Translations under genes and position numbers: made by a program
In this document: positions 1 through 64,000 of the stretch, in pieces
Layout: the number at the start of each line of letters is the position of its first letter
Numbering within the stretch: position 1 is the stretch's first letter
From: Fluviicola chungangensis
Lineage (GTDB): Bacteria; Bacteroidota; Bacteroidia; Flavobacteriales_D; Crocinitomicaceae
Length of the DNA: 64,000 nt
NCBI RefSeq assembly: GCF_007558725.1
Contig: NZ_VLPL01000003.1
Location: 310,001-374,000, forward strand
Reading direction: 5' to 3'
The notes under the pieces: model-generated
The model's input: the letters and a program-made list of their open reading frames with translations, nothing else
The model's database searches: none
What the model was told of the DNA's origin: nothing

Positions 1-1188
1 AGTTCTGCGGACAAGGCATTGGTGGAATCGTACGAAAACTGGTCACCGAATACATCCGGAGACGGGTGGTCGCGTTTGGAAGAACAGCTTTCCAGGGAAC
101 GCGTTTGGACCCGATTGAATACAACATTAAGTTACCCGGTTACAACCCGTATTCCATGGATGAAAATGGCGGCAGCTTCTGTGTTGTTTATTTTCCTTGC
201 ATTCTATACGGATTACCAGTTTACATCGAACAGGGAGTCGTCCAATTTTGCCGGTGTGACTTCAACTGAAAGCACTTCAAATTCAACCGGAAATAACAAT
301 CGAGCTATTGCATCTGTAAATGGAACACATGCGGTTTTCAATAAAGGAATGAATGCACTTCCTAAACAAGGAAATGCTCAGAAACTGATGGCTGCTGCAA
401 ACAACAAGCAAACGAACAGTCCGAATGGTTTAGGGAATCCGGAACAAACCAACGGAAATCAGAATAATGTACTGATCGCAAATGCGAATGACAATAACCG
501 TGGAACTGAAACGACTTCTTCAAATACAGTAAGTGAAGAGAACACAACTGCAAACGATCTGGCTTCATTGGATGAACTTCCTGCAAGAGCACCGGGAACA
601 ATTTCTGAGCCAGGTGTGATCGGGGATTTTGACTTCCTTCCGTTCCAGGCGCCATTCAAACCGCGATTCAGTGTACTGGTTGGTGGACAATTCTCCTTTA
701 TCAATGAGAAAAACCGCGATGCATTCTCCAGCTCACTTCCTTCTATGGGAATTGCAGCAGATGCACAATACCATGCATACCTGAGAAAGTGGCGATTTAC
801 ACAGGATCTTGGATTCAGCCAGTATGCGCAATCCAATGGAAGTTATGTGAATGGACGTTATACGAATTCAAGCCAAAAACTGAATACGATCCACCTGATG
901 TCTTCTGTGGGATACACTTTCAAAGGAGTGACTTTTTATGGTGGAATTGCTGTCAATCGGTTGTTGAACGGATATGAAGAGAACAGAACAGCGATTACCA
1001 ACGTGTATAATTCGAAGAAACTACAGATCGGTGCGATGGCCGGAGTGGATTATCATTTCACGCCATTCCGGAATAAAACGGCATTGGGCTTAGGCGTTCA
1101 ATACCAGTTTGTTTCCAGGCTGAAAAGTGAGAATACGGTATTCAATGACATACAAGGGGTGAAGCTCCAGTTAAAATATTCATTTTAG
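1..1188 (+). CDS. Outer-membrane beta-barrel protein with N-terminal membrane anchor (5' partial)
   Basis: The reading frame is open from base 1, so the true start lies upstream; a TTG at 19 is not a convincing start. What is visible is a hydrophilic N-terminal part, one hydrophobic segment (AAASVLFIFLAFYTDYQF, around residue 55 of the visible part), a long Asn/Thr/Ser-rich linker, and a C-terminal region of alternating aromatic/hydrophobic beta-strands ending in LKYSF, typical of a small outer-membrane beta-barrel. In Bacteroidota such proteins (cytoplasmic head, single inner-membrane helix, periplasmic linker, porin-like tail) often follow an ECF sigma factor gene and may act as its anti-sigma partner; that is an inference here because the upstream gene is outside the window. 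Stop is TAG at 1186-1188. Confidence 0.7.
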   Translation, partial: SSADKALVESYENWSPNTSGDGWSRLEEQLSRERVWTRLNTTLSYPVTTRIPWMKMAAASVLFIFLAFYTDYQFTSNRESSNFAGVTSTESTSNSTGNNNRAIASVNGTHAVFNKGMNALPKQGNAQKLMAAANNKQTNSPNGLGNPEQTNGNQNNVLIANANDNNRGTETTSSNTVSEENTTANDLASLDELPARAPGTISEPGVIGDFDFLPFQAPFKPRFSVLVGGQFSFINEKNRDAFSSSLPSMGIAADAQYHAYLRKWRFTQDLGFSQYAQSNGSYVNGRYTNSSQKLNTIHLMSSVGYTFKGVTFYGGIAVNRLLNGYEENRTAITNVYNSKKLQIGAMAGVDYHFTPFRNKTALGLGVQYQFVSRLKSENTVFNDIQGVKLQLKYSF

Positions 1189-1224
1189 TTTCCAACCTTT
1201 CAAAATGAAATGCATCTAAGGGGT
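1189..1224 (+). promoter_or_regulatory. Candidate ECF-sigma-type promoter (copy A)
   Basis: The 36 bases directly after the stop of the first gene match 27 of 36 bases, without gaps, with 20948-20983. Both begin TTTCCAACCTTT, have AACC and CATC separated by exactly 15 bases, and end AGGGGT. This layout resembles Bacteroidota ECF sigma promoters (AACC-like -35, CGTC/CATC-like -10). No ORF follows; a structured stretch and a terminator do. The assignment to an ECF sigma factor is an inference. Confidence 0.4.
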
Positions 1225-1360
1225 AAGAAAGATATTTATTTCGTTGTCAACTTCTCCAAAGGAGTTTGAAAAATTACTACAGCTCAAAGCGATAACGAAA
1301 TAGTCGAGGCAAGGTAGAACTGGCTTGAACAAAAGTCCCGCGTAAGTGGGACTTTTTTGT
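1225..1360 (+). ncRNA. Candidate small RNA, structured and ORF-free
   Basis: Between the promoter-like element and a strong terminator there is no reading frame of note. Bases 1237-1248 (TATTTCGTTGTC) pair with 1291-1302 (GATAACGAAATA), a 12-bp stem with one G-U pair. It encloses a small CTCC-AAA-GGAG hairpin (1254-1264). The 3' end would be the terminator hairpin at 1331-1356. It could instead be the 3' untranslated region of the upstream gene. Confidence 0.35.
1331..1356 (+). terminator. Rho-independent terminator
   Basis: AAAAGTCCCGC, loop GTAA, GTGGGACTTTT followed by further T residues. It closes transcription from the first gene and/or the small RNA candidate. Confidence 0.8.
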
Positions 1361-1371
1361 TTCCCCATTTA

Positions 1372-1403
1372 TCTCCCGCTGATTTCGCTGATGGCGCGGA
1401 TTT
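1372..1403 (+). repeat. Dispersed intergenic repeat, 'CTCCCGCTGAT' family, copy 1
   Basis: Starts CTCCCGCTGATTTCGCTGAT and ends GCGCGGATT. A close copy lies at 3620-3650 and a related inverted copy at 3687-3715. Similar GC-rich intergenic elements recur in many Bacteroidota genomes. No ORF. Confidence 0.55.
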
Positions 1404-1500
1404 TTTTACCACAAATGCAAATATCAATGACACCTAATGGTCGCTGTAATTTCAATTTGATTGATTTTTTGATTTGCATTTCAGGTGATTAAAAAATAAT

Positions 1501-1529
1501 TTGGTTTAAAAGTGTTTTTCTCACATTTG
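1501..1529 (+). promoter_or_regulatory. Weak candidate promoter for the subtilisin-like gene
   Basis: TTG at 1501-1503, 18 bases, then CACATTTG at 1522-1529, one base from the Bacteroidota -7 consensus TAnnTTTG. The start codon is 38 bases downstream. Confidence 0.3.
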
Positions 1530-1566
1530 TTAGTATATTCATAGCCAGAAACTTAATGCTATTCAC

Positions 1567-3570
1567 ATGAGAACAACTATTCTAGCAACCTTGCTATTCC
1601 TTCTTGGATTTTCCAATTTTTCGTACACCCAAAACATAGACAGTGTTTTCTACTATAATGAAGATGGAACTAAAAGTTGGTGGTACTTGCAACCGGATGT
1701 TTTATTATTTAGATGTCAAAATGATAGTGCATACACAGGCTGGATCGATACGGTGGTGATTGATGAATTAAATTTCGGTTTTGACGATTTAGAGAATTTC
1801 AACGAGATTTTACTCAACAGCAATGCCACGCTTCAAGACTTTATGGATTTGAAAGACTCGATTATCAATTCCGGGCAGTTTAGTATTTTTGCTCCAGTTT
1901 TGACGCAATATCCCTATGATCAGAATGTGCAGCAATTGTATTACCGAACGGATGACCAGGTGTTGGTCACGTTTCACGATCCCTTAATTGACTCGCTAAC
2001 TGTAGATAGTTTGATGAACGAATACAGTTTAGAGTTGGTACATAAACCGTCTATAAATCTGGATGACGATGTAAGTTGGACCTATATTTTCAGAATGGTG
2101 GGAAAACCGGATACGATTATGAACAGTATGATTTTGGCGAATATGTTGTATTTGTACGAGTCAAACCTGGTGAAAATTGCACAGCCGAATATTATAGGAG
2201 GTGATCCTATGGATTGCGAATTGGTAGGTGAAACGTCATTAAATCCGAATGCAACACATGGAACCTGGCATATTGATAACAATGGAGGAGTCATCTGGAA
2301 TGGAATGAACGGAACAGTGGATGCGGATGCAGATATTTGTGAGTGTTGGGAAGAAGGATTTACCGGGGAGGGAATTAAAATCGGAATTATTGATGTGGGC
2401 GGGTTTGAATACGATCATCCGGATTTAGCCAATTTGGCTCCGGGTTATGACTGTACTGTAAATAATGGGAGTCACTTCACCACGAATACCTATACCGATT
2501 ACGATGGTCATGGAATGGCAGTGGCAGGTGTAATTGGAGCAACTCCCAATAACAATAGTAATGGAGATAAAATAGCTGTTGGTGTTGCTTATAATGCGGA
2601 GATTCATCCTTATTTGGTTGGAACCAATATTTCAGCTGCTCATGTAGTGATCGCCTTACAAAAAGCAATTGAAGATGAAGTGGATATAATCAATATGAGC
2701 TTCGTTATTGCACATAATTCCAATATAGTAAATGAATTAAATAATGCCCGTTTGATAGGTAGAAACAATCTTGGAATTGTTTTGATCGCTTCTGTTGGTG
2801 AGTGGCCTCCTAATAGTCCGAATGATGGAAATTTTCCCGCAAATCAAATAGGTGTAATAGGAGTTGGAGCGACAAATCCAACGGATGTTGTCGTTGGACA
2901 TTATGCTGATCCAACCATTTCTTGGACTACTACCAATGGAATTAATTTTTCAGCTAATGGGCCCCCTTCGTATGGTTACGATGTTGTTGCTCCTGGTGAA
3001 TTGATCCAAACAATCGATTTACAAGGAAGTGATGGCTATAATTCTAGTGATTATGTTGTAAAAACAGGAACTTCATTTGCAAGTGCACTCGTCTCCGCTA
3101 TTGCAGCTCTTATTTTGGAGAAGAATCCGACTTTAACGAATAATGAGATCACACAATTTCTTAGAGATGGTGCGGATAAAGTTCACGATTTCAATTTATA
3201 TCCTACTACAGGACTTGGAATGTATGTTTATGATGCTTTTCCAGGAACACCTGGTTTTGATATATCAGCTTTTTATGGCCGTGTAAGCTGTATTAACTCA
3301 CTCAATGAAGTAGTAGGTTTACCGGAGGTTCATTTGGATGAATTGAACATTGCCAGAATTAGTGATCATTTGTATGAATTGAAGCTGGATAAACTGACAG
3401 GGAACCAAAACCTGAAATTGTACAATACCTTGGGAGAATTGGTTTGGGAAACCGGAACTTTGAATTCTATGAACACACTGATATCTCTGGAGAATTATAG
3501 TAATGGAATGTATATTCTGAATTTGTATGATAAAGGTACTTTGAGTGCTAACTCGAAATTGGTGAGATAA
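1567..3570 (+). CDS. Subtilisin-like S8 serine protease with T9SS type A sorting domain
   Basis: A secreted peptidase of 667 residues. The N-terminus is a signal peptide (about residues 1-21, ending SYTQ). An N-terminal propeptide-like region follows to about residue 260. The peptidase S8 domain carries the full triad: Asp276 in GIIDVGG, His315 in DGHGMAVAG, and Ser503 in TGTSFASA. The last ~80 residues form a type A T9SS C-terminal domain (LKLYNTLGELVW, then GMYILNLYD, ending KLVR), which directs export across the outer membrane and possible attachment at the cell surface. Expected role is extracellular proteolysis, for nutrient use or processing of surface proteins. The ATG at 1567 has no Shine-Dalgarno sequence, as usual in this phylum. 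Single gene, bounded by terminators. Confidence 0.93.
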   Translation: MRTTILATLLFLLGFSNFSYTQNIDSVFYYNEDGTKSWWYLQPDVLLFRCQNDSAYTGWIDTVVIDELNFGFDDLENFNEILLNSNATLQDFMDLKDSIINSGQFSIFAPVLTQYPYDQNVQQLYYRTDDQVLVTFHDPLIDSLTVDSLMNEYSLELVHKPSINLDDDVSWTYIFRMVGKPDTIMNSMILANMLYLYESNLVKIAQPNIIGGDPMDCELVGETSLNPNATHGTWHIDNNGGVIWNGMNGTVDADADICECWEEGFTGEGIKIGIIDVGGFEYDHPDLANLAPGYDCTVNNGSHFTTNTYTDYDGHGMAVAGVIGATPNNNSNGDKIAVGVAYNAEIHPYLVGTNISAAHVVIALQKAIEDEVDIINMSFVIAHNSNIVNELNNARLIGRNNLGIVLIASVGEWPPNSPNDGNFPANQIGVIGVGATNPTDVVVGHYADPTISWTTTNGINFSANGPPSYGYDVVAPGELIQTIDLQGSDGYNSSDYVVKTGTSFASALVSAIAALILEKNPTLTNNEITQFLRDGADKVHDFNLYPTTGLGMYVYDAFPGTPGFDISAFYGRVSCINSLNEVVGLPEVHLDELNIARISDHLYELKLDKLTGNQNLKLYNTLGELVWETGTLNSMNTLISLENYSNGMYILNLYDKGTLSANSKLVR

Positions 3571-3580
3571 AATGTTTTAG

Positions 3581-3614
3581 AAAGGTCTCCCGAATTTTCG
3601 GGGGACTTTTTTTG
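3581..3614 (+). terminator. Rho-independent terminator of the protease gene
   Basis: GGTCTCCCGAA paired with TTCGGGGGAC, followed by a run of seven T, 11 bases after the stop codon. Confidence 0.8.
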
Positions 3615-3617
3615 TTT

Positions 3618-3650
3618 GTCTCCCGCTGATTACGCTAATGCCGCGGATTC
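3618..3650 (+). repeat. Dispersed intergenic repeat, 'CTCCCGCTGAT' family, copy 2
   Basis: CTCCCGCTGATTACGCTAAT followed by GCCGCGGATT. Nearly the same as 1372-1403, and forms an inverted pair with 3687-3715 across a 36-base spacer. It lies between two convergent genes. Confidence 0.55.
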
Positions 3651-3686
3651 ATTATAAGCTACTCAATAAAGCAAAACACATGTAAT

Positions 3687-3715
3687 ATCTGCGTAATCCG
3701 CGCGATCTGCGGGAG
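3687..3715 (-). repeat. Dispersed intergenic repeat, 'CTCCCGCTGAT' family, copy 3 (inverted)
   Basis: Read on the minus strand it starts GCTCCCGCAGAT and ends GGATTACGCAGA. It abuts the TAG stop codon of tlyA with no gap, so it forms the beginning of that gene's 3' untranslated region. Confidence 0.5.
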
Positions 3716-4447
3716 CTATTTTTTAACTGCGTACATCAGGAATTCCTTGTTCCCGTCTCCTCCAATAATCGGAGAATCAATAATTCCCTTCACTTCAAAA
3801 TGCGAATCCACAGCCGCTTTTTCGATCCGCTTTAAGACTTCCGGGTAAACAGCGGCACTTTTCACCACGCCGTGTTTGTTCAGGAAGCGTTTTTCCAATT
3901 CAAACTGCGGTTTAATCAATGCAACCAGGATTCCGCCTTCTTTTACGAAAGAACCGGTAAACGGAAGCACTTTTTCCAGTGAAATAAAGGAAACGTCAAT
4001 TACAATCCCATCAACCGGTTGGGGAATATGAGCCGTTGTCAATTCGCGGATATGTGTTTTCTCGATATTTGTAATGGAAGGATTAGTTCGGATGCGTTCG
4101 TGCAATTGTCCATGACCTACATCCACGCAAAAAACATGTTTGGCACCTTTGCTGAGCAATACTTCGGTGAAACCACCAGTAGAAGCTCCCAGGTCAATGT
4201 ATGTTTTATCTGCGACGTCTATTTGGAAGTGTTCGATCGCTTTCAGTAATTTCAATGCTCCTCTTGAAACCCAGGTCAGTTCTTCATTTAGCATTAGGAT
4301 TTTGGAATCAATCGCGATCTTCTTTCCGGGTTTTTCCACAGAAATGCCGTTAACGAGTACATCGCCGTTTTTGATCAGCTCTTCACCTCGTGTCCTGGAG
4401 GTTACCAATCCGCGATCAACCAATAGTTTATCCAAACGTTCTTCCAT
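3716..4447 (-). CDS. tlyA: TlyA family rRNA (cytidine-2'-O)-methyltransferase
   Basis: 243 residues, normal for the family. The N-terminus is an S4 RNA-binding domain (about residues 3-60: RLDKLLVDRGLVTSR, NGDVLVNG). It is followed by an FtsJ-like Rossmann methyltransferase domain with the SAM-binding motif DLGASTGGFTEVLL and the acidic strand VFCVDVG. Members methylate 2'-hydroxyls of rRNA cytidines; older annotations call them haemolysin A. The exact target in this organism is inference. The start at 4447 is supported by a -7 element TAACTTTG only a few bases upstream, which leaves a very short leader. The gene stands alone, facing the protease gene. Confidence 0.93.
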   Translation of the reverse strand: MEERLDKLLVDRGLVTSRTRGEELIKNGDVLVNGISVEKPGKKIAIDSKILMLNEELTWVSRGALKLLKAIEHFQIDVADKTYIDLGASTGGFTEVLLSKGAKHVFCVDVGHGQLHERIRTNPSITNIEKTHIRELTTAHIPQPVDGIVIDVSFISLEKVLPFTGSFVKEGGILVALIKPQFELEKRFLNKHGVVKSAAVYPEVLKRIEKAAVDSHFEVKGIIDSPIIGGDGNKEFLMYAVKK

Positions 4448-4451
4448 GTTG

Positions 4452-4459
4452 CAAAGTTA
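4452..4459 (-). promoter_or_regulatory. -7 promoter element of tlyA
   Basis: Minus-strand TAACTTTG matches the Bacteroidota TAnnTTTG consensus, 4 bases before the ATG. No clear TTG -33 element at the right distance. Confidence 0.5.
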
Positions 4460-4918
4460 GTTTAAATAATTACGTCCTGATGATTTCGGTATTCTAATTC
4501 CGAAGGTTGAATAGGGAGGAAGAAGTGTTGAAATGCAATGGACTAACTGGTTTACGGTTAAGTCAATCGGACAAAACCAATGTGGAGCTATAAGCATGTT
4601 AGTAAACTTACTTACAGATAACGCGTTTTTTATTAGAACTGTTTTTCTGAAGCTTCTAACCAACGGCTTATCCGCCTGAATTGGGAAAAAGTGATTGGTC
4701 CTGATCCGGTTTTGGTAGCTTTTAAGTAAATTATTCAGAGAGCGTGAAGGAAGAAAAAGAATACATTTTTTAACCGTAAAATTAAAATATGAAAAGTGGA
4801 CAGGATTTATTTAACAAACCAAACCGTGTTTTCACCTAATCTCAATAAAATCAATGGGATAGGCAACTAATTCGCGCATTTACACGTCTACTTTTTAGAT
4901 AATTCTGAAAGCGTTAAT
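4460..4918. other. Intergenic region between divergent genes
   Basis: About 460 bases upstream of two divergently transcribed genes. A 68-codon minus-strand frame (4457-4663) overlaps the tlyA promoter, has no family resemblance and no signal peptide, and is not supported. Apart from the promoter elements at both ends I see no RNA gene or clear repeat here. Confidence 0.4.
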
Positions 4919-4926
4919 TATCTTTG
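4919..4926 (+). promoter_or_regulatory. -7 promoter element of the type B adhesin gene
   Basis: TATCTTTG matches TAnnTTTG and lies 22 bases before the ATG at 4949. Confidence 0.45.
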
Positions 4927-4948
4927 TCATACATTAATTGGACACTAC

Positions 4949-6733
4949 ATGAAACTACTAACGGGTGCGCTGCTACCGGCACTATTTTTACCTCTTTGTT
5001 CCATGGGACAGATTCTCTATTCAAATGGTGCTTTGCTTACCATTTCTGCGGGAACATTGGTCCAAATAAACGGGGGTGCTGAGCTGGCTCAAACAACGAC
5101 TTTGACCAATGAAGGTTCTGTCACGATTACAAAGAATTCGACTTTTCCAAATCCGGGAACATTTAAAATAGGGAACAATTCCGCGGTCAGTGGAAATGGA
5201 TTTTACCTGGTTGAACAGGATTGGGTAAATGACGGAATATTCAACTTTGGAACATCAACCGTTACTTTGTTCGGAAATACCCAACAATTTATTACTTCCA
5301 CCAATGGAGTTTCAACGGTTTTTAATAACCTGGTTCTTACCGGAGCAGGAGTGGGGAATAACAGGAAAAAGACTCTGCAGAGCGTCAATGCATCTACCGG
5401 TGCATCCGGAACTCTCCAGCTGAATGACCGGGAATTGGAGACACAAACAAATTCGTTTTTTGTTTTAAATCCGGCTGTTTCAGCAGTTACTTATTCCAAT
5501 GTGTTTGGATCTGAAGGGTTTGTCAGCAGCTTGGAGCCGGGAACACTTTCCCGGATCACCAATTTCGCAAATACGTATATTTTCCCGACAGGTTCAAGTG
5601 CTGGAACGCTGCGTTTCCGACCGGTTGAATTGACCCCTCAAACAAATGTAGGATCGGAATACACCGTTCGCTTCAATAATTATGATGCCAATACGGATGC
5701 ATTTGACCGTACGCAGACGGATGGGAACATGTGTGCCCTGAATCCGGCATACTATCATTCGATTGAACGTTTAATAGGTAATGCGCCGACGGACATTCGG
5801 TTGTTTTATGTCATCGCTGACGACGGCGACTGGACGGGAATGTCTCATTGGAGAACAGCAAGTTCCGATTGGAATGATATGCCGGCTACGTCATCGAACA
5901 TTAGCGGTGGATTTACTACGCGAACTAAAACTGCCTGGACTTTTGCAAATCCGGGATTTCCTTATATTTTGTCCACAAGTAAACCGGGACCTCCTGCTTT
6001 GAATTGCCCGTCAATTTGTGAGAATTCCTTTAACAATGTCTTTTCCGTGAATGGGGGATCGGGAAATTTTCAATGGACCTTTCCTTCAAACGGAACCATT
6101 ACTTCAGGACAGGGAACAGCTACTGTACTTGTTGACTGGAACACCGGAAGCGGGGAGATAACGGTTGTTGATATGGGATCAAACGGATGCAGTTCACAAC
6201 CAGGGACCTGTACACCAATCATTAAACCGTCTCCTGCAGCACAATTTTCGTACACGGAAGAAGGAACAAATTACAGCTTTACGGATGAAACTGCAGGTTC
6301 AATCACTGCATGGAACTGGACGTTTGGTGACGGACAGGGTTCTTCCAGTCAGAACCCGGTGCATGTATACGAAGATAACGGGGATTCTTATTCGGTAACC
6401 TTGCAGGTAACAGCAACAAATGGTTGTATGGCGAGCCTTACTCAACTAATCGAAATTTTCCAGGATATTACTGTTCCGAACATCATTACTCCAAATGACG
6501 ATGGGACAAACGACTTTTTCTTAATCAAAACAGCAGGAATTAAATCGTATGACCTGATCATCGTTAACCGCTGGGGAAATACCGTTTTTACGTCAAGTGA
6601 CCCGACTGTGATCTGGGATGGGAAAAGCGATGGAAAACCGGTAGATGAAGGCGTTTATTTCTATAAACTAAAAGCTTCCTCCGCTACCAAAGAATACAAC
6701 TATCAAGGCAACGTAACAGTTGTCAGAAACTAA
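4949..6733 (+). CDS. Secreted PKD-domain protein with T9SS type B (gliding-type) C-terminal domain
   Basis: 594 residues with a signal peptide (1-21, ending CSMGQ). The first two thirds are Ser/Thr/Asn-rich beta structure without a domain I can name. A PKD domain lies at about 435-505 (WNWTFGDG motif). The last ~85 residues are a gliding-motility-associated C-terminal domain (CHU_C, type B sorting signal): VPNIITPNDDGTNDFF, VNRWGNTVF, WDGKSDGKPVDEGVYFYKL. Such proteins are exported by T9SS and sit on the cell surface as adhesins or matrix proteins. It is followed after 12 bases by the collagen-like gene, so the two are probably co-transcribed. No enzymatic motif is visible. Confidence 0.88.
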   Translation: MKLLTGALLPALFLPLCSMGQILYSNGALLTISAGTLVQINGGAELAQTTTLTNEGSVTITKNSTFPNPGTFKIGNNSAVSGNGFYLVEQDWVNDGIFNFGTSTVTLFGNTQQFITSTNGVSTVFNNLVLTGAGVGNNRKKTLQSVNASTGASGTLQLNDRELETQTNSFFVLNPAVSAVTYSNVFGSEGFVSSLEPGTLSRITNFANTYIFPTGSSAGTLRFRPVELTPQTNVGSEYTVRFNNYDANTDAFDRTQTDGNMCALNPAYYHSIERLIGNAPTDIRLFYVIADDGDWTGMSHWRTASSDWNDMPATSSNISGGFTTRTKTAWTFANPGFPYILSTSKPGPPALNCPSICENSFNNVFSVNGGSGNFQWTFPSNGTITSGQGTATVLVDWNTGSGEITVVDMGSNGCSSQPGTCTPIIKPSPAAQFSYTEEGTNYSFTDETAGSITAWNWTFGDGQGSSSQNPVHVYEDNGDSYSVTLQVTATNGCMASLTQLIEIFQDITVPNIITPNDDGTNDFFLIKTAGIKSYDLIIVNRWGNTVFTSSDPTVIWDGKSDGKPVDEGVYFYKLKASSATKEYNYQGNVTVVRN

Positions 6734-6745
6734 TCAAAAAGTACT

Positions 6746-7765
6746 ATGCAACAAAAACAGAACTTTATTGCAGCTATCGCATTCGTATTCGGATTGAATG
6801 TGGTGCATGCTCAGAACAATGTCGGGATCGGAACGACTACCCCGAATCCGAACGCCATTTTGGAAATGCAGTCAACCAGCCAGGGAGTTCTGGTACCAAG
6901 GATGACAACGGTTCAACGAAATGCAATAGCCGCTCCAACCGAAGGATTGCTGGTTTATGATATTGATGTGAATTGCTTCTTCTTTTACGAAAGCAGTACG
7001 ACATCCTGGTTAAGTTTATGCAATGCCGGTGGAGTTGGTCCGGCTGGTCCACAAGGCCCGGCAGGTCCCGCTGGTCCGACAGGTGCTACAGGAGCAACCG
7101 GTCCGCAAGGTCCTGCGGGAGCAAATGGTATGGATGGTGCTGCAGGTCCGACTGGTCCTCAGGGTCCTCAAGGTCCTGCGGGAACAAATGGGGTGGATGG
7201 TGTAGCCGGCCCACAAGGCCCAATTGGTGCAACTGGTCCACAAGGTCCAGCGGGTCCGGCAGGTGCTACGGGAGCAACAGGAGCGACCGGTCCGGCAGGA
7301 GCAACGGGGGCAACGGGTCCGCAAGGCCCTCCGGGAGTGATTAATAAATATCACGTGTATGGAACATCGGGAAGAGCAGGAGTGAACACTACCGCATTAA
7401 CGGTGCAACCGGGAATGACTCAGACCTTTACATTATCAGCTACTTCGACAGTGATTATTTGGGCGACTATTGGAGCTTTAAACACTACTTTGACAACTAC
7501 TGGTTATTCAACTGTTGATATGGTAGTGCATGTGGACGGGAACCCTTTGGCAAATGGGGGATGGAACCGTATGTTCATTACAAATACGTCTGCTACAACA
7601 GGTTTGGGGAACTGTGCTATCAATACAATGATCACACTTCCTGCAGGTATACATACAATTGATCTGAGAACAAACCGTTCTTCAGGAACTTCGGTTGTAA
7701 CGATCGGTGGAAACTCTGCTTTGGAAGTGAATCCGGGAGAGTTGACAATTATGGTGTTAAACTAA
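6746..7765 (+). CDS. Collagen-like (Gly-X-Y) repeat secreted protein
   Basis: 339 residues. A signal peptide (about 1-22, ending VVHAQ) is followed by a segment common in secreted Bacteroidota proteins ([16 protein letters not shown], then GVLVPRMT and GLLVYD), which resembles the start of phage-tail-fibre-like surface proteins. Residues 98-196 are 33 uninterrupted Gly-X-Y triplets (GPA, GPQ, GAT, GPT types), a bacterial collagen-like triple helix. The C-terminal ~140 residues look like a beta-rich trimeric head. It probably forms a trimer: stalk plus head, displayed outside the cell. No T9SS sorting domain is visible at the C-terminus, so its export route is open. It lies between the type B adhesin and a small secreted protein, in one likely operon. 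Confidence 0.85.
7037..7333 (+). repeat. In-frame collagen-like triplet repeats
   Basis: 297 bases coding 33 Gly-X-Y triplets; the DNA repeats short blocks such as GGTCCGGCAGG and GGAGCAACG. Long antisense frames here are by-products of the repeat. Confidence 0.9.
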
Positions 7766-7778
7766 ATAAGTATTGATC

Positions 7779-8039
7779 ATGAAGCAATTTTTAGTATTGA
7801 TCGGACTGTTTGTATGCTCGACAGCTGCTTTCTCTCAACAGCAGATTTCGAATGCAAAAAAACTACCTCCGGCTCCGGTAGAAGCAAACACAAGTCAATT
7901 GCAAGTTTCGGATTCTATTGGTGTAAATTCTGCAACCAAGCAAATAAATCTGATTTCTCCTGTCGTGCCTAAAGAGAATCAGGACTCCAATAGCCAGGAA
8001 AAACCTGTTTTGAACTCTACAAATAGAAAACCGGAATAG
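7779..8039 (+). CDS. Small secreted protein of unknown function
   Basis: 86 residues from the ATG at 7779; a TTG six bases earlier is less likely. A clear signal peptide (MKQFLVLIGLFVCSTAAFSQ) is followed by about 65 hydrophilic, Pro/Ser/Asn/Gln-rich residues without cysteines or recognisable fold, probably disordered. It lies 13 bases after the collagen-like gene and is followed by a terminator, so it is the last gene of that operon. I do not recognise a family. Confidence 0.7.
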   Translation: MKQFLVLIGLFVCSTAAFSQQQISNAKKLPPAPVEANTSQLQVSDSIGVNSATKQINLISPVVPKENQDSNSQEKPVLNSTNRKPE

Positions 8040-8062
8040 GTTTCCGGGATAATAGATCATAA

Positions 8063-8095
8063 AAAATCCAGCTGAAAGGCTGGATTTTCTTTTTT
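8063..8095. terminator. Bidirectional terminator between convergent operons
   Basis: AAAATCCAGC, loop TGAAAG, GCTGGATTTT, with T-rich sequence after the stem on the plus strand and a run of T on the minus strand as well. It serves the collagen-like operon and sufD. Confidence 0.8.
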
Positions 8096-8110
8096 TTGAA
8101 AGTATTGTTT

Positions 8111-9385
8111 TTATTCAATAACCCAATTGAATCGTTCTTTCAATATTTCATGGATGCGGTCAGTAACCGCTTCGTTTTCAATTTTCTGGATCACATCTTC
8201 GATGAAAGCGCCTACCATGAGTTGTCTTGCACTTGCTTCGCTCAAACCTCTTGCACGAAGATAGAAAACAGCTTCTTCGTCCAATTGACCTGTCGTTGAA
8301 CCATGCGAACACTTCACGTCATCTGCATAGATTTCCAATTCCGGTTTGCTATTGATCGTAGCGTCGTCGCTTAACAATACGTTTGCGTTGGATTGGAAAG
8401 CATTGATCTTTTGAGCATCTTTTCGAACATAAACTTTTCCGTTGAAAACAGCGGTAGCTTTTCCGTCAATAACTCCTTTGTATAACTCATTGGATTCGCA
8501 ATTTGCCACTTTATGGTCCACTACGGTGTGATTATCAACGTGCTGGTTTCCATTTAAAATATACGCTCCGTTCAAATGTGTTTCACAATTTTGACCGTCT
8601 ACTTCGATTGTCAGGTTATTGCGAACCAATAAACCGTTTAAAGTGACCGTATTGATGGTGAAATTTGAGTCCTGGTGTTGATTTACCAGCTCGGTGGAAA
8701 TTTGGAAACACGTTTCGTTTTCTTCCTGCAGTTTATCCATTGTCAGTTTTGCATTTTTCCCAATGTGGATTTCGGAAATGACATTGGTAAAATTATCCGA
8801 ACCATTTACGGAAATCGAACGCTGAACGAATTTCACTTCTGAAAATGCCTCTGCAACCAATACATGGCGTAAATTGGAAAGCATGTGTTGATCCGTATTG
8901 ATCTGGATGATTTCAATGACCGGTTCAATTTGCATCTTTGCCGAAACGTGAACGTACAATCCATCTGTTGCATAGGCTGTATTGATGGAAGAAAAAACTT
9001 CTCCGTCCAACAGGACATTTCCACCCATAACCCGTACTTCCGCGTCATCCATTTGAGAAAGTGCACCGATTTTCAGTCCGTCGGGATAAGTTTTTGAAGA
9101 AAGAGTTTCGGAAAAATGCCCGTTTATAAATACGTATTGAATGGATTCAGTTGATAATCCGAAATTTCCTGTAAGTGTAACCGGATTTTCCTGGATGGCC
9201 AGGTTGCTGTTTTTGATTTTCGCAACACGTGTGTATTTCCAAGCTTCCGTTTTGGTAGTCGGAAAAGGAGTATGTTCTAGGACTTCCAGTGCTTTTTGCC
9301 GCAGTTCGGGATTTAAAAGAAAAGTCCCCTTTAATTGCCAATTCACACTTGCTGCCGATTCTTTTTCAATGGTTTGCATCTGCAT
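8111..9385 (-). CDS. sufD: Fe-S cluster assembly protein SufD
   Basis: 424 residues, the usual size. SufD is a beta-helix scaffold subunit that forms the SufBC2D complex, on which [4Fe-4S] clusters are built in the cytoplasm. Recognisable parts are the conserved SufB/SufD core in the C-terminal half: VDHKVANCESNELYKGV, then AVFNGKVYVRKDAQKINAFQ and the motif CSHGSTTGQLDEEAVFYLRARG near the end, written here in part only. The start could be at 9385 (MQMQT) or two codons on. It follows sufC by 8 bases and is the last gene of the operon; sufS and sufE are not in the window. Confidence 0.95.
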   Translation of the reverse strand: MQMQTIEKESAASVNWQLKGTFLLNPELRQKALEVLEHTPFPTTKTEAWKYTRVAKIKNSNLAIQENPVTLTGNFGLSTESIQYVFINGHFSETLSSKTYPDGLKIGALSQMDDAEVRVMGGNVLLDGEVFSSINTAYATDGLYVHVSAKMQIEPVIEIIQINTDQHMLSNLRHVLVAEAFSEVKFVQRSISVNGSDNFTNVISEIHIGKNAKLTMDKLQEENETCFQISTELVNQHQDSNFTINTVTLNGLLVRNNLTIEVDGQNCETHLNGAYILNGNQHVDNHTVVDHKVANCESNELYKGVIDGKATAVFNGKVYVRKDAQKINAFQSNANVLLSDDATINSKPELEIYADDVKCSHGSTTGQLDEEAVFYLRARGLSEASARQLMVGAFIEDVIQKIENEAVTDRIHEILKERFNWVIE

Positions 9386-9393
9386 GATTTAAA

Positions 9394-10146
9394 TTAATGA
9401 GCAAATTCTGCTTTAATCCAGTCGTATCCTTTTTCCTCCAGTTCAAGAGCCAATTCTTTCGGGCCTGATTTTACAATCTGACCGTTGTAAAGCACGTGAA
9501 CAAAATCCGGAACGATATAATCCAGCAAACGTTGGTAATGAGTAATTACAATGGTTGCGTTTTTATCTGACTTCAATTTATTTACCCCGTTGGCAACAAT
9601 GCGAAGTGCATCAATGTCCAGACCGGAATCCGTTTCATCCAGGATGGCCAATTTCGGATCCAGCATCGCCATTTGGAAAATCTCGTTGCGTTTCTTTTCC
9701 CCTCCTGAAAATCCTTCGTTTACAGATCGGGAAGCCAGTTTGGCATCCAATTCTACAATGGCACTTTTTTCTTTAACCAGGGCCATGAAATCTTTTGCAG
9801 AAATAGCAGGTTCTCCTCTGTATTCACGAATTTCATTTAAAGCCGTACGCAGAAAATTTACATTGGAAACTCCCGGAATTTCAACCGGATACTGGAACGC
9901 TAAGAACAAACCTTCTCTGGCACGGTCTTCCGTTGCCATTTCAAGTAAATCCGCTCCTTCAAAATCAACAGTACCTTCTGTGATTTCGTATTCCTCGCGT
10001 CCTGCCAGAACACTTGCCAAAGTACTTTTTCCGGCACCGTTCGGTCCCATGATCGCATGAACTTCACCTGGATTTACTTCGAGGTTAAGCCCTTTTAATA
10101 TTTCTTTTCCGTCAATCGACGCATGTAAATTTTTGATCTTTAACAT
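9394..10146 (-). CDS. sufC: Fe-S cluster assembly ATPase SufC
   Basis: 250 residues from the ATG at 10146; a TTG four codons upstream would give a slightly longer form. An ABC-type ATPase that powers the SufBCD scaffold rather than transport. Walker A GPNGAGKST at 34-42, the ABC signature FSGGEKKRNEI near 150, Walker B LAILDETDSGLD and the switch His in VITHYQRLL are all present. It lies between sufB and sufD. The gap to sufB (84 bases) contains a strong hairpin, unlike the 8-base gap to sufD. Confidence 0.96.
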   Translation of the reverse strand: MLKIKNLHASIDGKEILKGLNLEVNPGEVHAIMGPNGAGKSTLASVLAGREEYEITEGTVDFEGADLLEMATEDRAREGLFLAFQYPVEIPGVSNVNFLRTALNEIREYRGEPAISAKDFMALVKEKSAIVELDAKLASRSVNEGFSGGEKKRNEIFQMAMLDPKLAILDETDSGLDIDALRIVANGVNKLKSDKNATIVITHYQRLLDYIVPDFVHVLYNGQIVKSGPKELALELEEKGYDWIKAEFAH

Positions 10147-10174
10147 CTTATTCTTCAATTATGAATCGCTGAGT

Positions 10175-10212
10175 AATCAATTATCAAGCAGAATGAAGCT
10201 TGATAATTGATT
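10175..10212 (-). other. Intercistronic hairpin between sufB and sufC
   Basis: AATCAATTATCAAGC (10175-10189) and its exact complement (10198-10212), 15 bp with an 8-base loop. There is no T run after it on the minus strand, so it is more likely an mRNA stabilising or processing site than a terminator. Confidence 0.6.
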
Positions 10213-10230
10213 CATTGCTAATTATTTTAA

Positions 10231-11676
10231 CTATCCTACCGACCCTTCCAAACTAATGGTCAGCAATTTTTGAGCTTCTACGGCAAATTCCATAGGAAGC
10301 TGGTTCAACACTTCTTTACAATATCCGTTTACGATCAAACTGATTGCTTTTTCTTCCGAAATTCCACGTTGTAAACAGTAGAAAATCTGGTCTTCCCCGA
10401 TTTTAGATGTAGTTGCCTCATGTTCAATTTTGGCACTCGGGTTTTTACATTCAATGTATGGGAAAGTATGCGCTCCGCATTCATCGGTCATCAACAGCGA
10501 ATCACATTGCGAGAAGTTTCTTGCATGGTGTGCATTTTTGTGTATTTGAACCAATCCACGGTAAGAATTGTGTGATTTTCCTGCTGAAATTCCCTTGGAG
10601 ATGATGGTGCTCTTGGTATTTTTTCCCAGGTGAATCATCTTTGTCCCGGTATCAGCCTGTTGATAGTTATTGGTAACGGCTACGGAATAAAATTCCCCGA
10701 TTGAATTGTCTCCTTTCAGAATGCAGGACGGGTACTTCCAGGTTACAGCTGAACCTGTTTCTACCTGTGTCCAGGAAATCTTTGCATTGGTTTCACAAAT
10801 TCCGCGTTTGGTCACGAAATTGAAAACTCCGCCGTCTCCGTTCTTATCACCCGGATACCAGTTCTGAACTGTTGAATATTTGATCTCGGCATCTTTCAAT
10901 GCAATCAATTCCACTACCGCTGCGTGCAATTGGTTTTCATCGCGCTGAGGAGCCGTACATCCTTCCAGATAGGAAACATATGAACCTTCGTCTGCGATCA
11001 CCAATGTGCGTTCAAACTGACCCGTATTTGCTTCGTTGATCCGGAAATAGGTCGACAATTCCATTGGGCATCGAACACCTTTTGGGATATAGCAGAATGA
11101 ACCGTCAGTAAATACTGCTGAATTCAAAGCTGCATAGAAGTTATCCGTTGCAGGAACCACTGATCCCATGTATTGTCTGACCAATTCGGGGTGTTCCTGA
11201 ACAGCTTCCGAAAACGAGCAGAAAATAATTCCCAATTCTTTTAATTTGGATTTAAAACTGGTAGCAACAGAAACTGAGTCCATTACGAAATCCACGGCTA
11301 CACCTGTTAAGCGTTGTTGTTCCTCCAATGAAATTCCCAACTTTGCCATGGTTGCTTTCATCTCCGGATCCACGTCGTCCCAGCTTTCGTATTTTTTGGT
11401 TTGTTTTGGCGCTGCATAATACGAAATACCCTGAAAATTAGGTTTCGGATATGTAATATGTGCCCAGGAAGGTTCGGTCATTTCAGACCAGATTTTGTAG
11501 CATTTTAACCTGTAATCCAACAACCATTCCGGTTCCTCTTTCTTAGCGGAAATAAACCGGATAATGTCTTCGTTCAACCCAAGGGGAGCTCTATCCGACT
11601 CGATATCAGTTGTAAAACCGAATTTGTATTCCGAATTTTCTAAGTCTTTCGCTAAATCGTTTTCAGTATAACCCAT
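10231..11676 (-). CDS. sufB: Fe-S cluster assembly protein SufB
   Basis: 481 residues, typical. SufB is the core scaffold of the SufBC2D complex and accepts sulfur from SufS/SufE. The family pattern is clear: [21 protein letters not shown], the segment [35 protein letters not shown], then [20 protein letters not shown] and the C-terminal [16 protein letters not shown] region (each quoted only in part). The ATG at 11676 lies 18 bases after the stop of the upstream sufA-like gene. Second gene of the minus-strand suf operon. Confidence 0.96.
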
Positions 11677-11694
11677 CTAAACTTTGTACTATAA

Positions 11695-12018
11695 TTATAA
11701 TGAGAAGGATTCCCCGCAACCGCAAGTTCTTCCCGCATTTGGATTGGAAAACACAAACCCTTTTCCGTTCAATCCCCCGGAAAAATCCAATGTTGTTCCG
11801 ATGAGGTATAAAAAGCTCTTTTTGTCAACAACGACCTTAATTCCGTTGTCTTCAAAAATTTTATCGTCTGCGTTCTCTTGATTGTCAAATGTCAGTTGGT
11901 ACATTAACCCGGAGCAACCTCCTCCTTCTACACCAACACGAATGAAATAGCCTGCTTTGCCTTCGTCTTCCATCAAGCGAATTGCCTGTTTTTTTGCTTG
12001 TTCTGTTACTGTAATCAT
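11695..12018 (-). CDS. sufA: HesB/IscA/SufA-type iron-sulfur carrier
   Basis: 107 residues from the ATG at 12018; the frame extends further upstream but that part carries the promoter. A-type carriers receive clusters from the scaffold and pass them to apoproteins. The three conserved cysteines are present: Cys35 in GGGCSG and Cys99/Cys101 in RTCGCGESF. First gene of the operon with sufB, sufC and sufD. Whether it works like SufA or ErpA cannot be told from sequence. Confidence 0.92.
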   Translation of the reverse strand: MITVTEQAKKQAIRLMEDEGKAGYFIRVGVEGGGCSGLMYQLTFDNQENADDKIFEDNGIKVVVDKKSFLYLIGTTLDFSGGLNGKGFVFSNPNAGRTCGCGESFSL

Positions 12019-12076
12019 GACAAGTATCTTGTATCCTTTATTTAGATTAATTTTAAATAAAGCTGTATTTCGTTGA

Positions 12077-12107
12077 CAAAAATACCACATTTATGGTATT
12101 GGTGCAA
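12077..12107 (-). promoter_or_regulatory. Promoter of the suf operon
   Basis: On the minus strand: TTG (12105-12107), 20 bases, TATTTTTG (12084-12077). Both elements and the spacing fit the Bacteroidota housekeeping promoter. The ATG of the sufA-like gene is about 58 bases downstream, leaving room for a short leader. Confidence 0.6.
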
Positions 12108-12468
12108 TAAAATGACAAAGATTATTGAATATCACTGTTATTTTATATTAAATCACCCCAATAGGTGCGTGCCACTAAAAATAGTTGAAATTTATTTTGC
12201 TGTTTTTTAGTGTTTAAAATCGCCGAAATGCTTGATTTGTCAAGTTGTTGTGTCCATATTCGTCGATTCGAACAAAATCAGCTTTTGCAGCCTCTTTATT
12301 GTGGTGTGAAATGCCTCTGTATTTTTTTAAATCCCAGTAAAATAAAGGCTTTATAGCTTGATATATCAACGAAGAAAAACGTTGAAAGGGTGCAACTTTT
12401 CAAAAATAGTGTGCGTTTTTCAAGAGACATTGCTGAAGCAACCATTTAATATTGTTATACCTACTAAA
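12108..12468. other. Intergenic region upstream of two divergent operons
   Basis: About 360 AT-rich bases. One inverted repeat, CACTAAAAA (12173-12181) with TTTTTAGTG (12204-12212), could form a hairpin. The frame of the downstream gene extends back to 12358, but that stretch has no signal peptide or family features. I see no tRNA or other RNA gene. Confidence 0.4.
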
Positions 12469-12783
12469 ATGAAGAAAATCATTCTTTTTGGTCTGTCTGT
12501 ATGCGCTATCCATACATTCGGCCATTCACAAACAAATACCACTCAATTGCCCAACGGTGTAGTCGTTCACCAGGCGCAGGGAGTGGAAGGAACCCCGCAA
12601 GCAACAAAGCAAGAGCCGATGCATGTAAGAACCCTACAGGACTGGACGCTTCCGGAATGCATTGATGCTTTGGCCCATACGGAAATGAAGCTGAATGAAG
12701 CATCTGAACAGGAACGTGCACGCTATCTGAGCGAAAAGGGACGCATTGTTCAACGTATTAATGAACTTAAATCCGGAAATTAA
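12469..12783 (+). CDS. Small secreted protein of unknown function
   Basis: 104 residues from the ATG at 12469, chosen because it begins a signal peptide (MKKIILFGLSVCAIHTFGHSQ). The mature part is hydrophilic, with an alpha-helical C-terminal half rich in Glu/Arg (EMKLNEASEQERARYLSEKG). No domain recognised. The next gene, a giant T9SS adhesin, starts one base after its stop, so the two are co-transcribed and may work together. Confidence 0.7.
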   Translation: MKKIILFGLSVCAIHTFGHSQTNTTQLPNGVVVHQAQGVEGTPQATKQEPMHVRTLQDWTLPECIDALAHTEMKLNEASEQERARYLSEKGRIVQRINELKSGN

Positions 12784-12784
12784 G

Positions 12785-15592
12785 ATGAAAAAGTTAGTGA
12801 TTCTTCTGATACTGATCAGTTCAGTGTACAGTTACGGGCAGCTTGTTCCCAATGGAAACTCCGGTTCTTCTACGACTTCTTACACCAACGGTGCGCCCAA
12901 TGACCCGATTTATATTTGGTGCGGGGACGCGCTCGGTGATCAGCAGGGAAGTTTAACGGCAACCCCTACAAGCGGAACAGGACCTTTCACCTTCAACTGG
13001 TTTTATCATGATCAGAGCACTTCTTCCTGGCAGTCCTTATCTGTTGATGCAGGAGTGGGTACTTCCACCATTTCTAATTTGGCAAGTGACGGATACCGCG
13101 TAGAAATACGAGACGCATCGAATACACTGACCGATTGTTTTGTGGCTTGGGTCTGGAACCTCAACACTGAAGTTACTGCTTCCAGTTCCTTGTCAAACTG
13201 TAATAATGCCTCGTTGTCTTCTACTGTAAATACAACTGGATCATTTTCATACTACAATCCGCCGCCACCGCAATCACTGATTAATGTCAATACGGAAATC
13301 CAGGTTTGTTTTACAGCAAATCACACCTTTGTTTCTGACCTGGCATTTTATTTAGTTGGTCCGCCGGCGTGTGGTTCTCCTACGATCTTACTGCTTCCGA
13401 ATCCAGGAGCAATTGGACAGGGATCTACTTGTAACAGCGGTGATAATGTGAATAACTTATGCTTTACAACTACTGGTGGGGGAAACATCAATGTTTGTAA
13501 CCCGTCACCCTCTTCTTTGAGCGGAACTTACAGCACGTATGGTCCTTCCAATACTCCGATCAACTGGTCGAGCCTGATAGGTTGCAATGCTGCGGCAGGA
13601 GGATGGGCAGTGCAAATTTATGACTGTATCGGTCAGGATGTCGGAGCGTTAACTAATGCGAACATCACTTTTTCAAACCTGACATCGATTTGTGGATCAC
13701 CGACTTCGATCGGATATAGTTCAGGCGCAATCAACTCGGCAATTAATGATAACTCCTGTTCAGCAGCGACAGCTTCTATTTTCCAGGTGCCGGTTTCACC
13801 AACCTTAAGCACACCGATTACGATTACGGCTACAACAACTTTGTTGTGGGCCGGTCCGGGTTCTATTGCAAACCCGACTACCGGTAACACGACTTCAAGC
13901 GGGTTACCTGCTGGAACATCCACGTTTACATTGACAGCAACAACAACGTATGGAACAACAACGTGTTCGCCGCCACCTGCTTCAACGAGCGTAACTGTTG
14001 TTTATCCTGTTGTGGATGCGGGACCTGATCAAACAGTTTGTATGGGACAATCGGTAACACTTTCGGGTTCCGGAGCACAAACATATACCTGGGACAACGG
14101 AGTAACAAACGGTGTCCCATTCACTCCGGGAGCAACTGCTACTTATACAGTTGTTGGAACAGCTGCAAATGGTTGTACGGATACGGACGATGTATTGGTA
14201 ACCGTGAACACAACGATTCCTGTAAATGCCGGAGCGGATCAAGCGGTATGTATTGGTCAATCGGTTACACTTTCGGGTTCGGGAGCTCAAACATATACCT
14301 GGGATAATGGAGTTACGAACGGGGTTTCCTTTGCACCGGCATCCACAATGACATACACGGTGACAGGAACAGATGCAAATGGCTGTACCGGAACTGACCA
14401 GATTTTGGTGACGGTAAATCCGCTTCCGGTAGTGGATGCAGGAATAAATCAAACGGTTTGTTCCGGACAATCGGTTACTCTTTCGGGTTCGGGAGCACAA
14501 ACATATACCTGGGACAATGGTGTTACGAATGGTGTTCCATTTATTGTCAATGCAACACAAACTTATACCGTTACCGGAACAAATGCGAATGGTTGTACCA
14601 ATACGGATCAAGTCACTATTACAATTAATCCTTCACCAACGGTAAGTGGGGGTGTTGATCAGGCAGTTTGTCTGGGAACAAGCGTTACTTTAACGGCTAG
14701 CGGTGCTCAAACTTATTCCTGGAACAATGGAATAACTAATGGGGTTTCATTTACCCCGGGGACAACGACTACTTATACCGTAACAGGTACAAATTCAAAT
14801 GGCTGTACGGGAACAGATCAGGTGGTTGTAACTGTCAATCCGATTCCGGTTGTCAGTGCCGGAGCAAACCAAACCATTTGTGAAGGAAGTCCGGTTATAT
14901 TGAGTGGTTCCGGCGCAACTTCTTATACCTGGTCGAATGGTGTGCAGAATAATTTAAGCTTTGTGCCTTCATTGGGAACCAATACCTATGTTGTAACAGG
15001 AACTACGGCTGCCGGTTGTCAAAATACAGACACCGTTGTTGTAACGGTTATTTTGGTGCCGAATGCCGTTCTGGAGAGTAATTCACCACTTACAGGTTAT
15101 CCCGGATTAGAAGTTGAGTTTACCAATTCCAGTACGAATGCGAATTCTTACAATTTTGCTTTCGGGAATGGAATTTCCTACAATACCACAAATAGTTCGG
15201 CAGAACCGGATGCAACTTATCAGACACCTGGAACCTACACGGTTGTTTTAACGGCAAGTAATGGAATATGTGAAGATACGTCACATCTGGAAGTGATTGT
15301 TATTCCTTTCCCTCCGATGAATATTGTGGCACCGAATATTTTCACACCGAATGGTGACGGAAAGAATGATGTGTTTTTCATTCGATTGGAGAATGCAGTA
15401 TCCGTGGATGTTACAATCATAAACAGATGGGGAAATAAAATGGTTACTTTCTCCGGCCTGGCAGCTTCCTGGGACGGAAGTATAAATGGTAACCCGGCGG
15501 CTGAAGGAGTTTATTTCTATAATTATACGGCAACCGGATTAGACGGTACCATTCAAACTGGGCAAGGAAATGTAGAGTTGATGAGAGATTAA
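12785..15592 (+). CDS. Giant T9SS type B adhesin with P-domain-like region and Ig-like repeats
   Basis: 935 residues from the ATG at 12785, where the signal peptide starts (MKKLVILLILISSVYSYGQ); the frame is open further upstream but overlaps the previous gene. Residues ~145-300 resemble a proprotein-convertase P domain (VNTEIQVCFTANHTFVSDL, then GGWAVQIYDCIG). Residues 410-759 are five Ig-like units of exactly 70 residues (VDAGxDQTVC, SGSGAQTYTWDNGV, ANGCTxTD). A PKD-like domain follows, then a CHU_C type B sorting domain (IFTPNGDGKNDVFF, INRWGNKMV, AEGVYFYNY) from ~845 to the end. Exported by T9SS; expected to act in adhesion or as extracellular matrix. Confidence 0.88.
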   Translation: MKKLVILLILISSVYSYGQLVPNGNSGSSTTSYTNGAPNDPIYIWCGDALGDQQGSLTATPTSGTGPFTFNWFYHDQSTSSWQSLSVDAGVGTSTISNLASDGYRVEIRDASNTLTDCFVAWVWNLNTEVTASSSLSNCNNASLSSTVNTTGSFSYYNPPPPQSLINVNTEIQVCFTANHTFVSDLAFYLVGPPACGSPTILLLPNPGAIGQGSTCNSGDNVNNLCFTTTGGGNINVCNPSPSSLSGTYSTYGPSNTPINWSSLIGCNAAAGGWAVQIYDCIGQDVGALTNANITFSNLTSICGSPTSIGYSSGAINSAINDNSCSAATASIFQVPVSPTLSTPITITATTTLLWAGPGSIANPTTGNTTSSGLPAGTSTFTLTATTTYGTTTCSPPPASTSVTVVYPVVDAGPDQTVCMGQSVTLSGSGAQTYTWDNGVTNGVPFTPGATATYTVVGTAANGCTDTDDVLVTVNTTIPVNAGADQAVCIGQSVTLSGSGAQTYTWDNGVTNGVSFAPASTMTYTVTGTDANGCTGTDQILVTVNPLPVVDAGINQTVCSGQSVTLSGSGAQTYTWDNGVTNGVPFIVNATQTYTVTGTNANGCTNTDQVTITINPSPTVSGGVDQAVCLGTSVTLTASGAQTYSWNNGITNGVSFTPGTTTTYTVTGTNSNGCTGTDQVVVTVNPIPVVSAGANQTICEGSPVILSGSGATSYTWSNGVQNNLSFVPSLGTNTYVVTGTTAAGCQNTDTVVVTVILVPNAVLESNSPLTGYPGLEVEFTNSSTNANSYNFAFGNGISYNTTNSSAEPDATYQTPGTYTVVLTASNGICEDTSHLEVIVIPFPPMNIVAPNIFTPNGDGKNDVFFIRLENAVSVDVTIINRWGNKMVTFSGLAASWDGSINGNPAAEGVYFYNYTATGLDGTIQTGQGNVELMRD
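14012..15061 (+). repeat. Five tandem 210-bp coding repeats
   Basis: Units start at 14012, 14222, 14432, 14642 and 14852, each exactly 210 bases (70 codons). Each encodes an Ig-like domain. The first three are the most alike at DNA level. The same unit occurs in the next gene (17851-18690). Confidence 0.9.
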
Positions 15593-15623
15593 AACGGATA
15601 AATACATAGAAAAGTGTGAAGGG

Positions 15624-15662
15624 TGTGCGGACATTGATATTCAATGATTTGCACATCTTTTT
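15624..15662 (+). terminator. Probable terminator of the first giant adhesin gene
   Basis: TGTGC (15624-15628) pairs with GCACA (15651-15655), with an inner ATTGA/TCAAT stem, followed by TCTTTTTTT. Confidence 0.5.
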
Positions 15663-15692
15663 TTGGAATGCAACCTTTTTTGTGTATTTTCG
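15663..15692 (+). promoter_or_regulatory. Candidate promoter of the second giant adhesin gene
   Basis: TTG at 15663-15665, 19 bases, TATTTTCG at 15685-15692 (one mismatch to TAnnTTTG). The TTG directly follows the T run of the preceding terminator. Confidence 0.45.
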
Positions 15693-15723
15693 TTTTAGAC
15701 TACGTTACTTATTGCTACTAAAT

Positions 15724-18700
15724 ATGAAACTTACTACTACACTGATAGGGATTCTGTCAGTATTTTCAACAGCATTAGCTCAATTTCCGGGATGCCCGAG
15801 TGTCAACGCCGGTGCGGATCAGACACTTACGTGTAACCAACCATGTGCCACATTGACTGCCACTCCGTTTCATGCCGGTGCTACCAGTACATATACTGTT
15901 GCTTCGATTCCCCATACCCCGCCCATTGCTTACAATCAAACAGGCGGAACAGGAGTTTCCGTTGGTACTGATGATGTTTGGAGTCCGCAAATTACTCTGC
16001 CGTTTACATTTTGTTACTATGGACAATCGTATACGTCCTGTAAGATCGGATCGAACGGATCCATTAAATTCGGTACCTATGCACCAACATCACAACCCTG
16101 GTCATTTACGGCTTCATGTCCTTCTACCAGTTTGACATCGGCAGGGGATATTTTTGGTATTTACCACGATATCGATCCTTCTTACGGGGGAACTGTAAAA
16201 TGGTATGTTGTAGGGGCAGCTCCTTGTAGAATATTTGTGGTGTCTTATAATAATTTACCTCACTATTCCGCATCTTGTAACAACAGCGTTTTCTCCACCT
16301 TTATGATGGTATTGTACGAAACTACGAATGTGATCGACGTATATGTCAATAACAAAGGTTTGTGTGGTTCCTGGAATGGTGGTGCAGCAATTATTGGGAT
16401 TCAAAATCCGGCAGGAACTGCAGGAATTGCGGCTCCAAACAGAAATACCTCACCCAATTGGACAGTTTCAACACCGGAAGGCTGGCGTTTTACTCCGAAT
16501 GGTGCTCCAATCTATACTACCGAATGGTTTCAGGGAGCAACAAGTCTTGGAACCAATACCACAATAAACGTTTGTCCTACTGCAGCAACTACATACACGG
16601 CTACGACTACTTATACAGCCTGTGACGGAACAGTTATTGTCAAAACAGATGATGTGGTTGTTACTCCCGATCCTGCTACTCCTTCAGGAAATGAAATTGC
16701 TTCAACACCTCCTTCTTGTTCCGGGGCTACAGGTAGTTTTGAAGTTCAGGGGATCGGCGGTGCAGGCGGTTATCAATATTCGATTGATAATGGTGTGAAC
16801 TGGCAGGCAAGCGGAGTATTTACCAACCTCGCTGCGGGGAACTATACCGTCCTGGTCCAGGATATGAATGGTTGCCAGGGAAGCATCGCTGCTACAGTAG
16901 GTCCGGCAAGTACGCTTGATTTAACATTGGCAAACAGTACCAACGTTTCTTGCAACGGGGGGTCAAACGGTTCGGCTGTAACTGCTATTTCAGGTGGGCA
17001 ACTTCCTTATACGTATACCTTAAACGGGGGATCAGCCCAATCAGGTGGGACATATTCGAACTTAGCGGCCGGAACCTATACAATTGAGGTAACGGATGCG
17101 AACGGATGTACCGATACTCAACCCGTAACCATAACACAACCGATAGCTGTAACGCTTTCTTTTGTTTCTGCAACAGATGCAAGTTGCTCGGGCAGTGACG
17201 GAAGTTTAACTGTATCCGGAGCAGGAGGAACAGGAACACTGCATTATTCTTCGAATGGTGGAGCGTCTCAAACAAGTCCGACGTTTAGCAATGTTGCGGG
17301 CGGAACATATACGATTCAGGTTGTAGATGATAATGGTTGTCCTGCATCTGTAATGGCTGCAGTAGGTACCGTAAACAACCTGACAGCTCTTTTGGTAGAT
17401 AATCAGGATGTATCCTGTAATGGATTAAGTGATGGAAGCGTGCAGCTTGGAGGAACAGGAACTCCGTTGCCATATACCTATTCGCTTGTAGGAGGTTCTT
17501 CTCAGGCTTCAAACACTTTTTCAAGTTTAGCAGTGGGAACTTATGATTATGTTGTAACAGACGGGAATAATTGCCACGATACAATTTCAGTTACAATTGC
17601 CCAGCCTACTCCGGTAAATGTGACAACAAACACTCCGTTATCCATGTGTAGTGGTGGAAGTGTAGCCATGAATGCCCAGGCAACCGGAGGGAATGGTTCT
17701 TACGTTTTCACCTGGAGTAATTCATTGCCAAACGGACCAAGCAATTCGGTTAGTCCTGCAGCAACGACCAATTACACCGTTACTGCAACCGATGTGAACG
17801 GATGTGCTGCAAACTCAATCGTTCAGGTAACAGTAAATCAGAGTCCGCCGGTTAATGCAGGAAGTGATCAGGGAATCTGCATCGGGGGTTCGGTAATATT
17901 GAACGCATCGGGTGCGCAGTCTTATACCTGGAACAATGGTGTTTCAAATGGTGTTTCATTTACACCGGCCTCCACACAAACTTATACAGTTACAGGGATA
18001 GATGCTAATGGTTGTCAAGGGTCGGATCAAGTGGTTGTTGCCGTAAATCCACTTCCTCCAGTTGACGCAGGTGCACCACAATCAGTATGTCAGGGAACTT
18101 CTGTCACATTGAATGGTTCGGGAGCAGTTTCCTATACCTGGAATAACGGGGTTACAAATGGAGTTTCGTTCACGGCTGGTTCCACACAGACTTATACTGT
18201 AACAGGAATTGATGCGAACGGTTGTACGAATACGGACCAGGTAACCATAACGGTAAATCTACCTGCTCCTGTTAATGCCGGAATCGACCAATCGGTTTGT
18301 CAGGGCGGATCTGTAACACTAACGGCAACGGGAACTCAAACATATAGTTGGAACAACGGGGTTACCAATGGCGTTTCATTTATACCGGGAGCTTCCCAAA
18401 CATATACTGTAACCGGTACGGATGCTCTTGGTTGTCAAAGTACCGACCAGGTAACTGTAACGATAAATCCGCTTCCAAATGTGAATGCCGGAGCAGATCA
18501 ATCCATTTGTATCGGAAGTGCAGTGACCCTTTCGGGTTCAGGAGCTCAAACGTATGTTTGGAATAATGGAGTTACAAACGGAGTACCATTTACCCCGGGA
18601 TCTACTCAAACATATACGGTGACCGGAACAGATATCAATGGTTGTGTAAACACCGATCAAATCACAGTTACTATCGTGCCGATGCCGACAGCGGTTGTTT

Positions 18701-19209
18701 CTGCCGATGTAACAGAAGGTTTCCCGGATTTGACCGTGAATTTCGAGAATATGTCATTCGATGCTGCTACCTATCATTGGAATTTTGGAAATGGGGCTCA
18801 GGTAAATTCCAACAACACCTCCGGACAGCAATATGTCTATACAAGTCCGGGAGAATATTGGGTTGTCCTGACTGCTGCAAACGGATCGTGTACGGATACA
18901 GATACTGTTCATATTACAGTTAATCCACTTCCGGACCCGATCGTAATAATTCCAAATATCTTTACTCCAAACGGGGATAATAATAACGACACATTCTTTC
19001 TTACGGTAAGTTATGCGAAATCGGTTAAAGTAACGATCGTAAACCGTTGGGGAGATAAAATGTGTAATTATGAAGGTGTACAAGCTTACTGGGATGGAAC
19101 GGTTAATGGAAATATGGCTTCAGAGGGTGTCTATTTCTTTACCTATGAAGTAGAAGGAATGAATGGAAAAGTACTTACCGGACAGGGAGATATTCAATTA
19201 ATCAGATAA
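15724..19209 (+). CDS. Giant T9SS type B adhesin with SprB-like and Ig-like repeats
   Basis: 1161 residues from the ATG at 15724, where a signal peptide begins (MKLTTTLIGILSVFSTALAQ). The N-terminal ~280 residues form a Cys-containing beta domain with a nidogen-like look (TLPFTFCYYGQSYTSCKIG, then GIYHDIDPSYGG). Next come SprB-type repeats (about 330-630; motif LPYTYTLNGG, LAAGTYTIEVTDANGC), known from the gliding adhesin SprB. Four Ig-like units of exactly 70 residues follow (710-989), a PKD domain, and a CHU_C type B sorting domain (IFTPNGDNNNDTFF, VNRWGDKM, SEGVYFFTYEV). It has its own promoter. Probably a surface filament used in adhesion or gliding. Confidence 0.88.
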   Translation: MKLTTTLIGILSVFSTALAQFPGCPSVNAGADQTLTCNQPCATLTATPFHAGATSTYTVASIPHTPPIAYNQTGGTGVSVGTDDVWSPQITLPFTFCYYGQSYTSCKIGSNGSIKFGTYAPTSQPWSFTASCPSTSLTSAGDIFGIYHDIDPSYGGTVKWYVVGAAPCRIFVVSYNNLPHYSASCNNSVFSTFMMVLYETTNVIDVYVNNKGLCGSWNGGAAIIGIQNPAGTAGIAAPNRNTSPNWTVSTPEGWRFTPNGAPIYTTEWFQGATSLGTNTTINVCPTAATTYTATTTYTACDGTVIVKTDDVVVTPDPATPSGNEIASTPPSCSGATGSFEVQGIGGAGGYQYSIDNGVNWQASGVFTNLAAGNYTVLVQDMNGCQGSIAATVGPASTLDLTLANSTNVSCNGGSNGSAVTAISGGQLPYTYTLNGGSAQSGGTYSNLAAGTYTIEVTDANGCTDTQPVTITQPIAVTLSFVSATDASCSGSDGSLTVSGAGGTGTLHYSSNGGASQTSPTFSNVAGGTYTIQVVDDNGCPASVMAAVGTVNNLTALLVDNQDVSCNGLSDGSVQLGGTGTPLPYTYSLVGGSSQASNTFSSLAVGTYDYVVTDGNNCHDTISVTIAQPTPVNVTTNTPLSMCSGGSVAMNAQATGGNGSYVFTWSNSLPNGPSNSVSPAATTNYTVTATDVNGCAANSIVQVTVNQSPPVNAGSDQGICIGGSVILNASGAQSYTWNNGVSNGVSFTPASTQTYTVTGIDANGCQGSDQVVVAVNPLPPVDAGAPQSVCQGTSVTLNGSGAVSYTWNNGVTNGVSFTAGSTQTYTVTGIDANGCTNTDQVTITVNLPAPVNAGIDQSVCQGGSVTLTATGTQTYSWNNGVTNGVSFIPGASQTYTVTGTDALGCQSTDQVTVTINPLPNVNAGADQSICIGSAVTLSGSGAQTYVWNNGVTNGVPFTPGSTQTYTVTGTDINGCVNTDQITVTIVPMPTAVVSADVTEGFPDLTVNFENMSFDAATYHWNFGNGAQVNSNNTSGQQYVYTSPGEYWVVLTAANGSCTDTDTVHITVNPLPDPIVIIPNIFTPNGDNNNDTFFLTVSYAKSVKVTIVNRWGDKMCNYEGVQAYWDGTVNGNMASEGVYFFTYEVEGMNGKVLTGQGDIQLIR
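17851..18690 (+). repeat. Four tandem 210-bp coding repeats
   Basis: Units start at 17851, 18061, 18271 and 18481, each exactly 210 bases, homologous to those at 14012-15061 in the neighbouring gene. A more divergent unit precedes them (about 17611-17850). Confidence 0.9.
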
Positions 19210-19230
19210 ACAAACGAAACTTCAATCAAA

Positions 19231-19259
19231 AAAGACTACATCAGTTGTAGTCTTTTTTT
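19231..19259 (+). terminator. Terminator of the second giant adhesin gene
   Basis: AAAGACTACA, short loop, TGTAGTCTTTTTTT, 21 bases after the stop. Its 3' arm contains the -33 TTG of the ribF promoter. Confidence 0.85.
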
Positions 19260-19274
19260 GTTTAACTACATTTG
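19245..19274 (+). promoter_or_regulatory. ribF promoter overlapping the upstream terminator
   Basis: TTG at 19245-19247, 19 bases, TACATTTG at 19267-19274: a full match to the Bacteroidota consensus. The ATG at 19279 is 4 bases after the -7 element, so the transcript is nearly leaderless. Confidence 0.65.
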
Positions 19275-19278
19275 TACT

Positions 19279-20217
19279 ATGCGTGTAGTTCGGCAGTTGA
19301 ATTCAGATACGAAGTTTAATCATCCAATTCTTACTTTGGGGACTTATGATGGAGTTCATTTAGGACACCAGGAAATTATCACGTCGCTGGTGGAAAAGGC
19401 TAAAAGAGAAAACAAAGAATCTGTTTTGTTCACGTTTGAACCGCATCCCAGAAAAGTACTTTATCCGGAAAGTTATTCGGTCAAGTTGATAGATACAGTC
19501 GACGAAAAACTGGCAAAACTCGAAAAACTTGGATTAGACACTGTTATCCTTTTTCCTTTCACGAAAGAATTTTCCCGTCTGTCTGCTATGGAATTTGTAC
19601 GGGATGTATTGGTGAACCAAATTGGAGTGAGTGAAATGCATATCGGACATGACCATCATTTTGGGAAGAATAGGGAGGGTTCATTCCAGGAATTACAGGA
19701 ACTGGGTGAAATCTATCATTTTAAGGTGTTTCAGTTACCTGCAATTTCTGTTGGTAATGTTACTATCAGCTCTACCAAGATCCGAAATGCCATTTTAGAA
19801 GGGAAAGTCGAATATGCTGCCGAAATGATGGGAAGCCCTTTTGTGTTGCAGGGAAAAATAGTGAAAGGACAACAAATCGGCCGGACAATTGGTTTTCCGA
19901 CAGCAAACATTGATCTGGAAAATACGGAGAAAATCATTCCCGGGAACGGAGTATATGCAGCAAAAGCATATCTTGGCGATCAGCTGATTTATGGAGTTAT
20001 GAATATCGGTACGCGACCAACCGTTGCAAATAATGGACGGGTGACCATTGAGATCTACCTGTTCGATTTTCATGAGGAAATTTATGACCGGCAGATTAAA
20101 GTGGAAGTAATGCAACATATACGCGATGAAAAGCGTTTTGAAAATATAGAAGATCTGAAACATCAAATTCAACTCGATGAAATTACTGCCCGCACTTATT
20201 TTTCTTTGTATAAGTAA
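19279..20217 (+). CDS. ribF: Bifunctional riboflavin kinase / FAD synthetase RibF
   Basis: 312 residues, typical. It phosphorylates riboflavin to FMN and adenylylates FMN to FAD. The N-terminal nucleotidyltransferase half has GTYDGVHLGHQ (HxGH-type motif) and the ISSTKIRNAI segment. The C-terminal flavokinase half has GRTIGFPTANI (PTAN motif) and IYGVMNIGTRPT. The start at 19279 is preferred over the earlier frame opening because the promoter's -7 element ends at 19274. The last 41 bases overlap the start of the next gene in another frame. Confidence 0.96.
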   Translation: MRVVRQLNSDTKFNHPILTLGTYDGVHLGHQEIITSLVEKAKRENKESVLFTFEPHPRKVLYPESYSVKLIDTVDEKLAKLEKLGLDTVILFPFTKEFSRLSAMEFVRDVLVNQIGVSEMHIGHDHHFGKNREGSFQELQELGEIYHFKVFQLPAISVGNVTISSTKIRNAILEGKVEYAAEMMGSPFVLQGKIVKGQQIGRTIGFPTANIDLENTEKIIPGNGVYAAKAYLGDQLIYGVMNIGTRPTVANNGRVTIEIYLFDFHEEIYDRQIKVEVMQHIRDEKRFENIEDLKHQIQLDEITARTYFSLYK

Positions 20218-20749
20218 CATTATTTTCGCTCAGGATACCTTACGGATTTACCCGTGGGAAATGGTCCAAAAGGCAAATCCCGATACGGTTTTGGCTATCG
20301 ATGCATCGAAATTGAAATGGGATCAGATTCCTGAAAAATTGTACACATTCAAGAATTTGAAGTATTTAAATCTTTCCAAAAATAAATTAAAGGAACTTCC
20401 ATTGGAAATGGCGGTATTCAAATCGCTGAAAACATTGGATGCTACAAAGAACAATATTGAACAGGCTCCCATTGTGATCTGTCAAATGCCGAAACTTCAG
20501 AAATTGCATTTGGCACGAAACAAAATAAGCTCTTTGCCGGCTTGTATCGGATATCTGACCGATTTAAGAATCCTGGATATCTGGGATAACCCGATCAATG
20601 TACTTCCCGATGAGGTTATGAACCTGAAAAAGCTGGAAGCTGTGGATATGAGAGCAATTATGTTGGGACCGCATTTCCAGCAAAAATGGCAGGAGGGAAT
20701 GCCGCAGGTCAAGTGGTATTTTGATCCGCCTTGCCATTGCGTAGAGTAA
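20177..20749 (+). CDS. Secreted leucine-rich-repeat protein
   Basis: 190 residues. The ATG at 20177 lies inside ribF (41-base overlap, different frame), and it starts a convincing signal peptide (MKLLPALIFLCISNIIFAQ), so the overlap is probably real. The mature protein has about five leucine-rich repeats (LKYLNLSKNKLKELP, LQKLHLARNKISSLP, LRILDIWDNPINVLP) of the bacterial kind, forming a curved binding surface. The C-terminus ends FDPPCHCVE with two Cys. Likely a periplasmic or surface protein-protein interaction domain; no partner can be named. Co-expressed with ribF. Confidence 0.85.
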   Translation: MKLLPALIFLCISNIIFAQDTLRIYPWEMVQKANPDTVLAIDASKLKWDQIPEKLYTFKNLKYLNLSKNKLKELPLEMAVFKSLKTLDATKNNIEQAPIVICQMPKLQKLHLARNKISSLPACIGYLTDLRILDIWDNPINVLPDEVMNLKKLEAVDMRAIMLGPHFQQKWQEGMPQVKWYFDPPCHCVE

Positions 20750-20760
20750 GAGTCCACGCA

Positions 20761-20876
20761 GTGGACGAAGACCGAGGCTCTGTCTCACAAGACAGGCAAG
20801 CCGAGGGAGCGCGTGAAAGTGGACGAAGACCGAGGCTCTGTCTCACAAGACTAGCAAGCCGAAGGCTCGCGAAAAC
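20761..20876 (+). repeat. Two tandem 58-bp hairpin repeats
   Basis: Copy 1 is 20761-20818 and copy 2 is 20819-20876. Each starts GTGGACGAAGACCGAGGCTC. Copy 1 can fold GGCT-CTGTCT-CACA-AGACAG-GCA-AGCC; copy 2 keeps GTCT-CACA-AGAC and the outer GGCT/AGCC. A degenerate piece (AGTCCACGCA) precedes copy 1. No ORF. Confidence 0.75.
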
Positions 20877-20920
20877 GGACGAATTCAAACAAGGTTATAA
20901 TTTATAACCTGCTTGAATTT

Positions 20921-20950
20921 TAATTATCTGAAAAAATAATTATTTTTTTT
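20921..20950 (+). terminator. AT-rich terminator after the LRR gene
   Basis: TAATTAT, loop CTGAAAAA, ATAATTA, then eight T. A second hairpin just upstream (ATTCAA...AGGTTATAA / TTATAACCT...TTGAAT, 20883-20918) may contribute. Confidence 0.6.
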
Positions 20951-20983
20951 CCAACCTTTTAAAAAATGCCGCATCATAGGGGT
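20948..20983 (+). promoter_or_regulatory. Candidate ECF-sigma-type promoter (copy B)
   Basis: TTTCCAACCTTT, then CATC 15 bases after AACC, then AGGGGT. Gap-free 27/36 match to 1189-1224. It begins at the end of the preceding terminator's T run. Only a short ORF-free stretch and a terminator follow. Confidence 0.4.
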
Positions 20984-21072
20984 GTCAAGTATATATCAGA
21001 AATCTCTCTGATTGGTTTGGTAAATTGGGTTTTAGGTTTGGAAAAGGGTACTTTTTGGATTGTACCCTTTTT
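20984..21072 (+). ncRNA. Candidate small RNA, ORF-free
   Basis: About 90 bases between the promoter-like element and a strong terminator (AAAAGGGTAC 21042-21051, GTACCCTTTTT 21062-21072). A 5' hairpin ATCAGA (20995-21000) / TCTGAT (21007-21012) is possible. No start codon with a usable frame. Confidence 0.35.
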
Positions 21073-21116
21073 CATTTTATAAGGTTTCCTAAAACCAAAT
21101 CCTCTTTTCCTTTTCA

Positions 21117-21230
21117 TTCCAAAGAGCGCTGAGAACGCAGAGTTAGAATATGCTTCAGCTTCTTCAAAAAGAAATTTGTTAAAATAACAAGGTTAAAGAC
21201 TTTGCGTCCTTCTTTCCTTTGCGGTTAAAT
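21117..21230. repeat. Dispersed intergenic repeat, 'CTTTGCGGTTAAAT' type
   Basis: Left part AAAGAGCGCTGAGAACGCAG (21121-21140) and right part ACTTTGCGTCCTTCTTTCCT followed by TTGCGGTTAAAT (21199-21230). A decayed relative lies at 30078-30160. Such elements are widespread in intergenic regions of Bacteroidota. It sits just after the ddl stop codon. Confidence 0.45.
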
Positions 21231-21240
21231 AAATGTTGTC

Positions 21241-22212
21241 CTATCGTTTGCCCAGTTCCACTTCAAAAATCTGTGTCCAGAAATCCGTGATCGAAATTCC
21301 TGCTTCCGCCAACATTTGAGGAACCAGGCTTGCTGCTGAGAATCCCGGTGTTGTATTTACTTCGATGACATGTGGAATATCATTTACCAACATAAAATCA
21401 ATACGTGCGATCGATTTTAATTGCAGGAGGTTATATACTTCTTTTGACGTTTCCCAAACGGCATTTCGGATCGTGTCCGAAACGCGGGCAGGGGTGATTT
21501 CCTGTGACTGACCCAGGTATTTTGCTTCGTAATCAAAAAAATCGTTCTCAGTAACGATTTCAGTCAAGGGCAAGGTGACCAATTCCTTTGGAGAGCGATA
21601 AATTCCGCAAGTTACCTCTGTTCCTTTCAGGAAAGATTCGATCACAACGGTATCTCCTTCTTCAAATGCTTTGTCTAACGCGGGTTGCAGGTCTTCTGAT
21701 TTGGAAACTTTGCTGATCCCGAAACTTGACCCGGAATCGGAGGGTTTGACAAAACAAGGTATTCCCAGTTCGTTTATGATTTGATCCGTTGTATACTGGT
21801 CCCGGGATTTTAAAAACAACGATTTCGCAACTGGAATGCCGAAGCGGGAAAGGAACTGGTTACAGTACCATTTATCAAAACTCAACTCGGAAGCCAGTGC
21901 ATTGGAATTCACATACGGAATTCCTTTCATGTCGAGCAATGCCTGGATTTTGCCGTTTTCGCCCGGATCTCCGTGAATATATATCAGGCCAACATCGATC
22001 CTGCGTTCTTCGCCGTTGATCGGATAGCTCATGCTTTCAATAGAAAACGGAAGTCTTTCCGAACCACTGGGAACAAACCATCCGTTTTCAAATACATGGA
22101 TTGGCACCACTTCATAGGTTTCCGGAAAATTATCCATAATAGTTTGAGCACTTTTCAATGAGATCTCAAATTCCGAAGAGTACCCGCCACAAAACAAACC
22201 AACCAGCTTCAT
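21241..22212 (-). CDS. ddl: D-alanine--D-alanine ligase
   Basis: 323 residues from the ATG at 22212. An ATP-grasp enzyme that joins two D-alanines for the peptidoglycan pentapeptide, in the cytoplasm. Features: N-terminal GLFCGGYSSEFEISLKSA, the ATP-grasp strands FVKPSDSGSSFGISKV and TVVIESFLKGTEVTCGI, and the metal-binding end RIDFMLVNDIPHVIEVNTTPG. A GTG at 22227 is in frame, but the -7 element TAATTTTG (22226-22233) overlaps it, so the ATG at 22212 is the likely start. It is divergent from a PASTA-domain gene, which also relates to the cell wall. Confidence 0.96.
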   Translation of the reverse strand: MKLVGLFCGGYSSEFEISLKSAQTIMDNFPETYEVVPIHVFENGWFVPSGSERLPFSIESMSYPINGEERRIDVGLIYIHGDPGENGKIQALLDMKGIPYVNSNALASELSFDKWYCNQFLSRFGIPVAKSLFLKSRDQYTTDQIINELGIPCFVKPSDSGSSFGISKVSKSEDLQPALDKAFEEGDTVVIESFLKGTEVTCGIYRSPKELVTLPLTEIVTENDFFDYEAKYLGQSQEITPARVSDTIRNAVWETSKEVYNLLQLKSIARIDFMLVNDIPHVIEVNTTPGFSAASLVPQMLAEAGISITDFWTQIFEVELGKR

Positions 22213-22225
22213 ATCGTCATTTTTC

Positions 22226-22233
22226 ACAAAATT
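22226..22233 (-). promoter_or_regulatory. -7 promoter element of ddl
   Basis: Minus-strand TAATTTTG matches TAnnTTTG. Its position decides the ddl start in favour of 22212. Confidence 0.5.
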
Positions 22234-22334
22234 AGCCGATATTTAAAAGGACGTTTGACCCAAGTGGAAAAGTTTTCAGAATCGATTGTTAAAAGCTTCG
22301 TATAGGCATTGTGTCCTTGGAGGAACATTCTTTT

Positions 22335-22342
22335 TATATTTG
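22335..22342 (+). promoter_or_regulatory. -7 promoter element of the PASTA gene
   Basis: TATATTTG, 19 bases before the ATG at 22362. A TTG lies 23 bases upstream (22309-22311), at the far end of the accepted spacing. Confidence 0.5.
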
Positions 22343-22361
22343 TGCAACTTACAATCGATTT

Positions 22362-23150
22362 ATGAAGTTTTTTCAGAAGCTTAAGGCATTTGTTTGGAGC
22401 AGGCATTTTTTGAAGCATGCAATCTTCATTTTGCTTACTTATATTATCGTGATCTCCATATTGATCGTTTATCTGGACCAATATACCAATCACGGTGAAA
22501 AAATTGATGTTCCGAATGTGGTTGGGTTGAAAACCAGCAGCGCTCAATCGAAACTGGAAGCTCTGGAATTGAAAATAGAAGTATTGGATTCGGTCTACAA
22601 ACCTGAATTGCCTGCGGGAACAATTGTTTCACAAGATCCGCTGCCAACTTCCAAATCATTGGTATGTGTAAAACCGGGCCGGATTATCCGCGTGCAGGTT
22701 TCTAAAAAATCGCGGTTGGTTGAAATGCCGAGTTTGATTGATAAATCGGAACGCATTTCCGAAAGTATTCTAAAGAACAGAGGATTGAAATGCCGAAAAA
22801 CGTATGTTCCGACATCGGAATCAAACGGAGCCGTGTTGAGACAGCTTTATAACGGTAAGGAAATCAAGGAAGGAACAAAGATTCCGGTTGGAAGTACCAT
22901 TACCCTGGTAGTCGGTCAGAATAACGAGGCACAACCGGTTACAGTAATTGATTTGATCGGGTTAACAATATCTGATGCCAAAGCGCGTTTAAGTGGAATA
23001 TCGCTACAGATTTCAGTTGGTGCATGCGACGGATGTACAAATGCTGCCGATTCAGCCAATGCTGAGATTTATTCTCAGAGCCCTGAGTTTATGGAAGGAG
23101 CTACGGTTCCATCCGGTACTACAATTATGGTTTCAGCTGAAAAAAAGTAG
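22362..23150 (+). CDS. Membrane-anchored PASTA-domain protein
   Basis: 262 residues from the ATG at 22362. A short cytoplasmic head is followed by one membrane helix (about 15-40: HAIFILLTYIIVISILIVYL) and three PASTA domains (about 40-105, 110-180, 185-260; motifs VPNVVGLKTSSAQSKL, SQDPLP, and VIDLIGLTISDAKARL). PASTA domains bind peptidoglycan stem peptides or lipid II. There is no kinase or transpeptidase domain, so it is probably a stand-alone periplasmic sensor or scaffold. It is divergent from ddl and 15 bases upstream of a T9SS protein gene and then rluD; they form an operon. Confidence 0.9.
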   Translation: MKFFQKLKAFVWSRHFLKHAIFILLTYIIVISILIVYLDQYTNHGEKIDVPNVVGLKTSSAQSKLEALELKIEVLDSVYKPELPAGTIVSQDPLPTSKSLVCVKPGRIIRVQVSKKSRLVEMPSLIDKSERISESILKNRGLKCRKTYVPTSESNGAVLRQLYNGKEIKEGTKIPVGSTITLVVGQNNEAQPVTVIDLIGLTISDAKARLSGISLQISVGACDGCTNAADSANAEIYSQSPEFMEGATVPSGTTIMVSAEKK

Positions 23151-23165
23151 GTAATTTTTAATTGG

Positions 23166-25376
23166 ATGAAATTTAGTTTAGTCACCGTTTTTGTTTTTAT
23201 TATTGGTTTTGTTTCGTTCGGACAGGAAGTGTTGAGTCCGATCGGAGCAATGAAAAGAGAGGTTTCTGCCAAAAGATCCCTTCACTTGAAAAGTACCGCC
23301 AATATTGACAGTACCTTTGTGTATTCGTTTGATACCTTGTCCTTACCACTTTTGGACGAGTTTTCACATTCTAAATTTCCGATTCTGGATGCACAGCCCG
23401 GAGATGCAAACGTGACTGAACAGAAGTTTTTCTACCTGACAGACTTATCGGATGTTCCGTTGTCGAATGACCGGGTGTTTTCCACTTCTCCAACCAGACG
23501 TTATACCACGTCTGCAGGAACCACTACTCAAACGGATTTACCGTTAATCAGTATTAAAATGGCTGATTTTCAAAACTATCCGGTAGTTTATTCAACGATT
23601 CAGTTATATCCGCCATACAACATTTATGACACGCTTGATTTTGCGAATACTACCGATACGATCAACCTGTCAAATCCGGATGTCAAACAGGATTCAGTGA
23701 CTATTTTCTTTGCACATGAAGCAGATCCGACCGCTTACTGGACTGACCTGTCGGCATATCATAATTACACCCATGCAGTTAATCCGTGGACATTGGGAGT
23801 TGTTACTTTTGACGGACTGGACGAAACCGGTTATCCGTATGCAATTAATACTACTCAAACCGGTTACGCAGATTTCCTGACGTCCAAAACAATCGATCTT
23901 TCTTCCTACACACCGGGTGATTCTATTTATTTAAGCTTTTTAGTTCAGCGCCAGGGTTTCGGAGATGCTCCGGAACTGCAGGATTCCCTGGTCCTGGAGT
24001 TTTACGACAAGAATACCGATGAATGGGACCGTGTTTGGGCTATAAACGGTGGAGTGCAGGGTGATTTTAAAGTGGGGCATCTGAGAATTGTCAATGCAGC
24101 TTATTTAACAAACGGATTCCGTTTCCGGTTTAAGAATTACGGAGGACTATCAGGAATGCTGGATGAATTCCATCTGGATTATGTGCATTTAAGAAACGGA
24201 AGTGGTTATCAGGATACCCTTTTCAAGGATTTTGCCTTTGTTTACCCAATCGGTTCATTGATAGATACCTATACTCAGGTTCCATGGGAGCATTGGGTCA
24301 ATGATCCGACACATATGAACCCAGCGGTGAAAGTAACCGTGAGAAACAATTCGAATGTTCCGGAAAACAACCTGAACGGAAATGTGAAAGTGGATTTCGG
24401 TGGAACGACGGAAGGAACATTTACCCTGGTGGCTCAGACCTTATCAGGTGGTAATATCAATTATGCACCACGGACCACGTATTCAAGTTTGCATGATTTC
24501 ACAGGAGGTTATACGTTCTCAACTACACCGGCAGTCAACACAAAAACATTCGATATCATTGGTAGTGCCGGTGCGCAATTCCCGAATTTGGCACTCAACG
24601 ATTCTTCGTATACACAACAGGTATTTGAAAATGTATACGCCTATGACGACGGGTCGGCAGAAGCAGCTTATGGAATTTCACAGGTACAGGGAAGAGTGGC
24701 ATTGAAATTTCAGCCTTACCAGGCAGATACCTTGCTTGGAGTAAGAATGTGTTTTGTGCCTACAGTTAAGGATTTATCCAACAAATTATTCTTGTTGACT
24801 GTTTGGGGTGACAATAACGGTGTGCCCGGTGCGGTACTTTACGAGGATGAATTTTTCTACCCGAGAACACCGATCTATGAAGATGGAAGAGGGGTCTTTA
24901 CAGATTATTTATTGAATGACGGTGAACGCCTTCCACTGGGTTCGGGCCCATTCTACGTTGGGATGAGACAAATTGATGTGGATCCGTTGAATATTGGATT
25001 TGATAAGAACACACCGCAAAACGGAAAATTGTTTTTCTCCCTGAACGGGGGTGTCAATTGGTCAAATTCATCACAACAGGGAGTACCAATGATCCGGCCG
25101 ATTATCAGAACAATGGATAATTTTGATCTTGCGGTGGATGAATTTTCAAAAGAAGAGATCAACTGGAATGTTTACCCGAACCCGACTAACGGAATCGTAA
25201 ATATTAACTGGAGATCGGAAGCGGCATTTCCGGGTGCGGTTCTGGTAGATTCACAAGGACGCACACTTTTAACTGTTGAGTCGGACAACCTTCGCTTTGA
25301 TTTGAGTGATGCTCCTTCGGGAATTTATTTTTTGAGATTAAACAACTCACAAACAGTTAAAAAAATTATCAGATAA
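23166..25376 (+). CDS. Secreted protein with T9SS type A sorting domain
   Basis: 736 residues. Signal peptide 1-20 (VFIIGFVSFGQ). The long middle part is beta-rich and contains no domain I can name; it has stretches that look like jelly-roll or carbohydrate-binding folds (DFLTSKTIDLSSYTPGDSIY, then FRFRFKNYGGLSGMLDEFHL). The C-terminal ~80 residues are a type A T9SS domain: WNVYPNPTNGIVNI, GAVLVDSQGRTLL, PSGIYFLRL and a basic tail KKIIR. It is exported to the surface or medium. Flanked by the PASTA gene (15 bases) and rluD (3 bases), so co-transcribed with housekeeping genes. Confidence 0.85.
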   Translation: MKFSLVTVFVFIIGFVSFGQEVLSPIGAMKREVSAKRSLHLKSTANIDSTFVYSFDTLSLPLLDEFSHSKFPILDAQPGDANVTEQKFFYLTDLSDVPLSNDRVFSTSPTRRYTTSAGTTTQTDLPLISIKMADFQNYPVVYSTIQLYPPYNIYDTLDFANTTDTINLSNPDVKQDSVTIFFAHEADPTAYWTDLSAYHNYTHAVNPWTLGVVTFDGLDETGYPYAINTTQTGYADFLTSKTIDLSSYTPGDSIYLSFLVQRQGFGDAPELQDSLVLEFYDKNTDEWDRVWAINGGVQGDFKVGHLRIVNAAYLTNGFRFRFKNYGGLSGMLDEFHLDYVHLRNGSGYQDTLFKDFAFVYPIGSLIDTYTQVPWEHWVNDPTHMNPAVKVTVRNNSNVPENNLNGNVKVDFGGTTEGTFTLVAQTLSGGNINYAPRTTYSSLHDFTGGYTFSTTPAVNTKTFDIIGSAGAQFPNLALNDSSYTQQVFENVYAYDDGSAEAAYGISQVQGRVALKFQPYQADTLLGVRMCFVPTVKDLSNKLFLLTVWGDNNGVPGAVLYEDEFFYPRTPIYEDGRGVFTDYLLNDGERLPLGSGPFYVGMRQIDVDPLNIGFDKNTPQNGKLFFSLNGGVNWSNSSQQGVPMIRPIIRTMDNFDLAVDEFSKEEINWNVYPNPTNGIVNINWRSEAAFPGAVLVDSQGRTLLTVESDNLRFDLSDAPSGIYFLRLNNSQTVKKIIR

Positions 25377-25379
25377 GAG

Positions 25380-26408
25380 ATGAATGACGATGTTCAGGAC
25401 GTTGAGCAAGAAGAAGAGGAACTTTTTGAACATTACCGTTTTAAAGCAGATCCGGGACAAGAGTCCGTTCGGATAGACAAGTATTTACTGGACCGTCTTC
25501 CAAATACTTCCCGGAATAAAATCCAATCGGCAGCCAAAAACGGCAGTGTCGTGGTGAATGGCAAACCGGTTAAGTCGAACTATAAGATCAAACCGCATGA
25601 CGAGGTGGCGATTGTTTTGCCTTATCCCGTGCGCGAAATTGAATTAATTCCGCAGAACATACCTTTAGACATTGTTTACGAGGACCAGGAAGTCATTGTC
25701 GTAAATAAGCCTGCAAACATGGTTGTTCATCCGGGGTACGGAAATTACACAGGAACCCTGGTTAATGCCCTGGTTTATCACTTCGATAATTTACCGGAAC
25801 GAAAATCGGATTATTTCGGAAGGCCCGGCTTGGTTCATCGTTTGGATAAACATACCACCGGTATTATGGTTGTAGCCAAAACGGAAGACGCATTGACGAA
25901 CCTGGCAAGACAATTTTATGACCGAACCACCGAGCGAAGATACCAGGCATTGGTTTGGGGTGATCTGGAAGAAGATATCCGGATTGAAGGAAACCTGGGA
26001 CGCTCTTTGCAGAACAGAAAGGTCATGACGGTGTTTCCCGAAGGAGATCATGGAAAACATGCAGTTACTCATGTGAAGGTCCTGAAACGGTATGGTTTGG
26101 TGACTTTAGTCGAATGTAAACTGGAGACCGGAAGGACACACCAGATTCGCACACACTTGAAATGGAAAGGCCATCCGTTGTTTCATGATCTGGAATATGG
26201 CGGAGACCGCATCGTAAAAGGAACAACCCATGATAAGTACAAGCAGTTTATAGCCAATTGCTTTGATTTAGTCCCCGGCCAGGCATTACACGCCAAATCG
26301 TTAGGATTCCAACATCCGAAAACGGGAGAGTGGATGCAATTTGAGTCCGATTTACCCGACGGATTTCAAGTTTTACTGCAAAAATGGGACAGATACGTCT
26401 CTGAGTAA
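25380..26408 (+). CDS. rluD: RluD-type 23S rRNA pseudouridine synthase
   Basis: 342 residues. An S4 RNA-binding domain (about 29-95, VRIDKYLLDRLPNTSRNKIQ) is followed by the RluA-family catalytic domain with the active-site Asp156 in GLVHRLDKHTTG, plus VVNKPANMVVHPG and TGRTHQIRTHL. E. coli RluD modifies helix 69 of 23S rRNA; that target is inferred here. The N-terminus has an acidic extension (DVEQEEEELFE). ATG at 25380, only 3 bases after the upstream stop. Confidence 0.94.
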   Translation: MNDDVQDVEQEEEELFEHYRFKADPGQESVRIDKYLLDRLPNTSRNKIQSAAKNGSVVVNGKPVKSNYKIKPHDEVAIVLPYPVREIELIPQNIPLDIVYEDQEVIVVNKPANMVVHPGYGNYTGTLVNALVYHFDNLPERKSDYFGRPGLVHRLDKHTTGIMVVAKTEDALTNLARQFYDRTTERRYQALVWGDLEEDIRIEGNLGRSLQNRKVMTVFPEGDHGKHAVTHVKVLKRYGLVTLVECKLETGRTHQIRTHLKWKGHPLFHDLEYGGDRIVKGTTHDKYKQFIANCFDLVPGQALHAKSLGFQHPKTGEWMQFESDLPDGFQVLLQKWDRYVSE

Positions 26409-26570
26409 AATCTCACAAAAAGCAGGTTAGACGTTTTTTTTTCCGTGATAAATAACGCGTATTCAAAATTTTAATTTAATTTCGGCAATCACGACAACTG
26501 TTTAACTATACCTTTAAGCCATAGTTTCTCTATTGTCACTGTGTTTATTATAAAAAGATTGCACCTTGCT

Positions 26571-28745
26571 ATGAATGTTAAAACGCTTATTTTATCTGGA
26601 CTTTTAGTTGTTTCCAGCGTGTCTTTCGGACAAGTGAAACAAATTAAAGATGCAAATACTCAGTTTAGAAGTGGAAATTACTGTGAAGCTGCAGCAAAAT
26701 GTGAATTAGCCTATTCCAAAATCAAACGTAAGTCTAAATCAGGTCTTGCAATGAAAGGTGACATGGCTTTTAAAACGGCTGAATGTTACAGAATGACAGA
26801 TAATTTCAAAAGAGCTAATGAGTGGTATGAAAAAGCCATCTTGTTAAAGTTCCAGAAAAAGGAACCGCTTGTTTTGTTATATAATGCTGATATGCTTCGT
26901 CAAATGAGCGAACTGACAAAAGCACAGGAGAATTACATGGCTTACAAAGCATTGGTTCCGGACGATCCGAGAGCAGATGTGGGAATTGCTTCATGCAAGA
27001 TGTTCGAAGAATTCAAAGAAAACAGAACACGTCATACGGTTTCCAATGTAAAGGCCCTGAACAAAGAAGGGTTCGAAATGGCGCCGATGTTCGTTGATAA
27101 GAAAGAAACAAAAATTGCTTTCGGAACGTCCAGTGAGCGTGAAGGCCTTCAGGGAAAAGCGAAAGATCCGTTGACTTGTCAAAAGTATATGGACATCTTC
27201 GTATCTGAATTGGATAAAAAAGGAAACTGGTTGGAACCGAAACCAATCGAAGGAGACAGTATCAATACGGAAGACAGCGAAGGTACAATGTGTATCGATG
27301 CACGAGGTAAAACGATGTTCTTTACACGTTGTCCGAGTTTGAAAAAGAAAAACTTAGGTTGTGATATCTATATGTCTGAAATGGGTGGTAAAGGTTGGGA
27401 ACGTCCTAAAAAACTTTCTTTGAAACCAAACGATACCTTGTCAGTTGGACATCCATGTGTGTCGGACGATGCGAAATTCCTGATTTTTGCTTCTGACATG
27501 CCGGGAGGTCAGGGAGGACATGATTTATGGTACACTACTTATGACAAAAAATCCGATTCATGGTCCATGCCGACAAATATGGGGCCTGAAATCAATACCG
27601 CAGGAAATGAATTATTCCCAAGTTTTGCGAAAAACGGAGATTTGATCTATGCTTCCGATGGTCTTCCGGGAATGGGTGCATTGGATATGTTCCGTGCTGA
27701 AAAAATAGGAGATAAGAATCAATGGGAGAAACCGACAAATTATGGGTCTCCTATCAACTCCGAGTTCAACGACTATGCCATGGTGGAAGTGGATGACCGC
27801 AAAGGATATTTTACTTCTGAGCGTAAAGGAAATGTGGGTGAGCAATTCAGCCCGGATTTATGGATGTATGAATTGCCTCCGAACGTGTTCTCTTTAAAAA
27901 TCAATGTGTTTGACTTGACGGATAAGACGCGTCAAACAAAAATTGATGGTGTGAAAGTAGTAGTTACCGGATCCAACGCAAACGAAAAGTGGGAAGGATT
28001 AACTGCAAAAGACGGATCTGTATTCTGGGATAAAAAACCAAACGGTGACCGTTATATTCAGGAAGAATCCGATTACAAGATCATGATCTCCAAAGAAGGA
28101 TATTATGAGAACAAAGCAGGAGCTTCCATTTCAACAAAAGGATTGAAGTACAACCAGGATTTCGTTTTGGATATGGGATTGTTCCCGGTGAAAAAACCAA
28201 TCCGTCTTCCGGAGGTACGTTATCCTTTGGCAAAATGGGATTTGTTAGTTGACTCTTCCATTAATTCTAAGGATTCCCTGTTGTTCGTATATGATTTGTT
28301 AACAGATAATCCGGGATTGGTTCTGGAGTTGAGTTCTCATACGGATCCACGAGGTAATGACGTGTACAACCAGGTTCTTTCCGAAAACCGTGCGAAAGCG
28401 TGCTACAAGTTCCTGGTAGAGGAAAAAGGAATTGATCCGCGCAGAATTATCCCGGTTGGAAAAGGAGAGCGTGAACCGAGAACAGTTTACTTATCAGGTG
28501 GTGTATACATGGAATCTGAACCGAGAGATGCGGATGGAAATGTACTTCCAGGAGTACAGACAATCGTGTTAAAAGAAGCATACATGAACCAGTTCAAGAA
28601 AACAAACAAGAAATTGTTTGAGCAATTGCAACAGTACAACAGACGTACGGAAGGTAAAGTGGTTACACTGGAGTTCGATGCAACCAATGCACCTCCTGCA
28701 AATCCGGATTACCTGATATTTAAACCACTTCCAAAAGCAAGGTAA
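26571..28745 (+). CDS. PorE-like OmpA family protein (TPR, beta-propeller, CRD, OmpA domains)
   Basis: 724 residues from the ATG at 26571, start of a signal peptide (MNVKTLILSGLLVVSSVSFGQ). Domain order: TPR-like helices (~20-150), a WD40/PD40 beta-propeller (~160-440; FASDMPGGQGGHDLWYTTYD, GDLIYASDGLPGMG), a carboxypeptidase-regulatory-like beta domain (~445-550) and an OmpA C-terminal peptidoglycan-binding domain (~570-690; SSHTDPRGNDVYNQ, LSENRAKACYKFL). This four-domain order is that of Porphyromonas gingivalis PorE (PG1058), part of the T9SS trans-envelope machinery. The fit is good given the many T9SS cargo genes nearby, but Bacteroidota encode several paralogues of this kind, so no symbol is given. 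Confidence 0.8.
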   Translation: MNVKTLILSGLLVVSSVSFGQVKQIKDANTQFRSGNYCEAAAKCELAYSKIKRKSKSGLAMKGDMAFKTAECYRMTDNFKRANEWYEKAILLKFQKKEPLVLLYNADMLRQMSELTKAQENYMAYKALVPDDPRADVGIASCKMFEEFKENRTRHTVSNVKALNKEGFEMAPMFVDKKETKIAFGTSSEREGLQGKAKDPLTCQKYMDIFVSELDKKGNWLEPKPIEGDSINTEDSEGTMCIDARGKTMFFTRCPSLKKKNLGCDIYMSEMGGKGWERPKKLSLKPNDTLSVGHPCVSDDAKFLIFASDMPGGQGGHDLWYTTYDKKSDSWSMPTNMGPEINTAGNELFPSFAKNGDLIYASDGLPGMGALDMFRAEKIGDKNQWEKPTNYGSPINSEFNDYAMVEVDDRKGYFTSERKGNVGEQFSPDLWMYELPPNVFSLKINVFDLTDKTRQTKIDGVKVVVTGSNANEKWEGLTAKDGSVFWDKKPNGDRYIQEESDYKIMISKEGYYENKAGASISTKGLKYNQDFVLDMGLFPVKKPIRLPEVRYPLAKWDLLVDSSINSKDSLLFVYDLLTDNPGLVLELSSHTDPRGNDVYNQVLSENRAKACYKFLVEEKGIDPRRIIPVGKGEREPRTVYLSGGVYMESEPRDADGNVLPGVQTIVLKEAYMNQFKKTNKKLFEQLQQYNRRTEGKVVTLEFDATNAPPANPDYLIFKPLPKAR

Positions 28746-28800
28746 TTTTAAATATGAGAAAGCATTGCTTTCGATAAAAGATAAGCGTCAGCGCAGTCAC

Positions 28801-28832
28801 AAAAAAGGTCTTTGTTTCAAAGGCCTTTTTTT
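28801..28832 (+). terminator. Terminator of the PorE-like gene
   Basis: AAAAAAGGTCTTTG paired with CAAAGGCCTTTTTT, loop TTT. It immediately precedes the purM promoter. Confidence 0.85.
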
Positions 28833-28859
28833 GTGGGCTTTCCTCTCAATTGAATTTTG

Positions 28860-28867
28860 TAACTTTG
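28860..28867 (+). promoter_or_regulatory. -7 promoter element of purM
   Basis: TAACTTTG, 17 bases before the ATG at 28885. It argues against the longer open frame that starts at 28765. Confidence 0.5.
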
Positions 28868-28884
28868 CCCTTTCAATTTTTAGT

Positions 28885-30057
28885 ATGTCAGATATTCGAT
28901 ACAATTTACGGGGTGTTTCCGCAGGAAAAGAAGAAGTACACAATGCGATCAAAAAAGTCGATAAAGGCTTGTTTCCAAAAGCTTTCTGCAAAATTGTGCC
29001 TGATTATCTGACAGGAGACGAAGCGTATTGTATTGTGATGCACGCCGATGGAGCAGGAACAAAATCGTCTTTGGCATACATGTATTGGAAAGAAACCGGG
29101 GATATTTCCGTTTGGAAAGGAATCGCCCAGGATGCACTGATCATGAATATTGATGATCTGCTGTGTGTAGGAGCAACGGAAAATATCTTACTTTCTTCAA
29201 CCATTGGAAGAAACAAGAATCTCATTACCGGGGAAGTTATCGCGGCAATTATCAATGGGACAGAAGAATTATTAGAAACACTTCGGGAACAGGGAATCGG
29301 GATTTATTCAACAGGGGGTGAAACTGCTGACGTTGGCGATTTGGTTCGTACAATTATCGTGGATTCAACGGTTGTTTGCCGCATGAAACGTTCCGAGGTG
29401 ATCTCGAATCATACCATCCAGGATGGAGATGTAATCGTTGGATTGGCTTCTTATGGTCAGGCAAGCTACGAGAATGCATACAATGGCGGAATGGGTTCGA
29501 ATGGATTAACCTCTGCCCGTCATGATGTATTTAACAAAACTCTGGCTGCGAAGTACCCTGAAAGTTTTGATGCCGCAGTTCCGGACGAATTGGTGTATTC
29601 CGGGTCGAAGAACCTGACGGATCGGATTGAAGGAGTTCCTGTAGATGCCGGAAAATTAGTCCTTTCACCTACGCGTACTTACGCACCCGTTATCAAGGCG
29701 ATTTTGGACAAATGCCGCTCTTCCATTCACGGAATGGTTCATTGTTCGGGTGGAGCGCAAACGAAAGTATTGCACTTTGTGGATGATGTTCACGTGATTA
29801 AAGATAATTTATTCCCGATTCCGCCACTTTTTAGGATGATCCAGGAAGAATCAGGTACCGATTGGAAAGAAATGTATAAAGTCTTTAACATGGGACACCG
29901 CATGGAAGTGTATTTGCCGGAAAGTGAAGCACAGCAAATCATTTCGATCAGCCAATCGTTTGGAATTGATGCACAAATTATCGGCCGGGTAGAAAAAATG
30001 TCGGGAAAACAGGTGACCGTTCGCTCGGAAGTTGGTGAATTTATTTACAACGGATAG
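28885..30057 (+). CDS. purM: Phosphoribosylformylglycinamidine cyclo-ligase (AIR synthase)
   Basis: 390 residues, the usual length of the Bacteroidota form. It catalyses step five of purine synthesis: ATP-dependent ring closure of FGAM to AIR. Family features: VMHADGAGTKSSLAYMYW, NIDDLLCVGA, the glycine-rich YSTGGETADVGDLVRTI, and the late segments HGMVHCSGGAQTKVL and FNMGHRMEVYLPE. The start at 28885 is chosen from the family N-terminus (MSDIRYNLRGVSAGKEE) and the promoter just upstream. Single-gene unit. Confidence 0.92.
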   Translation: MSDIRYNLRGVSAGKEEVHNAIKKVDKGLFPKAFCKIVPDYLTGDEAYCIVMHADGAGTKSSLAYMYWKETGDISVWKGIAQDALIMNIDDLLCVGATENILLSSTIGRNKNLITGEVIAAIINGTEELLETLREQGIGIYSTGGETADVGDLVRTIIVDSTVVCRMKRSEVISNHTIQDGDVIVGLASYGQASYENAYNGGMGSNGLTSARHDVFNKTLAAKYPESFDAAVPDELVYSGSKNLTDRIEGVPVDAGKLVLSPTRTYAPVIKAILDKCRSSIHGMVHCSGGAQTKVLHFVDDVHVIKDNLFPIPPLFRMIQEESGTDWKEMYKVFNMGHRMEVYLPESEAQQIISISQSFGIDAQIIGRVEKMSGKQVTVRSEVGEFIYNG

Positions 30058-30077
30058 CTGGAATCAATAAAGAGATC

Positions 30078-30160
30078 TTACGCCTTTCGCGCCTCTCATT
30101 TCTGGCGGTTTAATACACGATTTATTCCTGCTGCTAAGAAGCAAAAGAGCGCAAAGCTTG
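30078..30160. repeat. Decayed copy of the 'CTTTGCGGTTAAAT' type repeat
   Basis: TTACGCCTTTCGCGCCTCTC followed by GCGGTTTAA, and 30141-30160 GCAAAAGAGCGCAAAGC, resemble the two parts of 21117-21230. It lies between purM and prfA. Confidence 0.3.
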
Positions 30161-30209
30161 AAATGCTCTTTGTTCAGGAAGAATAAGAATTAAAAGATTA
30201 GAAGAATAG

Positions 30210-31289
30210 ATGCAAGATTTATTAAGTAAACTGGAAGCCATTCATTTCCGATTTGTTGAGGTTGGTAAAATGATTACCGATCCGGATATCATTTCGGATA
30301 TGGACCGTTACGTGAAATTAAATAAAGAATACCGAGACCTGGAGGAGGTAGATAACACATACAAAGCATACAAGAATATTTTGGACAACCTGAAAAGTTC
30401 GAAAGAGATGCTCGAAGTGGAAACAGATCCGGAAATGCGTGAAATGGCGAAAATGGAGATCAATGAGCTGGAACAAAAGAAACCGGAGCTGGAAGAAGAG
30501 ATCAAAATATTGCTGATCCCGAAGGATCCGGAAGACGATAAAAATGCCATTCTCGAATTGCGTGCCGGAACAGGTGGAGATGAAGCCTGTATTTTTGTGG
30601 AAGACGTATTCAGAATGTACACAATGTACTTCAAAGAGATGGGGTGGAATTACGAGATTGCAAACTCCTCCGAAGCTTCGGGGAAAGGCTATAAGGAAAT
30701 CTCTATGAGTATTGAAGGAGCGGGAATTTACGGAATGCTGAAATTCGAATCCGGTGTACATCGTGTGCAACGGGTTCCCGAAACCGAATCCCAGGGACGG
30801 GTGCATACTTCTGCAATTACGGTGGCGGTGTTGCCTGAAGCGGAAGAAGTGGATTTCGAACTGGATATGAATGATGTGCGCAAAGACACCTTCCGAGCAT
30901 CCGGAGCGGGTGGTCAGCATATTAACAAAACAGAATCTGCGATCCGCTTGACGCATATTCCTACAGGAGTAGTAGTAGAGTGCCAGGATGGCCGTTCACA
31001 GCATAAAAACTTAGAGAAAGCAATATCTGTTTTGCGTTCCCGTTTATACCAGGCAGAGTTAGATCGCGTCCACCAGGAACGAGCGGCTCAGCGAAAGACT
31101 TTGGTATCGACCGGAGATCGCTCTGCAAAGATCAGAACATACAATTACCCGCAGGGCCGGATTACAGATCATCGAATCAATAAAACGATGTACAATCTCG
31201 GAGCTTTTATGAATGGAGATATCCAGGAAATGATTGATGCACTGAAAATGGCAGAAAATGCGGAAAAAATGAAAGGCGAGCTGAATTAA
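30210..31289 (+). CDS. prfA: Peptide chain release factor 1
   Basis: 359 residues. RF1 recognises UAA and UAG in the ribosomal A site and triggers peptide release. The codon-recognition tripeptide region reads Pro190-Glu191-Thr192 (PET, in RVPETESQGR), the position of PxT in RF1. The GGQ peptidyl-tRNA hydrolysis motif is at 234-236 (GAGGQHINKTES). The N-terminal helical domain and C-terminal DHRINKTMYNL end are complete. Single gene followed by a strong terminator. Confidence 0.97.
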   Translation: MQDLLSKLEAIHFRFVEVGKMITDPDIISDMDRYVKLNKEYRDLEEVDNTYKAYKNILDNLKSSKEMLEVETDPEMREMAKMEINELEQKKPELEEEIKILLIPKDPEDDKNAILELRAGTGGDEACIFVEDVFRMYTMYFKEMGWNYEIANSSEASGKGYKEISMSIEGAGIYGMLKFESGVHRVQRVPETESQGRVHTSAITVAVLPEAEEVDFELDMNDVRKDTFRASGAGGQHINKTESAIRLTHIPTGVVVECQDGRSQHKNLEKAISVLRSRLYQAELDRVHQERAAQRKTLVSTGDRSAKIRTYNYPQGRITDHRINKTMYNLGAFMNGDIQEMIDALKMAENAEKMKGELN

Positions 31290-31343
31290 TTCAACAGATA
31301 AAAGCGTTCGAACCATTGAACATCTTTAACTCTTTGAACAATG

Positions 31344-31374
31344 AAAAAACTCTCCCATTTAAGGAGAGTTTTTT
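31344..31374 (+). terminator. Terminator of prfA
   Basis: AAAAAACTCTCC, loop CATTTAA, GGAGAGTTTTTT: a perfect 12-bp stem with A and T runs on both sides, possibly working in both directions. Confidence 0.9.
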
Positions 31375-31461
31375 CATTCTACCGAATAATGACAACCATT
31401 CGCCATTTTTTTTTGATGCTTTTGAAAGATAAATGCGAATTTTATACCACAATTCAACAAC

Positions 31462-33783
31462 ATGAAATTAGGATTACCCATTTTATTTGTTCTAATCACC
31501 GTCATTTCGTTCGGTCAGGGAAACGCAACCTTGAGCGGAACAGTGAAAGACCAGGCAAAAGGTGAAGAAATTATCGGAGCCATTATCCGGGTAAAGGATC
31601 AGAGATTAGGTGCCGTAACAAACGAATACGGATTTTATTCTTTGACACTTCCTGCCGGAAAATACACTATTCAGGTATCGGCAGTTGGATACCTTTTAAT
31701 GGAAAAGGAACTGGATCTTTCCGCCTCTCAATCAATCGATTTTCAGTTGAAAACGGAACAGGATGAAAAAGAACTCGAAGAAGTAGTCATCTCTTCCGAC
31801 AGGCCGGATGGAAATGTACGGGACCCGTTGATGGGAGTGGAGAAAATCGACCCGAAAGAAATTTCGAAGATCCCGGTGATTTTCGGTGAAAAAGATTTGA
31901 TCAAAACCATGCAATTATTGCCCGGGGTGAAAAATGCAGGTGAAGGTAGTTCCGGGTTTTATGTGCGTGGTGGTGGAGCAGACCAGAATTTGATCTTGTT
32001 GGATGAGGCACCGGTTTACAATGCAAGCCATTTATTGGGTTTTTTCTCGACATTCAATTCGGATGCGATCAAAGATGCAATGCTTTATAAGGGAAATCAA
32101 CCCTCGAATTACGGTGGACGGCTTTCATCTGTACTGGATATTAAAATGAACGATGGAAACCAGAAACGCTACAATGTCGGCGGTGGAATCGGATTGATCT
32201 CTTCCAAACTGATCGTGGAGGGGCCGATTGCGAAAGATAAGGCATCCTTTTTAATTTCCGGAAGAAGAACATATGCGGACCTTTTCCTGAAATTATCGGA
32301 TAAATTCAAAGACAATAAATTGTTCTTTTATGATTTGAACGCGAAAGTGAATTACCGCATCGGGAAGAAAGACCGGTTGTTTTTATCGGGATATTTCGGA
32401 CGGGACAAGCTCGGTTTGGGAGATGTTTTTGGAATTAATTGGGGAAATGCAACCGGAACGATGCGCTGGAATCACATCATCAATGAAAAGTGGTTTTCCA
32501 ATACTTCCTTTATATATAGCAAATACGATTACAAAATTTCCATTTCGGGAGGAGATGTAAAGTTTGATATTACTTCACAAATCCAGGATTTTAATTTGAA
32601 GCAGGAATTCCAGTGGTTCCCGAATAACCGAAACAAAGTGAAGATCGGTTTGAACGTGATCAATCACGGGATCACTCCGGGACAAATTGATGCCAATGAA
32701 AATTCGGGCATTAATACGAAGCGTCTGAAACCAACCAACTCCATTGAAAATGCAGTTTATATCACCAATGACTATTCCATTACCGAGAACTTCACACTGA
32801 GTTATGGATTGCGCGGTTCCAATCTGATGGCACTTGCAAGTGGCGACGAAATGTACACCTACAATCCGGACGGAACAGTAGCAACAACTGATACCTGGTC
32901 GAAAAACAAGTTGCTGAAGTCCTACTTTTTTGTGGAACCCAGACTTTCTTTCAGCTGGCAATACCTGAAAGGGCAGTCGATCAAAGCAGCATATGCCAGA
33001 AATACGCAAAATATCCACCAGGTTTCGAATTCTACTTCCGGTTCGCCGACAGATGTCTGGCTTTCTTCCAGTTTGAACATCAAACCGGAGATTTCCGATC
33101 AGGTTGCTTTGGGATGGTTCAAGAACTTCCTGGACAATAAATTGGAACTGAGTACGGAAGTGTATTACAAATGGATGCAAAACCAATTGGATTATAAAAA
33201 TGGGGCAAATGAACAGGCTAATGAGCGCTTGGAAGGAGAATTACTTTCAGGGATCGGCCGTGCTTATGGGTTGGAAATTATGTTGAAGAAGAAGTCGGGC
33301 AAGTTTACCGGTTGGATCGGTTATACCCTTTCCCGCACAGAACGGAGAATCGATGGGATCAATGACGGAAAATGGTATCTGGCAAAGCAGGACAGAACAC
33401 ACGATTTGTCTGTTGTAGGAATTTATGAGATCACACCGAAATGGTCGGTTTCGGCATTGTTCGTGTTCTATACCGGAAATGCTGTGACGTTTCCTTCCGG
33501 AAAATACCAGGTAGATGGTCAGACCTATTTCATTTATACCCAACGCAACGGCTACCGCATGCCGAATTACCACCGTCTGGATTTGGGGGTTACCTGGCTT
33601 CGCAAAAACACGAAAAAGTTTGAAAGCAGTTGGAACTTTTCCATTTACAATGCTTATGCGCATGAAAATGCCTATTCCATTACATTCAGAGAGAATAAGG
33701 ACGATCCTTCCAAAACGGAAGCGGTTCAAACAACCCTGTTCCGGATCGTTCCCGCAATTACCTATAATTTTAAATTCAAATAA
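31462..33783 (+). CDS. TonB-dependent outer-membrane receptor with CarboxypepD_reg-like domain
   Basis: 773 residues. Signal peptide (1-19, ITVISFGQ), then a carboxypeptidase-regulatory-like beta domain (about 22-105: ATLSGTVKDQAKGEEIIGA, GFYSLTLPAGKYTI), a TonB plug (about 115-225: IKTMQLLPGVKNAGEGSSGF, YVRGGGADQNLILLDEAPVY), and a 22-strand-type barrel ending NFKFK. It imports a large or bound ligand across the outer membrane with TonB energy. The partner lipoprotein gene (DUF4249) follows 70 bases downstream, a common Bacteroidota pair. The substrate is unknown. Confidence 0.92.
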   Translation: MKLGLPILFVLITVISFGQGNATLSGTVKDQAKGEEIIGAIIRVKDQRLGAVTNEYGFYSLTLPAGKYTIQVSAVGYLLMEKELDLSASQSIDFQLKTEQDEKELEEVVISSDRPDGNVRDPLMGVEKIDPKEISKIPVIFGEKDLIKTMQLLPGVKNAGEGSSGFYVRGGGADQNLILLDEAPVYNASHLLGFFSTFNSDAIKDAMLYKGNQPSNYGGRLSSVLDIKMNDGNQKRYNVGGGIGLISSKLIVEGPIAKDKASFLISGRRTYADLFLKLSDKFKDNKLFFYDLNAKVNYRIGKKDRLFLSGYFGRDKLGLGDVFGINWGNATGTMRWNHIINEKWFSNTSFIYSKYDYKISISGGDVKFDITSQIQDFNLKQEFQWFPNNRNKVKIGLNVINHGITPGQIDANENSGINTKRLKPTNSIENAVYITNDYSITENFTLSYGLRGSNLMALASGDEMYTYNPDGTVATTDTWSKNKLLKSYFFVEPRLSFSWQYLKGQSIKAAYARNTQNIHQVSNSTSGSPTDVWLSSSLNIKPEISDQVALGWFKNFLDNKLELSTEVYYKWMQNQLDYKNGANEQANERLEGELLSGIGRAYGLEIMLKKKSGKFTGWIGYTLSRTERRIDGINDGKWYLAKQDRTHDLSVVGIYEITPKWSVSALFVFYTGNAVTFPSGKYQVDGQTYFIYTQRNGYRMPNYHRLDLGVTWLRKNTKKFESSWNFSIYNAYAHENAYSITFRENKDDPSKTEAVQTTLFRIVPAITYNFKFK

Positions 33784-33853
33784 GAACAGAACCCACCGCG
33801 GCAGACGATAAAGCATTCACGGAAGCGGATTGAACAAATTAAATGCAACAAAG

Positions 33854-34633
33854 ATGAAATTCATAATTACAGCCTTGGTTTCTTTTACTTTTATCCTTGT
33901 ATTTTCAGGTTGCGAGAAAGTAATCGATGTGGATCTGAACGATACGGAACAGAAAGTGGTCATAGAAGGATTCATTTTGCACGGAGATACCGTTCAACGG
34001 ATCAGGATTACCAAAACACAGAATTTTGATGAGAGCACCGCTCCTCCGGTGGTGGATAATGCATCCATAACCGTGATAGACAATTTGGGGAATGCGGGAA
34101 CGTTTACTTCGGTTGGGAACGGATGGTATGAATTGACCAATTACCCGGGATTTGAAGGAAGAACCTATACTTTAACCGCAGTTGTCGACGGAAACTCGTA
34201 TTCCGGAAGTAGCACCCTGCCTGCTTATCAGCCCTTGCAGGATTTATATGTTGAATTCTATCCTTTTGGCACAGACACCCTGATTTCGTTGGTTCCGGCT
34301 CATTTTGACCAGCAGGGAATTGCCAATTATTATCAATTCCACGTGTATGTGAACGGGGAAAGAGATAAAACAGTTTACATCCAGGATGATCAGTTCACAG
34401 ATGGAAACTTGGTTGTTGAGCCTTTATTTGTGTCTGATTTGGCAATAGGAGATACGGTTCGTGTAGATTTTTTCTGTATCGACAAACCGATTCATACCTA
34501 TTTCAATCAATTGGGAGTAAATTCTTCCAGCCAGGCTACTCCGGCTAATCCGATCTCCAATCTGAACGGCGGATGCGTGGGATATTTCTCCGCACGGACG
34601 TTTGACTCCCGGACAATTGTTGTAGGACAGTAG
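33854..34633 (+). CDS. DUF4249 family lipoprotein, partner of the TonB receptor
   Basis: 259 residues from the ATG at 33854, where the lipoprotein signal starts; an earlier frame opening at 33830 lacks this. The lipobox is VFSGC with lipid-bearing Cys20. The mature part is beta-rich, with Ig-like features (KVVIEGFIL, ASITVIDNLGNAG, GRTYTLTAVVDG), and matches the general look of DUF4249 proteins that accompany TonB-dependent receptors. Expected to be anchored at the outer membrane and to help capture substrate or cap the receptor. The ligand cannot be told. Confidence 0.85.
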   Translation: MKFIITALVSFTFILVFSGCEKVIDVDLNDTEQKVVIEGFILHGDTVQRIRITKTQNFDESTAPPVVDNASITVIDNLGNAGTFTSVGNGWYELTNYPGFEGRTYTLTAVVDGNSYSGSSTLPAYQPLQDLYVEFYPFGTDTLISLVPAHFDQQGIANYYQFHVYVNGERDKTVYIQDDQFTDGNLVVEPLFVSDLAIGDTVRVDFFCIDKPIHTYFNQLGVNSSSQATPANPISNLNGGCVGYFSARTFDSRTIVVGQ

Positions 34634-34642
34634 TACCTGCAT

Positions 34643-34671
34643 TTGTTTTTAGTTCTATTTGCTTATCTTTG
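34643..34671 (+). promoter_or_regulatory. pyrF promoter
   Basis: TTG at 34643-34645, 18 bases, TATCTTTG at 34664-34671. CCTGCA (34636-34641) and TGCAGG (34670-34675) form an inverted repeat around the promoter and could be an operator or a weak hairpin. Confidence 0.6.
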
Positions 34672-34689
34672 CAGGCTTAAAACAACGTG

Positions 34690-35508
34690 ATGACAAGACA
34701 GGAACTGATTCAACAAATTCGTGAAAAAAGATCGTTTTTATGTGTTGGTCTGGATACCGATCTGGATAAAATTCCTGCTCACTTATTGCAGACGGAAGAT
34801 CCTGTATTCGAATTCAATAAAGCAATCATTGATGCTACAAAGGATTTGTGTGTAGCTTATAAACCGAACGTTGCATTTTATGAGGCCTTGGGTCCGAAAG
34901 GCTGGGAGTCCCTAAAAAAGACGATCGATTATATTCCTGCTCACTGTCTGACTATCGCAGATGCAAAACGCGGCGATATCGGGAATACATCCACTTATTA
35001 TGCTAAAACATTCTTTGACTATTTAAATTGCGATGCAGTAACAGTGGCTCCGTATATGGGAGAAGATTCCGTCACCCCCTTCCAGGAATTTGAAGGTAAA
35101 TGGGTAATTTTACTGGCACTCACTTCGAATAAAGGTGCTTTGGATTTTCAATTTACAACAGATGCTTCCGGTGAAGAATTGTACAAAAAAGTATTGAAAA
35201 AAAGCTCCAAATGGGGTTCTGAAAATAACCTGATGTATGTTGTCGGTGCAACCCGGGCTGAAGGAATAGCCGAAGTACGTAAAATTGTTCCCCATCACTT
35301 TTTCCTGGTTCCCGGAGTAGGGGCACAGGGCGGAAGCCTGGAAGATGTAGCCAAGTACGGTTGGAACGATGACTGTGGTTTATTGGTAAATGCTTCCAGA
35401 TCCGTTATTTATGCATCAAACTCAGCTGACTTTGCAATTGAAGCACGAAAAGAAGCTCAAAAATTGCAGGAGGAAATGGCTCAAATTTTGACGGCTAAGA
35501 ATTTCTAA
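34690..35508 (+). CDS. pyrF: Orotidine 5'-phosphate decarboxylase
   Basis: 272 residues from the ATG at 34690 (a GTG directly before it is also possible). It converts OMP to UMP, the last step of de novo pyrimidine synthesis. The catalytic motif DAKRGD is at residues 91-96, with Lys93 the key acid, plus [10 protein letters not shown] at the N-terminus and VPGVGAQGG near the end (phosphate site). The length fits the longer PyrF group found in Bacteroidota and Actinobacteria. The next gene follows after 12 bases, so it heads an operon with a hydroxylase and mtnB. Confidence 0.95.
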
Positions 35509-35520
35509 AACGAAATTTGT

Positions 35521-36414
35521 ATGGTTGATTACGTAGAAAAACTCATCATCTTTATCAGTACACCGATTTATGTGTTCCTGATCCTGGGTGAAATCATTCT
35601 GAGTAATTGGCATAACAGAAAGCTCTATTCGGTCGGTGATACCGTTCAGAACCTGTATTTGATGATTGCCAATATGGGAGTCGATGTCTTGATGCGTGGG
35701 ATTACTTTATTTGTTCTCCTGTTCTTCTTTGATTACCGAATAGTCAGTTGGGATACACGTGCATGGTATTATTGGGGAGCACTTTTTTTTGCCGAGGATT
35801 TCATTTTCTACTGGATTCACCGCATTGATCACGTAGTCCGTTTCTTTTGGGCAATTCACGTAACACACCATTCATCCGATAAGTATAATCTGACGACCGG
35901 TTTCCGGTCATCCGTTTTTCAGCCGGTATATCGCTTCATTTGGTTTATTCCGCTGGTGTTTTTGGGTTTTGAGCCTTTTGATATTTTCATCATGTATTCA
36001 ATTACCCAAACCTACGGGATTTTGGTGCATACCAAAACGGTTGGAAAAATGGGTATATTAGAATACTTTTTGGTCACGCCTTCGCATCACCGGGTGCATC
36101 ATGCTTCCAATGTGGAATACCTGGATAAAAACATGGGAATGATCCTGATCATATGGGATAAACTGTTCGGTACATTCCAGGCTGAAATTGACGGACTTCC
36201 GATTGAATTCGGGTTGTACGAAAAAAAAATTGACAATAATCCGGCCAATGTCATCTTTCACGAATGGGTTTCCATTTATAAAGATATCCGTAAAACAAAC
36301 GGGTTGAAAAATAAATGGTTATACATTACCAAACCACCCGGATGGAGTCATGATGGCAGTACCCTGACCTCGAAGCAATTGCGTGATCATATAAAACAAG
36401 GACAAAAAGAATAG
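35521..36414 (+). CDS. Sterol desaturase / fatty acid hydroxylase family membrane protein
   Basis: 297 residues with four to five membrane helices. The eight-histidine di-iron signature is intact: His100-x3-His104 (HRIDH), His113/116/117 (HVTHH) and His189/190/193/194 (HHRVHH). Members are membrane di-iron oxygenases acting on sterols, carotenoids, fatty acids or ether lipids; the substrate here is unknown. A lipid or hopanoid-like modification in the inner membrane is the most likely role. It sits between pyrF (12 bases) and mtnB (1 base), which looks like co-transcription without shared pathway. Confidence 0.88.
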   Translation: MVDYVEKLIIFISTPIYVFLILGEIILSNWHNRKLYSVGDTVQNLYLMIANMGVDVLMRGITLFVLLFFFDYRIVSWDTRAWYYWGALFFAEDFIFYWIHRIDHVVRFFWAIHVTHHSSDKYNLTTGFRSSVFQPVYRFIWFIPLVFLGFEPFDIFIMYSITQTYGILVHTKTVGKMGILEYFLVTPSHHRVHHASNVEYLDKNMGMILIIWDKLFGTFQAEIDGLPIEFGLYEKKIDNNPANVIFHEWVSIYKDIRKTNGLKNKWLYITKPPGWSHDGSTLTSKQLRDHIKQGQKE

Positions 36415-36415
36415 G

Positions 36416-37018
36416 ATGGAAGAAATCAAAAGAGAATTGGCAGATGTGATTCGTGCTTATCACCAAAAAGGCTGGTCACCAGCCACTTCCACCAACTATT
36501 CATTCCGAACGGTTGAAAATCCGGATGTGATCAGTGTTTCCAGATCGGGGATTGACAAATCACTTTTCTCGGCTGCTGATTTTATGGAAGTGGATATGTC
36601 AGGAAAAGCACTCCCTGCTTATGAAGGAATCCGTCCGTCTGCTGAAACCCTGATCCATTGCAAATTGTACCAATTGTTTCCTGAAATGATGTGTATTGTT
36701 CACAGTCATTCCATGTATTCGGTTTTGCAATCCATGAAGAACCGAGCCGCTGTTGAATTGAGCGGTTATGAAGTCCTGAAAGGTTTTGAAGGCATTAAAA
36801 CTCACGAAACAACCGTTCAAGTACCGGTTTTCGACAATACACAAGACATGCCTGCTTTTGCGGATGTATTGGAGCGCGAAAAAGAACGATTGACTGTTCC
36901 GGCGTTCATTATGCGTCAACATGGTACCTATGCTTGGGGACGAAACTTGTTTGAAGCCAAACGTCACCTGGAAACAGCGGAATATTTGTTCGAAGTAGAT
37001 TGGAAAATTTCCAATTAA
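36416..37018 (+). CDS. mtnB: Methylthioribulose-1-phosphate dehydratase
   Basis: 200 residues, class II aldolase fold. It dehydrates 5-methylthioribulose-1-phosphate in the methionine salvage pathway. Zinc ligands His96 and His98 (VHSHSMYS) and His169 (RQHGTYAWG) are visible, as is the N-terminal GWSPATSTNYSFR, a hallmark of MtnB. It starts one base after the stop of the hydroxylase gene. The next pathway genes mtnD, mtnC and mtnA lie 3-6 kb downstream. Confidence 0.93.
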   Translation: MEEIKRELADVIRAYHQKGWSPATSTNYSFRTVENPDVISVSRSGIDKSLFSAADFMEVDMSGKALPAYEGIRPSAETLIHCKLYQLFPEMMCIVHSHSMYSVLQSMKNRAAVELSGYEVLKGFEGIKTHETTVQVPVFDNTQDMPAFADVLEREKERLTVPAFIMRQHGTYAWGRNLFEAKRHLETAEYLFEVDWKISN

Positions 37019-37058
37019 GCAAAATTTACCCAACCATCTTTTCCGGACACTCGTTGTG

Positions 37059-37081
37059 AATTGATATCCCTGATATCAATT
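37059..37081. repeat. Perfect 10-bp inverted repeat between mtnB and the next gene
   Basis: AATTGATATC, CCT, GATATCAATT. No T run follows, so it looks like an operator for a dimeric repressor or a short stabilising hairpin rather than a terminator. It is 27 bases before the ATG at 37109. Confidence 0.5.
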
Positions 37082-37108
37082 TAAGAAAAGACCAAAGCAG
37101 CATCTAAT

Positions 37109-38299
37109 ATGAAATTACGTTTTACAGTGATCATCACATTATTCGCCGGATTATTTTCCTACGGGCAAACATTCTCCCCTCAAAACAGCGGTGTATCTGT
37201 CCAATTGAACGCAATTGATTTTTTTAGCCCCTCTGTTGGGATGGTTGCCGGTAATTCCGGTGTAATCCGAAAAACGAGCGATTCCGGGCTAAACTGGACG
37301 GCTTCGAATTCCGGGACTATGCAGGATCTGACGGGAATAGCATTCTTAAATGCAACGACCTGCCTGGCAGTCGGTAAGAATGGAACCATTCTCAAAACAA
37401 CCAATTCAGGAACAAGCTGGTCAACCGTTAATTCGGGTACGACTAATGACCTGACAGGAATTTTTGTAAACGGGTTGAATATGTATGTTACCGGGGTGAA
37501 CGGTACGATCCTGATTTCGACCAATTCCGGTAATGCATGGACAGCGACCAATACCGGGATTTCCTTCAAATTGAATAAGATCTTTTTTGTTTCCGACCTC
37601 ATCGGATACGCAGTAGGAGATGGGGGAACGATCCTGAAAACGATTAATGCGGGCCAGGCATGGAATTTTCTGACCAGCGGGACCAATACGCATTCCTTGA
37701 CAGACGTTTATTTTACCGACGGAAATACCGGAGTTGTGACCGGAGGGATCACTGCTTCAAACGAAGCAATCATTTTGCGTACAACCAATGCGGGTTCTAT
37801 TTGGACTTCGAATACTTTTTCCGGAACGGTCTTAAACGGATTGGGTTTTTACCCCGACAATTCTCTTGGATTTGCCGTGGGAGGAAGTTTTAGCGGTAAT
37901 ACGAGCGTGATCATGAAAACAACGGGACAGGGGGCTTCCTGGTCACCGGTCTCATCATCATCTTCACGACAATTGGCAGTTTGTTTTCCTGGAAATGGGA
38001 TAGGCTATTCCTGCGGATTGAACGGAACGATTTTGCGACTGGCAGCGAATACGGCTGATTTGGAAGAGAACGATGAGTTAGGTATTCAGATCGGTCCGAA
38101 TCCGGGAAATGGAATTTTTGAGGTTTCCGGGAATTTATCCGGTGATTTTTCTATAGAAGTTTTAGCTGCAAACGGTCAGCGTGTTGCTTTTGTAAAAAAT
38201 GGAAACGAAATTGATTTGAGGGCTTGTCCGAAGGGAATTTATTTTGCTGTGATTTGTTCCGAAAAATCAACCATTATGCGTAAATTGGTTAAAGAATAA
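37109..38299 (+). CDS. Ycf48/BNR-like beta-propeller protein with T9SS type A sorting domain
   Basis: 396 residues. Signal peptide (1-20, AGLFSYGQ). Residues ~25-310 contain about six repeats of the kind GxxGTILKTTNSGTSW, typical of Ycf48-like/BNR seven-bladed propellers. The last ~75 residues are a type A T9SS domain (IQIGPNPGNGIFEVSG, SIEVLAANGQRV, CPKGIYFAVI, MRKLVKE). A secreted surface protein; the Ycf48 name comes from a photosystem assembly factor, but that function is not implied here. It lies in the gap between methionine salvage genes. Confidence 0.88.
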   Translation: MKLRFTVIITLFAGLFSYGQTFSPQNSGVSVQLNAIDFFSPSVGMVAGNSGVIRKTSDSGLNWTASNSGTMQDLTGIAFLNATTCLAVGKNGTILKTTNSGTSWSTVNSGTTNDLTGIFVNGLNMYVTGVNGTILISTNSGNAWTATNTGISFKLNKIFFVSDLIGYAVGDGGTILKTINAGQAWNFLTSGTNTHSLTDVYFTDGNTGVVTGGITASNEAIILRTTNAGSIWTSNTFSGTVLNGLGFYPDNSLGFAVGGSFSGNTSVIMKTTGQGASWSPVSSSSSRQLAVCFPGNGIGYSCGLNGTILRLAANTADLEENDELGIQIGPNPGNGIFEVSGNLSGDFSIEVLAANGQRVAFVKNGNEIDLRACPKGIYFAVICSEKSTIMRKLVKE

Positions 38300-38318
38300 T
38301 CAATTAAGGTCTTGGGAT

Positions 38319-38612
38319 ATGGATTGGAATTTACTCGCATTCGGTTTCATTTGTTTATTGATCGTATTCCAGTTGATAACGCTCTTTATCAAGCTAAAAT
38401 CTAATAAGGGAATTTTTTATGTGATATCCATTTTCAGTATTGTTTGTGGCATCACTTTCTATTTCCTCTACGGTTTTTTCCTGGATCAGGGAACTCTTTC
38501 CGATGATCAAATCCCTGCTTATGAAAGAGGGTTTCAAATTGCTGCGTGGTTGTTGCTAACAAGTGTGGCTTCTTTGCTGGTGAATTTTTTCTGGAGAAAG
38601 AAGCAGAAATAA
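38319..38612 (+). CDS. Small membrane protein of unknown function
   Basis: 97 residues with three likely membrane helices (LLAFGFICLLIVFQLITLFI; VISIFSIVCGITFYFLYGFF; IAAWLLLTSVASLLVNFF) and a basic C-terminal tail WRKKQK. No family recognised. It begins 19 bases after the T9SS gene and is probably co-transcribed with it. Confidence 0.7.
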   Translation: MDWNLLAFGFICLLIVFQLITLFIKLKSNKGIFYVISIFSIVCGITFYFLYGFFLDQGTLSDDQIPAYERGFQIAAWLLLTSVASLLVNFFWRKKQK

Positions 38613-38650
38613 TGAGCTGTTTTTACATGCTTTTCTAAAACTCAATTGCA

Positions 38651-38737
38651 ATGAACGGTTTCTCCCAGATACACGACCGGAATAAAACGCGTTTTGCATT
38701 GCACGCGGATGGCACGTTGGAAGAGAAGAAGGTTTAG
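38651..38737 (+). CDS. Possible 28-residue small ORF or gene remnant
   Basis: ATG to TAG, encoding a hydrophilic peptide starting MNGFSQIHDRNKTRF and ending LEEKKV. Its composition looks like a piece of a soluble protein. It ends five bases before the 36-bp palindrome at 38743. It has no ribosome binding site or promoter; it may equally be chance. Confidence 0.25.
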   Translation: MNGFSQIHDRNKTRFALHADGTLEEKKV

Positions 38738-38742
38738 AGTTG

Positions 38743-38778
38743 GGTAGCAGGGATGCAATTAATTGCATCCCTGCTACC
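38743..38778. repeat. Perfect 36-bp palindrome
   Basis: GGTAGCAGGGATGCAATT followed immediately by its exact reverse complement, with no spacer. It lies between convergent genes. The core resembles palindromic intergenic elements common in Bacteroidota. As RNA it would form a very stable hairpin; a T run on the plus strand is short (CGTTT), so terminator function is possible but not typical. Confidence 0.8.
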
Positions 38779-38805
38779 GTTTATTACGATAAATAAGTTA
38801 TTCCC

Positions 38806-39666
38806 TTATTTTCCAGAGCTTTGCAGTAAATTCATGATCTCATCCAGTTTCGGAGAAAGAATGATTTCCGTTCTCCGGTTTTTTGCTTTTCCTTCGGGCG
38901 TATCATTGGATGCTTTCGGATAGTATTCACCACGACCGGAAGCGGTCATACGTGTTGCAGCAACTCCGTATTTTTCGTTCAACATACGTGTAATGGAAGT
39001 GGCACGCGCCACACTTAAATCCCAGTTGTCTTTGTAAACAGCTGTCTTGATCGGTACATTATCCGTATGACCTTCTACCAGGATCTGGATATCCGGGTTT
39101 TTGTTCAGTACATCGGCCAATACTTTCAAAGCTTCCACCCCTTTCGGTTCAACGGTATTGGACCCTGATTTAAACAGGAGTTTGTCCGACATCGAAACGT
39201 ACACTTTACCGTCCCTGATTTCCATGGTCAATTCATCCGAGTTAAATCCGACCAATGCATCGCGTAAAGTTTGGTTCAGTTTCCGGGTCATTTCATCCTG
39301 GCGTGCAATAATCGCCTGCATTTCACGAAGCATGCGTTCTTTCTCCTGGAGATCTTTGTTCTTGTTTTGAAGGTCCCGCTCTTTTTGGCTGAGCTGTGCA
39401 GACTGATTTTCGTTGATGTTTTCCTGGCCGGAAAGTTTATTTTGCAGACTTCTGTTATCCGCTGTAAGTCGCTCGTTAACAGATTTTTGATCAGCGAGGG
39501 AAGTACACAATGAATCGCGCTCTGCTACAACAGCCTGAAGCCGTTTTCCACCTTTTTGTTTCTCCGGAATAGGGTCACCACATTTATAAATCGGTTTACA
39601 AGAGGACACTGCCAGCATTCCAACGGCGAGTGTGCCTATCAGAATGGATTTGTTGAATACTTTCAT
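38806..39666 (-). CDS. OmpA family lipoprotein with coiled coil
   Basis: 286 residues. Lipoprotein signal with lipobox AVSSC (Cys23). Residues ~45-135 are heptad-rich coiled coil (ERLTADNRSLQNKL, KERDLQNKNKDLQEKERML). The C-terminal OmpA/MotB-like domain (~150-275) has VEGHTDNVPI, DLSVARATSITRML, SGRGEYYPKASN and NRRTEI, which bind peptidoglycan diaminopimelate. It likely tethers the outer membrane to the cell wall. It is on the opposite strand to its neighbours and divergent from mtnD. Confidence 0.92.
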   Translation of the reverse strand: MKVFNKSILIGTLAVGMLAVSSCKPIYKCGDPIPEKQKGGKRLQAVVAERDSLCTSLADQKSVNERLTADNRSLQNKLSGQENINENQSAQLSQKERDLQNKNKDLQEKERMLREMQAIIARQDEMTRKLNQTLRDALVGFNSDELTMEIRDGKVYVSMSDKLLFKSGSNTVEPKGVEALKVLADVLNKNPDIQILVEGHTDNVPIKTAVYKDNWDLSVARATSITRMLNEKYGVAATRMTASGRGEYYPKASNDTPEGKAKNRRTEIILSPKLDEIMNLLQSSGK

Positions 39667-39841
39667 AACTCTTTGTTTTATAATTGGTTTATTAAAGAAA
39701 AGGAATTCGGAAAAAGCGGTTCAAGCTAATTAGGTTTTTTTAGGATAGTTTGGAATTAATTGTGATTTACGGGGATCTGTCAGACAACTTCATGCACACA
39801 TTTTTTTTAGTATATTCTCTTCATTGCGATTCGCAATTAAT

Positions 39842-39849
39842 TAACTTTG
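39842..39849 (+). promoter_or_regulatory. mtnD promoter -7 element with adjacent inverted repeat
   Basis: TAACTTTG, 4 bases before the ATG at 39854. Just upstream, ATTGCG-ATT-CGCAAT (39823-39837) is an inverted repeat at the expected -33 to -20 position and could be an operator. Confidence 0.5.
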
Positions 39850-39853
39850 TTTC

Positions 39854-40393
39854 ATGGCAATATTATCCATTCCAGATTTGAATATTACGGAGCGTGATCC
39901 GCAGAAAATCCGCGAGTTTATGCAGGTACGAGGAATCTTTTTCGATCAATGGCAGGCAGACATCGTCTTTGAAGACAGTGCCAGTCAGGAGGAAATCCTG
40001 AAAGCATATGAATCAAGTTTGACTCCATTCATGCATGCGGGCGGTTATCAGACAGCAGATGTGATTACAATCAATAAACTGACGGAAAACTACGAAGCGA
40101 TCCGTGCGAAGTTTTTGGCAGAACACACCCATTCCGAAGATGAAATTCGCTTTTTCGTTGATGGGCATGGCTTGTTTTGGTTTAACCTGGAAAATGAACC
40201 TGTTTTCAACCTGCTTTGTGAACAGGGTGATCTGATTTCTGTACCCGCAGGCACAAAACACTGGTTCGATGCAGGTGAAACGAATCCGTTTGTGAAAGCG
40301 ATCCGCATTTTCATTGATATGAGCGGGTGGGTTCCTCATTATACGGAATCGAGGCTGGAGGAGCGATTTAGCAATTTTAGGGTCTCAAAATAA
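39854..40393 (+). CDS. mtnD: Acireductone dioxygenase
   Basis: 179 residues, cupin fold. It oxidises acireductone to the keto acid precursor of methionine plus formate (Fe form), or off-pathway products (Ni form). Metal ligands are His91, His93, Glu97 (EHTHSEDE) and His136 (GTKHWFDAG). Next comes mtnC, 69 bases downstream, after an unusual pair of overlapping hairpins. Confidence 0.94.
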   Translation: MAILSIPDLNITERDPQKIREFMQVRGIFFDQWQADIVFEDSASQEEILKAYESSLTPFMHAGGYQTADVITINKLTENYEAIRAKFLAEHTHSEDEIRFFVDGHGLFWFNLENEPVFNLLCEQGDLISVPAGTKHWFDAGETNPFVKAIRIFIDMSGWVPHYTESRLEERFSNFRVSK

Positions 40394-40398
40394 ACCAG

Positions 40399-40437
40399 AT
40401 TGCGTTCTCTGACGTAATAACGCAATATTACGTCAGA
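40399..40437 (+). promoter_or_regulatory. Overlapping alternative hairpins or pseudoknot between mtnD and mtnC
   Basis: Hairpin 1: ATTGCGTT (40399-40406) with AACGCAAT (40419-40426), 8 bp. Hairpin 2: TCTGACGTAATA (40408-40419) with TATTACGTCAGA (40426-40437), 12 bp. The 5' arm of hairpin 2 lies in the loop of hairpin 1. They exclude each other or, if hairpin 2 loses its end pairs, form an H-type pseudoknot. No T run follows; mtnC starts 26 bases later. Confidence 0.5.
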
Positions 40438-40462
40438 CAATTCCCTAATAAAGATATTTAAA

Positions 40463-41158
40463 ATGACACTTCAAAGACCCAAATTCATTCTCACGGACAT
40501 CGAAGGAACCACTTCTTCCATTTCATTTGTTGCAGAAAAACTGTTCCCTTATTTCCGGAATAACATTCTTGACTTAATGGAATTGACAGATAATCCGGTT
40601 GTAAAAGAAGCGTTTAAACAAACTGTGGAACTGGCTTGGTCCGAAGATGGGGAACGTATTGCTACCGATCAGGAAATCATCGATAAATTATACGAATGGA
40701 GTGTGGAAGATCGTAAAATTACGCCGTTGAAAACCTTGCAGGGAGTTCTTTGGGACAAAGGTTACCGCGACGGTGAACTAAAAGGGCATGTTTACCCGGA
40801 AGTAGCTGCGAATCTGAAGAAATGGAAAGGGCAGGGAATTGACTTGGGAGTATTTTCTTCGGGTTCTGTTCCGGCACAAAAACTCATTTTCGGATATAGT
40901 GTTTCCGGAGACCTGACACCTTATTTTTCTGCCTACTTCGATACCAATACGGGCGGAAAGAGAGAAGCAAAGACTTATGCAAAAATTGCCGAAGCGCTTC
41001 AACTGAAACCATCCGAAATTCTTTTTTTAAGTGATATTTCCGAAGAACTGGAAGCGGCTGATTCAAACGGTTTTCAAACCATTCAGCTGGCAAGAGAAGG
41101 GATGACTCCAACCTGGAAGCACTTTGCGACTTCGTTTGATGAGATAACTTTTGAATAA
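40463..41158 (+). CDS. mtnC: Acireductone synthase (enolase-phosphatase E1)
   Basis: 231 residues, HAD superfamily. It enolises and dephosphorylates 2,3-diketo-5-methylthiopentyl-1-phosphate to acireductone, the substrate of MtnD. Motif I reads LTDIEGTT with Asp12 and Glu14, the E1 variant of DxDGT. Motif II is VFSSGS, and the late acidic motif is FLSDISEELEAA. Ends DEITFE. Follows mtnD and very likely shares its transcript. Confidence 0.94.
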   Translation: MTLQRPKFILTDIEGTTSSISFVAEKLFPYFRNNILDLMELTDNPVVKEAFKQTVELAWSEDGERIATDQEIIDKLYEWSVEDRKITPLKTLQGVLWDKGYRDGELKGHVYPEVAANLKKWKGQGIDLGVFSSGSVPAQKLIFGYSVSGDLTPYFSAYFDTNTGGKREAKTYAKIAEALQLKPSEILFLSDISEELEAADSNGFQTIQLAREGMTPTWKHFATSFDEITFE

Positions 41159-41278
41159 TAACAGAAGAATCAATTCTTAACACAGCTCGCAATTTTTCAA
41201 TAAAATGAGGTATTATATTCTGTAGCTTGGTCTTGCCCATGTGATATTCGCATGGAACAAAATTTAAACTACATAACT

Positions 41279-41980
41279 ATGAAGAGAATACTACTTTCAT
41301 TAAGTATGGGCTTGCTTTGTTTTTGGGGAAGCGCGCAACGATTGCTTGATTTACAACTCACCATCACTGCTCCTCAAAATGGAGATACGATTGAAGCGGA
41401 GGTACCGTTTAATTTCGTTGTAAACGTCAAAAACGCTGATTCTGTTGAAAGTCTGGAAGCAACGGATTCAGTCTATTATTATTTTATTCTTTTTGGTGAC
41501 ACAACAGTTTTTGCACAGAATAACCAAAATCATTTGGACTACACAGGAAATTCACTGATTCCAATGCAGAGTTTTGATATTCCCAGAATTATCGGATTTT
41601 CAGACCAGTTTGTTGGAATGACAGTAGATGTGTGCGTTTATGTGAAACCTGAAAACGCCCAAAATCCAATTGAAGACCCCGACCAATCGAATAATATGGA
41701 TTGTATTACAGTTCATGTTACTTCCAATAATTTATCTGTTTCCACACATGAACTTTCCACTGTTAAAATAGGCCCTAATCCCGCAAATGATCATTTTAGT
41801 TTAATCGGGGCAGATGAGAATTCAGTTGTCTCCGTTATGGACTTGCAAGGAAACAGGGTGGATTTTAACCGGGATAACGGAGAGAAGATTGATTGCTCTA
41901 ACTGGAAAAATGGTGTTTATTTATTGAACATCACGAATGATTTAGGAACGATTGTCAGGAAACTGATAGTTTCGCATTAA
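41279..41980 (+). CDS. Small secreted protein with T9SS type A sorting domain
   Basis: 233 residues from the ATG at 41279, start of a signal peptide (MKRILLSLSMGLLCFWGSAQ); the frame opens earlier at 41252. Residues ~22-150 form one Ig-like beta domain (LTITAPQNGDTIEAEVPFNF). The last ~75 residues are a type A T9SS domain (VKIGPNPANDHFSL, VSVMDLQGNRVDF, WKNGVYLLNI, VRKLIVSH). No enzymatic motif. It lies between mtnC and mtnA, whose own promoter follows. Confidence 0.83.
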   Translation: MKRILLSLSMGLLCFWGSAQRLLDLQLTITAPQNGDTIEAEVPFNFVVNVKNADSVESLEATDSVYYYFILFGDTTVFAQNNQNHLDYTGNSLIPMQSFDIPRIIGFSDQFVGMTVDVCVYVKPENAQNPIEDPDQSNNMDCITVHVTSNNLSVSTHELSTVKIGPNPANDHFSLIGADENSVVSVMDLQGNRVDFNRDNGEKIDCSNWKNGVYLLNITNDLGTIVRKLIVSH

Positions 41981-42020
41981 ATCTTTTCATCTGTAAATCT
42001 AAAAATAGACTCCCGGTCAA

Positions 42021-42048
42021 TTGAATTGGTTCAAATAGATTAATTTTG
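42021..42048 (+). promoter_or_regulatory. mtnA promoter
   Basis: TTG at 42021-42023, 17 bases, TAATTTTG at 42041-42048; ATG at 42066. Confidence 0.6.
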
Positions 42049-42065
42049 CGGCATAAAATAAGTTT

Positions 42066-43130
42066 ATGAGCGCATTCAGAACCATTTGGACAACCGAGGA
42101 CCACTACGTGGAAGTTATTGATCAACGCAAATTACCCCATGAATGGGTAGTTGAAAAATTGATTTCCTATAAAGACGCGGAACGTGCAATCAAAGAGATG
42201 GTTGTTCGTGGTGCTCCGTTAATTGGTGCTACTGCTGCTTATGGTATTTACCTGGCAGCAAAAGAAGGTGCGGATTTAAATGAGGCATTTGCCGATTTGC
42301 GACTTTCAAGACCGACAGCAGTGAATTTATTCTGGGCACTAGACCGCATGAAAGCAAAACTTGCCGGTGCAACAGACCTGGTTCAGACTGCCTGGGAAGA
42401 AGCCGCTCAAATTGTGGAAGATGACGTCGAAACGTGCCGCATGATCGGTGTGCACGGTTTGCCTTTGATTGAGGCTATTTCAAAGAAAAAAAGGGGAGAA
42501 ACGGTTCATATCCTGACGCATTGCAACGCAGGAATGTTGGGTTGCATCGAGTGGGGAACCATTACGTCACCGATTTATCAGGCTGTCCAAAAAGGAATTA
42601 AAGTGCACGTTTGGGTGGATGAAACACGTCCGCGCCTGCAAGGTGCAAATCTGACCTGTTATGAACTGACAAGACACGATGTTCCGCATACACTGATTGT
42701 AGATAACCAGGGCGGACATTTGATGCAGCACGGTATGGTTGACATGTGTATTGTTGGGACAGATCGAACGACTCGTCAGGGAGATGTCGCCAATAAGATC
42801 GGAACCTATCTGAAAGCACTTGCAGCACACGATAATCACATTCCGTTTTATGTAGCGCTTCCGTCAACGACTTTGGATATGACGATTCGTGATGGTTTGA
42901 AAGAAATCCCGATCGAACAGCGAAACCAGAATGAAGTACGCTATGTGGTCGGTAAAAGCAAGATCACCGGTCAGTTGGATGAAGTACTGATCTGCCCGGA
43001 AACCACGCAGGCAAGCAATTACGGATTTGATGTGACTCCCGCACGTTTGGTAACGGCATTGATTACAGAACGCGGAGTTTGCAATGCCAGCGAAGAAGGA
43101 TTGTTGAAGCTCTTCCCGGAATACAACTAA
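42066..43130 (+). CDS. mtnA: S-methyl-5-thioribose-1-phosphate isomerase
   Basis: 354 residues. It isomerises methylthioribose-1-phosphate to methylthioribulose-1-phosphate, the substrate of MtnB. The family pattern of the eIF-2B-like fold is clear: VVRGAPLIGATAAYG, the catalytic Cys in LTHCNAGML, ETRPRLQGANLT, and the catalytic Asp in VGTDRTTRQGDVANKIGT. It has its own promoter. With MtnB, MtnC and MtnD encoded nearby, most of the salvage pathway is in this window; the nucleosidase or phosphorylase and the final aminotransferase are not. Confidence 0.95.
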   Translation: MSAFRTIWTTEDHYVEVIDQRKLPHEWVVEKLISYKDAERAIKEMVVRGAPLIGATAAYGIYLAAKEGADLNEAFADLRLSRPTAVNLFWALDRMKAKLAGATDLVQTAWEEAAQIVEDDVETCRMIGVHGLPLIEAISKKKRGETVHILTHCNAGMLGCIEWGTITSPIYQAVQKGIKVHVWVDETRPRLQGANLTCYELTRHDVPHTLIVDNQGGHLMQHGMVDMCIVGTDRTTRQGDVANKIGTYLKALAAHDNHIPFYVALPSTTLDMTIRDGLKEIPIEQRNQNEVRYVVGKSKITGQLDEVLICPETTQASNYGFDVTPARLVTALITERGVCNASEEGLLKLFPEYN

Positions 43131-43142
43131 GGATGTTCCTTA

Positions 43143-43181
43143 TGTCCCATGTGGTTCATTTTTATTAAACCACATAGGACA
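43143..43181. repeat. Dispersed inverted repeat at the left flank of the accessory island
   Basis: TGTCCCATGTGGTT (43143-43156) with AACCACATAGGACA (43168-43181), 14 bp with one mismatch and an 11-base loop. The arm CCACATAGGACA recurs at 50831-50842 on the other side of the island. Elements with this core are common intergenic repeats in Bacteroidota. Confidence 0.6.
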
Positions 43182-43278
43182 AATAGCCAAAATCTTTAAA
43201 ATCCTTTGAAATCTCTGTAGCCCAGTTACAATAAAGGATTCAGCACATTCGTTATATGGGAAGGAACCAAGAAGAATT

Positions 43279-43321
43279 TAGGGGAATTGGGGGTCAAACC
43301 TCCAATTTTCCTACCCTTTTT
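43279..43321 (+). terminator. Strong terminator before the island
   Basis: TAGGGGAATTGGGGGT (43279-43294), loop CAA, ACCTCCAATTTTCCTA (43298-43313), 16 bp with three G-U pairs, then CCCTTTTT. Confidence 0.75.
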
Positions 43322-43380
43322 AGTATCCAAACTATAAGTTATTACTTATACGTTTGAATCAACCAAATAAATGAATCACC

Positions 43381-43692
43381 ATGAAATTAAAGATCAATTT
43401 CATATTAAAAACAGGAGTTCAAGGAGAAATTCCTGTATTAGCTGTAATGAACTTCGGGTACAAAGAGTTTGATGCTTTGAAGCAAACTTATGTATATAAA
43501 CCGCTTCGCTATTATACTGGAGTTAAAGTTAAGAAATCTGATTGGAATGAAGTAGAAAAATTACCCACGGAAAAATCCAAACGGGCAATACTTCTTCAAA
43601 TCAATAAAAAAGCGACCTTGATTTCTGTCGCTTTTTTGATTATAACTTTAATCTGTTTTCGTTTAGGACTGAAACAGCAAGTAAAATCGTGA
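43381..43692 (+). pseudogene. Truncated tyrosine recombinase: N-terminal arm DNA-binding domain only
   Basis: 103 codons. Residues 1 to about 76 resemble the arm-type DNA-binding domain at the start of Bacteroidota tyrosine recombinases (MKLKINFILKTG, then RYYTGVKVKKSDWN and a basic segment KSKRAILLQINK). The core-binding and catalytic domains are missing. The remaining 27 codons read through a terminator hairpin (43606-43637) into hydrophobic nonsense. Most likely a recombinase gene cut off by an insertion or deletion. It could still make a short protein; a small stand-alone DNA-binding protein is the alternative. Confidence 0.55.
43606..43637 (+). terminator. Terminator inside the recombinase remnant frame
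   Basis: AAAAAAGCGAC, 10-base loop, GTCGCTTTTTT: a perfect 11-bp stem. Its position inside an open frame supports the view that coding function stops before it. Confidence 0.75.
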
Positions 43693-43915
43693 TTATTTTC
43701 CGATAGGTCTAGTTCGAATAAAGAAAAATTCAGCGTTTTAAGCCGCTTTTCTTGTTTTAAGCCCCAAATAAAAGACTCGGATTTTATTAATTATACAAAG
43801 AAGAAATATGTTATCTTCTTTGAAGATCTAATTGCTAAAGGTTATTCTATATTTAACTTATTTGGAATTATTCTATTTTAAGTACAATTTTCTAAAAAGT
43901 TGATTGTGATCAAAA
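43693..43915. other. AT-rich non-coding stretch at the start of the island
   Basis: No convincing ORF. One strong hairpin, CAAAGAAGA (43796-43804) with TCTTCTTTG (43814-43822). ATCTTC-TTT-GAAGAT (43813-43827) is an alternative fold using the same 3' arm. I see no continuation of the recombinase in any frame. Confidence 0.45.
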
Positions 43916-43923
43916 TAATTTTG
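43916..43923 (+). promoter_or_regulatory. Candidate -7 element of the RiPP operon
   Basis: TAATTTTG fits TAnnTTTG, but the nearest TTG (43900-43902) is only 13 bases upstream. The ATG at 44012 is about 90 bases downstream. Confidence 0.35.
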
Positions 43924-44011
43924 TAACATTGTTTGAACTAGCACATTACATTAATCTAATTCAACACCATTAACCTCCACGGTGGCAAGAGTGGAGAGCT
44001 TAGCACTATTT

Positions 44012-46369
44012 ATGAAGTTACTAACCCTAGCACTGATATTATTCCCATTTACTTTAGTGGCACAAAGCACCCTATCAGGAAAAATCTCAAATATTTCCGG
44101 GGAACCACAGATTTATTGCAAGTTGTTACTGATTCAGGATTCTATGGTATTACAAACTGTGGGTACAGATTCAATCGGGAATTATGCTTTCGAATCGGTT
44201 TCTTCGGGTGAATACAAACTAAGTATAAGAGTTCCATTTCAAACGATTGATACAATGGTTGTAGTAAACGGACCGACCATTGTAGATCTAAAAATTGATG
44301 ATGGGAAATACTTAGACGATGTAGAGATTATTGGAAAAAAGCCAGTAGTAATTAGGAAGGTTGACCGTACTATTTTTAATCCTACTGACATACCTGCTCT
44401 TGTTGGTGGAGATGCATCAGATGTAATCGAGTTTGCACCTGGAGTTATTATAAATGGTGATAATATTCAAGTGGCTGGTGGTTCTTCGGCACAAGTGATG
44501 CTTAATGATAAGCTGATACCACTAACAGGATTGCCTCTGATTTCATTTATTCGATCAATTCCCACAGAAGACATTCAATATGTGGAGATTATTCCAATAC
44601 CTCCCGTGAAATATGCAGCAACTGTTCGTGGTAGTTTGATTAATATTAAACTAGTTATTGGTGCAAAAAGTAGACAAAGCAAAGGAAGTCTTCGTGCCGA
44701 TTTTGGGCAGCGTTTTTACAATCAATTAGGATTGATGGCGAATTATTCATACAGATCCGGAAGATTCAGTTTATACTCAAATATTAGTGCAAATAAAGAA
44801 AAATACCATTACATAAGCACAAAAACAATTGACTACGATACCTTACAATGGAATGAGAATGGTACTACAGTTGCAGAACTAGGTATGCTTACAGGTTCTG
44901 TCGGTTTAAATTATGAAATAAACTCCTCTACCGAATTAGGCTTATTGGCTGTTGTCGATAATTTTAACGGACGAAATACCGATCGTAGTTTTATTGAGAA
45001 AATCTCTAATTTAGGCTATGGAACAATTGATAACTTAACCGTTAACAAAGGAATTAAGAATCAATACGCATTTAATCTAAATTTATCAAAGCGTCTCGAT
45101 TCACTTGGGCAAAAGTTAGATTTCAACGTTGATTATACCAATTACAATAGGAACGGAAAAATTAATTTTGAAACTGATAATAGAGATCTGATGAGTAGCA
45201 CCCACACATCTATTAGAAATCAAAACCTAGCTGGTGCTAATTTATTATCCGGAGGAATTGATTATGTTCTTCCAAAAAAGAATGTAAATCTAAGTTTTGG
45301 CGCTCGATATTCTTATTCAGAGAATAATACAGATTTGGCTGTTTTTAATAACCTAACTAATCCGGAAGTTCCAGATACATCTCAAAGTAACAAGTTCAAC
45401 TATTTTGAACATATCCAGGCAGGGTATGCAGAAATGCAATGGAAGAAAAATAGATGGTCATTCCAATTAGGTATTCGTGGAGAAAATACATATTATTTGG
45501 CTAATTCACCAACATCTGCCCTGTCAATAAAGAATGATTATTTTGAGTTGCTGCCCAAAGCATTTGCGATGTTTGAAACAAAAAAAAGTCAATACTGGAA
45601 CTTCAACTACTCGAGAAATTTCGTGCGTCCGAATTATACTGACCTGAACCCGTTTAAATATTATACTACTGCATATAGTTATACCACAGGTAATCCTTAT
45701 CTAAAACCAATAATTTTGCATAATCTATCTGTTTCAACCGGTGTTAAGGATTTCCAATTTTACCTTTCTTTTGGTTACATCGAAAAAATGCAAACGAATG
45801 TAACGATCTACGATGAAGCGACACAAGTTCAACAAACCACCATTTCTAATCTTTTTTCGTCTCGGTCGATTGATTTTAGTGTGAACTACTACAAGACTAT
45901 AAAGAAGCGAACTACAATTGATGCATATATAAGTTGTGGTTACGTTAACCGTACTGTAATATCGACGATTGCATCTCAGAACTTAAATATTTTTTCTGGC
46001 TATATCAATGTTTCAGTAAACCAAGTGTTAGATAAAAGAGAAAGTTTTTTTCTTAAAGCAGCTATCAGTTACCACACACCATATTTTGAACAAATTTCAT
46101 TAACCACAACAAGGCCTAGCATGGGGGTGAAATTGAAAAAAAATCTTCTAAAAAACAGAATAACGCTCGAATTGAGTTGTAGTGATCCTTTCAGATTTCA
46201 AAGGAGATCAACAAACACTACGAGCAATCAAACGACGATAAAACAATTTAGTTATTACGATACTCAAGAAGTTCGTTTTTGTTTCACATATAAATTGGGA
46301 AATACCCGATTGTTAGTGAATCAGCATAGTACTAATAGTACTGGCGAAGCAGGTAGGATCGGTAAGTAA
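44012..46369 (+). CDS. Outer-membrane receptor/beta-barrel protein of the RiPP cluster
   Basis: 785 residues from the ATG at 44012, start of a signal peptide (MKLLTLALILFPFTLVAQ). An N-terminal carboxypeptidase-regulatory-like domain (about 20-95) is followed by a plug-like region (about 110-215: DASDVIEFAPGVIINGDNIQ, SAQVMLNDKLIPLTGLP) and a long barrel of the OMP_b-brl_3 type rich in Tyr and Asn. It is related to TonB-dependent receptors. It is the first gene of the RiPP block, so it may carry the finished peptide across the outer membrane, or act as a receptor/importer or immunity component. A hairpin and 85 bases separate it from the precursor genes, so its level may differ from theirs. 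Confidence 0.82.
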   Translation: MKLLTLALILFPFTLVAQSTLSGKISNISGEPQIYCKLLLIQDSMVLQTVGTDSIGNYAFESVSSGEYKLSIRVPFQTIDTMVVVNGPTIVDLKIDDGKYLDDVEIIGKKPVVIRKVDRTIFNPTDIPALVGGDASDVIEFAPGVIINGDNIQVAGGSSAQVMLNDKLIPLTGLPLISFIRSIPTEDIQYVEIIPIPPVKYAATVRGSLINIKLVIGAKSRQSKGSLRADFGQRFYNQLGLMANYSYRSGRFSLYSNISANKEKYHYISTKTIDYDTLQWNENGTTVAELGMLTGSVGLNYEINSSTELGLLAVVDNFNGRNTDRSFIEKISNLGYGTIDNLTVNKGIKNQYAFNLNLSKRLDSLGQKLDFNVDYTNYNRNGKINFETDNRDLMSSTHTSIRNQNLAGANLLSGGIDYVLPKKNVNLSFGARYSYSENNTDLAVFNNLTNPEVPDTSQSNKFNYFEHIQAGYAEMQWKKNRWSFQLGIRGENTYYLANSPTSALSIKNDYFELLPKAFAMFETKKSQYWNFNYSRNFVRPNYTDLNPFKYYTTAYSYTTGNPYLKPIILHNLSVSTGVKDFQFYLSFGYIEKMQTNVTIYDEATQVQQTTISNLFSSRSIDFSVNYYKTIKKRTTIDAYISCGYVNRTVISTIASQNLNIFSGYINVSVNQVLDKRESFFLKAAISYHTPYFEQISLTTTRPSMGVKLKKNLLKNRITLELSCSDPFRFQRRSTNTTSNQTTIKQFSYYDTQEVRFCFTYKLGNTRLLVNQHSTNSTGEAGRIGK

Positions 46370-46372
46370 GAT

Positions 46373-46413
46373 ATTTAGATACAGGAGTTGTGCGCAGACC
46401 ATTGTATCTAAAT
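46373..46413 (+). promoter_or_regulatory. Hairpin between receptor gene and precursor genes
   Basis: ATTTAGATACA (46373-46383) and TGTATCTAAAT (46403-46413), a perfect 11-bp stem with a 19-base loop, starting 4 bases after the receptor stop codon. No T run follows. It may be an mRNA processing or stabilising site that lets precursor mRNA exceed the rest, or an attenuator. Confidence 0.5.
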
Positions 46414-46454
46414 ACGCCTAGCAAAGTGCGAAGCGTGCATTTAAACTATTCATC

Positions 46455-46676
46455 ATGAGTAAACAAAAAGGACTTGAATTGAAACAAGTCGATGAAAAAC
46501 TATCTGGTGGCTTCCAAAAATTGAGTTCAACTAAGTTGGCACAAATCAAGGGAGGGGAACAGATAAACCGTATTTGTACTAATTCCGGTACGTGTCCATC
46601 TGTTAACACACAGGAATGCAAAAATCAGTACGGTTGTGCAGAGGCACTTAATAGAACTGTCTGCACGAAATTTTAA
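46455..46676 (+). CDS. RiPP precursor peptide 1 (double-glycine leader, Cys-rich core)
   Basis: 73 residues. The leader (1-34) has LSGGFQKLSSTKLAQIKGG and ends in a double glycine, the usual cut site of C39 peptidases; an inner GG (18-19) is also present in all three peptides. The core (35-73) has Cys at 41, 47, 55, 61 and 70. Cys41 and Cys55 are each followed by x-Asn (CTN, CKN), and Asn51 and Asn66 lie four residues before Cys55 and Cys70. The peptide has no hydrophobic signal sequence, so export must use the dedicated transporter. Its relation to the maturase is inferred from position and leader similarity among the three peptides. Confidence 0.85.
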   Translation: MSKQKGLELKQVDEKLSGGFQKLSSTKLAQIKGGEQINRICTNSGTCPSVNTQECKNQYGCAEALNRTVCTKF

Positions 46677-46698
46677 TCATCTTCAATTCAAAAAATCT

Positions 46699-46932
46699 AT
46701 GAAAGATCATTTAGCATTGACCCAAGAAAATGATAAATTGCTTGGGGGCTTTTCGGTGTTATCAACTGAGAAGCTAAGAAGAATCAATGGCGGTGTTGCC
46801 GATCCAAACACAAAGTGTACGAATAACGACTCAAGGGTTTGTAATACCACCAACAAAACCACCTGTACTAACTACAATGGGCATTGTGCGGATTCTTACA
46901 ACGCTGATTATTGTCAAAATAGAACTAGTTAA
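46699..46932 (+). CDS. RiPP precursor peptide 2 (double-glycine leader, Cys-rich core)
   Basis: 77 residues from the ATG at 46699; the frame is open further upstream but overlaps precursor 1. The leader (1-32) reads LTQENDKLLGGFSVLSTEKL and ends INGG, very close to precursor 3. The core has Cys at 40, 48, 56, 63 and 72. CTN follows at Cys40 and Cys56, CQN at Cys72, and Asn52 and Asn68 lie four residues before Cys56 and Cys72. It lies 22 bases after precursor 1. Thr and Asn are abundant in the core, which would suit thioether or other side-chain modification. Confidence 0.85.
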   Translation: MKDHLALTQENDKLLGGFSVLSTEKLRRINGGVADPNTKCTNNDSRVCNTTNKTTCTNYNGHCADSYNADYCQNRTS

Positions 46933-46961
46933 TTCTGGTGTATCAAGCTTTAATCAACTTT

Positions 46962-46983
46962 GGAGGCGATTAAGTTCGCCTCC
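46962..46983 (+). promoter_or_regulatory. GC-rich hairpin between precursors 2 and 3
   Basis: GGAGGCGA, loop TTAAGT, TCGCCTCC, a perfect 8-bp stem. The following bases (TTACTATG) are not a T run, so it may only partly stop transcription and set the ratio of precursors to maturase/exporter. Confidence 0.5.
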
Positions 46984-47021
46984 TTACTATGTCACTTTAT
47001 AACCAATAAAATTATCACATT

Positions 47022-47258
47022 ATGAAAAAAAAAAAATTAAACTTAATTCAAGAGAATGAAAAATTAAAAGGAGGATTTTCGGTATTGTCACATGAAAAGC
47101 TAAAGAAAATCACTGGAGGTATCATCGTTAATGATACATGCACAAATAAAGAGTATAAAGCTTGTCGGGATAATTTAAATAGGAGTTTTTGTACAAATAT
47201 CCATGTTGAGAGTTGTATAGATACTCAAAACGCGGGAGTCTGTAGAACGATCGAATGA
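47022..47258 (+). CDS. RiPP precursor peptide 3 (double-glycine leader, Cys-rich core)
   Basis: 78 residues. The leader (1-33) reads LIQENEKLKGGFSVLSHEKL and ends ITGG. The core has Cys at 40, 48, 57, 65 and 74. CTN occurs at Cys40 and Cys57, and Asn53 and Asn70 lie four residues before Cys57 and Cys74. The spacing between Cys4 and Cys5 is 8 residues in all three precursors. It is 28 bases upstream of the maturase gene. The Met is followed by four Lys. Confidence 0.85.
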   Translation: MKKKKLNLIQENEKLKGGFSVLSHEKLKKITGGIIVNDTCTNKEYKACRDNLNRSFCTNIHVESCIDTQNAGVCRTIE

Positions 47259-47286
47259 ATTAATGGAATAACTTAATTTTTCAACC

Positions 47287-48594
47287 ATGAACACAAACTA
47301 TAAAAACAGTCAATTTAATGTATTCTTTCCTCATGAGGGAATGATGGTTGGCTATAACGGATACTCTAATGAATTCTTGGAATTAAACCCGGAATTGTAT
47401 TCAATCCTGCAAGACGTTATCAAAAGCAAAGATTGGGTAGGATTACAAGAAATACATGTTGAATTTTTTGATGCACTAGTGGAATTAGGATTTATTATCC
47501 CAGATGATGCGAATGAGGTAGAAAAAGTAAAGAAGGCTGTTTATGAAATGGATCAGAATGATCGAAAATCATATACTTTGACTATTAATCCAACTATGAA
47601 TTGCAATTTCAAGTGTTGGTATTGTTATGAAACTCACATCAAGGATTCTAAAATGAGTGAACAGACAATTACAAATGTTGTGAATCACGTAAAGAAGGTT
47701 GTTTCAGGGAACAGTGATCTGGAGTATTTTAGCCTATCCTGGTTCGGGGGGGAACCATTGTTGTATTTCTATAAAACCGTAGTTCCAATTTTACAGGAAG
47801 TTGTGCCGTTTTGTGAAGAACGAAACGTTCAATTTACTGCTGGGTTCACATCAAACGGATTTTTGATTGATCAGAAAGTAATTGATTTATGTAAGGAATA
47901 CCGGTCAGACTTCTTTCAAATAACTCTGGACGGACATCGGGAAAGACATAATCAGGTTAGATATGTGAGTAAAGAAAGAGGTTCATACGATGAAATAGTT
48001 TCCAATATCAAGCTTTGTGTAAAAAATGAAGTAAGAGTTTCAGTTAGAATTAACGTATCTGAAGAAACTTTGGAAAACATCATGCAAATAACAGAAGATT
48101 TTAGTGATTTGACCGATTCGGAAAAAGAGTACATGAATTTTTCTTTTCATGAGGTTTGGCAAGAGGAAAAGGACATTGTGGGCGACATTCAGGAAGTTGT
48201 TAACCGTTTCCGAAGTATGGGATTACACACGCTATTTCATGGAGCAAATATAGACTCAATGCGAAGTTCTTGTTACGCAGATAAAAACAATCAGGCCACC
48301 ATCAATTACAATGGTGACGTTTTTAAATGTACAGCACGTGATTTTGAATCAAGTTCTCGAGAAGGGGTTTTATTAGAAAATGGTGAAATTGAATGGAACC
48401 AGACTTATTCTAAAAGAATGGAATCCAAATTTAAAAACGCACCTTGTTTAAGTTGTAAATTACTACCTATTTGTAATGGAGGGTGTTCGCAGCAAGCAAT
48501 GGAACATGCGGGCCGGGATTATTGTTTGTACGACTATGATGAAGACAAAAAAACAGATTTAATTAAAGACAAGTACCTATATTACATTTCTTAA
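47287..48594 (+). CDS. Radical SAM/SPASM peptide maturase
   Basis: 435 residues. An N-terminal region (about 1-95) may be a precursor-recognition domain like those of other RiPP maturases. The radical SAM core binds a [4Fe-4S] cluster through Cys106, Cys110 and Cys113 (CNFKCWYC) and has the SAM-binding SWFGGEPLL and QITLDGHRERHNQVR. The C-terminal SPASM domain, for two auxiliary clusters, keeps seven Cys: 329, 348, 387, 390, 396, 400 and 413 (CLSCKLLPICNGGC). Enzymes of this kind form thioether (sactipeptide, ranthipeptide) or carbon-carbon links in peptides. The substrates are most likely the three precursors just upstream. Its stop codon overlaps the exporter's start by one base. Confidence 0.93.
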   Translation: MNTNYKNSQFNVFFPHEGMMVGYNGYSNEFLELNPELYSILQDVIKSKDWVGLQEIHVEFFDALVELGFIIPDDANEVEKVKKAVYEMDQNDRKSYTLTINPTMNCNFKCWYCYETHIKDSKMSEQTITNVVNHVKKVVSGNSDLEYFSLSWFGGEPLLYFYKTVVPILQEVVPFCEERNVQFTAGFTSNGFLIDQKVIDLCKEYRSDFFQITLDGHRERHNQVRYVSKERGSYDEIVSNIKLCVKNEVRVSVRINVSEETLENIMQITEDFSDLTDSEKEYMNFSFHEVWQEEKDIVGDIQEVVNRFRSMGLHTLFHGANIDSMRSSCYADKNNQATINYNGDVFKCTARDFESSSREGVLLENGEIEWNQTYSKRMESKFKNAPCLSCKLLPICNGGCSQQAMEHAGRDYCLYDYDEDKKTDLIKDKYLYYIS

Positions 48595-50774
48595 TGAAAT
48601 ATATTCGCCAACAGAACATAATGGATTGTGGACCATCGTGTATCGCAATGGTCACATCCCATTATGGTAAAACACTATCATTAGACTATCTAAGGAGCGA
48701 AAGCCAACTAACTAGAGAAGGTATTTCATTATTGAGTATTGAACATACCTGCTCAAAAATCGGTTTTAAGACAGCCTGCGGACAGTTTACTGTAGATTAT
48801 TTAATTCAAAATTTCAAACTACCGGTGATTTTGCATTGGAATTCAAATCACTTTGTAGTTCTTAAGGAAATTATCAAGAAAAAGGGCGAGAATATTTTTG
48901 TAGTCTACGATCCGAGTTATGGAAAAATTAAACTGAAGCAGAAAAACTTTGAGTTAGCGTGGATCAGTGAAGACAATTCAGGGTTTGGTATGTTTTTAGA
49001 ACCTACTGAGGATTTTTACAGTATCGAAAATCATCTGGAGAAAAAATTAAAACTGACGAAATTGTTAGGTTATATAAAACCGCATAAAAAACAATTTTTC
49101 ATCTTGATAATTTTGATGCTGCTGGGAAATGCAATTTCTTTGACTTTCCCATTCCTTACAAAATCATTAATTGATAATGGTGTCGGTAATAAAGATTTAG
49201 GTTACATAACATATGTACTAATCGCTCAATTGACACTGTATATTTCAATGACCATATTCGACGTATTTCGAAATCGTTACTTGCTGTTTATCGGATCGAA
49301 AATCGGGATAACGGTCGTTATAGAGTTTCTTTCGAAATTATTCACTTTACCAATAAGTTTTTTCGAATCACGAATGCACGGTGATTTGCATCAACGAATT
49401 TCAGACAATGATCGAATACAGCAGTTTTTAACGAACCAAAGTATAACCACAGCCTTTTCTATTGTAACCCTGGTTGTATATCTGTGTATTTTACCCTACT
49501 TCGGATTCTCTATATTACTTGCCTATTTAAGTTTGACAAGTCTTGCATTGATATGGTCCTATTATTGGCTGCAAAAACAGAAAAAGATTGATTACCTCAT
49601 TTTCCAGATTGGATCAAAAAATTATGCTTCACTTGCCGAAATTTTAACTGGAATGTCGGAAATGAAACTAAATAGCCTGGAAGAATACAAGCAAAACAAT
49701 TGGAAAAAAGTCCAGGAAGAATTTGTTCGAATTCGATTAAGAAAAATGAAGTTAGGACAGATCCAAAGTTTCGGTTATGAATTTCTGAATCAAGTGAAAA
49801 ACATCCTTGTTGTATTCTTTGCAGCTAATTTGGTTACAACAGGCGATCTTACATTAGGCTCTTTGCTAAGTGTGTCCTATATTGTTGGTCAAATGAATGC
49901 ACCGATTAGCGATATAATTGAATTTAGCCGTTCCTTGCAGGAAGCCAAACTAAGCTATTCGCGTTTATCGGAAATTCAGGATTACGATTCAGAGGACAAC
50001 GATAGCCAAATAGATATTGCTGAGGCCAAAAGAATTGAAAAAGGCATTCAATTTGATAATGTTTCATTTAAATACGATGGTATTGAATCTCCTGTTGTTT
50101 TAAAAAATCTAAACTTCACAATCCCTCATGGAAAAACTACCGCGATTGTAGGAACTAGCGGTAGTGGAAAAACAACTCTAATAAAACTGCTTTTGAAGTA
50201 TTACAAGGTTTCTGAAGGGGAAATTAGAATAAATGATGTTGGAATAAACAATTTGACTGCCAAAAGTGTGAGGGCAAATTGTGGAGTTGTAATGCAGGAT
50301 GGATTCATTTTTTCGGAAACGCTTTTCAGAAACGTGGTTATGGGATCAACTGAGAACAAAGAACGATTCAATCAATCAATCGAAATTGCTAACCTGACAG
50401 ATTTTGTTAATGATCTTCCGTTAGGTGAGAACACAAAACTGGGAATTTCAGGAGTAGGAATTTCTGGTGGACAGAAGCAAAGATTATTAATCGCCCGCGC
50501 TGTGTACAAAAACGCTGATTTTTTCTATTTAGACGAAGCTACTTCTTCACTTGATTCAGAGAATGAACGCATTATTTACGATAACCTGAATAAATATTTC
50601 GAAAATAAAACGGTTGTTATTGTTGCGCATCGCTTGTCAACAGTTAAAAATGCTGATCAAATTATCGTTTTGGAAAAAGGTGAGATCGTCGAAATAGGTT
50701 CACATCAAAGTTTGGTTTCACAACGTGGAGCATATTATTCTCTCGTAGAGAACCAATTAGAATTAGGAGTATAA
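48594..50774 (+). CDS. Peptidase-containing ABC exporter (C39 domain) for the RiPP
   Basis: 726 residues in three parts. Residues 1-~140 are a C39 papain-like peptidase with catalytic Cys12 (QNIMDCGPSC), His86 (NSNHFVVL) and Asp106 (VVYDPSYG), which cuts after a double glycine. Residues ~160-450 are the six-helix ABC transmembrane domain. Residues ~490-726 are the ATPase with Walker A GTSGSGKTT, signature ISGGQKQR and Walker B DFFYLDEATSS. It would remove the leaders at the GG sites and export the cores across the inner membrane. No periplasmic adaptor or TolC-like channel gene is present in the cluster, which leaves the outer-membrane step to the upstream barrel or to a chromosomal partner. 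Confidence 0.95.
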   Translation: MKYIRQQNIMDCGPSCIAMVTSHYGKTLSLDYLRSESQLTREGISLLSIEHTCSKIGFKTACGQFTVDYLIQNFKLPVILHWNSNHFVVLKEIIKKKGENIFVVYDPSYGKIKLKQKNFELAWISEDNSGFGMFLEPTEDFYSIENHLEKKLKLTKLLGYIKPHKKQFFILIILMLLGNAISLTFPFLTKSLIDNGVGNKDLGYITYVLIAQLTLYISMTIFDVFRNRYLLFIGSKIGITVVIEFLSKLFTLPISFFESRMHGDLHQRISDNDRIQQFLTNQSITTAFSIVTLVVYLCILPYFGFSILLAYLSLTSLALIWSYYWLQKQKKIDYLIFQIGSKNYASLAEILTGMSEMKLNSLEEYKQNNWKKVQEEFVRIRLRKMKLGQIQSFGYEFLNQVKNILVVFFAANLVTTGDLTLGSLLSVSYIVGQMNAPISDIIEFSRSLQEAKLSYSRLSEIQDYDSEDNDSQIDIAEAKRIEKGIQFDNVSFKYDGIESPVVLKNLNFTIPHGKTTAIVGTSGSGKTTLIKLLLKYYKVSEGEIRINDVGINNLTAKSVRANCGVVMQDGFIFSETLFRNVVMGSTENKERFNQSIEIANLTDFVNDLPLGENTKLGISGVGISGGQKQRLLIARAVYKNADFFYLDEATSSLDSENERIIYDNLNKYFENKTVVIVAHRLSTVKNADQIIVLEKGEIVEIGSHQSLVSQRGAYYSLVENQLELGV

Positions 50775-50830
50775 TTTTGTACTTCATGGACTTTTTTTAG
50801 ATGAGGTTTGTGGTGGTCTCTTGCTGTTTT

Positions 50831-50842
50831 CCACATAGGACA
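50831..50842. repeat. CCACATAGGACA repeat at the right flank of the accessory island
   Basis: Identical to 12 bases of the left flank repeat (43170-43181), in the same orientation. The inverted partner arm present on the left is missing here. 57 bases after the exporter stop. Confidence 0.5.
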
Positions 50843-50857
50843 TAGTAACTGATTCTG

Positions 50858-53701
50858 TTAGTATTTAATGATCTTATGCGTACGAATATTTTGTCCTTGC
50901 TGGATTTTCACAAAAAACAAGTTACCCTGTAAATCGGAAAGATCAATGGAATCCGTTTCCGATTGGATGCGTGTCTTTTTCAGGGTGCGTCCGCTTCCAT
51001 CGTAGACAACCACCGATGTTTCTGTGTCATTGACTCCACTGAATCGGATAATACCGGTTGTCGGGTTCGGGTAAACTCCGATCTGAAGCAGACTGGCTCC
51101 TTTAACAGACAGATCGTTGTCAATGGGATTGAAGTTCGTTCCGCAAGGTCCTGCATTTTGATTGTAGGCCAATTTGATTTTCTCCGCTTTGGCAAACAAG
51201 CCACCCAAAGGTTCTGTTATACTGGTTGTTGCATGTGTTGAATCATAATACAGTATGTACACGTAGTCGAACTCGATGGTATCCGTTTGCGTAAAAGCAC
51301 GGGAACCATGGGAAGCATAAATGCGATAATCCGTAGGAGGAAGTATTGGTCCCGATGATACAGCTGTTTGAAGCGGTGTCCAGTCAAATCCGGGATTTAT
51401 ACCATCCGTTCCATAAAACAAGGTATCGCTTCCGCCTGGGAAAATGAAACGGGCTTTTGTATTTGTAGTGGTACCGGAAAAAATGTTTCCATTTCCACCG
51501 TAGAACAACGGGGTTCCATCTGGCCAGAAACCATTGGTAATTCGTTCCCATTCCGCTGCTGTTTGAGGATCAGGAATGGTTATACCACCATAAGCAGAAG
51601 AAGCCAGTGTCCGTTCCAGTGTAAAATATTCATTATCAATTATCCCGTCGTTAAAACCGAGTCCGTTGGTACATCCGATAGGAGAAGCATCTTCCGGATT
51701 GTCTAACCCGTCCGAATCCATTTTATTTCCTTTTAAAACCATGAATCCCTGAACAGGTAAGGTATCTTTAAAATTGCTGTCCGAGCCGAATGGCTCATCA
51801 AACAAATCCCCGTTGTAGCAATAGGCCATTCCCAATTCCACGTGTGTACCGATATAGTCATCGGTCGGATTTCCGTTATCCAGGTCCAGGAAGCTTCCGA
51901 TACTGAAACGACTGAAATCATTTTCGCGCGAAATGTATTTTGTTTTGAAGAAAATCGCATTGCTATAAGTATCAGTAGTGTCGCAGTCAAAGGTGTAAGC
52001 ATAATTGTGGGTTTCGATCCCGCCGGGCCGTTCCAGGTTCGGATGGTCATGCCAGATCTGAAGGAAACAGGCATCGCCGTAAATGATCGGATATTCTCCC
52101 AGCATGGGTTCGTAAATGCCGTTTGAGTTTACATCCACATACGGAGCGATTTGGGCACTTTGACCAAGAGAAACATCTCCGTTTCCGGGCCATTCCCGTA
52201 TGCCATGAGGAACCACGTAGCCGGCAGAATTTGATTGAATAGAGTCAATATGTGCTTCGATCATGGCTTTGGTAACATAAAAACCACGATTGTATTTGCT
52301 TTCAACGACATCATTGAACAAATTGTTCGCAGTATAAGGCCCAACCCGTGAAAATTCGAATAAGCCTCCGTTGAATTTTCCAACAGTGTCCCCGTTTTGG
52401 GTAATACCGGTATAAACTTGCTCCAGGTCATATGCAATACGCTTGTTTCCTTTGAATTTGGCACCACTTTCGAAGGCATAATAACCGCTAATTACAGTGG
52501 AACTTTCACTAAAGTTCAATTCAATATCATCCTTTGTGAAGGATGTCTGGTATTCCTGGGGTAATTTAAAATCTACCTGGTCATCTTGGATTAAATGAAC
52601 AAATGCCTGATACGCTTCTTTATCATTTCCGTTGATATCAAAAGTGGCTGAAATGAATGTAGAAGCTCCCAAAAGAATTTGCTGGTCCTGCCGGGAAACG
52701 AATTCATTCATGAAATGAATTCCAGGATAAGTATTGCTGCTTAATAAATTTAAATGGTTGTCCAGGTTTTCGAACAGAAATGACGAACCGGTCTTTCCCA
52801 GCCGATAAAATCCATTCGGTTTTTTGACAATCAGGTGCTGGACGAAATTGGACCCGGTGGTAAACGATCCGGAGGCCAATACCTGAGCAGCGGAATTTAA
52901 TTTGTACCAACTCACGGCATCGCATGCAAGCAAGGTATCCAATGAAAGCGGGATCAGGTGAATACCCGAACCATTGGAGCCGGAAATCGTATTCGGAGTG
53001 AAATTATTGAGGCTGTTCCGAACGTAGATCTTCAAATAATTTTGATAGCTCATCACGGTTAATTCTTTTCCTCCGATTAGCTCGAGTTCCGTGGATCTTT
53101 TCGTGTTTACATAGGAAGAATTACCGGTTGAGACCGTCAAAGAGCCATCGACAAGTTCGGTGTAATAGGTGTTCAGATTGGAAAATGAAATGGAGGTTCG
53201 GTACAAACCACCGCCTTGTTTTACCATATATGTGACCAATTCATTATTGATGTGCTGAGTCTCCACAAATCCAACCATGAATGTATCCGGGAGTTCAAAG
53301 TTTTGAATAACCTGCCCTGTTGTTTTGCTCACTTTGAAGAAAGTAAGGAGCTGATCGGATGGTGACTTGATCAGCAAACTGAACACGTATTCCGTACTTG
53401 TTTCAAAACCGTTCGAAATGAAAACGGACTTCCCGCTCGCCGATGGAATATTCAATGAAAAATCAGTAGCAGATAACAAGTCACCGGTCTCGTTTATTTC
53501 GGAAACTTTCAGTTTAAATGCGGTGGCGCTTCCTCCTTCATGAAGGCTCAAAAGTTTCATATTCCCAACATCCGAATCGAGAACTTTGAGTCGCTGAATA
53601 TGCAGGCTGTTGTAATTGTTCAGAAAGGTGCGTTTGAACTGTGCGTGTGATTGCTGGGTCAAGAAAAAAATCGAAATAAATACAAGTAATACTTTTTTCA
53701 T
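50858..53701 (-). CDS. Large secreted protein with T9SS type A sorting domain
   Basis: 947 residues. Signal peptide (1-20, LTQQSHAQ). The middle is beta-rich, without a domain I can name; the second half has calcium-loop-like acidic stretches (DVNSNGIYEPMLGEYP, DLDNGNPTDDY). The last ~75 residues are a type A T9SS domain (IGVYPNPTTGIIRFSG, VVVYDGSGRTLKK, LQGNLFFVKI, HKIIKY). A surface or extracellular protein. It faces the RiPP operon and marks the return to typical base composition. Confidence 0.82.
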   Translation of the reverse strand: MKKVLLVFISIFFLTQQSHAQFKRTFLNNYNSLHIQRLKVLDSDVGNMKLLSLHEGGSATAFKLKVSEINETGDLLSATDFSLNIPSASGKSVFISNGFETSTEYVFSLLIKSPSDQLLTFFKVSKTTGQVIQNFELPDTFMVGFVETQHINNELVTYMVKQGGGLYRTSISFSNLNTYYTELVDGSLTVSTGNSSYVNTKRSTELELIGGKELTVMSYQNYLKIYVRNSLNNFTPNTISGSNGSGIHLIPLSLDTLLACDAVSWYKLNSAAQVLASGSFTTGSNFVQHLIVKKPNGFYRLGKTGSSFLFENLDNHLNLLSSNTYPGIHFMNEFVSRQDQQILLGASTFISATFDINGNDKEAYQAFVHLIQDDQVDFKLPQEYQTSFTKDDIELNFSESSTVISGYYAFESGAKFKGNKRIAYDLEQVYTGITQNGDTVGKFNGGLFEFSRVGPYTANNLFNDVVESKYNRGFYVTKAMIEAHIDSIQSNSAGYVVPHGIREWPGNGDVSLGQSAQIAPYVDVNSNGIYEPMLGEYPIIYGDACFLQIWHDHPNLERPGGIETHNYAYTFDCDTTDTYSNAIFFKTKYISRENDFSRFSIGSFLDLDNGNPTDDYIGTHVELGMAYCYNGDLFDEPFGSDSNFKDTLPVQGFMVLKGNKMDSDGLDNPEDASPIGCTNGLGFNDGIIDNEYFTLERTLASSAYGGITIPDPQTAAEWERITNGFWPDGTPLFYGGNGNIFSGTTTNTKARFIFPGGSDTLFYGTDGINPGFDWTPLQTAVSSGPILPPTDYRIYASHGSRAFTQTDTIEFDYVYILYYDSTHATTSITEPLGGLFAKAEKIKLAYNQNAGPCGTNFNPIDNDLSVKGASLLQIGVYPNPTTGIIRFSGVNDTETSVVVYDGSGRTLKKTRIQSETDSIDLSDLQGNLFFVKIQQGQNIRTHKIIKY

Positions 53702-53836
53702 AGGTAGGATATAAAGGGATTTGAGGTTAAGTTACCCAATTTCTGCCCGGTAGGAAAAAAATAAATGTGAAGTGTACAAATGTTTTATTGAACTGGTTAA
53801 TACGTTATCCTTCTGTTTCAGAAGAAAACAAGATGA

Positions 53837-56239
53837 TTATTTCCATGCAACTACCTGGATCATCCCTTTTCGGAGTTTCACATTGTTTTTTTGAGGATTG
53901 AACAGGTAATAAACCAATTCGTATTTCTGATCTTCCAAACTGTATTTCCGAACATCGATGCAGAAAGAATAAGTGATCTTGTTCCACTTTTTTACCTGAA
54001 GCGGATCTTGCAGTTTCGGACGATGGTCGTCCCACCGGACCATTTTTTTCTTTTTGATCCGTTCGAGTGCGTAACACAACCTGACAAATTCATCCAGCTC
54101 TTTTCGGTTGTTTAGGAAGATCTCACCGGTAAGTTCTACCTCCAGTGCTTTCCACCCTTTTTTGATGCGAATTTTCGCAGCCAGTTTTATGAATTGGTCC
54201 CGGGACTGATCATGGATGATGGTTTTCACAAAATCTTTGCGCAGAACCGTCTTTTTTCCTTTGCGTGCAAATCGCTGGAATTGTTCCCTGGGAAGAATTT
54301 TGTCGTTCTCGTGGTAATATTGGGCCAGTTTTCGAAAAGCAAAGAGCTGACCGGTAAGTCGATCATTCAAAACAGGATCATTCACCGGAGTCAGTTTCAT
54401 TCCCTTTCGGATGCGGTACAGTTGACCTTCATATTGGTAATGGTTCCCATAAATCAGGTGTTTGGTTTCGCAGTCCAGGGTGATTAAGGGCAACGTCCGC
54501 TTACATATAAAACGTTTCTCAAAAGAAATCTCTTTCCCGAAAAAAGGAACTTGCTTTGGCAGCTCCAGTTCGGGGTAATTGATTCGCAGGTAGTTCAGGA
54601 TCGTAGGAGCAAGATCGTTATGAGAAGAAATCGCATGGAATTGCTGGGTTCTTTTCAATAGAGGAGAAAAAATAAACAGGGGCGTCTGGTATTTTTGAAT
54701 TTCGTTTCTCGGGAACAGGGGATTTCCATGATCTCCGAAAATGAAGAAAATGGTGTTGTCGTAAGTGGATTTTTTGGATGCTTTCTGAAAGTAGTTTTTC
54801 AGAGCATCATCCGTAAAGAGATAACTTCCGTAGATCTCTGAAAGCCGGAGAATTTCTTCTCTCTGCCTGATGGTGCACCGGGAATGCATCAATTTTTTCA
54901 GTACACGTGCGATGTACTGTTTTTTGTTTGGGTAGCAAAATGGCTCGTGCGTACTGATTGTCAAAAAGATGTCCAGCTTTGGTTGTTTTTGCTGGTGTTT
55001 ACGATCATCAACAAAGGACTTTTCAAATAGCTGATCGTCCGAATAGCCCCAAAAATTTGCCATACCGTTTGTTTCGGTTGAGAATTGAGGTTCCCAGGAA
55101 TGAACCTGGTAATCCACCTGGTTATACTCCATGAACTCGTTCATATTGGCAAACCCTAGGTCAACACCACAATAGAAACGCGAATAATAAGGATCCAGCA
55201 ATGAAACCAGTGACCAATGCCGCGGGTATTCCTCCTTCTGCATAAATTCTTTTTCAGGTGGATTGGGAGTCGAGGCCAGCGCTGCCGGAAGCACATTGTG
55301 TGTTCGTTCGCAGGTCGACATGAAATTCGGGAAGTAGAGACTTTTCTTAGACAGTGAGTCCAGGAAAGGCATAAAATGACATGGATTGTTTTCGTTGTTA
55401 CCGATCAAAAAGGTAGACAAAGACTCGACAACTATAATGACAATATTCGGAGGCCCTTTTGACGATTTGTTCAGATAATTCCCCAACTCACTTTGAGGCT
55501 TCAGTTCATGAATTAAGGAATACTCTTCGTCCCGCACAGACGGATCGGGAAAAAAAGAATCATCCAACTGTTTAAAAACGGAAGTATTTACCCGGTCCAA
55601 TTCATTTTCTCCGAAAAAATGCCTTTCACTTACACCGATAAAGGCAATCAGCTTGTTGTTGATTACCATATCCCCCACGTAATCCCTTGAATTGATCACT
55701 TTCCAGGGATAGGCAATAAAAGAAAGAGACATCAACGAAACAAAACCGATGAAGACCAATTTGTTGAAACGAACTTTTCGCAGGCGAAACCCAACAAAAA
55801 AGTAAATGCAAAGCAATGCGACCGGAAAGGTGACCGAGAAAAAAGTGAGATTGGAATCCAGATTAGCAGAAGTTGTTAATTCAGAATAACTCAGCTGATA
55901 GAAAACGTCACCCAACAGCTGATTCGTTTTCACAAAATAAACCGTAAGTGCATAATTGCACAGGATAGCAATGATAGCCAGCAAGTGAAGAAAGAACAGG
56001 TGAATCTTTCTAAAGAATAAGGAGCTTAGAATGATCAGAACGCTTCCGGTTGCCGAAACCAAAAGGGCCAGCAACAAATCCATTAGCATTCCTTTCACGT
56101 GATATTCCGTTTTGATCTTCGTGCGGAAAATCTCATCAGGTTCCATAATCATTTGAAAGATCCGTGAGATAACCAGGACCAAAAAAAAGGAAAGGAAATA
56201 GGGAAGAACTCTTTTAAATATTGATTTGAGCAGGTTCAT
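53837..56239 (-). CDS. Sulfatase-fold membrane protein, LTA synthase-like family
   Basis: 800 residues. Five likely membrane helices (about 10-210) are followed by an extracytoplasmic alkaline-phosphatase/sulfatase-fold domain. Glu272 in VVESLSTF is a metal ligand; Thr313 in CERTHNV is at the place of the catalytic Thr of LTA synthases; FGDHGNP and SSHNDLAPTIL complete the metal site. The last ~200 residues form an extra Lys/Arg-rich region. Relatives transfer phosphoglycerol or phosphoethanolamine to glycans or lipids. Gram-negative bacteria have no lipoteichoic acid, so a role in decorating lipid A, capsule or periplasmic glycan is more likely (inference). Confidence 0.82.
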   Translation of the reverse strand: MNLLKSIFKRVLPYFLSFFLVLVISRIFQMIMEPDEIFRTKIKTEYHVKGMLMDLLLALLVSATGSVLIILSSLFFRKIHLFFLHLLAIIAILCNYALTVYFVKTNQLLGDVFYQLSYSELTTSANLDSNLTFFSVTFPVALLCIYFFVGFRLRKVRFNKLVFIGFVSLMSLSFIAYPWKVINSRDYVGDMVINNKLIAFIGVSERHFFGENELDRVNTSVFKQLDDSFFPDPSVRDEEYSLIHELKPQSELGNYLNKSSKGPPNIVIIVVESLSTFLIGNNENNPCHFMPFLDSLSKKSLYFPNFMSTCERTHNVLPAALASTPNPPEKEFMQKEEYPRHWSLVSLLDPYYSRFYCGVDLGFANMNEFMEYNQVDYQVHSWEPQFSTETNGMANFWGYSDDQLFEKSFVDDRKHQQKQPKLDIFLTISTHEPFCYPNKKQYIARVLKKLMHSRCTIRQREEILRLSEIYGSYLFTDDALKNYFQKASKKSTYDNTIFFIFGDHGNPLFPRNEIQKYQTPLFIFSPLLKRTQQFHAISSHNDLAPTILNYLRINYPELELPKQVPFFGKEISFEKRFICKRTLPLITLDCETKHLIYGNHYQYEGQLYRIRKGMKLTPVNDPVLNDRLTGQLFAFRKLAQYYHENDKILPREQFQRFARKGKKTVLRKDFVKTIIHDQSRDQFIKLAAKIRIKKGWKALEVELTGEIFLNNRKELDEFVRLCYALERIKKKKMVRWDDHRPKLQDPLQVKKWNKITYSFCIDVRKYSLEDQKYELVYYLFNPQKNNVKLRKGMIQVVAWK

Positions 56240-56267
56240 TTCACGGTTTAGATATATTGGCTTAACA

Positions 56268-56275
56268 CAAATTTA
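56268..56275 (-). promoter_or_regulatory. Candidate -7 element for the LTA-synthase-like gene
   Basis: Minus-strand TAAATTTG, 28 bases before the ATG at 56239. No TTG at the proper distance. Confidence 0.35.
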
Positions 56276-56394
56276 ATAATATTCATATGAAACGTTCTTT
56301 TTTAAAAAAGCGCTTGCAGCAAACGACCTTTTTTCTTAAATTAAATAGGAAAAGCATTGTTTTTGATTCAAAACAAGCTTCAAATAGTTGAAAA

Positions 56395-57696
56395 ATGAAT
56401 GAAAATTACCTGCATTTTCTGTGGAAAAACAAACGACTTCCATTCCATTACTTGCAAACCGTTGATGGCAAAAAAATTGAAATTCTTCACGTAGGAATTC
56501 ACAACCTGGATTCCGGACCGGATTTTTTCAACGGAAGGATCCTCCTGAATGAAATCACACATTCGGGAAATATCGAAATCCATGTAAAATCCTCAGACTG
56601 GAATCTGCACGGACATCAATTTGACAAAGCCTATTCCAACGTGATCCTTCACGTCGTGTATGAACATGACCAATTGATTTTTGTAGAGGGTATCCCGCTT
56701 CCGACAGTGGAATTGAAACAAGTGATCGATTGGGATCACTTCCATTGGTTTTCCAGCTATTACAAAGGAACAAACACGATCTTGTGTGAACCCTTTCTGG
56801 AAGGAATTGCAGGAACGTTTGTTGTAAACCAGGTCGAACGCGCATTTTTTCAGCGAATGGAACGAAAAATGATGGAACTGGAGAAGGTGTGCCAGAGCAG
56901 GAAATTGTCCTTCAAGGAAGTATTGTTTCATGCGATTTCAAAAGCATTTGGCATGAAAGTCAACCAGCTGCCGTTCCAGGAATTGGCAGTGGGCATTCCT
57001 TTTGAAAAGTTTATGAAAGCCAGTCAAAAACAAAAAATGGCAATTGCATTTGGAGCGGGAGGGTTCTTAAATGAAAGCAAAGCCAGTACCTACCATGAAG
57101 AATTAAAACAAGAGTGGGATTTTCAACGCTACAAACTCAAATTGGAAGCGCAAAATAAGCACAGCTGGAAGTTCAAAGGTTGCAGGCCGGGAGGTTTTCC
57201 AACCCAGAGACTGGCCCAATTTGCGACCTTTATTCATGAAATGAACTGGGATTCGGATAGTTGGTATTTACCGGCAAACGAATTGCTTTTAATGCTGCAA
57301 ACACGCTTAATGAAACCTACTCATGAATACTGGATCGCACATTTTGATTTCGGGAAGGAGAAAAAAGCCCCGTCAACGATGAGTTTGGCAACTGCCAACA
57401 CGATTATCATCAACAGCATTGTTCCATTTTTGTGGTGGTTGTCTTATCGGTTGAGTGACGATTCCTACCGCAATAAAGCCTTCGAAATCCTTACTTTGCT
57501 TCCACCTGAAAAGAACGAGAAAATCAACACCTGGAAAAGAATGGGGATCAATCCTGCAAATGGGTTGGAATCCCAAGGTTTGATAGAACTTACAAATGAG
57601 TTTTGTTCAAAAAAGGCCTGCTTGAAATGCGTCATTGGGAATGCTGTTTTAAAGCGTGAATTGAAAATTGAAAATGTAAAATTGAAAAGAGTTTAG
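56395..57696 (+). CDS. DUF2851 family protein
   Basis: 433 residues, the size of this Bacteroidota family of unknown function. Typical features: MNENYLHFLWKNKRLPF at the N-terminus, GIHNLDSGPDFFNGRI, GNIEIHVKSSDWNLHGH, NVILHVVYEHD, and a C-terminal Cys cluster CSKKACLKCVIG that could bind metal. The extreme C-terminus (ELKIENVKLKRV) and the stop codon lie inside an AT-rich repeat, so the end may have been altered by repeat insertion. The His/Asp/Glu-rich first half suggests a nuclease-like fold, but that is a guess. Confidence 0.85.
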   Translation: MNENYLHFLWKNKRLPFHYLQTVDGKKIEILHVGIHNLDSGPDFFNGRILLNEITHSGNIEIHVKSSDWNLHGHQFDKAYSNVILHVVYEHDQLIFVEGIPLPTVELKQVIDWDHFHWFSSYYKGTNTILCEPFLEGIAGTFVVNQVERAFFQRMERKMMELEKVCQSRKLSFKEVLFHAISKAFGMKVNQLPFQELAVGIPFEKFMKASQKQKMAIAFGAGGFLNESKASTYHEELKQEWDFQRYKLKLEAQNKHSWKFKGCRPGGFPTQRLAQFATFIHEMNWDSDSWYLPANELLLMLQTRLMKPTHEYWIAHFDFGKEKKAPSTMSLATANTIIINSIVPFLWWLSYRLSDDSYRNKAFEILTLLPPEKNEKINTWKRMGINPANGLESQGLIELTNEFCSKKACLKCVIGNAVLKRELKIENVKLKRV

Positions 57697-57740
57697 ACTA
57701 TTGAATAACTTTTCAATTCTCAATTGTCCATTTTGAATTT
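57658..57740. repeat. AT-rich inverted repeat over the end of the DUF2851 gene
   Basis: Left arm around 57658-57689 (AATTGAAAATTGAAAATG and AAATTGAAAA) and right arm 57709-57740 (TTTTCAATTCTCAATTGTCC and TTTTGAATTT) are imperfect reverse complements. The stop codon TAG (57694-57696) is between them. Confidence 0.5.
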
Positions 57741-57750
57741 AAAAAATGCG

Positions 57751-57758
57751 TAATTTTG
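57751..57758 (+). promoter_or_regulatory. -7 element of the PspC-like gene
   Basis: TAATTTTG, 15 bases before the ATG at 57774; supports that start over the earlier frame opening at 57756. Confidence 0.5.
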
Positions 57759-57773
57759 ATACAGGATAAGAAG

Positions 57774-58013
57774 ATGAAAAGAACCTTACAAAAAATAGCT
57801 TTTTTCTTTGAGATGCGCTCATTCGGAGTGTGCTCCTGGTGGGCAACAAAATTGGGAATTCAAACAAATAAAGTGCGTTTGGGTTTTATCTATGCTACCT
57901 GCATCGGTTTGGGTTCTCCATTGATTCCTTATCTTATCATGGCCTGGATTTTAGAGCATAAACATTATTTTGGTTTTAGAAGATCTAAACGCGCCTCTAT
58001 TTGGGAATTATAA
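57774..58013 (+). CDS. Small PspC-like membrane protein
   Basis: 79 residues. One hydrophobic segment (about 45-65, GLGSPLIPYLIMAWIL) follows a region like the PspC domain (CSWWATKLGIQTNKVRLGFI). PspC-type proteins take part in envelope stress responses; this one is short and its role is uncertain. It is 12 bases upstream of an RmlD-like gene, so it probably leads a three-gene operon. Confidence 0.65.
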   Translation: MKRTLQKIAFFFEMRSFGVCSWWATKLGIQTNKVRLGFIYATCIGLGSPLIPYLIMAWILEHKHYFGFRRSKRASIWEL

Positions 58014-58025
58014 GCCTGAACTTTC

Positions 58026-58937
58026 ATGAAAATACTTATCACCGGCTCAAATGGCTTGTTGGGACAAAAAATTGTCAAGCGCTGCATCAGGCACCAAATT
58101 CCGTTTATCGCAACATCAAAAGGGTCAAACAGAAATCCGGAATGTCCGGAAAGCAATTACATTAGCCTGGATTTACTTCAGACTGATGAGGTGGACCAAT
58201 TGGTGGCTGACCAAAAACCAACGGCCATTATTCACACGGCTGCTTTAACTAATGTGGATTATTGTGAAATGCACCCGGAAGAATGCCACCAGGTAAATGT
58301 GGTATCTACCAAAGTACTTTTTGATGCTGCGAAAAGCATCGGTGCACATTTTGAATTGTTATCTACTGATTTTGTTTTTGACGGGGAGAACGGTCCTTAC
58401 AAAGAAGAAGACCCCGTAAATCCTCTGAGTGTTTATGCTCAATCGAAAGTAGATGCAGAACAGGTGTTATTGAAAGATCCGGACAATTACAGGGATTGGT
58501 CTATAGCCAGAACAATTATTGTTTACGGGACCGGTTTTGGATTGTCCCGCTCCAACATGATCCTATGGGCTTTGGAAGCTCTTCCGAAAGGTGAAGTGAT
58601 GAAATTAGTTGATGATCAGTTCCGTGCTCCGACATGGGCAGATGATTTGGCATACGGATGTGTGGAAATTGTCTTGAGAAATCAGAAAGGAGTATTTCAT
58701 CTTTCAGGACCAAAAACGAGAGCTGTCAATGAGATCGTGGAAGAAGTAGGCAGGGCTTTGGGATTGAAGGACTTCACTATCGAAACCATTTCTTCCGATA
58801 CTTTGAACCAGGCTGCTAAAAGACCTCCGCGAACAGGTTTCGATTTGTCAAAGGCTGAAAAATTACTGGATTACCATCCGATGGATATCCGGGAAACCAT
58901 ACCGCTCCTTCAACATGATTTGATTCACTACCGCTAA
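58026..58937 (+). CDS. dTDP-4-dehydrorhamnose reductase (RmlD)-like SDR protein
   Basis: 303 residues, extended short-chain dehydrogenase fold. NAD(P)-binding GSNGLLGQK at 7-15, the active-site Tyr/Lys pair in YAQSK, and STDFVFDGENGPYKEEDPVN, the hallmark of the RmlD family. The family reduces dTDP-4-keto-rhamnose to dTDP-rhamnose. No other rml gene is nearby, so the substrate may differ; some homologues are regulatory subunits of methionine adenosyltransferase. Operon with the PspC-like and HhH genes. Confidence 0.85.
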   Translation: MKILITGSNGLLGQKIVKRCIRHQIPFIATSKGSNRNPECPESNYISLDLLQTDEVDQLVADQKPTAIIHTAALTNVDYCEMHPEECHQVNVVSTKVLFDAAKSIGAHFELLSTDFVFDGENGPYKEEDPVNPLSVYAQSKVDAEQVLLKDPDNYRDWSIARTIIVYGTGFGLSRSNMILWALEALPKGEVMKLVDDQFRAPTWADDLAYGCVEIVLRNQKGVFHLSGPKTRAVNEIVEEVGRALGLKDFTIETISSDTLNQAAKRPPRTGFDLSKAEKLLDYHPMDIRETIPLLQHDLIHYR

Positions 58938-58949
58938 TTTCACTACAAA

Positions 58950-59810
58950 ATGACCCACTATTCAAAATCTACTAAACGAGGCATCTTCCTCTTCACCGGA
59001 TTGTTGCTTGTTATTTTTATAACACCGGATTTAATCCAATATTTCAGGCCGGAACCGGAAATCAGGATTGAACAATGGTCTAATGAAGAAAAGCAGGTCA
59101 CTCAAAAATTAAACCTGGAATCCGGCTTCAATTACAGCAAAGGCCGGAAGAAGAAACACTATTCAAGGCCCTTGTCCCGCTTTAACCCGAATGATTATAC
59201 CCTGGAAGAATGGATGTCGCTCGGACTTTCTGAAAAACAAAGCGCGATTGTGTTGAAGTTTACTTCCAAAAAGATCTATTCAAACGAAGAATTGAAACGG
59301 ATTTTTGTCATTCCGGAAGAACTCTACAATTTGATTAAGGATTCGACTGTTTACCCGGAAAGAACAAAAAATTTCGATAATCGAACGGAATACAAGCTGG
59401 AACAAAAACTGGTTGTGGTGGAAATCAACCGCGCCAGTCTGGATGACCTCTTGCAGGCTCAGGATATCAGCATGTTTGACGCCAAGCAAATCATCAAGAC
59501 AAGAGACCGGTTCGGTGGCTTTTATTCGATGAGTCAGTTAAGTGAAGTTTGGCAGGCAACTCCCGAAAAAATGGCCGTTTGGGAAAAATACCTACGCATC
59601 GATCCGGAGAACATCCGCAAGATCAATATCAATACAGCAAGTACGAAAGAATTATCCTTTCACCCTTATATTTCCTGGAACCTGGCAAACTCCCTGGTGA
59701 AAATACGTTCTCAAAACGGATTTTATAAAGAAGTACGCGAGATTAAAAAATCTGTTTTAATGACAGATGAGCTGTTTGAAAAATTGAAGCATTACCTTGT
59801 AACAGAATAA
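58950..59810 (+). CDS. Membrane-anchored helix-hairpin-helix protein (ComEA-like)
   Basis: 286 residues. One N-terminal membrane helix (about 10-30, IFLFTGLLLVIFITPDLI), then three HhH-type repeats. Recognisable are FNPNDYTLEEWMSLGLSEKQ, VEINRASLDDLLQAQDISMF, and ININTASTKELSFHPYISWN, each followed by a hairpin and IxKxR. These motifs bind DNA backbone in ComEA, the periplasmic DNA receptor for natural uptake. Here the topology fits a periplasmic DNA-binding protein, but other HhH roles are possible. Confidence 0.82.
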   Translation: MTHYSKSTKRGIFLFTGLLLVIFITPDLIQYFRPEPEIRIEQWSNEEKQVTQKLNLESGFNYSKGRKKKHYSRPLSRFNPNDYTLEEWMSLGLSEKQSAIVLKFTSKKIYSNEELKRIFVIPEELYNLIKDSTVYPERTKNFDNRTEYKLEQKLVVVEINRASLDDLLQAQDISMFDAKQIIKTRDRFGGFYSMSQLSEVWQATPEKMAVWEKYLRIDPENIRKININTASTKELSFHPYISWNLANSLVKIRSQNGFYKEVREIKKSVLMTDELFEKLKHYLVTE

Positions 59811-59966
59811 TTCGGTTACGTATTTATTCCTCTCCGATGAATATAAATACGTTCGATGTGAGGAAAGAAAAATAGAGAAACAGGAAAGTGCCGACTTAGA
59901 AAAATGGAATGGTTCTTGATTTAAAGAAAGCAAATCCGGAAGATTTCTTGGAATTTGGCAAATTCT

Positions 59967-60000
59967 CCCGTAAAATTGCGGGCTCAAAATCAGTTTTGAG
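59967..60000 (+). other. Two adjacent hairpins upstream of apt
   Basis: CCCG-TAAAATTG-CGGG, then CTCAAAA-TCAG-TTTTGAG. The second has no T run after it. They lie in the 238-base gap before apt, which otherwise shows no ORF. Confidence 0.4.
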
Positions 60001-60048
60001 AACAGATAAACAGTATGAAAAGCCGCGGCATTACCTTATAGTTGAAGA

Positions 60049-60576
60049 ATGATAGAAGAAAAAATTAAAGACGTAATCAGAGATGTAATCGATTTTCCGA
60101 AGGAAGGAATTGTATTCAAAGACATTACTCCAATTATGTTGGATCCTGCTTTATCCAAAGAAATAGTAGCTTATTTGGCGTCCATTTACAAGGATCAAAA
60201 ATTGGATAAAATTGCCGGTATTGAAAGCCGCGGATTTTTATTTGGTTATCCTTTGGCAATGGAATTGGGGCTTCCTTTTGTTCTGATCCGCAAAACGGGG
60301 AAGTTGCCTTACCATAAAATTAGTCATTCATACGATTTGGAATATGGTTCTGCGACTATTGAAATGCATGTGGATGCCGTTCAAAAAGGCGAGCGTGTAT
60401 TGATCCACGACGATTTGCTGGCTACAGGTGGCTCGGCTTCAGCTGCGGCGGAACTTATTCAGAAATGCGGGGGAGAAGTGGCGGGCTTTAATTTCCTGGT
60501 AGGGTTAAATTTTCTAAATGGGATTGAGAAATTGAAAAACTACTCTAATAATATTACTAATTTAGTGGCCTATTAA
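60049..60576 (+). CDS. apt: Adenine phosphoribosyltransferase
   Basis: 175 residues. It salvages adenine to AMP using PRPP, and also clears adenine released by the methionine-salvage/SAM cycle. The PRPP-binding loop is VLIHDDLLATGGS; other family parts are FPKEGIVFKDITPI, IESRGFLFG and IRKTGKLPY. Normal length and complete. Confidence 0.95.
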   Translation: MIEEKIKDVIRDVIDFPKEGIVFKDITPIMLDPALSKEIVAYLASIYKDQKLDKIAGIESRGFLFGYPLAMELGLPFVLIRKTGKLPYHKISHSYDLEYGSATIEMHVDAVQKGERVLIHDDLLATGGSASAAAELIQKCGGEVAGFNFLVGLNFLNGIEKLKNYSNNITNLVAY

Positions 60577-60628
60577 AATTTATTAATCGAAATAAAAAAT
60601 TAACGGAGACCCCAAAATACTGTTAATC

Positions 60629-61768
60629 ATGAACTTTGAACTAAACGAAAATCAAAAAATGATCACGCAAATGGTGCGTGATTTTGCAGAAAGAGAAATC
60701 CGCCCGAACATGAACCAGTGGGATGCTGATGAGTATTTCCCGGTAGATACCATGAAGAAAATGGGTGAACTTGGTCTGCTTGGGATTTACATCCCGGAAC
60801 AATACGGAGGAAGCGGCTTTTCTTACCTGGAGTATGCAACGGCATTGATGGAATTGGGAAAAGTATGCGGAGGGATCGGTTTGAGCGTTGCTGCGCATAA
60901 CTCATTGTGTACCGGACATATCTATTACCACGGAAACGAAGAACAAAAGAAAAAATACCTTCCGAAATTAACTTCAGGAGAATTTATCGGAGCTTGGGGA
61001 TTGACAGAGCCCAATACAGGTTCGGATGCGATGCGTATGAAATGTACTGCTGTGAAAGATGGGGATCATTGGGTAATCAACGGTGCGAAAAACTGGATTA
61101 CACACGGTTTGTCGGGAGATGTGGCAGTGGTTTTGGTTCGTACGGGTGAATTGTTGGATTCAAATGGAATCACTGCATTTATCGTTGAAAAGGGAACACC
61201 TGGATTCTCAGCGGTAAAAATTAAAGATAAATTGGGAGTTCGTGCTTCTGAAACAGCAGAATTGATCTTTGATAATGTACGTTTACACGAATCACAAGTA
61301 ATCGGAGAGGTTGGACAAGGATTCAAACAAGCAATGCATATTTTGGACGGAGGTCGTATTTCCATTGCGGCACTTTCTTGTGGAATTGCGCGTGGTGCCT
61401 ACGAAGCATCTGTAAAATACGCAAAAGAACGTGAGCAATTCGGTCAGCCGATCGGAAAGTTCCAGGCAATCGGGTTCAAACTGGCTGATATGGCAACGGA
61501 AGTGGAAGCGGCAGAATTGTTGACATTCCAGGCAGCAGATTACAAAAATAGAAACGTGAAAATGACTACTCAGGGAGCATTTGCAAAATACTTCGCTTCG
61601 GAGGTTTCTGTAAAATGCGGAAATGAAGCCGTTCAGATCATGGGTGGTTACGGATTCACGAAAGAATATCCGGCTGAGAAATTTTTGCGTGACGCGAAAT
61701 TGATGACCATCGGTGAAGGAACTTCTGAAATTCAGAAATTAGTGATCTCACGAGAAATTTTGAAATAG
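60629..61768 (+). CDS. Acyl-CoA dehydrogenase
   Basis: 379 residues. FAD-dependent alpha,beta-dehydrogenation of acyl-CoA in fatty acid or branched amino acid breakdown. The flavin segment is GAWGLTEPNTGSDA, the CoA-binding part RASETAELIFDNVRL, and the catalytic Glu363 lies in TIGEGTSEIQ, the place used by short-chain (butyryl-type) enzymes. IMGGYGFTKEYP is also typical. Upstream sequence contains a GGAG that could serve as a ribosome binding site, unusual in this genome. Substrate chain length cannot be told. Confidence 0.93.
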   Translation: MNFELNENQKMITQMVRDFAEREIRPNMNQWDADEYFPVDTMKKMGELGLLGIYIPEQYGGSGFSYLEYATALMELGKVCGGIGLSVAAHNSLCTGHIYYHGNEEQKKKYLPKLTSGEFIGAWGLTEPNTGSDAMRMKCTAVKDGDHWVINGAKNWITHGLSGDVAVVLVRTGELLDSNGITAFIVEKGTPGFSAVKIKDKLGVRASETAELIFDNVRLHESQVIGEVGQGFKQAMHILDGGRISIAALSCGIARGAYEASVKYAKEREQFGQPIGKFQAIGFKLADMATEVEAAELLTFQAADYKNRNVKMTTQGAFAKYFASEVSVKCGNEAVQIMGGYGFTKEYPAEKFLRDAKLMTIGEGTSEIQKLVISREILK

Positions 61769-61882
61769 TTCAAATGTTCAAATTGAATCATTTAACAGTT
61801 GAAATTTTTTGAACTTCTTTGAACGATAAATTGTTTTTAGACGATAAATTGAAGTTTTCAACAATTATTTTTTAAAAGAAGA

Positions 61883-61911
61883 TTGTATTAAAGGAAAATT
61901 TTATATCTTTG
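61883..61911 (+). promoter_or_regulatory. rpsU promoter
   Basis: TTG at 61883-61885, 18 bases, TATCTTTG at 61904-61911. The leader is about 50 bases and has no Shine-Dalgarno sequence. Confidence 0.65.
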
Positions 61912-61966
61912 CGCTCCCTATCAGCGGATGGGTATTAAAAAGCTAACAATAGAATTTAAATAGAAT

Positions 61967-62158
61967 ATGTTAATCATTCCAGTTAAAGAAGGCGAGAACA
62001 TCGAAAGAGCGCTTAAGAAGTACAAGAAGAAATATGACAAAACAAATGTCATGAAAGAATTGCGTCGTCGCAAAGAATTCGTAAAACCTTCTGTGGTTGA
62101 TCGTCAAGCGAACATTCGTGCAGCTTATGCTCAAAAAATGAAGTCTCAAGAGATTTAA
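61967..62158 (+). CDS. rpsU: 30S ribosomal protein bS21
   Basis: 63 residues, very basic, with family features ENIERALKKYKKKYDK and LRRRKEFVKPS. bS21 sits near the anti-Shine-Dalgarno end of 16S rRNA; in Bacteroidota it helps hide that sequence (established for Flavobacterium). Single gene with its own promoter and terminator. Confidence 0.96.
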   Translation: MLIIPVKEGENIERALKKYKKKYDKTNVMKELRRRKEFVKPSVVDRQANIRAAYAQKMKSQEI

Positions 62159-62188
62159 TACGGAGTTATTCGCATTAGAAAAAAATTG

Positions 62189-62219
62189 AGGCCCTGACAT
62201 TCTTTGTCGGGGCCTTTTT
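62189..62219 (+). terminator. Terminator of rpsU
   Basis: AGGCCCTGACA, loop, TGTCGGGGCCT then TTTT. Confidence 0.88.
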
Positions 62220-62297
62220 ATTTGCATGAATTTTTATCAAGGTCGCTGTGAGTTTCATTTTTTTATTTATGTTTGAGTAACATCTAAATAATTATAT

Positions 62298-62708
62298 ATG
62301 AAAAAACTATTGACCCTGACAACCTTCTCGTTGTTAGTATTAGTTTCACTAGCTGAACCGCCAGTTAAGAAATGGAAATCAGATCGTGGCCTTTTTGGTT
62401 ACAAAACGGTAACTCAAACAAATTCTCCAGATTTAATAATGTTGTCATGTAGAGATCCTGGATTGATCGCTTGCAGGGCGCAGGGTATTACCGTTGTAGG
62501 AGATGATGGTGAGATTTCCTTGACTGAAACGAACATTGAAAGCATTGAACGTATGATTGATGACCTGGTGTTGTCTGGAAAAAATTCCGGGACAATTGTT
62601 TACGACGATAAGGTTGTAATCACATTTTTGTTTAATGAAGATGCTGACGATCTAGAATACACGCTTTATTCAGTTCCTCAGGCTCGAAGATATGGAGTTA
62701 ATTTTTAA
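62298..62708 (+). CDS. Small secreted protein, paralogue A
   Basis: 136 residues. Signal peptide (about 1-19, LLVLVSLAE). The mature part begins with a segment shared with the next gene: RGLFGYKTVTQ, followed by a pair of Cys in CRDPG and ACR. It then has an acidic helix (NIESIERMIDDL) and a beta end (VVITFLFNEDADDLEYTLY). No family recognised. The two Cys may form a disulfide. It is 12 bases upstream of its paralogue. Confidence 0.72.
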   Translation: MKKLLTLTTFSLLVLVSLAEPPVKKWKSDRGLFGYKTVTQTNSPDLIMLSCRDPGLIACRAQGITVVGDDGEISLTETNIESIERMIDDLVLSGKNSGTIVYDDKVVITFLFNEDADDLEYTLYSVPQARRYGVNF

Positions 62709-62720
62709 CGATTTGATTTT

Positions 62721-63095
62721 ATGAAAAAACTGTTTTTTACTTTGGTAGCTTTAATGCTACTATCTAATCTTCATGCTGAAGATATTATAACAAAATATAA
62801 TCGAGGAATTTTCGGTTATAAAACCGTTCACCAAGCTCAGCAACCGATTGGGAGAAGTTTGACTTGTACGGATCCTGGTAAATTGAAATGTGAATGGTCA
62901 TCATCCTTGTCAAGTAATAATGACAGATATGAAAGTATTCTTTTAAAAGTTGATGAGGAATGTATGAATGGCAGTAGTTCTGGTTCATTTCAAACTAGCG
63001 ATTATTATGTTAGCTATACGTTTGATCGAGATGCGGATAAACAAGAAGTACATATTTATACATTGATTGAAGCTCGTGATAAAGGTCTCATTTAA
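62721..63095 (+). CDS. Small secreted protein, paralogue B
   Basis: 124 residues. Signal peptide (about 1-19, LLSNLHAE). It shares with the previous protein the order RGIFGYKTVHQ, CTDPG, KC, a middle with ILLKVDEEC and the end YVSYTFDRDADKQEVHIYTL. A third Cys is present. Clearly a tandem duplicate that has diverged. The next gene starts inside its 3' end. Confidence 0.72.
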   Translation: MKKLFFTLVALMLLSNLHAEDIITKYNRGIFGYKTVHQAQQPIGRSLTCTDPGKLKCEWSSSLSSNNDRYESILLKVDEECMNGSSSGSFQTSDYYVSYTFDRDADKQEVHIYTLIEARDKGLI

Positions 63096-64000
63096 AAGTT
63101 TGATTCTCCTGTTTGTTTTTATTTCAAATGGGAGAATCTCAAATAGTCAAATAGTAACATCCACCATAATTAAACTTCCCCAGACTGGTAGTTTGCAAAC
63201 AGGAAATGTTCTTTCTTGTATCGATAATGGTGTTGTGTATTTTATGCCGTCGTATACCGATAAAAAGGAACGATCAATTTATTTGGTTGACTTGGATGGT
63301 CGGTCTAAAGAACCGCTCACAATAAGAGAGGATGGAATTAAGGGGTTTAAGAATGAACGACTAATTCAATTTGCTGTATCAGGGAGCAATCTTATTGTCC
63401 TTTCAAATAAGTCAATTCATTTTTTTCGCAGAGATCGAAATTCTTTTCAAGTAGTTAAGACTATAAAAAACAGCTACAGTTTTGATCATATTGAAAAATT
63501 GGGCAATTCATTTCTGCTGCACGTATGTTATTCGTTTCATCCTATGGATCAGACAGAAACTAATTTATGGGTTAAACTTGATATGTCCTCATTGGAGATT
63601 GGTAAGTTATTTACACCGGAAATTGATAATTCCAAGTTTGGAAGTTTCGTTAATTCGTGGGTCTCAACTTATGAAAGAACTATTGCTCATGCAAGTACAA
63701 GTCAGTATAAAGTAATGTTTTATAATGACCTGTTCTTACCGATTGATTCCATTGAACTATCTGATGAATTATTTAAGCTTGATACGGGTTTGATTAATAA
63801 TGCGGATTTATATTCGAAAGAAGGAATAAGTAATTTCATGAAATTGGATGATGAAAAGTTCTCACGAATAAGGAAAGTTATAATGCTGAATTCTACTCAA
63901 GTGCTGGTGTTTTCTAAATTATCCCAGGAGGCACTTACTGATAAAGGGAAAGTGAGATTGGATATGTGGGACAAAAGCTCTGGTGTTTGGCGCTTACAAC
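63076..64000 (+). CDS. Secreted protein of unknown function (3' partial)
   Basis: Open frame from a GTG at 63076 to the window edge (308 codons so far), overlapping the previous gene by 20 bases. The N-terminus is a signal peptide (VSFKSLILLFVFIS). The mature part alternates short beta stretches with segments such as SIYLVDLDGRSKEPLTI and LIVLSNKSIHFFRRDRN, suggesting a beta-propeller-like or sensor fold. No family named. A TTG at 63097 is another possible start. It forms an operon with the two small secreted paralogues and may be their functional partner. Confidence 0.65.
   Translation, partial: MIKVSFKSLILLFVFISNGRISNSQIVTSTIIKLPQTGSLQTGNVLSCIDNGVVYFMPSYTDKKERSIYLVDLDGRSKEPLTIREDGIKGFKNERLIQFAVSGSNLIVLSNKSIHFFRRDRNSFQVVKTIKNSYSFDHIEKLGNSFLLHVCYSFHPMDQTETNLWVKLDMSSLEIGKLFTPEIDNSKFGSFVNSWVSTYERTIAHASTSQYKVMFYNDLFLPIDSIELSDELFKLDTGLINNADLYSKEGISNFMKLDDEKFSRIRKVIMLNSTQVLVFSKLSQEALTDKGKVRLDMWDKSSGVWRLQ

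Follow-up and report, generated by a model that had tools for sequence, protein, structure and literature searches.

One stretch of the Fluviicola chungangensis genome encodes, in a single direction, small Cys-rich peptides, a radical SAM enzyme, a peptide exporter and an outer-membrane barrel. What do these genes make together, how did they reach this site, and what does a receptor-type barrel do in a peptide pathway? We analysed the 64,000 nucleotides of DNA that hold them (the window) and compared them with homologous loci. The probable answer is that the genes form a RiPP cassette brought in on an integrated island. The peptides of this cassette would receive Cys thioethers and be exported, with the barrel as their cognate receptor. 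The parts of the pathway, their conservation and the borders of the island are established from sequence.

The AT-rich insertion and its borders

The AT-rich insertion spans 43182..50842 (unstranded, one repeat copy counted in). Its G+C content was 34.4% (43187-50800), compared with a mean of 42.1% (sd 1.0) for equal-length windows elsewhere in the 64 kb. The left border holds an attachment-site-like copy of a 12-base repeat (CCACATAGGACA, 43170..43181, + strand) within the inverted repeat that follows mtnA, and the same repeat is found at the right border (50831..50842, + strand). A search of all 4.27 Mb of the genome gave three exact copies. Among six same-genus stretches examined, one (L118) showed the empty site with a single repeat copy. 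With direct repeats at both ends and one copy at the empty site, the AT-rich block is an insertion, and the empty site gives a view of how one species acquired such a pathway. A complete RiPP cassette on an AT-rich island, as proposed in the earlier note, is supported, with the borders and the empty site now added.

Repeats and an empty site are marks of a site-specific integrative island and both were found, but an intact integrase was not. The ORF at 43381..43692 (+ strand) was rejected as a pathway gene, since it is what remains of an integrase-like gene: its first 76 residues match the N-terminus of a 436-aa integrase-like protein at 68%. Only the N-terminal 76-77 residues of the integrase are left in the island. 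The integrase-like protein matched PHROG integrases only and gave no useful match in Pfam or PDB; the island's own stub had no PHROG match and an Arm-DNA-bind match below threshold. No integrase relatives were found at E 1e-4 among the ORFs of at least 100 aa in 80 homologous loci. An integrase reduced to this extent would suit a cassette that is a decaying passenger on a dead mobile element, but every pathway ORF is full length with its motifs intact, and we regard this explanation as very improbable. An Rfam scan of 42000-54000 returned zero matches, and a sigma-70 promoter scan performed no better than on shuffles.

Precursor peptides, maturase and exporter

Three paralogous precursor genes lie on the + strand and encode peptide 1 (46455..46676, 73 aa), peptide 2 (46699..46932, 77 aa, start corrected to the ATG at 46699) and peptide 3 (47022..47258, 78 aa). 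Each leader, read before as having a single GG, contains two GG sites (residues 18-19 and 33-34, 16-17 and 31-32, and 17-18 and 32-33, respectively), and each core contains five Cys. The three double-glycine-leader Cys-rich peptides claimed previously were present and intact. Leader-bearing precursor genes beside a modifying enzyme with a CxxxCxxC motif and SPASM Cys, as expected of a radical SAM-modified RiPP locus, were found.

The bacteriocin leader model TIGR01847 scored 15.1, 12.7 and 15.3 bits for the three peptides (cut-off 15.7). Its match ended at the second GG (residues 20-34 of peptide 1 and 19-33 of peptide 3), so the first GG was rejected as the sole cleavage site. The leader motif shared by the whole family is the first GG-F. 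Of 113 Cys-bearing short ORFs taken from the barrel-to-maturase interval with GG not required, 104 had either GGF (88) or the near form [GSN]G[FI] (16); the exceptions were in L033, L034, L037, L048 and L049, and some are probably not precursors. A separate alignment of 93 precursors was hand-picked from successive sets of 183 (first filter), 153 (second filter) and 144 ORFs (like tails removed), and includes the island's three, with peptide 2 starting one codon late (46702, not 46699). Conservation of GG-F in that alignment is partly by construction, because the earlier filters required a GG[FI]-like motif. The leader, probably through the conserved first GG-F, may be bound by the N-terminal domain of the maturase, and the exporter would cut after the second GG and then export the core.

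The precursors were searched against NCBIfam models, as the earlier note had asked, and no model scored above its cut-off for the island peptides. The TIGR04149 precursors of Bacteroidota ('GG' rSAM-modified) share the GG leader and the radical SAM neighbour, but peptides 1 and 3 scored 15.4 and 14.3 bits, below the cut-off of 25, peptide 2 was not listed, and the island peptides fall outside this family. Even at E 0.1, TIGR04149 matched 7 of the 93 precursors (best E 0.0017). The lant_leader_L1a model also matched 7 of the 93 (best E 0.0099).

Motif, model and fold matches identified the gene at 47287..48594 (+ strand, 435 aa) as a radical SAM/SPASM peptide maturase. In an alignment of 78 sequences, which left out 3 of the 80 homologues for odd ORF length (L020, L025 and L064), C106, C110 and C113 of the radical SAM core (CxxxCxxC) were invariant, as were the SPASM residues C329, C387, C390, C396 and C400, while C348 and C413 were at least 90% conserved. 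This bore out the ten cluster Cys (three core, seven SPASM) reported for the enzyme. The closest models, TIGR04463, Clo7bot, CefB and the ranthipeptide maturase PapB, have peptide substrates, several Cys-rich by name, and matched the island maturase along most of its length (172.7, 149.1, 146.4 and 116 bits). These scores are far under the curated cut-offs of 525, 600, 600 and 340, and the island maturase belongs to neither TIGR04463 nor PapB. The best TIGR04463 match among the 78 members (E 1.5e-55) was near that of the island maturase (E 1.1e-50), so the best member also lies far below 525 bits; bit scores and cut-offs cover the first sequence in each alignment, and the other members were judged by E-value. 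NCBIfam scans found no specific model covering the maturases or precursors of the family. The best fold matches were SuiB (top by E-value), CteB and TigE, and a PDB sequence search returned SuiB and, weakly, ChlB only.

We propose that the enzyme would join Cys sulphur to a carbon of nearby residues. Ranthipeptides (PapA/PapB) share repeated Cys-acceptor motifs and a SPASM maturase with the island system, and passages of PMC9413430 describe PapB as linking Cys to Asp or Glu. The island differs in having Asn rather than Asp near Cys, two GG sites in tandem in the leader and a locus that includes a barrel gene. Asn would be the prime candidate acceptor within the repeated unit CxN-x3-5-C-x3-4-N-x3-C. 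The two-unit Cys/Asn pattern was present in 3/3 island peptides and in 0/20,000 shuffles of each, a test that excludes a composition effect only, since the pattern was derived from the same peptides. The unit was found in 29 of the 93 precursors (shuffle mean 1.3, maximum 6), an excess that is partly post hoc because the pattern was loosened after relatives had been inspected, and core counts are inflated by paralogues. Core Cys and Asn patterns varied widely among the precursors, and the repeat unit seen in the island as a five-Cys core takes other forms in other genera. As 64 of the 93 precursors are without the unit, the case for Asn as acceptor is weak.

The maturase may instead form C-C links or epimerise residues, leaving the Cys for disulphides or metal binding. 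Its relatives include SuiB and the DynA model, and the products of SuiB- and DynA-type enzymes are not known to be Cys thioethers. However, Cys-rich-peptide maturases were among the top-scoring models, and 37 of 92 precursors had an odd Cys number, which counts against disulphides alone. We consider such other chemistry unlikely.

The exporter gene (48594..50774, + strand, 726 aa) encodes a C39-peptidase ABC exporter (PCAT) with both the ABC domains and the peptidase residues Cys12/His86/Asp106. Residues Q6, C12, H86 and D106 were identical in all 58 aligned exporters, the island's included, in agreement with the intact Cys/His/Asp triad described before. HlyD and TolC, which would mark a ColV-type type I secretion locus, were both missing from the island.

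Recurrence of the pathway across Bacteroidota

One scan, with one genome per species, confirmed 97 maturase homologues, and 80 of these, from Bacteroidota, were analysed as loci. An exporter-cluster member was found in 78/80 loci and a barrel-cluster member in 72/80; both are single-linkage BLAST clusters, and the exporter cluster also draws in some distant ABC proteins and others that lie on the opposite strand or do not adjoin the maturase. In 61 of the 72 barrel-bearing loci, the nearest barrel lay upstream of the maturase, on its strand and no more than 2.2 kb away. Eight loci had no barrel-cluster member, three with less than 5 kb upstream (L022, L066 and L073) and five with more. PF14905 matches in the F. 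chungangensis genome numbered 14 per 4.27 Mb, which by arithmetic gives about 0.04 expected barrels per 12 kb. Judged from these loci, the recurrence of the exporter and barrel clusters is not chance. Across the 57 loci where maturase, barrel and exporter were all intact, maturase and barrel distances were correlated (r 0.67, 0/2000 permutations), with a partial r of 0.42 once the exporter was taken into account. This correlation includes common descent, and its Spearman value was low at 0.29, compared with 0.66 for exporter and maturase. Plasmid records holding a relative numbered 11, the best two at 49% and 43% identity.

ORFs of at least 100 aa in the fetched flanks (up to 8 kb) included TolC-like proteins in 0/80 loci, HlyD-like proteins in 11/80 and ATP-grasp proteins in 0/80, and the island has no further ORF large enough for an ATP-grasp ligase. 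Grasp-with-spasm graspetide loci of Bacteroidota, as passages of PMC8939145 describe them, share the SPASM enzyme, the C39 exporter and sometimes a PF14905 barrel. The family here differs from them in its lack of ATP-grasp, its regular barrel and its rare HlyD-like proteins, and on the flanks covered does not belong with the grasp-with-spasm loci.

The combination of genes had been put forward as not described before. Its uniqueness to the island was rejected, as the same gene set occurs in many other Bacteroidota loci, and PF14905/SusC-type barrels are already listed in ATP-grasp RiPP loci in passages of PMC8939145 (31 occurrences). The part that stands is that no specific model was found in NCBIfam and that no description of this RiPP family was recognised among the matches listed from the open-licence PMC literature. 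This is a widespread and apparently unnamed Bacteroidota RiPP family, distinguished by leaders with two GG sites in tandem, of which the first GG-F is conserved, by a Cys/Asn unit that repeats within the core, and by a barrel of the TonB-receptor type rather than HlyD/TolC. It offers varied cores for testing.

The outer-membrane barrel

A conserved receptor-type barrel within a peptide pathway raises a concrete question, namely by what route these Gram-negative bacteria take such a peptide across the outer membrane, and in which direction. The ORF opens at a GTG (43982), and the likely start was corrected to the ATG at 44012, where the signal-peptide-like MKLLTLALILFPFTLVAQ begins (gene 44012..46369, + strand). 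The outer-membrane barrel reported in this gene block was confirmed and is receptor-like (PF14905, E 2.7e-71). The AlphaFold model (pLDDT 85.1) had a signal helix, a small beta domain, a plug and about 22-24 strands by hand count. Foldseek top matches were Cir, PhuR, ChuA and FecA, all moderate (TM about 0.5-0.6). A plug in a 22-strand barrel, as in TonB-dependent receptors, was seen in the predicted model and fold matches only. As for a TonB box, an LxEV-like stretch appeared in the barrel family consensus only, and none was clear in the island barrel. Identity between the island barrel and 63 aligned counterparts was only 16-28%, which leaves it uncertain that they share a function.

The barrel would be dedicated to the peptide. 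Tentatively, re-uptake or sensing by the producer is its likeliest role, ahead of outer-membrane export and of immunity or a decoy function. In methanobactin systems the receptor and precursor genes adjoin. The enzymes of methanobactin/MbnT are other than those of the island. Methanobactin is described in PMC9601215 as a secreted copper-binding peptide retaken by a TonB-dependent transporter. By this analogy, and speculatively, Bacteroidota may make a broad class of peptides with Cys/Asn thioethers, every one encoded alongside a dedicated TonB-dependent receptor. Such peptides would be exported, bind metal or act as signals, and the barrel would then retake or sense them, in the manner of MbnT and methanobactin. 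The cassette would spread on small site-specific islands.

The barrel may alternatively be the outer-membrane exit for the peptide, in place of the TolC of type I secretion. The island exporter has no adjoining HlyD/TolC, whereas the three other C39 loci of the genome are followed by genes for HlyD-like and efflux proteins, and the flank counts of HlyD-like and TolC-like proteins given above point the same way. In graspetide loci, too, proteins related to TonB receptors are predicted to act in export, according to passages of PMC8939145. However, the predicted fold is that of a plugged TonB-dependent importer, and the barrel cluster was kept in 10 of the 11 HlyD-like loci (the eleventh, L022, ends early upstream), which argues that barrel and HlyD are not alternatives. 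Since the F. chungangensis genome has genes for HlyD-like and efflux-type proteins at other sites, the peptides might also leave by the classical route, served in trans. An exit function appears doubtful.

We give similarly little weight to the idea that the peptides are antibacterial and that the barrel either confers immunity or is a resistant version of the receptor they target. The GG leader and C39 exporter are bacteriocin-like, with TIGR01847 scores slightly below the cut-off, and the island holds no other candidate immunity gene, which counts against this reading. Cir, the receptor of colicin I and microcin V, was among the top fold matches, but it is one of many similarly scoring TonB-dependent folds.

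The cassette and its homologous loci

The plus strand at 44012-50774 carried, in order, an outer-membrane barrel (44012-46369; Pfam OMP_b-brl_3, E 2.7e-71), three short peptides with double-glycine leaders (46455-46676, 46699-46932 and 47022-47258), a radical SAM/SPASM enzyme, the maturase (47287-48594; Pfam Radical_SAM, E 7.8e-17), and a C39-peptidase ABC exporter (48594-50774; Pfam Peptidase_C39, ABC_membrane and ABC_tran). An earlier note on this DNA had claimed an intact Cys/His/Asp triad in the exporter, and C12, H86 and D106, together with Q6, were identical in all 58 aligned sequences. The ten cluster cysteines claimed for the maturase were likewise borne out, with the three core and seven SPASM residues invariant or at least 90% conserved among 78 aligned sequences (window included).

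A scan with one genome per species confirmed 97 maturase relatives, and 80 were fetched with their surroundings; all locus counts refer to these 80. In a sample of 395 genomes from the class, 13, the own genome among them, had a relative at E < 1e-20. Within the genus, 2 of 14 genomes held the maturase at E < 1e-100 (the own genome and G404, at 44% identity), and a third (G395) gave a distant match only (5e-12). Clustering of the surrounding ORFs gave exporter-cluster members in 78 loci and barrel-cluster members in 72, which rules out the cassette as a singleton. Of the 68 loci with 5 kb or more of sequence upstream, 63 had the barrel, and in 61 of the 72 barrel loci the nearest barrel lay upstream in the same orientation, no more than 2.2 kb from the maturase. 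The chance expectation was about 0.04 barrel per 12 kb, calculated from 14 matches to PF14905, the family of such barrels, in the own genome; other genomes may be richer.

In the maturase tree, the window joined L019, L021, L022 and L024 in a supported five-member group (99/89), labelled by a tandem-GG leader with a spacing of 12. A separate branch (L039, L048, L049, L050, L058, L060, L061, L062 and L067) carried, downstream of the maturase, genes of lantibiotic-dehydratase-like and HlyD-like type, the Pfam dehydratase assignment having been made on L048 only; these are perhaps hybrid lanthipeptide/radical SAM loci. Dehydratase-like ORFs occurred in 17 of the 80 loci overall. One record labelled Beijerinckiaceae (Pseudomonadota), L034, fell inside Bacteroidota in the maturase tree, probably through mislabelling of a metagenome bin or through a transfer, and had precursors with no GG-F. 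In L077 and L078 the maturase ORF was whole, and the barrel and exporter matches were on short or split ORFs.

The AT-rich island and its borders

The G+C content of 43187-50800 was 34.4%, in agreement with the AT-rich island claimed previously; 206 overlapping windows of equal length in the rest of the 64 kb averaged 42.1% (sd 1.0), and none fell below 38.5%. The 12-mer CCACATAGGACA, with 3 copies in the 4.27 Mb genome, was found at both edges of this block, at 43170-43181 and 50831-50842. In the same-genus genome G312 (locus L118), a single CCACATAGGACA copy downstream of mtnA, the gene left of the island, was followed by sequence that could be aligned, small gaps aside, with the window from 50831 onwards, where the next gene has its 3' end. 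Because the repeat stands at both edges here and once at this empty site, 43182-50842 is best read, from sequence comparison, as an insertion at a CCACATAGGACA site that has an integrase stub immediately within its left border. Only L118 among the six same-genus post-mtnA stretches compared (L117-L122) contained the 12-mer, so the repeat-bearing empty site rests on one genome.

The block had been proposed to start at 43381, which is too early. The ORF at 43381-43692 was rejected as a pathway gene, since it aligned at 68% with residues 1-76 of a same-genus protein of 436 residues that is an integrase by PHROGs (E 1.9e-13). Elsewhere in the own genome there were two full-length relatives of this integrase (52-53%) and one partial (27%); the island held the stub alone. 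A terminator-like hairpin with a T run was seen by eye inside the stub (43606-43637) and was missing from the computed scan.

Immediately right of the island lay a large gene for a type IX-sorted protein (50858-53701), followed by a sulfatase-family gene (53837-56239; Pfam). L118 keeps a 3'-end remnant of the former. In L119 the sulfatase-family gene directly follows mtnA, so the type IX-sorted protein gene is also missing there.

The barrel and its possible roles

The available passages of PMC8939145 report 31 occurrences of PF14905/SusC-type barrels in ATP-grasp loci and predict an export role for TonB-receptor-related proteins; those of PMC10352776 describe RiPP loci of Bacteroidales in which C39 exporters and radical SAM enzymes occur, in some of them together with outer-membrane proteins. 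The combination, considered undescribed in the earlier note, thus has precedent in its barrel, while no name for the peptide family was recognised in the open-licence PMC literature among the matches listed, an absence that is weak evidence. The cassette belongs to radical SAM-modified peptides, known in kind, and is distinctive in its leader, core repeat and receptor-type partner.

In the available part of PMC9601215, methanobactin is a secreted peptide with a TonB-dependent receptor, MbnT. In the barrel model (pLDDT 85.1), a signal helix and a small beta domain accompanied a plug and about 22-24 barrel strands, counted by hand, and the Foldseek matches of this model were the TonB-dependent receptors Cir, PhuR, ChuA, FecA, PqqU and OprC (TM to query about 0.5). 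PQQ, the ligand of PqqU, is likewise a peptide-pathway product. Over 57 loci, barrel distances correlated with maturase distances (r 0.67; partial r 0.42 given the exporter), as did exporter distances (r 0.71); the Spearman coefficient was only 0.29 for barrel-maturase versus 0.66 for exporter-maturase. From the receptor fold, the distance correlation and the methanobactin/MbnT and PQQ/PqqU parallels, we read the barrel as a candidate cognate receptor of the peptide. Export of the peptide through the barrel, the role predicted in print for TonB-receptor-related proteins, and immunity conferred by it are both live rivals.

Three further C39 loci of the own genome (L123, L124 and L126; contigs C18 and C12) each reached at least one grasp-with-spasm model cut-off (ATP-grasp in L124, SPASM in L123 and L126). 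In all three the exporter was followed by a HlyD-type periplasmic adaptor, matching HlyD models weakly or below cut-off, and then by an efflux protein of the outer membrane (Pfam OEP in 3/3). Loci of the window type differed: with models built from own-genome proteins, HlyD-like proteins were found in 11 of 80, and TolC-like and ATP-grasp proteins in none of the 80.

Precursors and maturase

In the alignment of 93 precursors, numbered by peptide 1, G19 was invariant and M1, G18, F20 and C47 were at least 90% conserved; these had been chosen by a GG[FI]-like filter. A recount without the filter covered 113 short ORFs that lay between barrel and maturase on the same strand and had 2 or more Cys in the second half (63 loci examined), and gave 88 with GGF, 16 with a near form and 9 with neither. 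On this recount, the first GG with its Phe is, at the level of sequence, the family signature. The distance from GG-F to a second GG was 12 residues in 24 of 92 precursors, 4 in 14 and some other value in 14; in 40 there was no second GG within 14 residues. The bacteriocin leader pattern TIGR01847 ended at the second GG in the window peptides, scoring 15.1, 12.7 and 15.3 bits (cut-off 15.7). The first GG-F would be recognised by the maturase, and the second GG would be the C39 cleavage point.

The window cores consisted of two copies of C-[TK]-N-x3-5-C-x3-4-N-x3 and a final C. A looser unit was present in 29 of 93 precursors (shuffles: mean 1.3, maximum 6). Asn was over-represented at positions -4 and -1 relative to Cys, with z values, inflated by kinship among the peptides, of 8.0 and 5.7 in two-GG precursors and 10.3 and 9.9 in the remainder. 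The Cys count after GG-F was odd in 37 of 92 precursors, which fits poorly with a disulphide-only product.

The nearest NCBIfam models to the maturase were TIGR04463 (172.7 bits, cut-off 525), Clo7bot (149.1/600) and CefB (146.4/600), with PapB further down the list (116/340). All 78 aligned maturases matched these models (best E 1.5e-55) and, judged from E-values, fell well short of the cut-offs. In the AlphaFold model (pLDDT 92.2), the radical SAM barrel was preceded by an N-terminal domain (about residues 1-90) that starts rich in strands and becomes helical; the best PDB matches were SuiB (TM 0.50), CteB (0.68) and TigE (0.70), by analogy with which this domain may bind the leader. According to the available text of PMC9413430, the distantly related PapB joins Cys to Asp or Glu and tolerates Cys-Xn-Asp spacings of n = 0-6; a Cys-Asn link, or one like it, is therefore plausible for the window maturase.

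Between peptide genes 2 and 3, a perfect 8-base inverted repeat (GGAGGCGA, a 6-base loop and TCGCCTCC; 46962-46983) was seen by eye and is a possible processing or attenuation site. In L089 (5048-7902), a single maturase gene was preceded by ten precursor genes in tandem, most of them of the NNCxxxNC type, which amount to a natural variant library.
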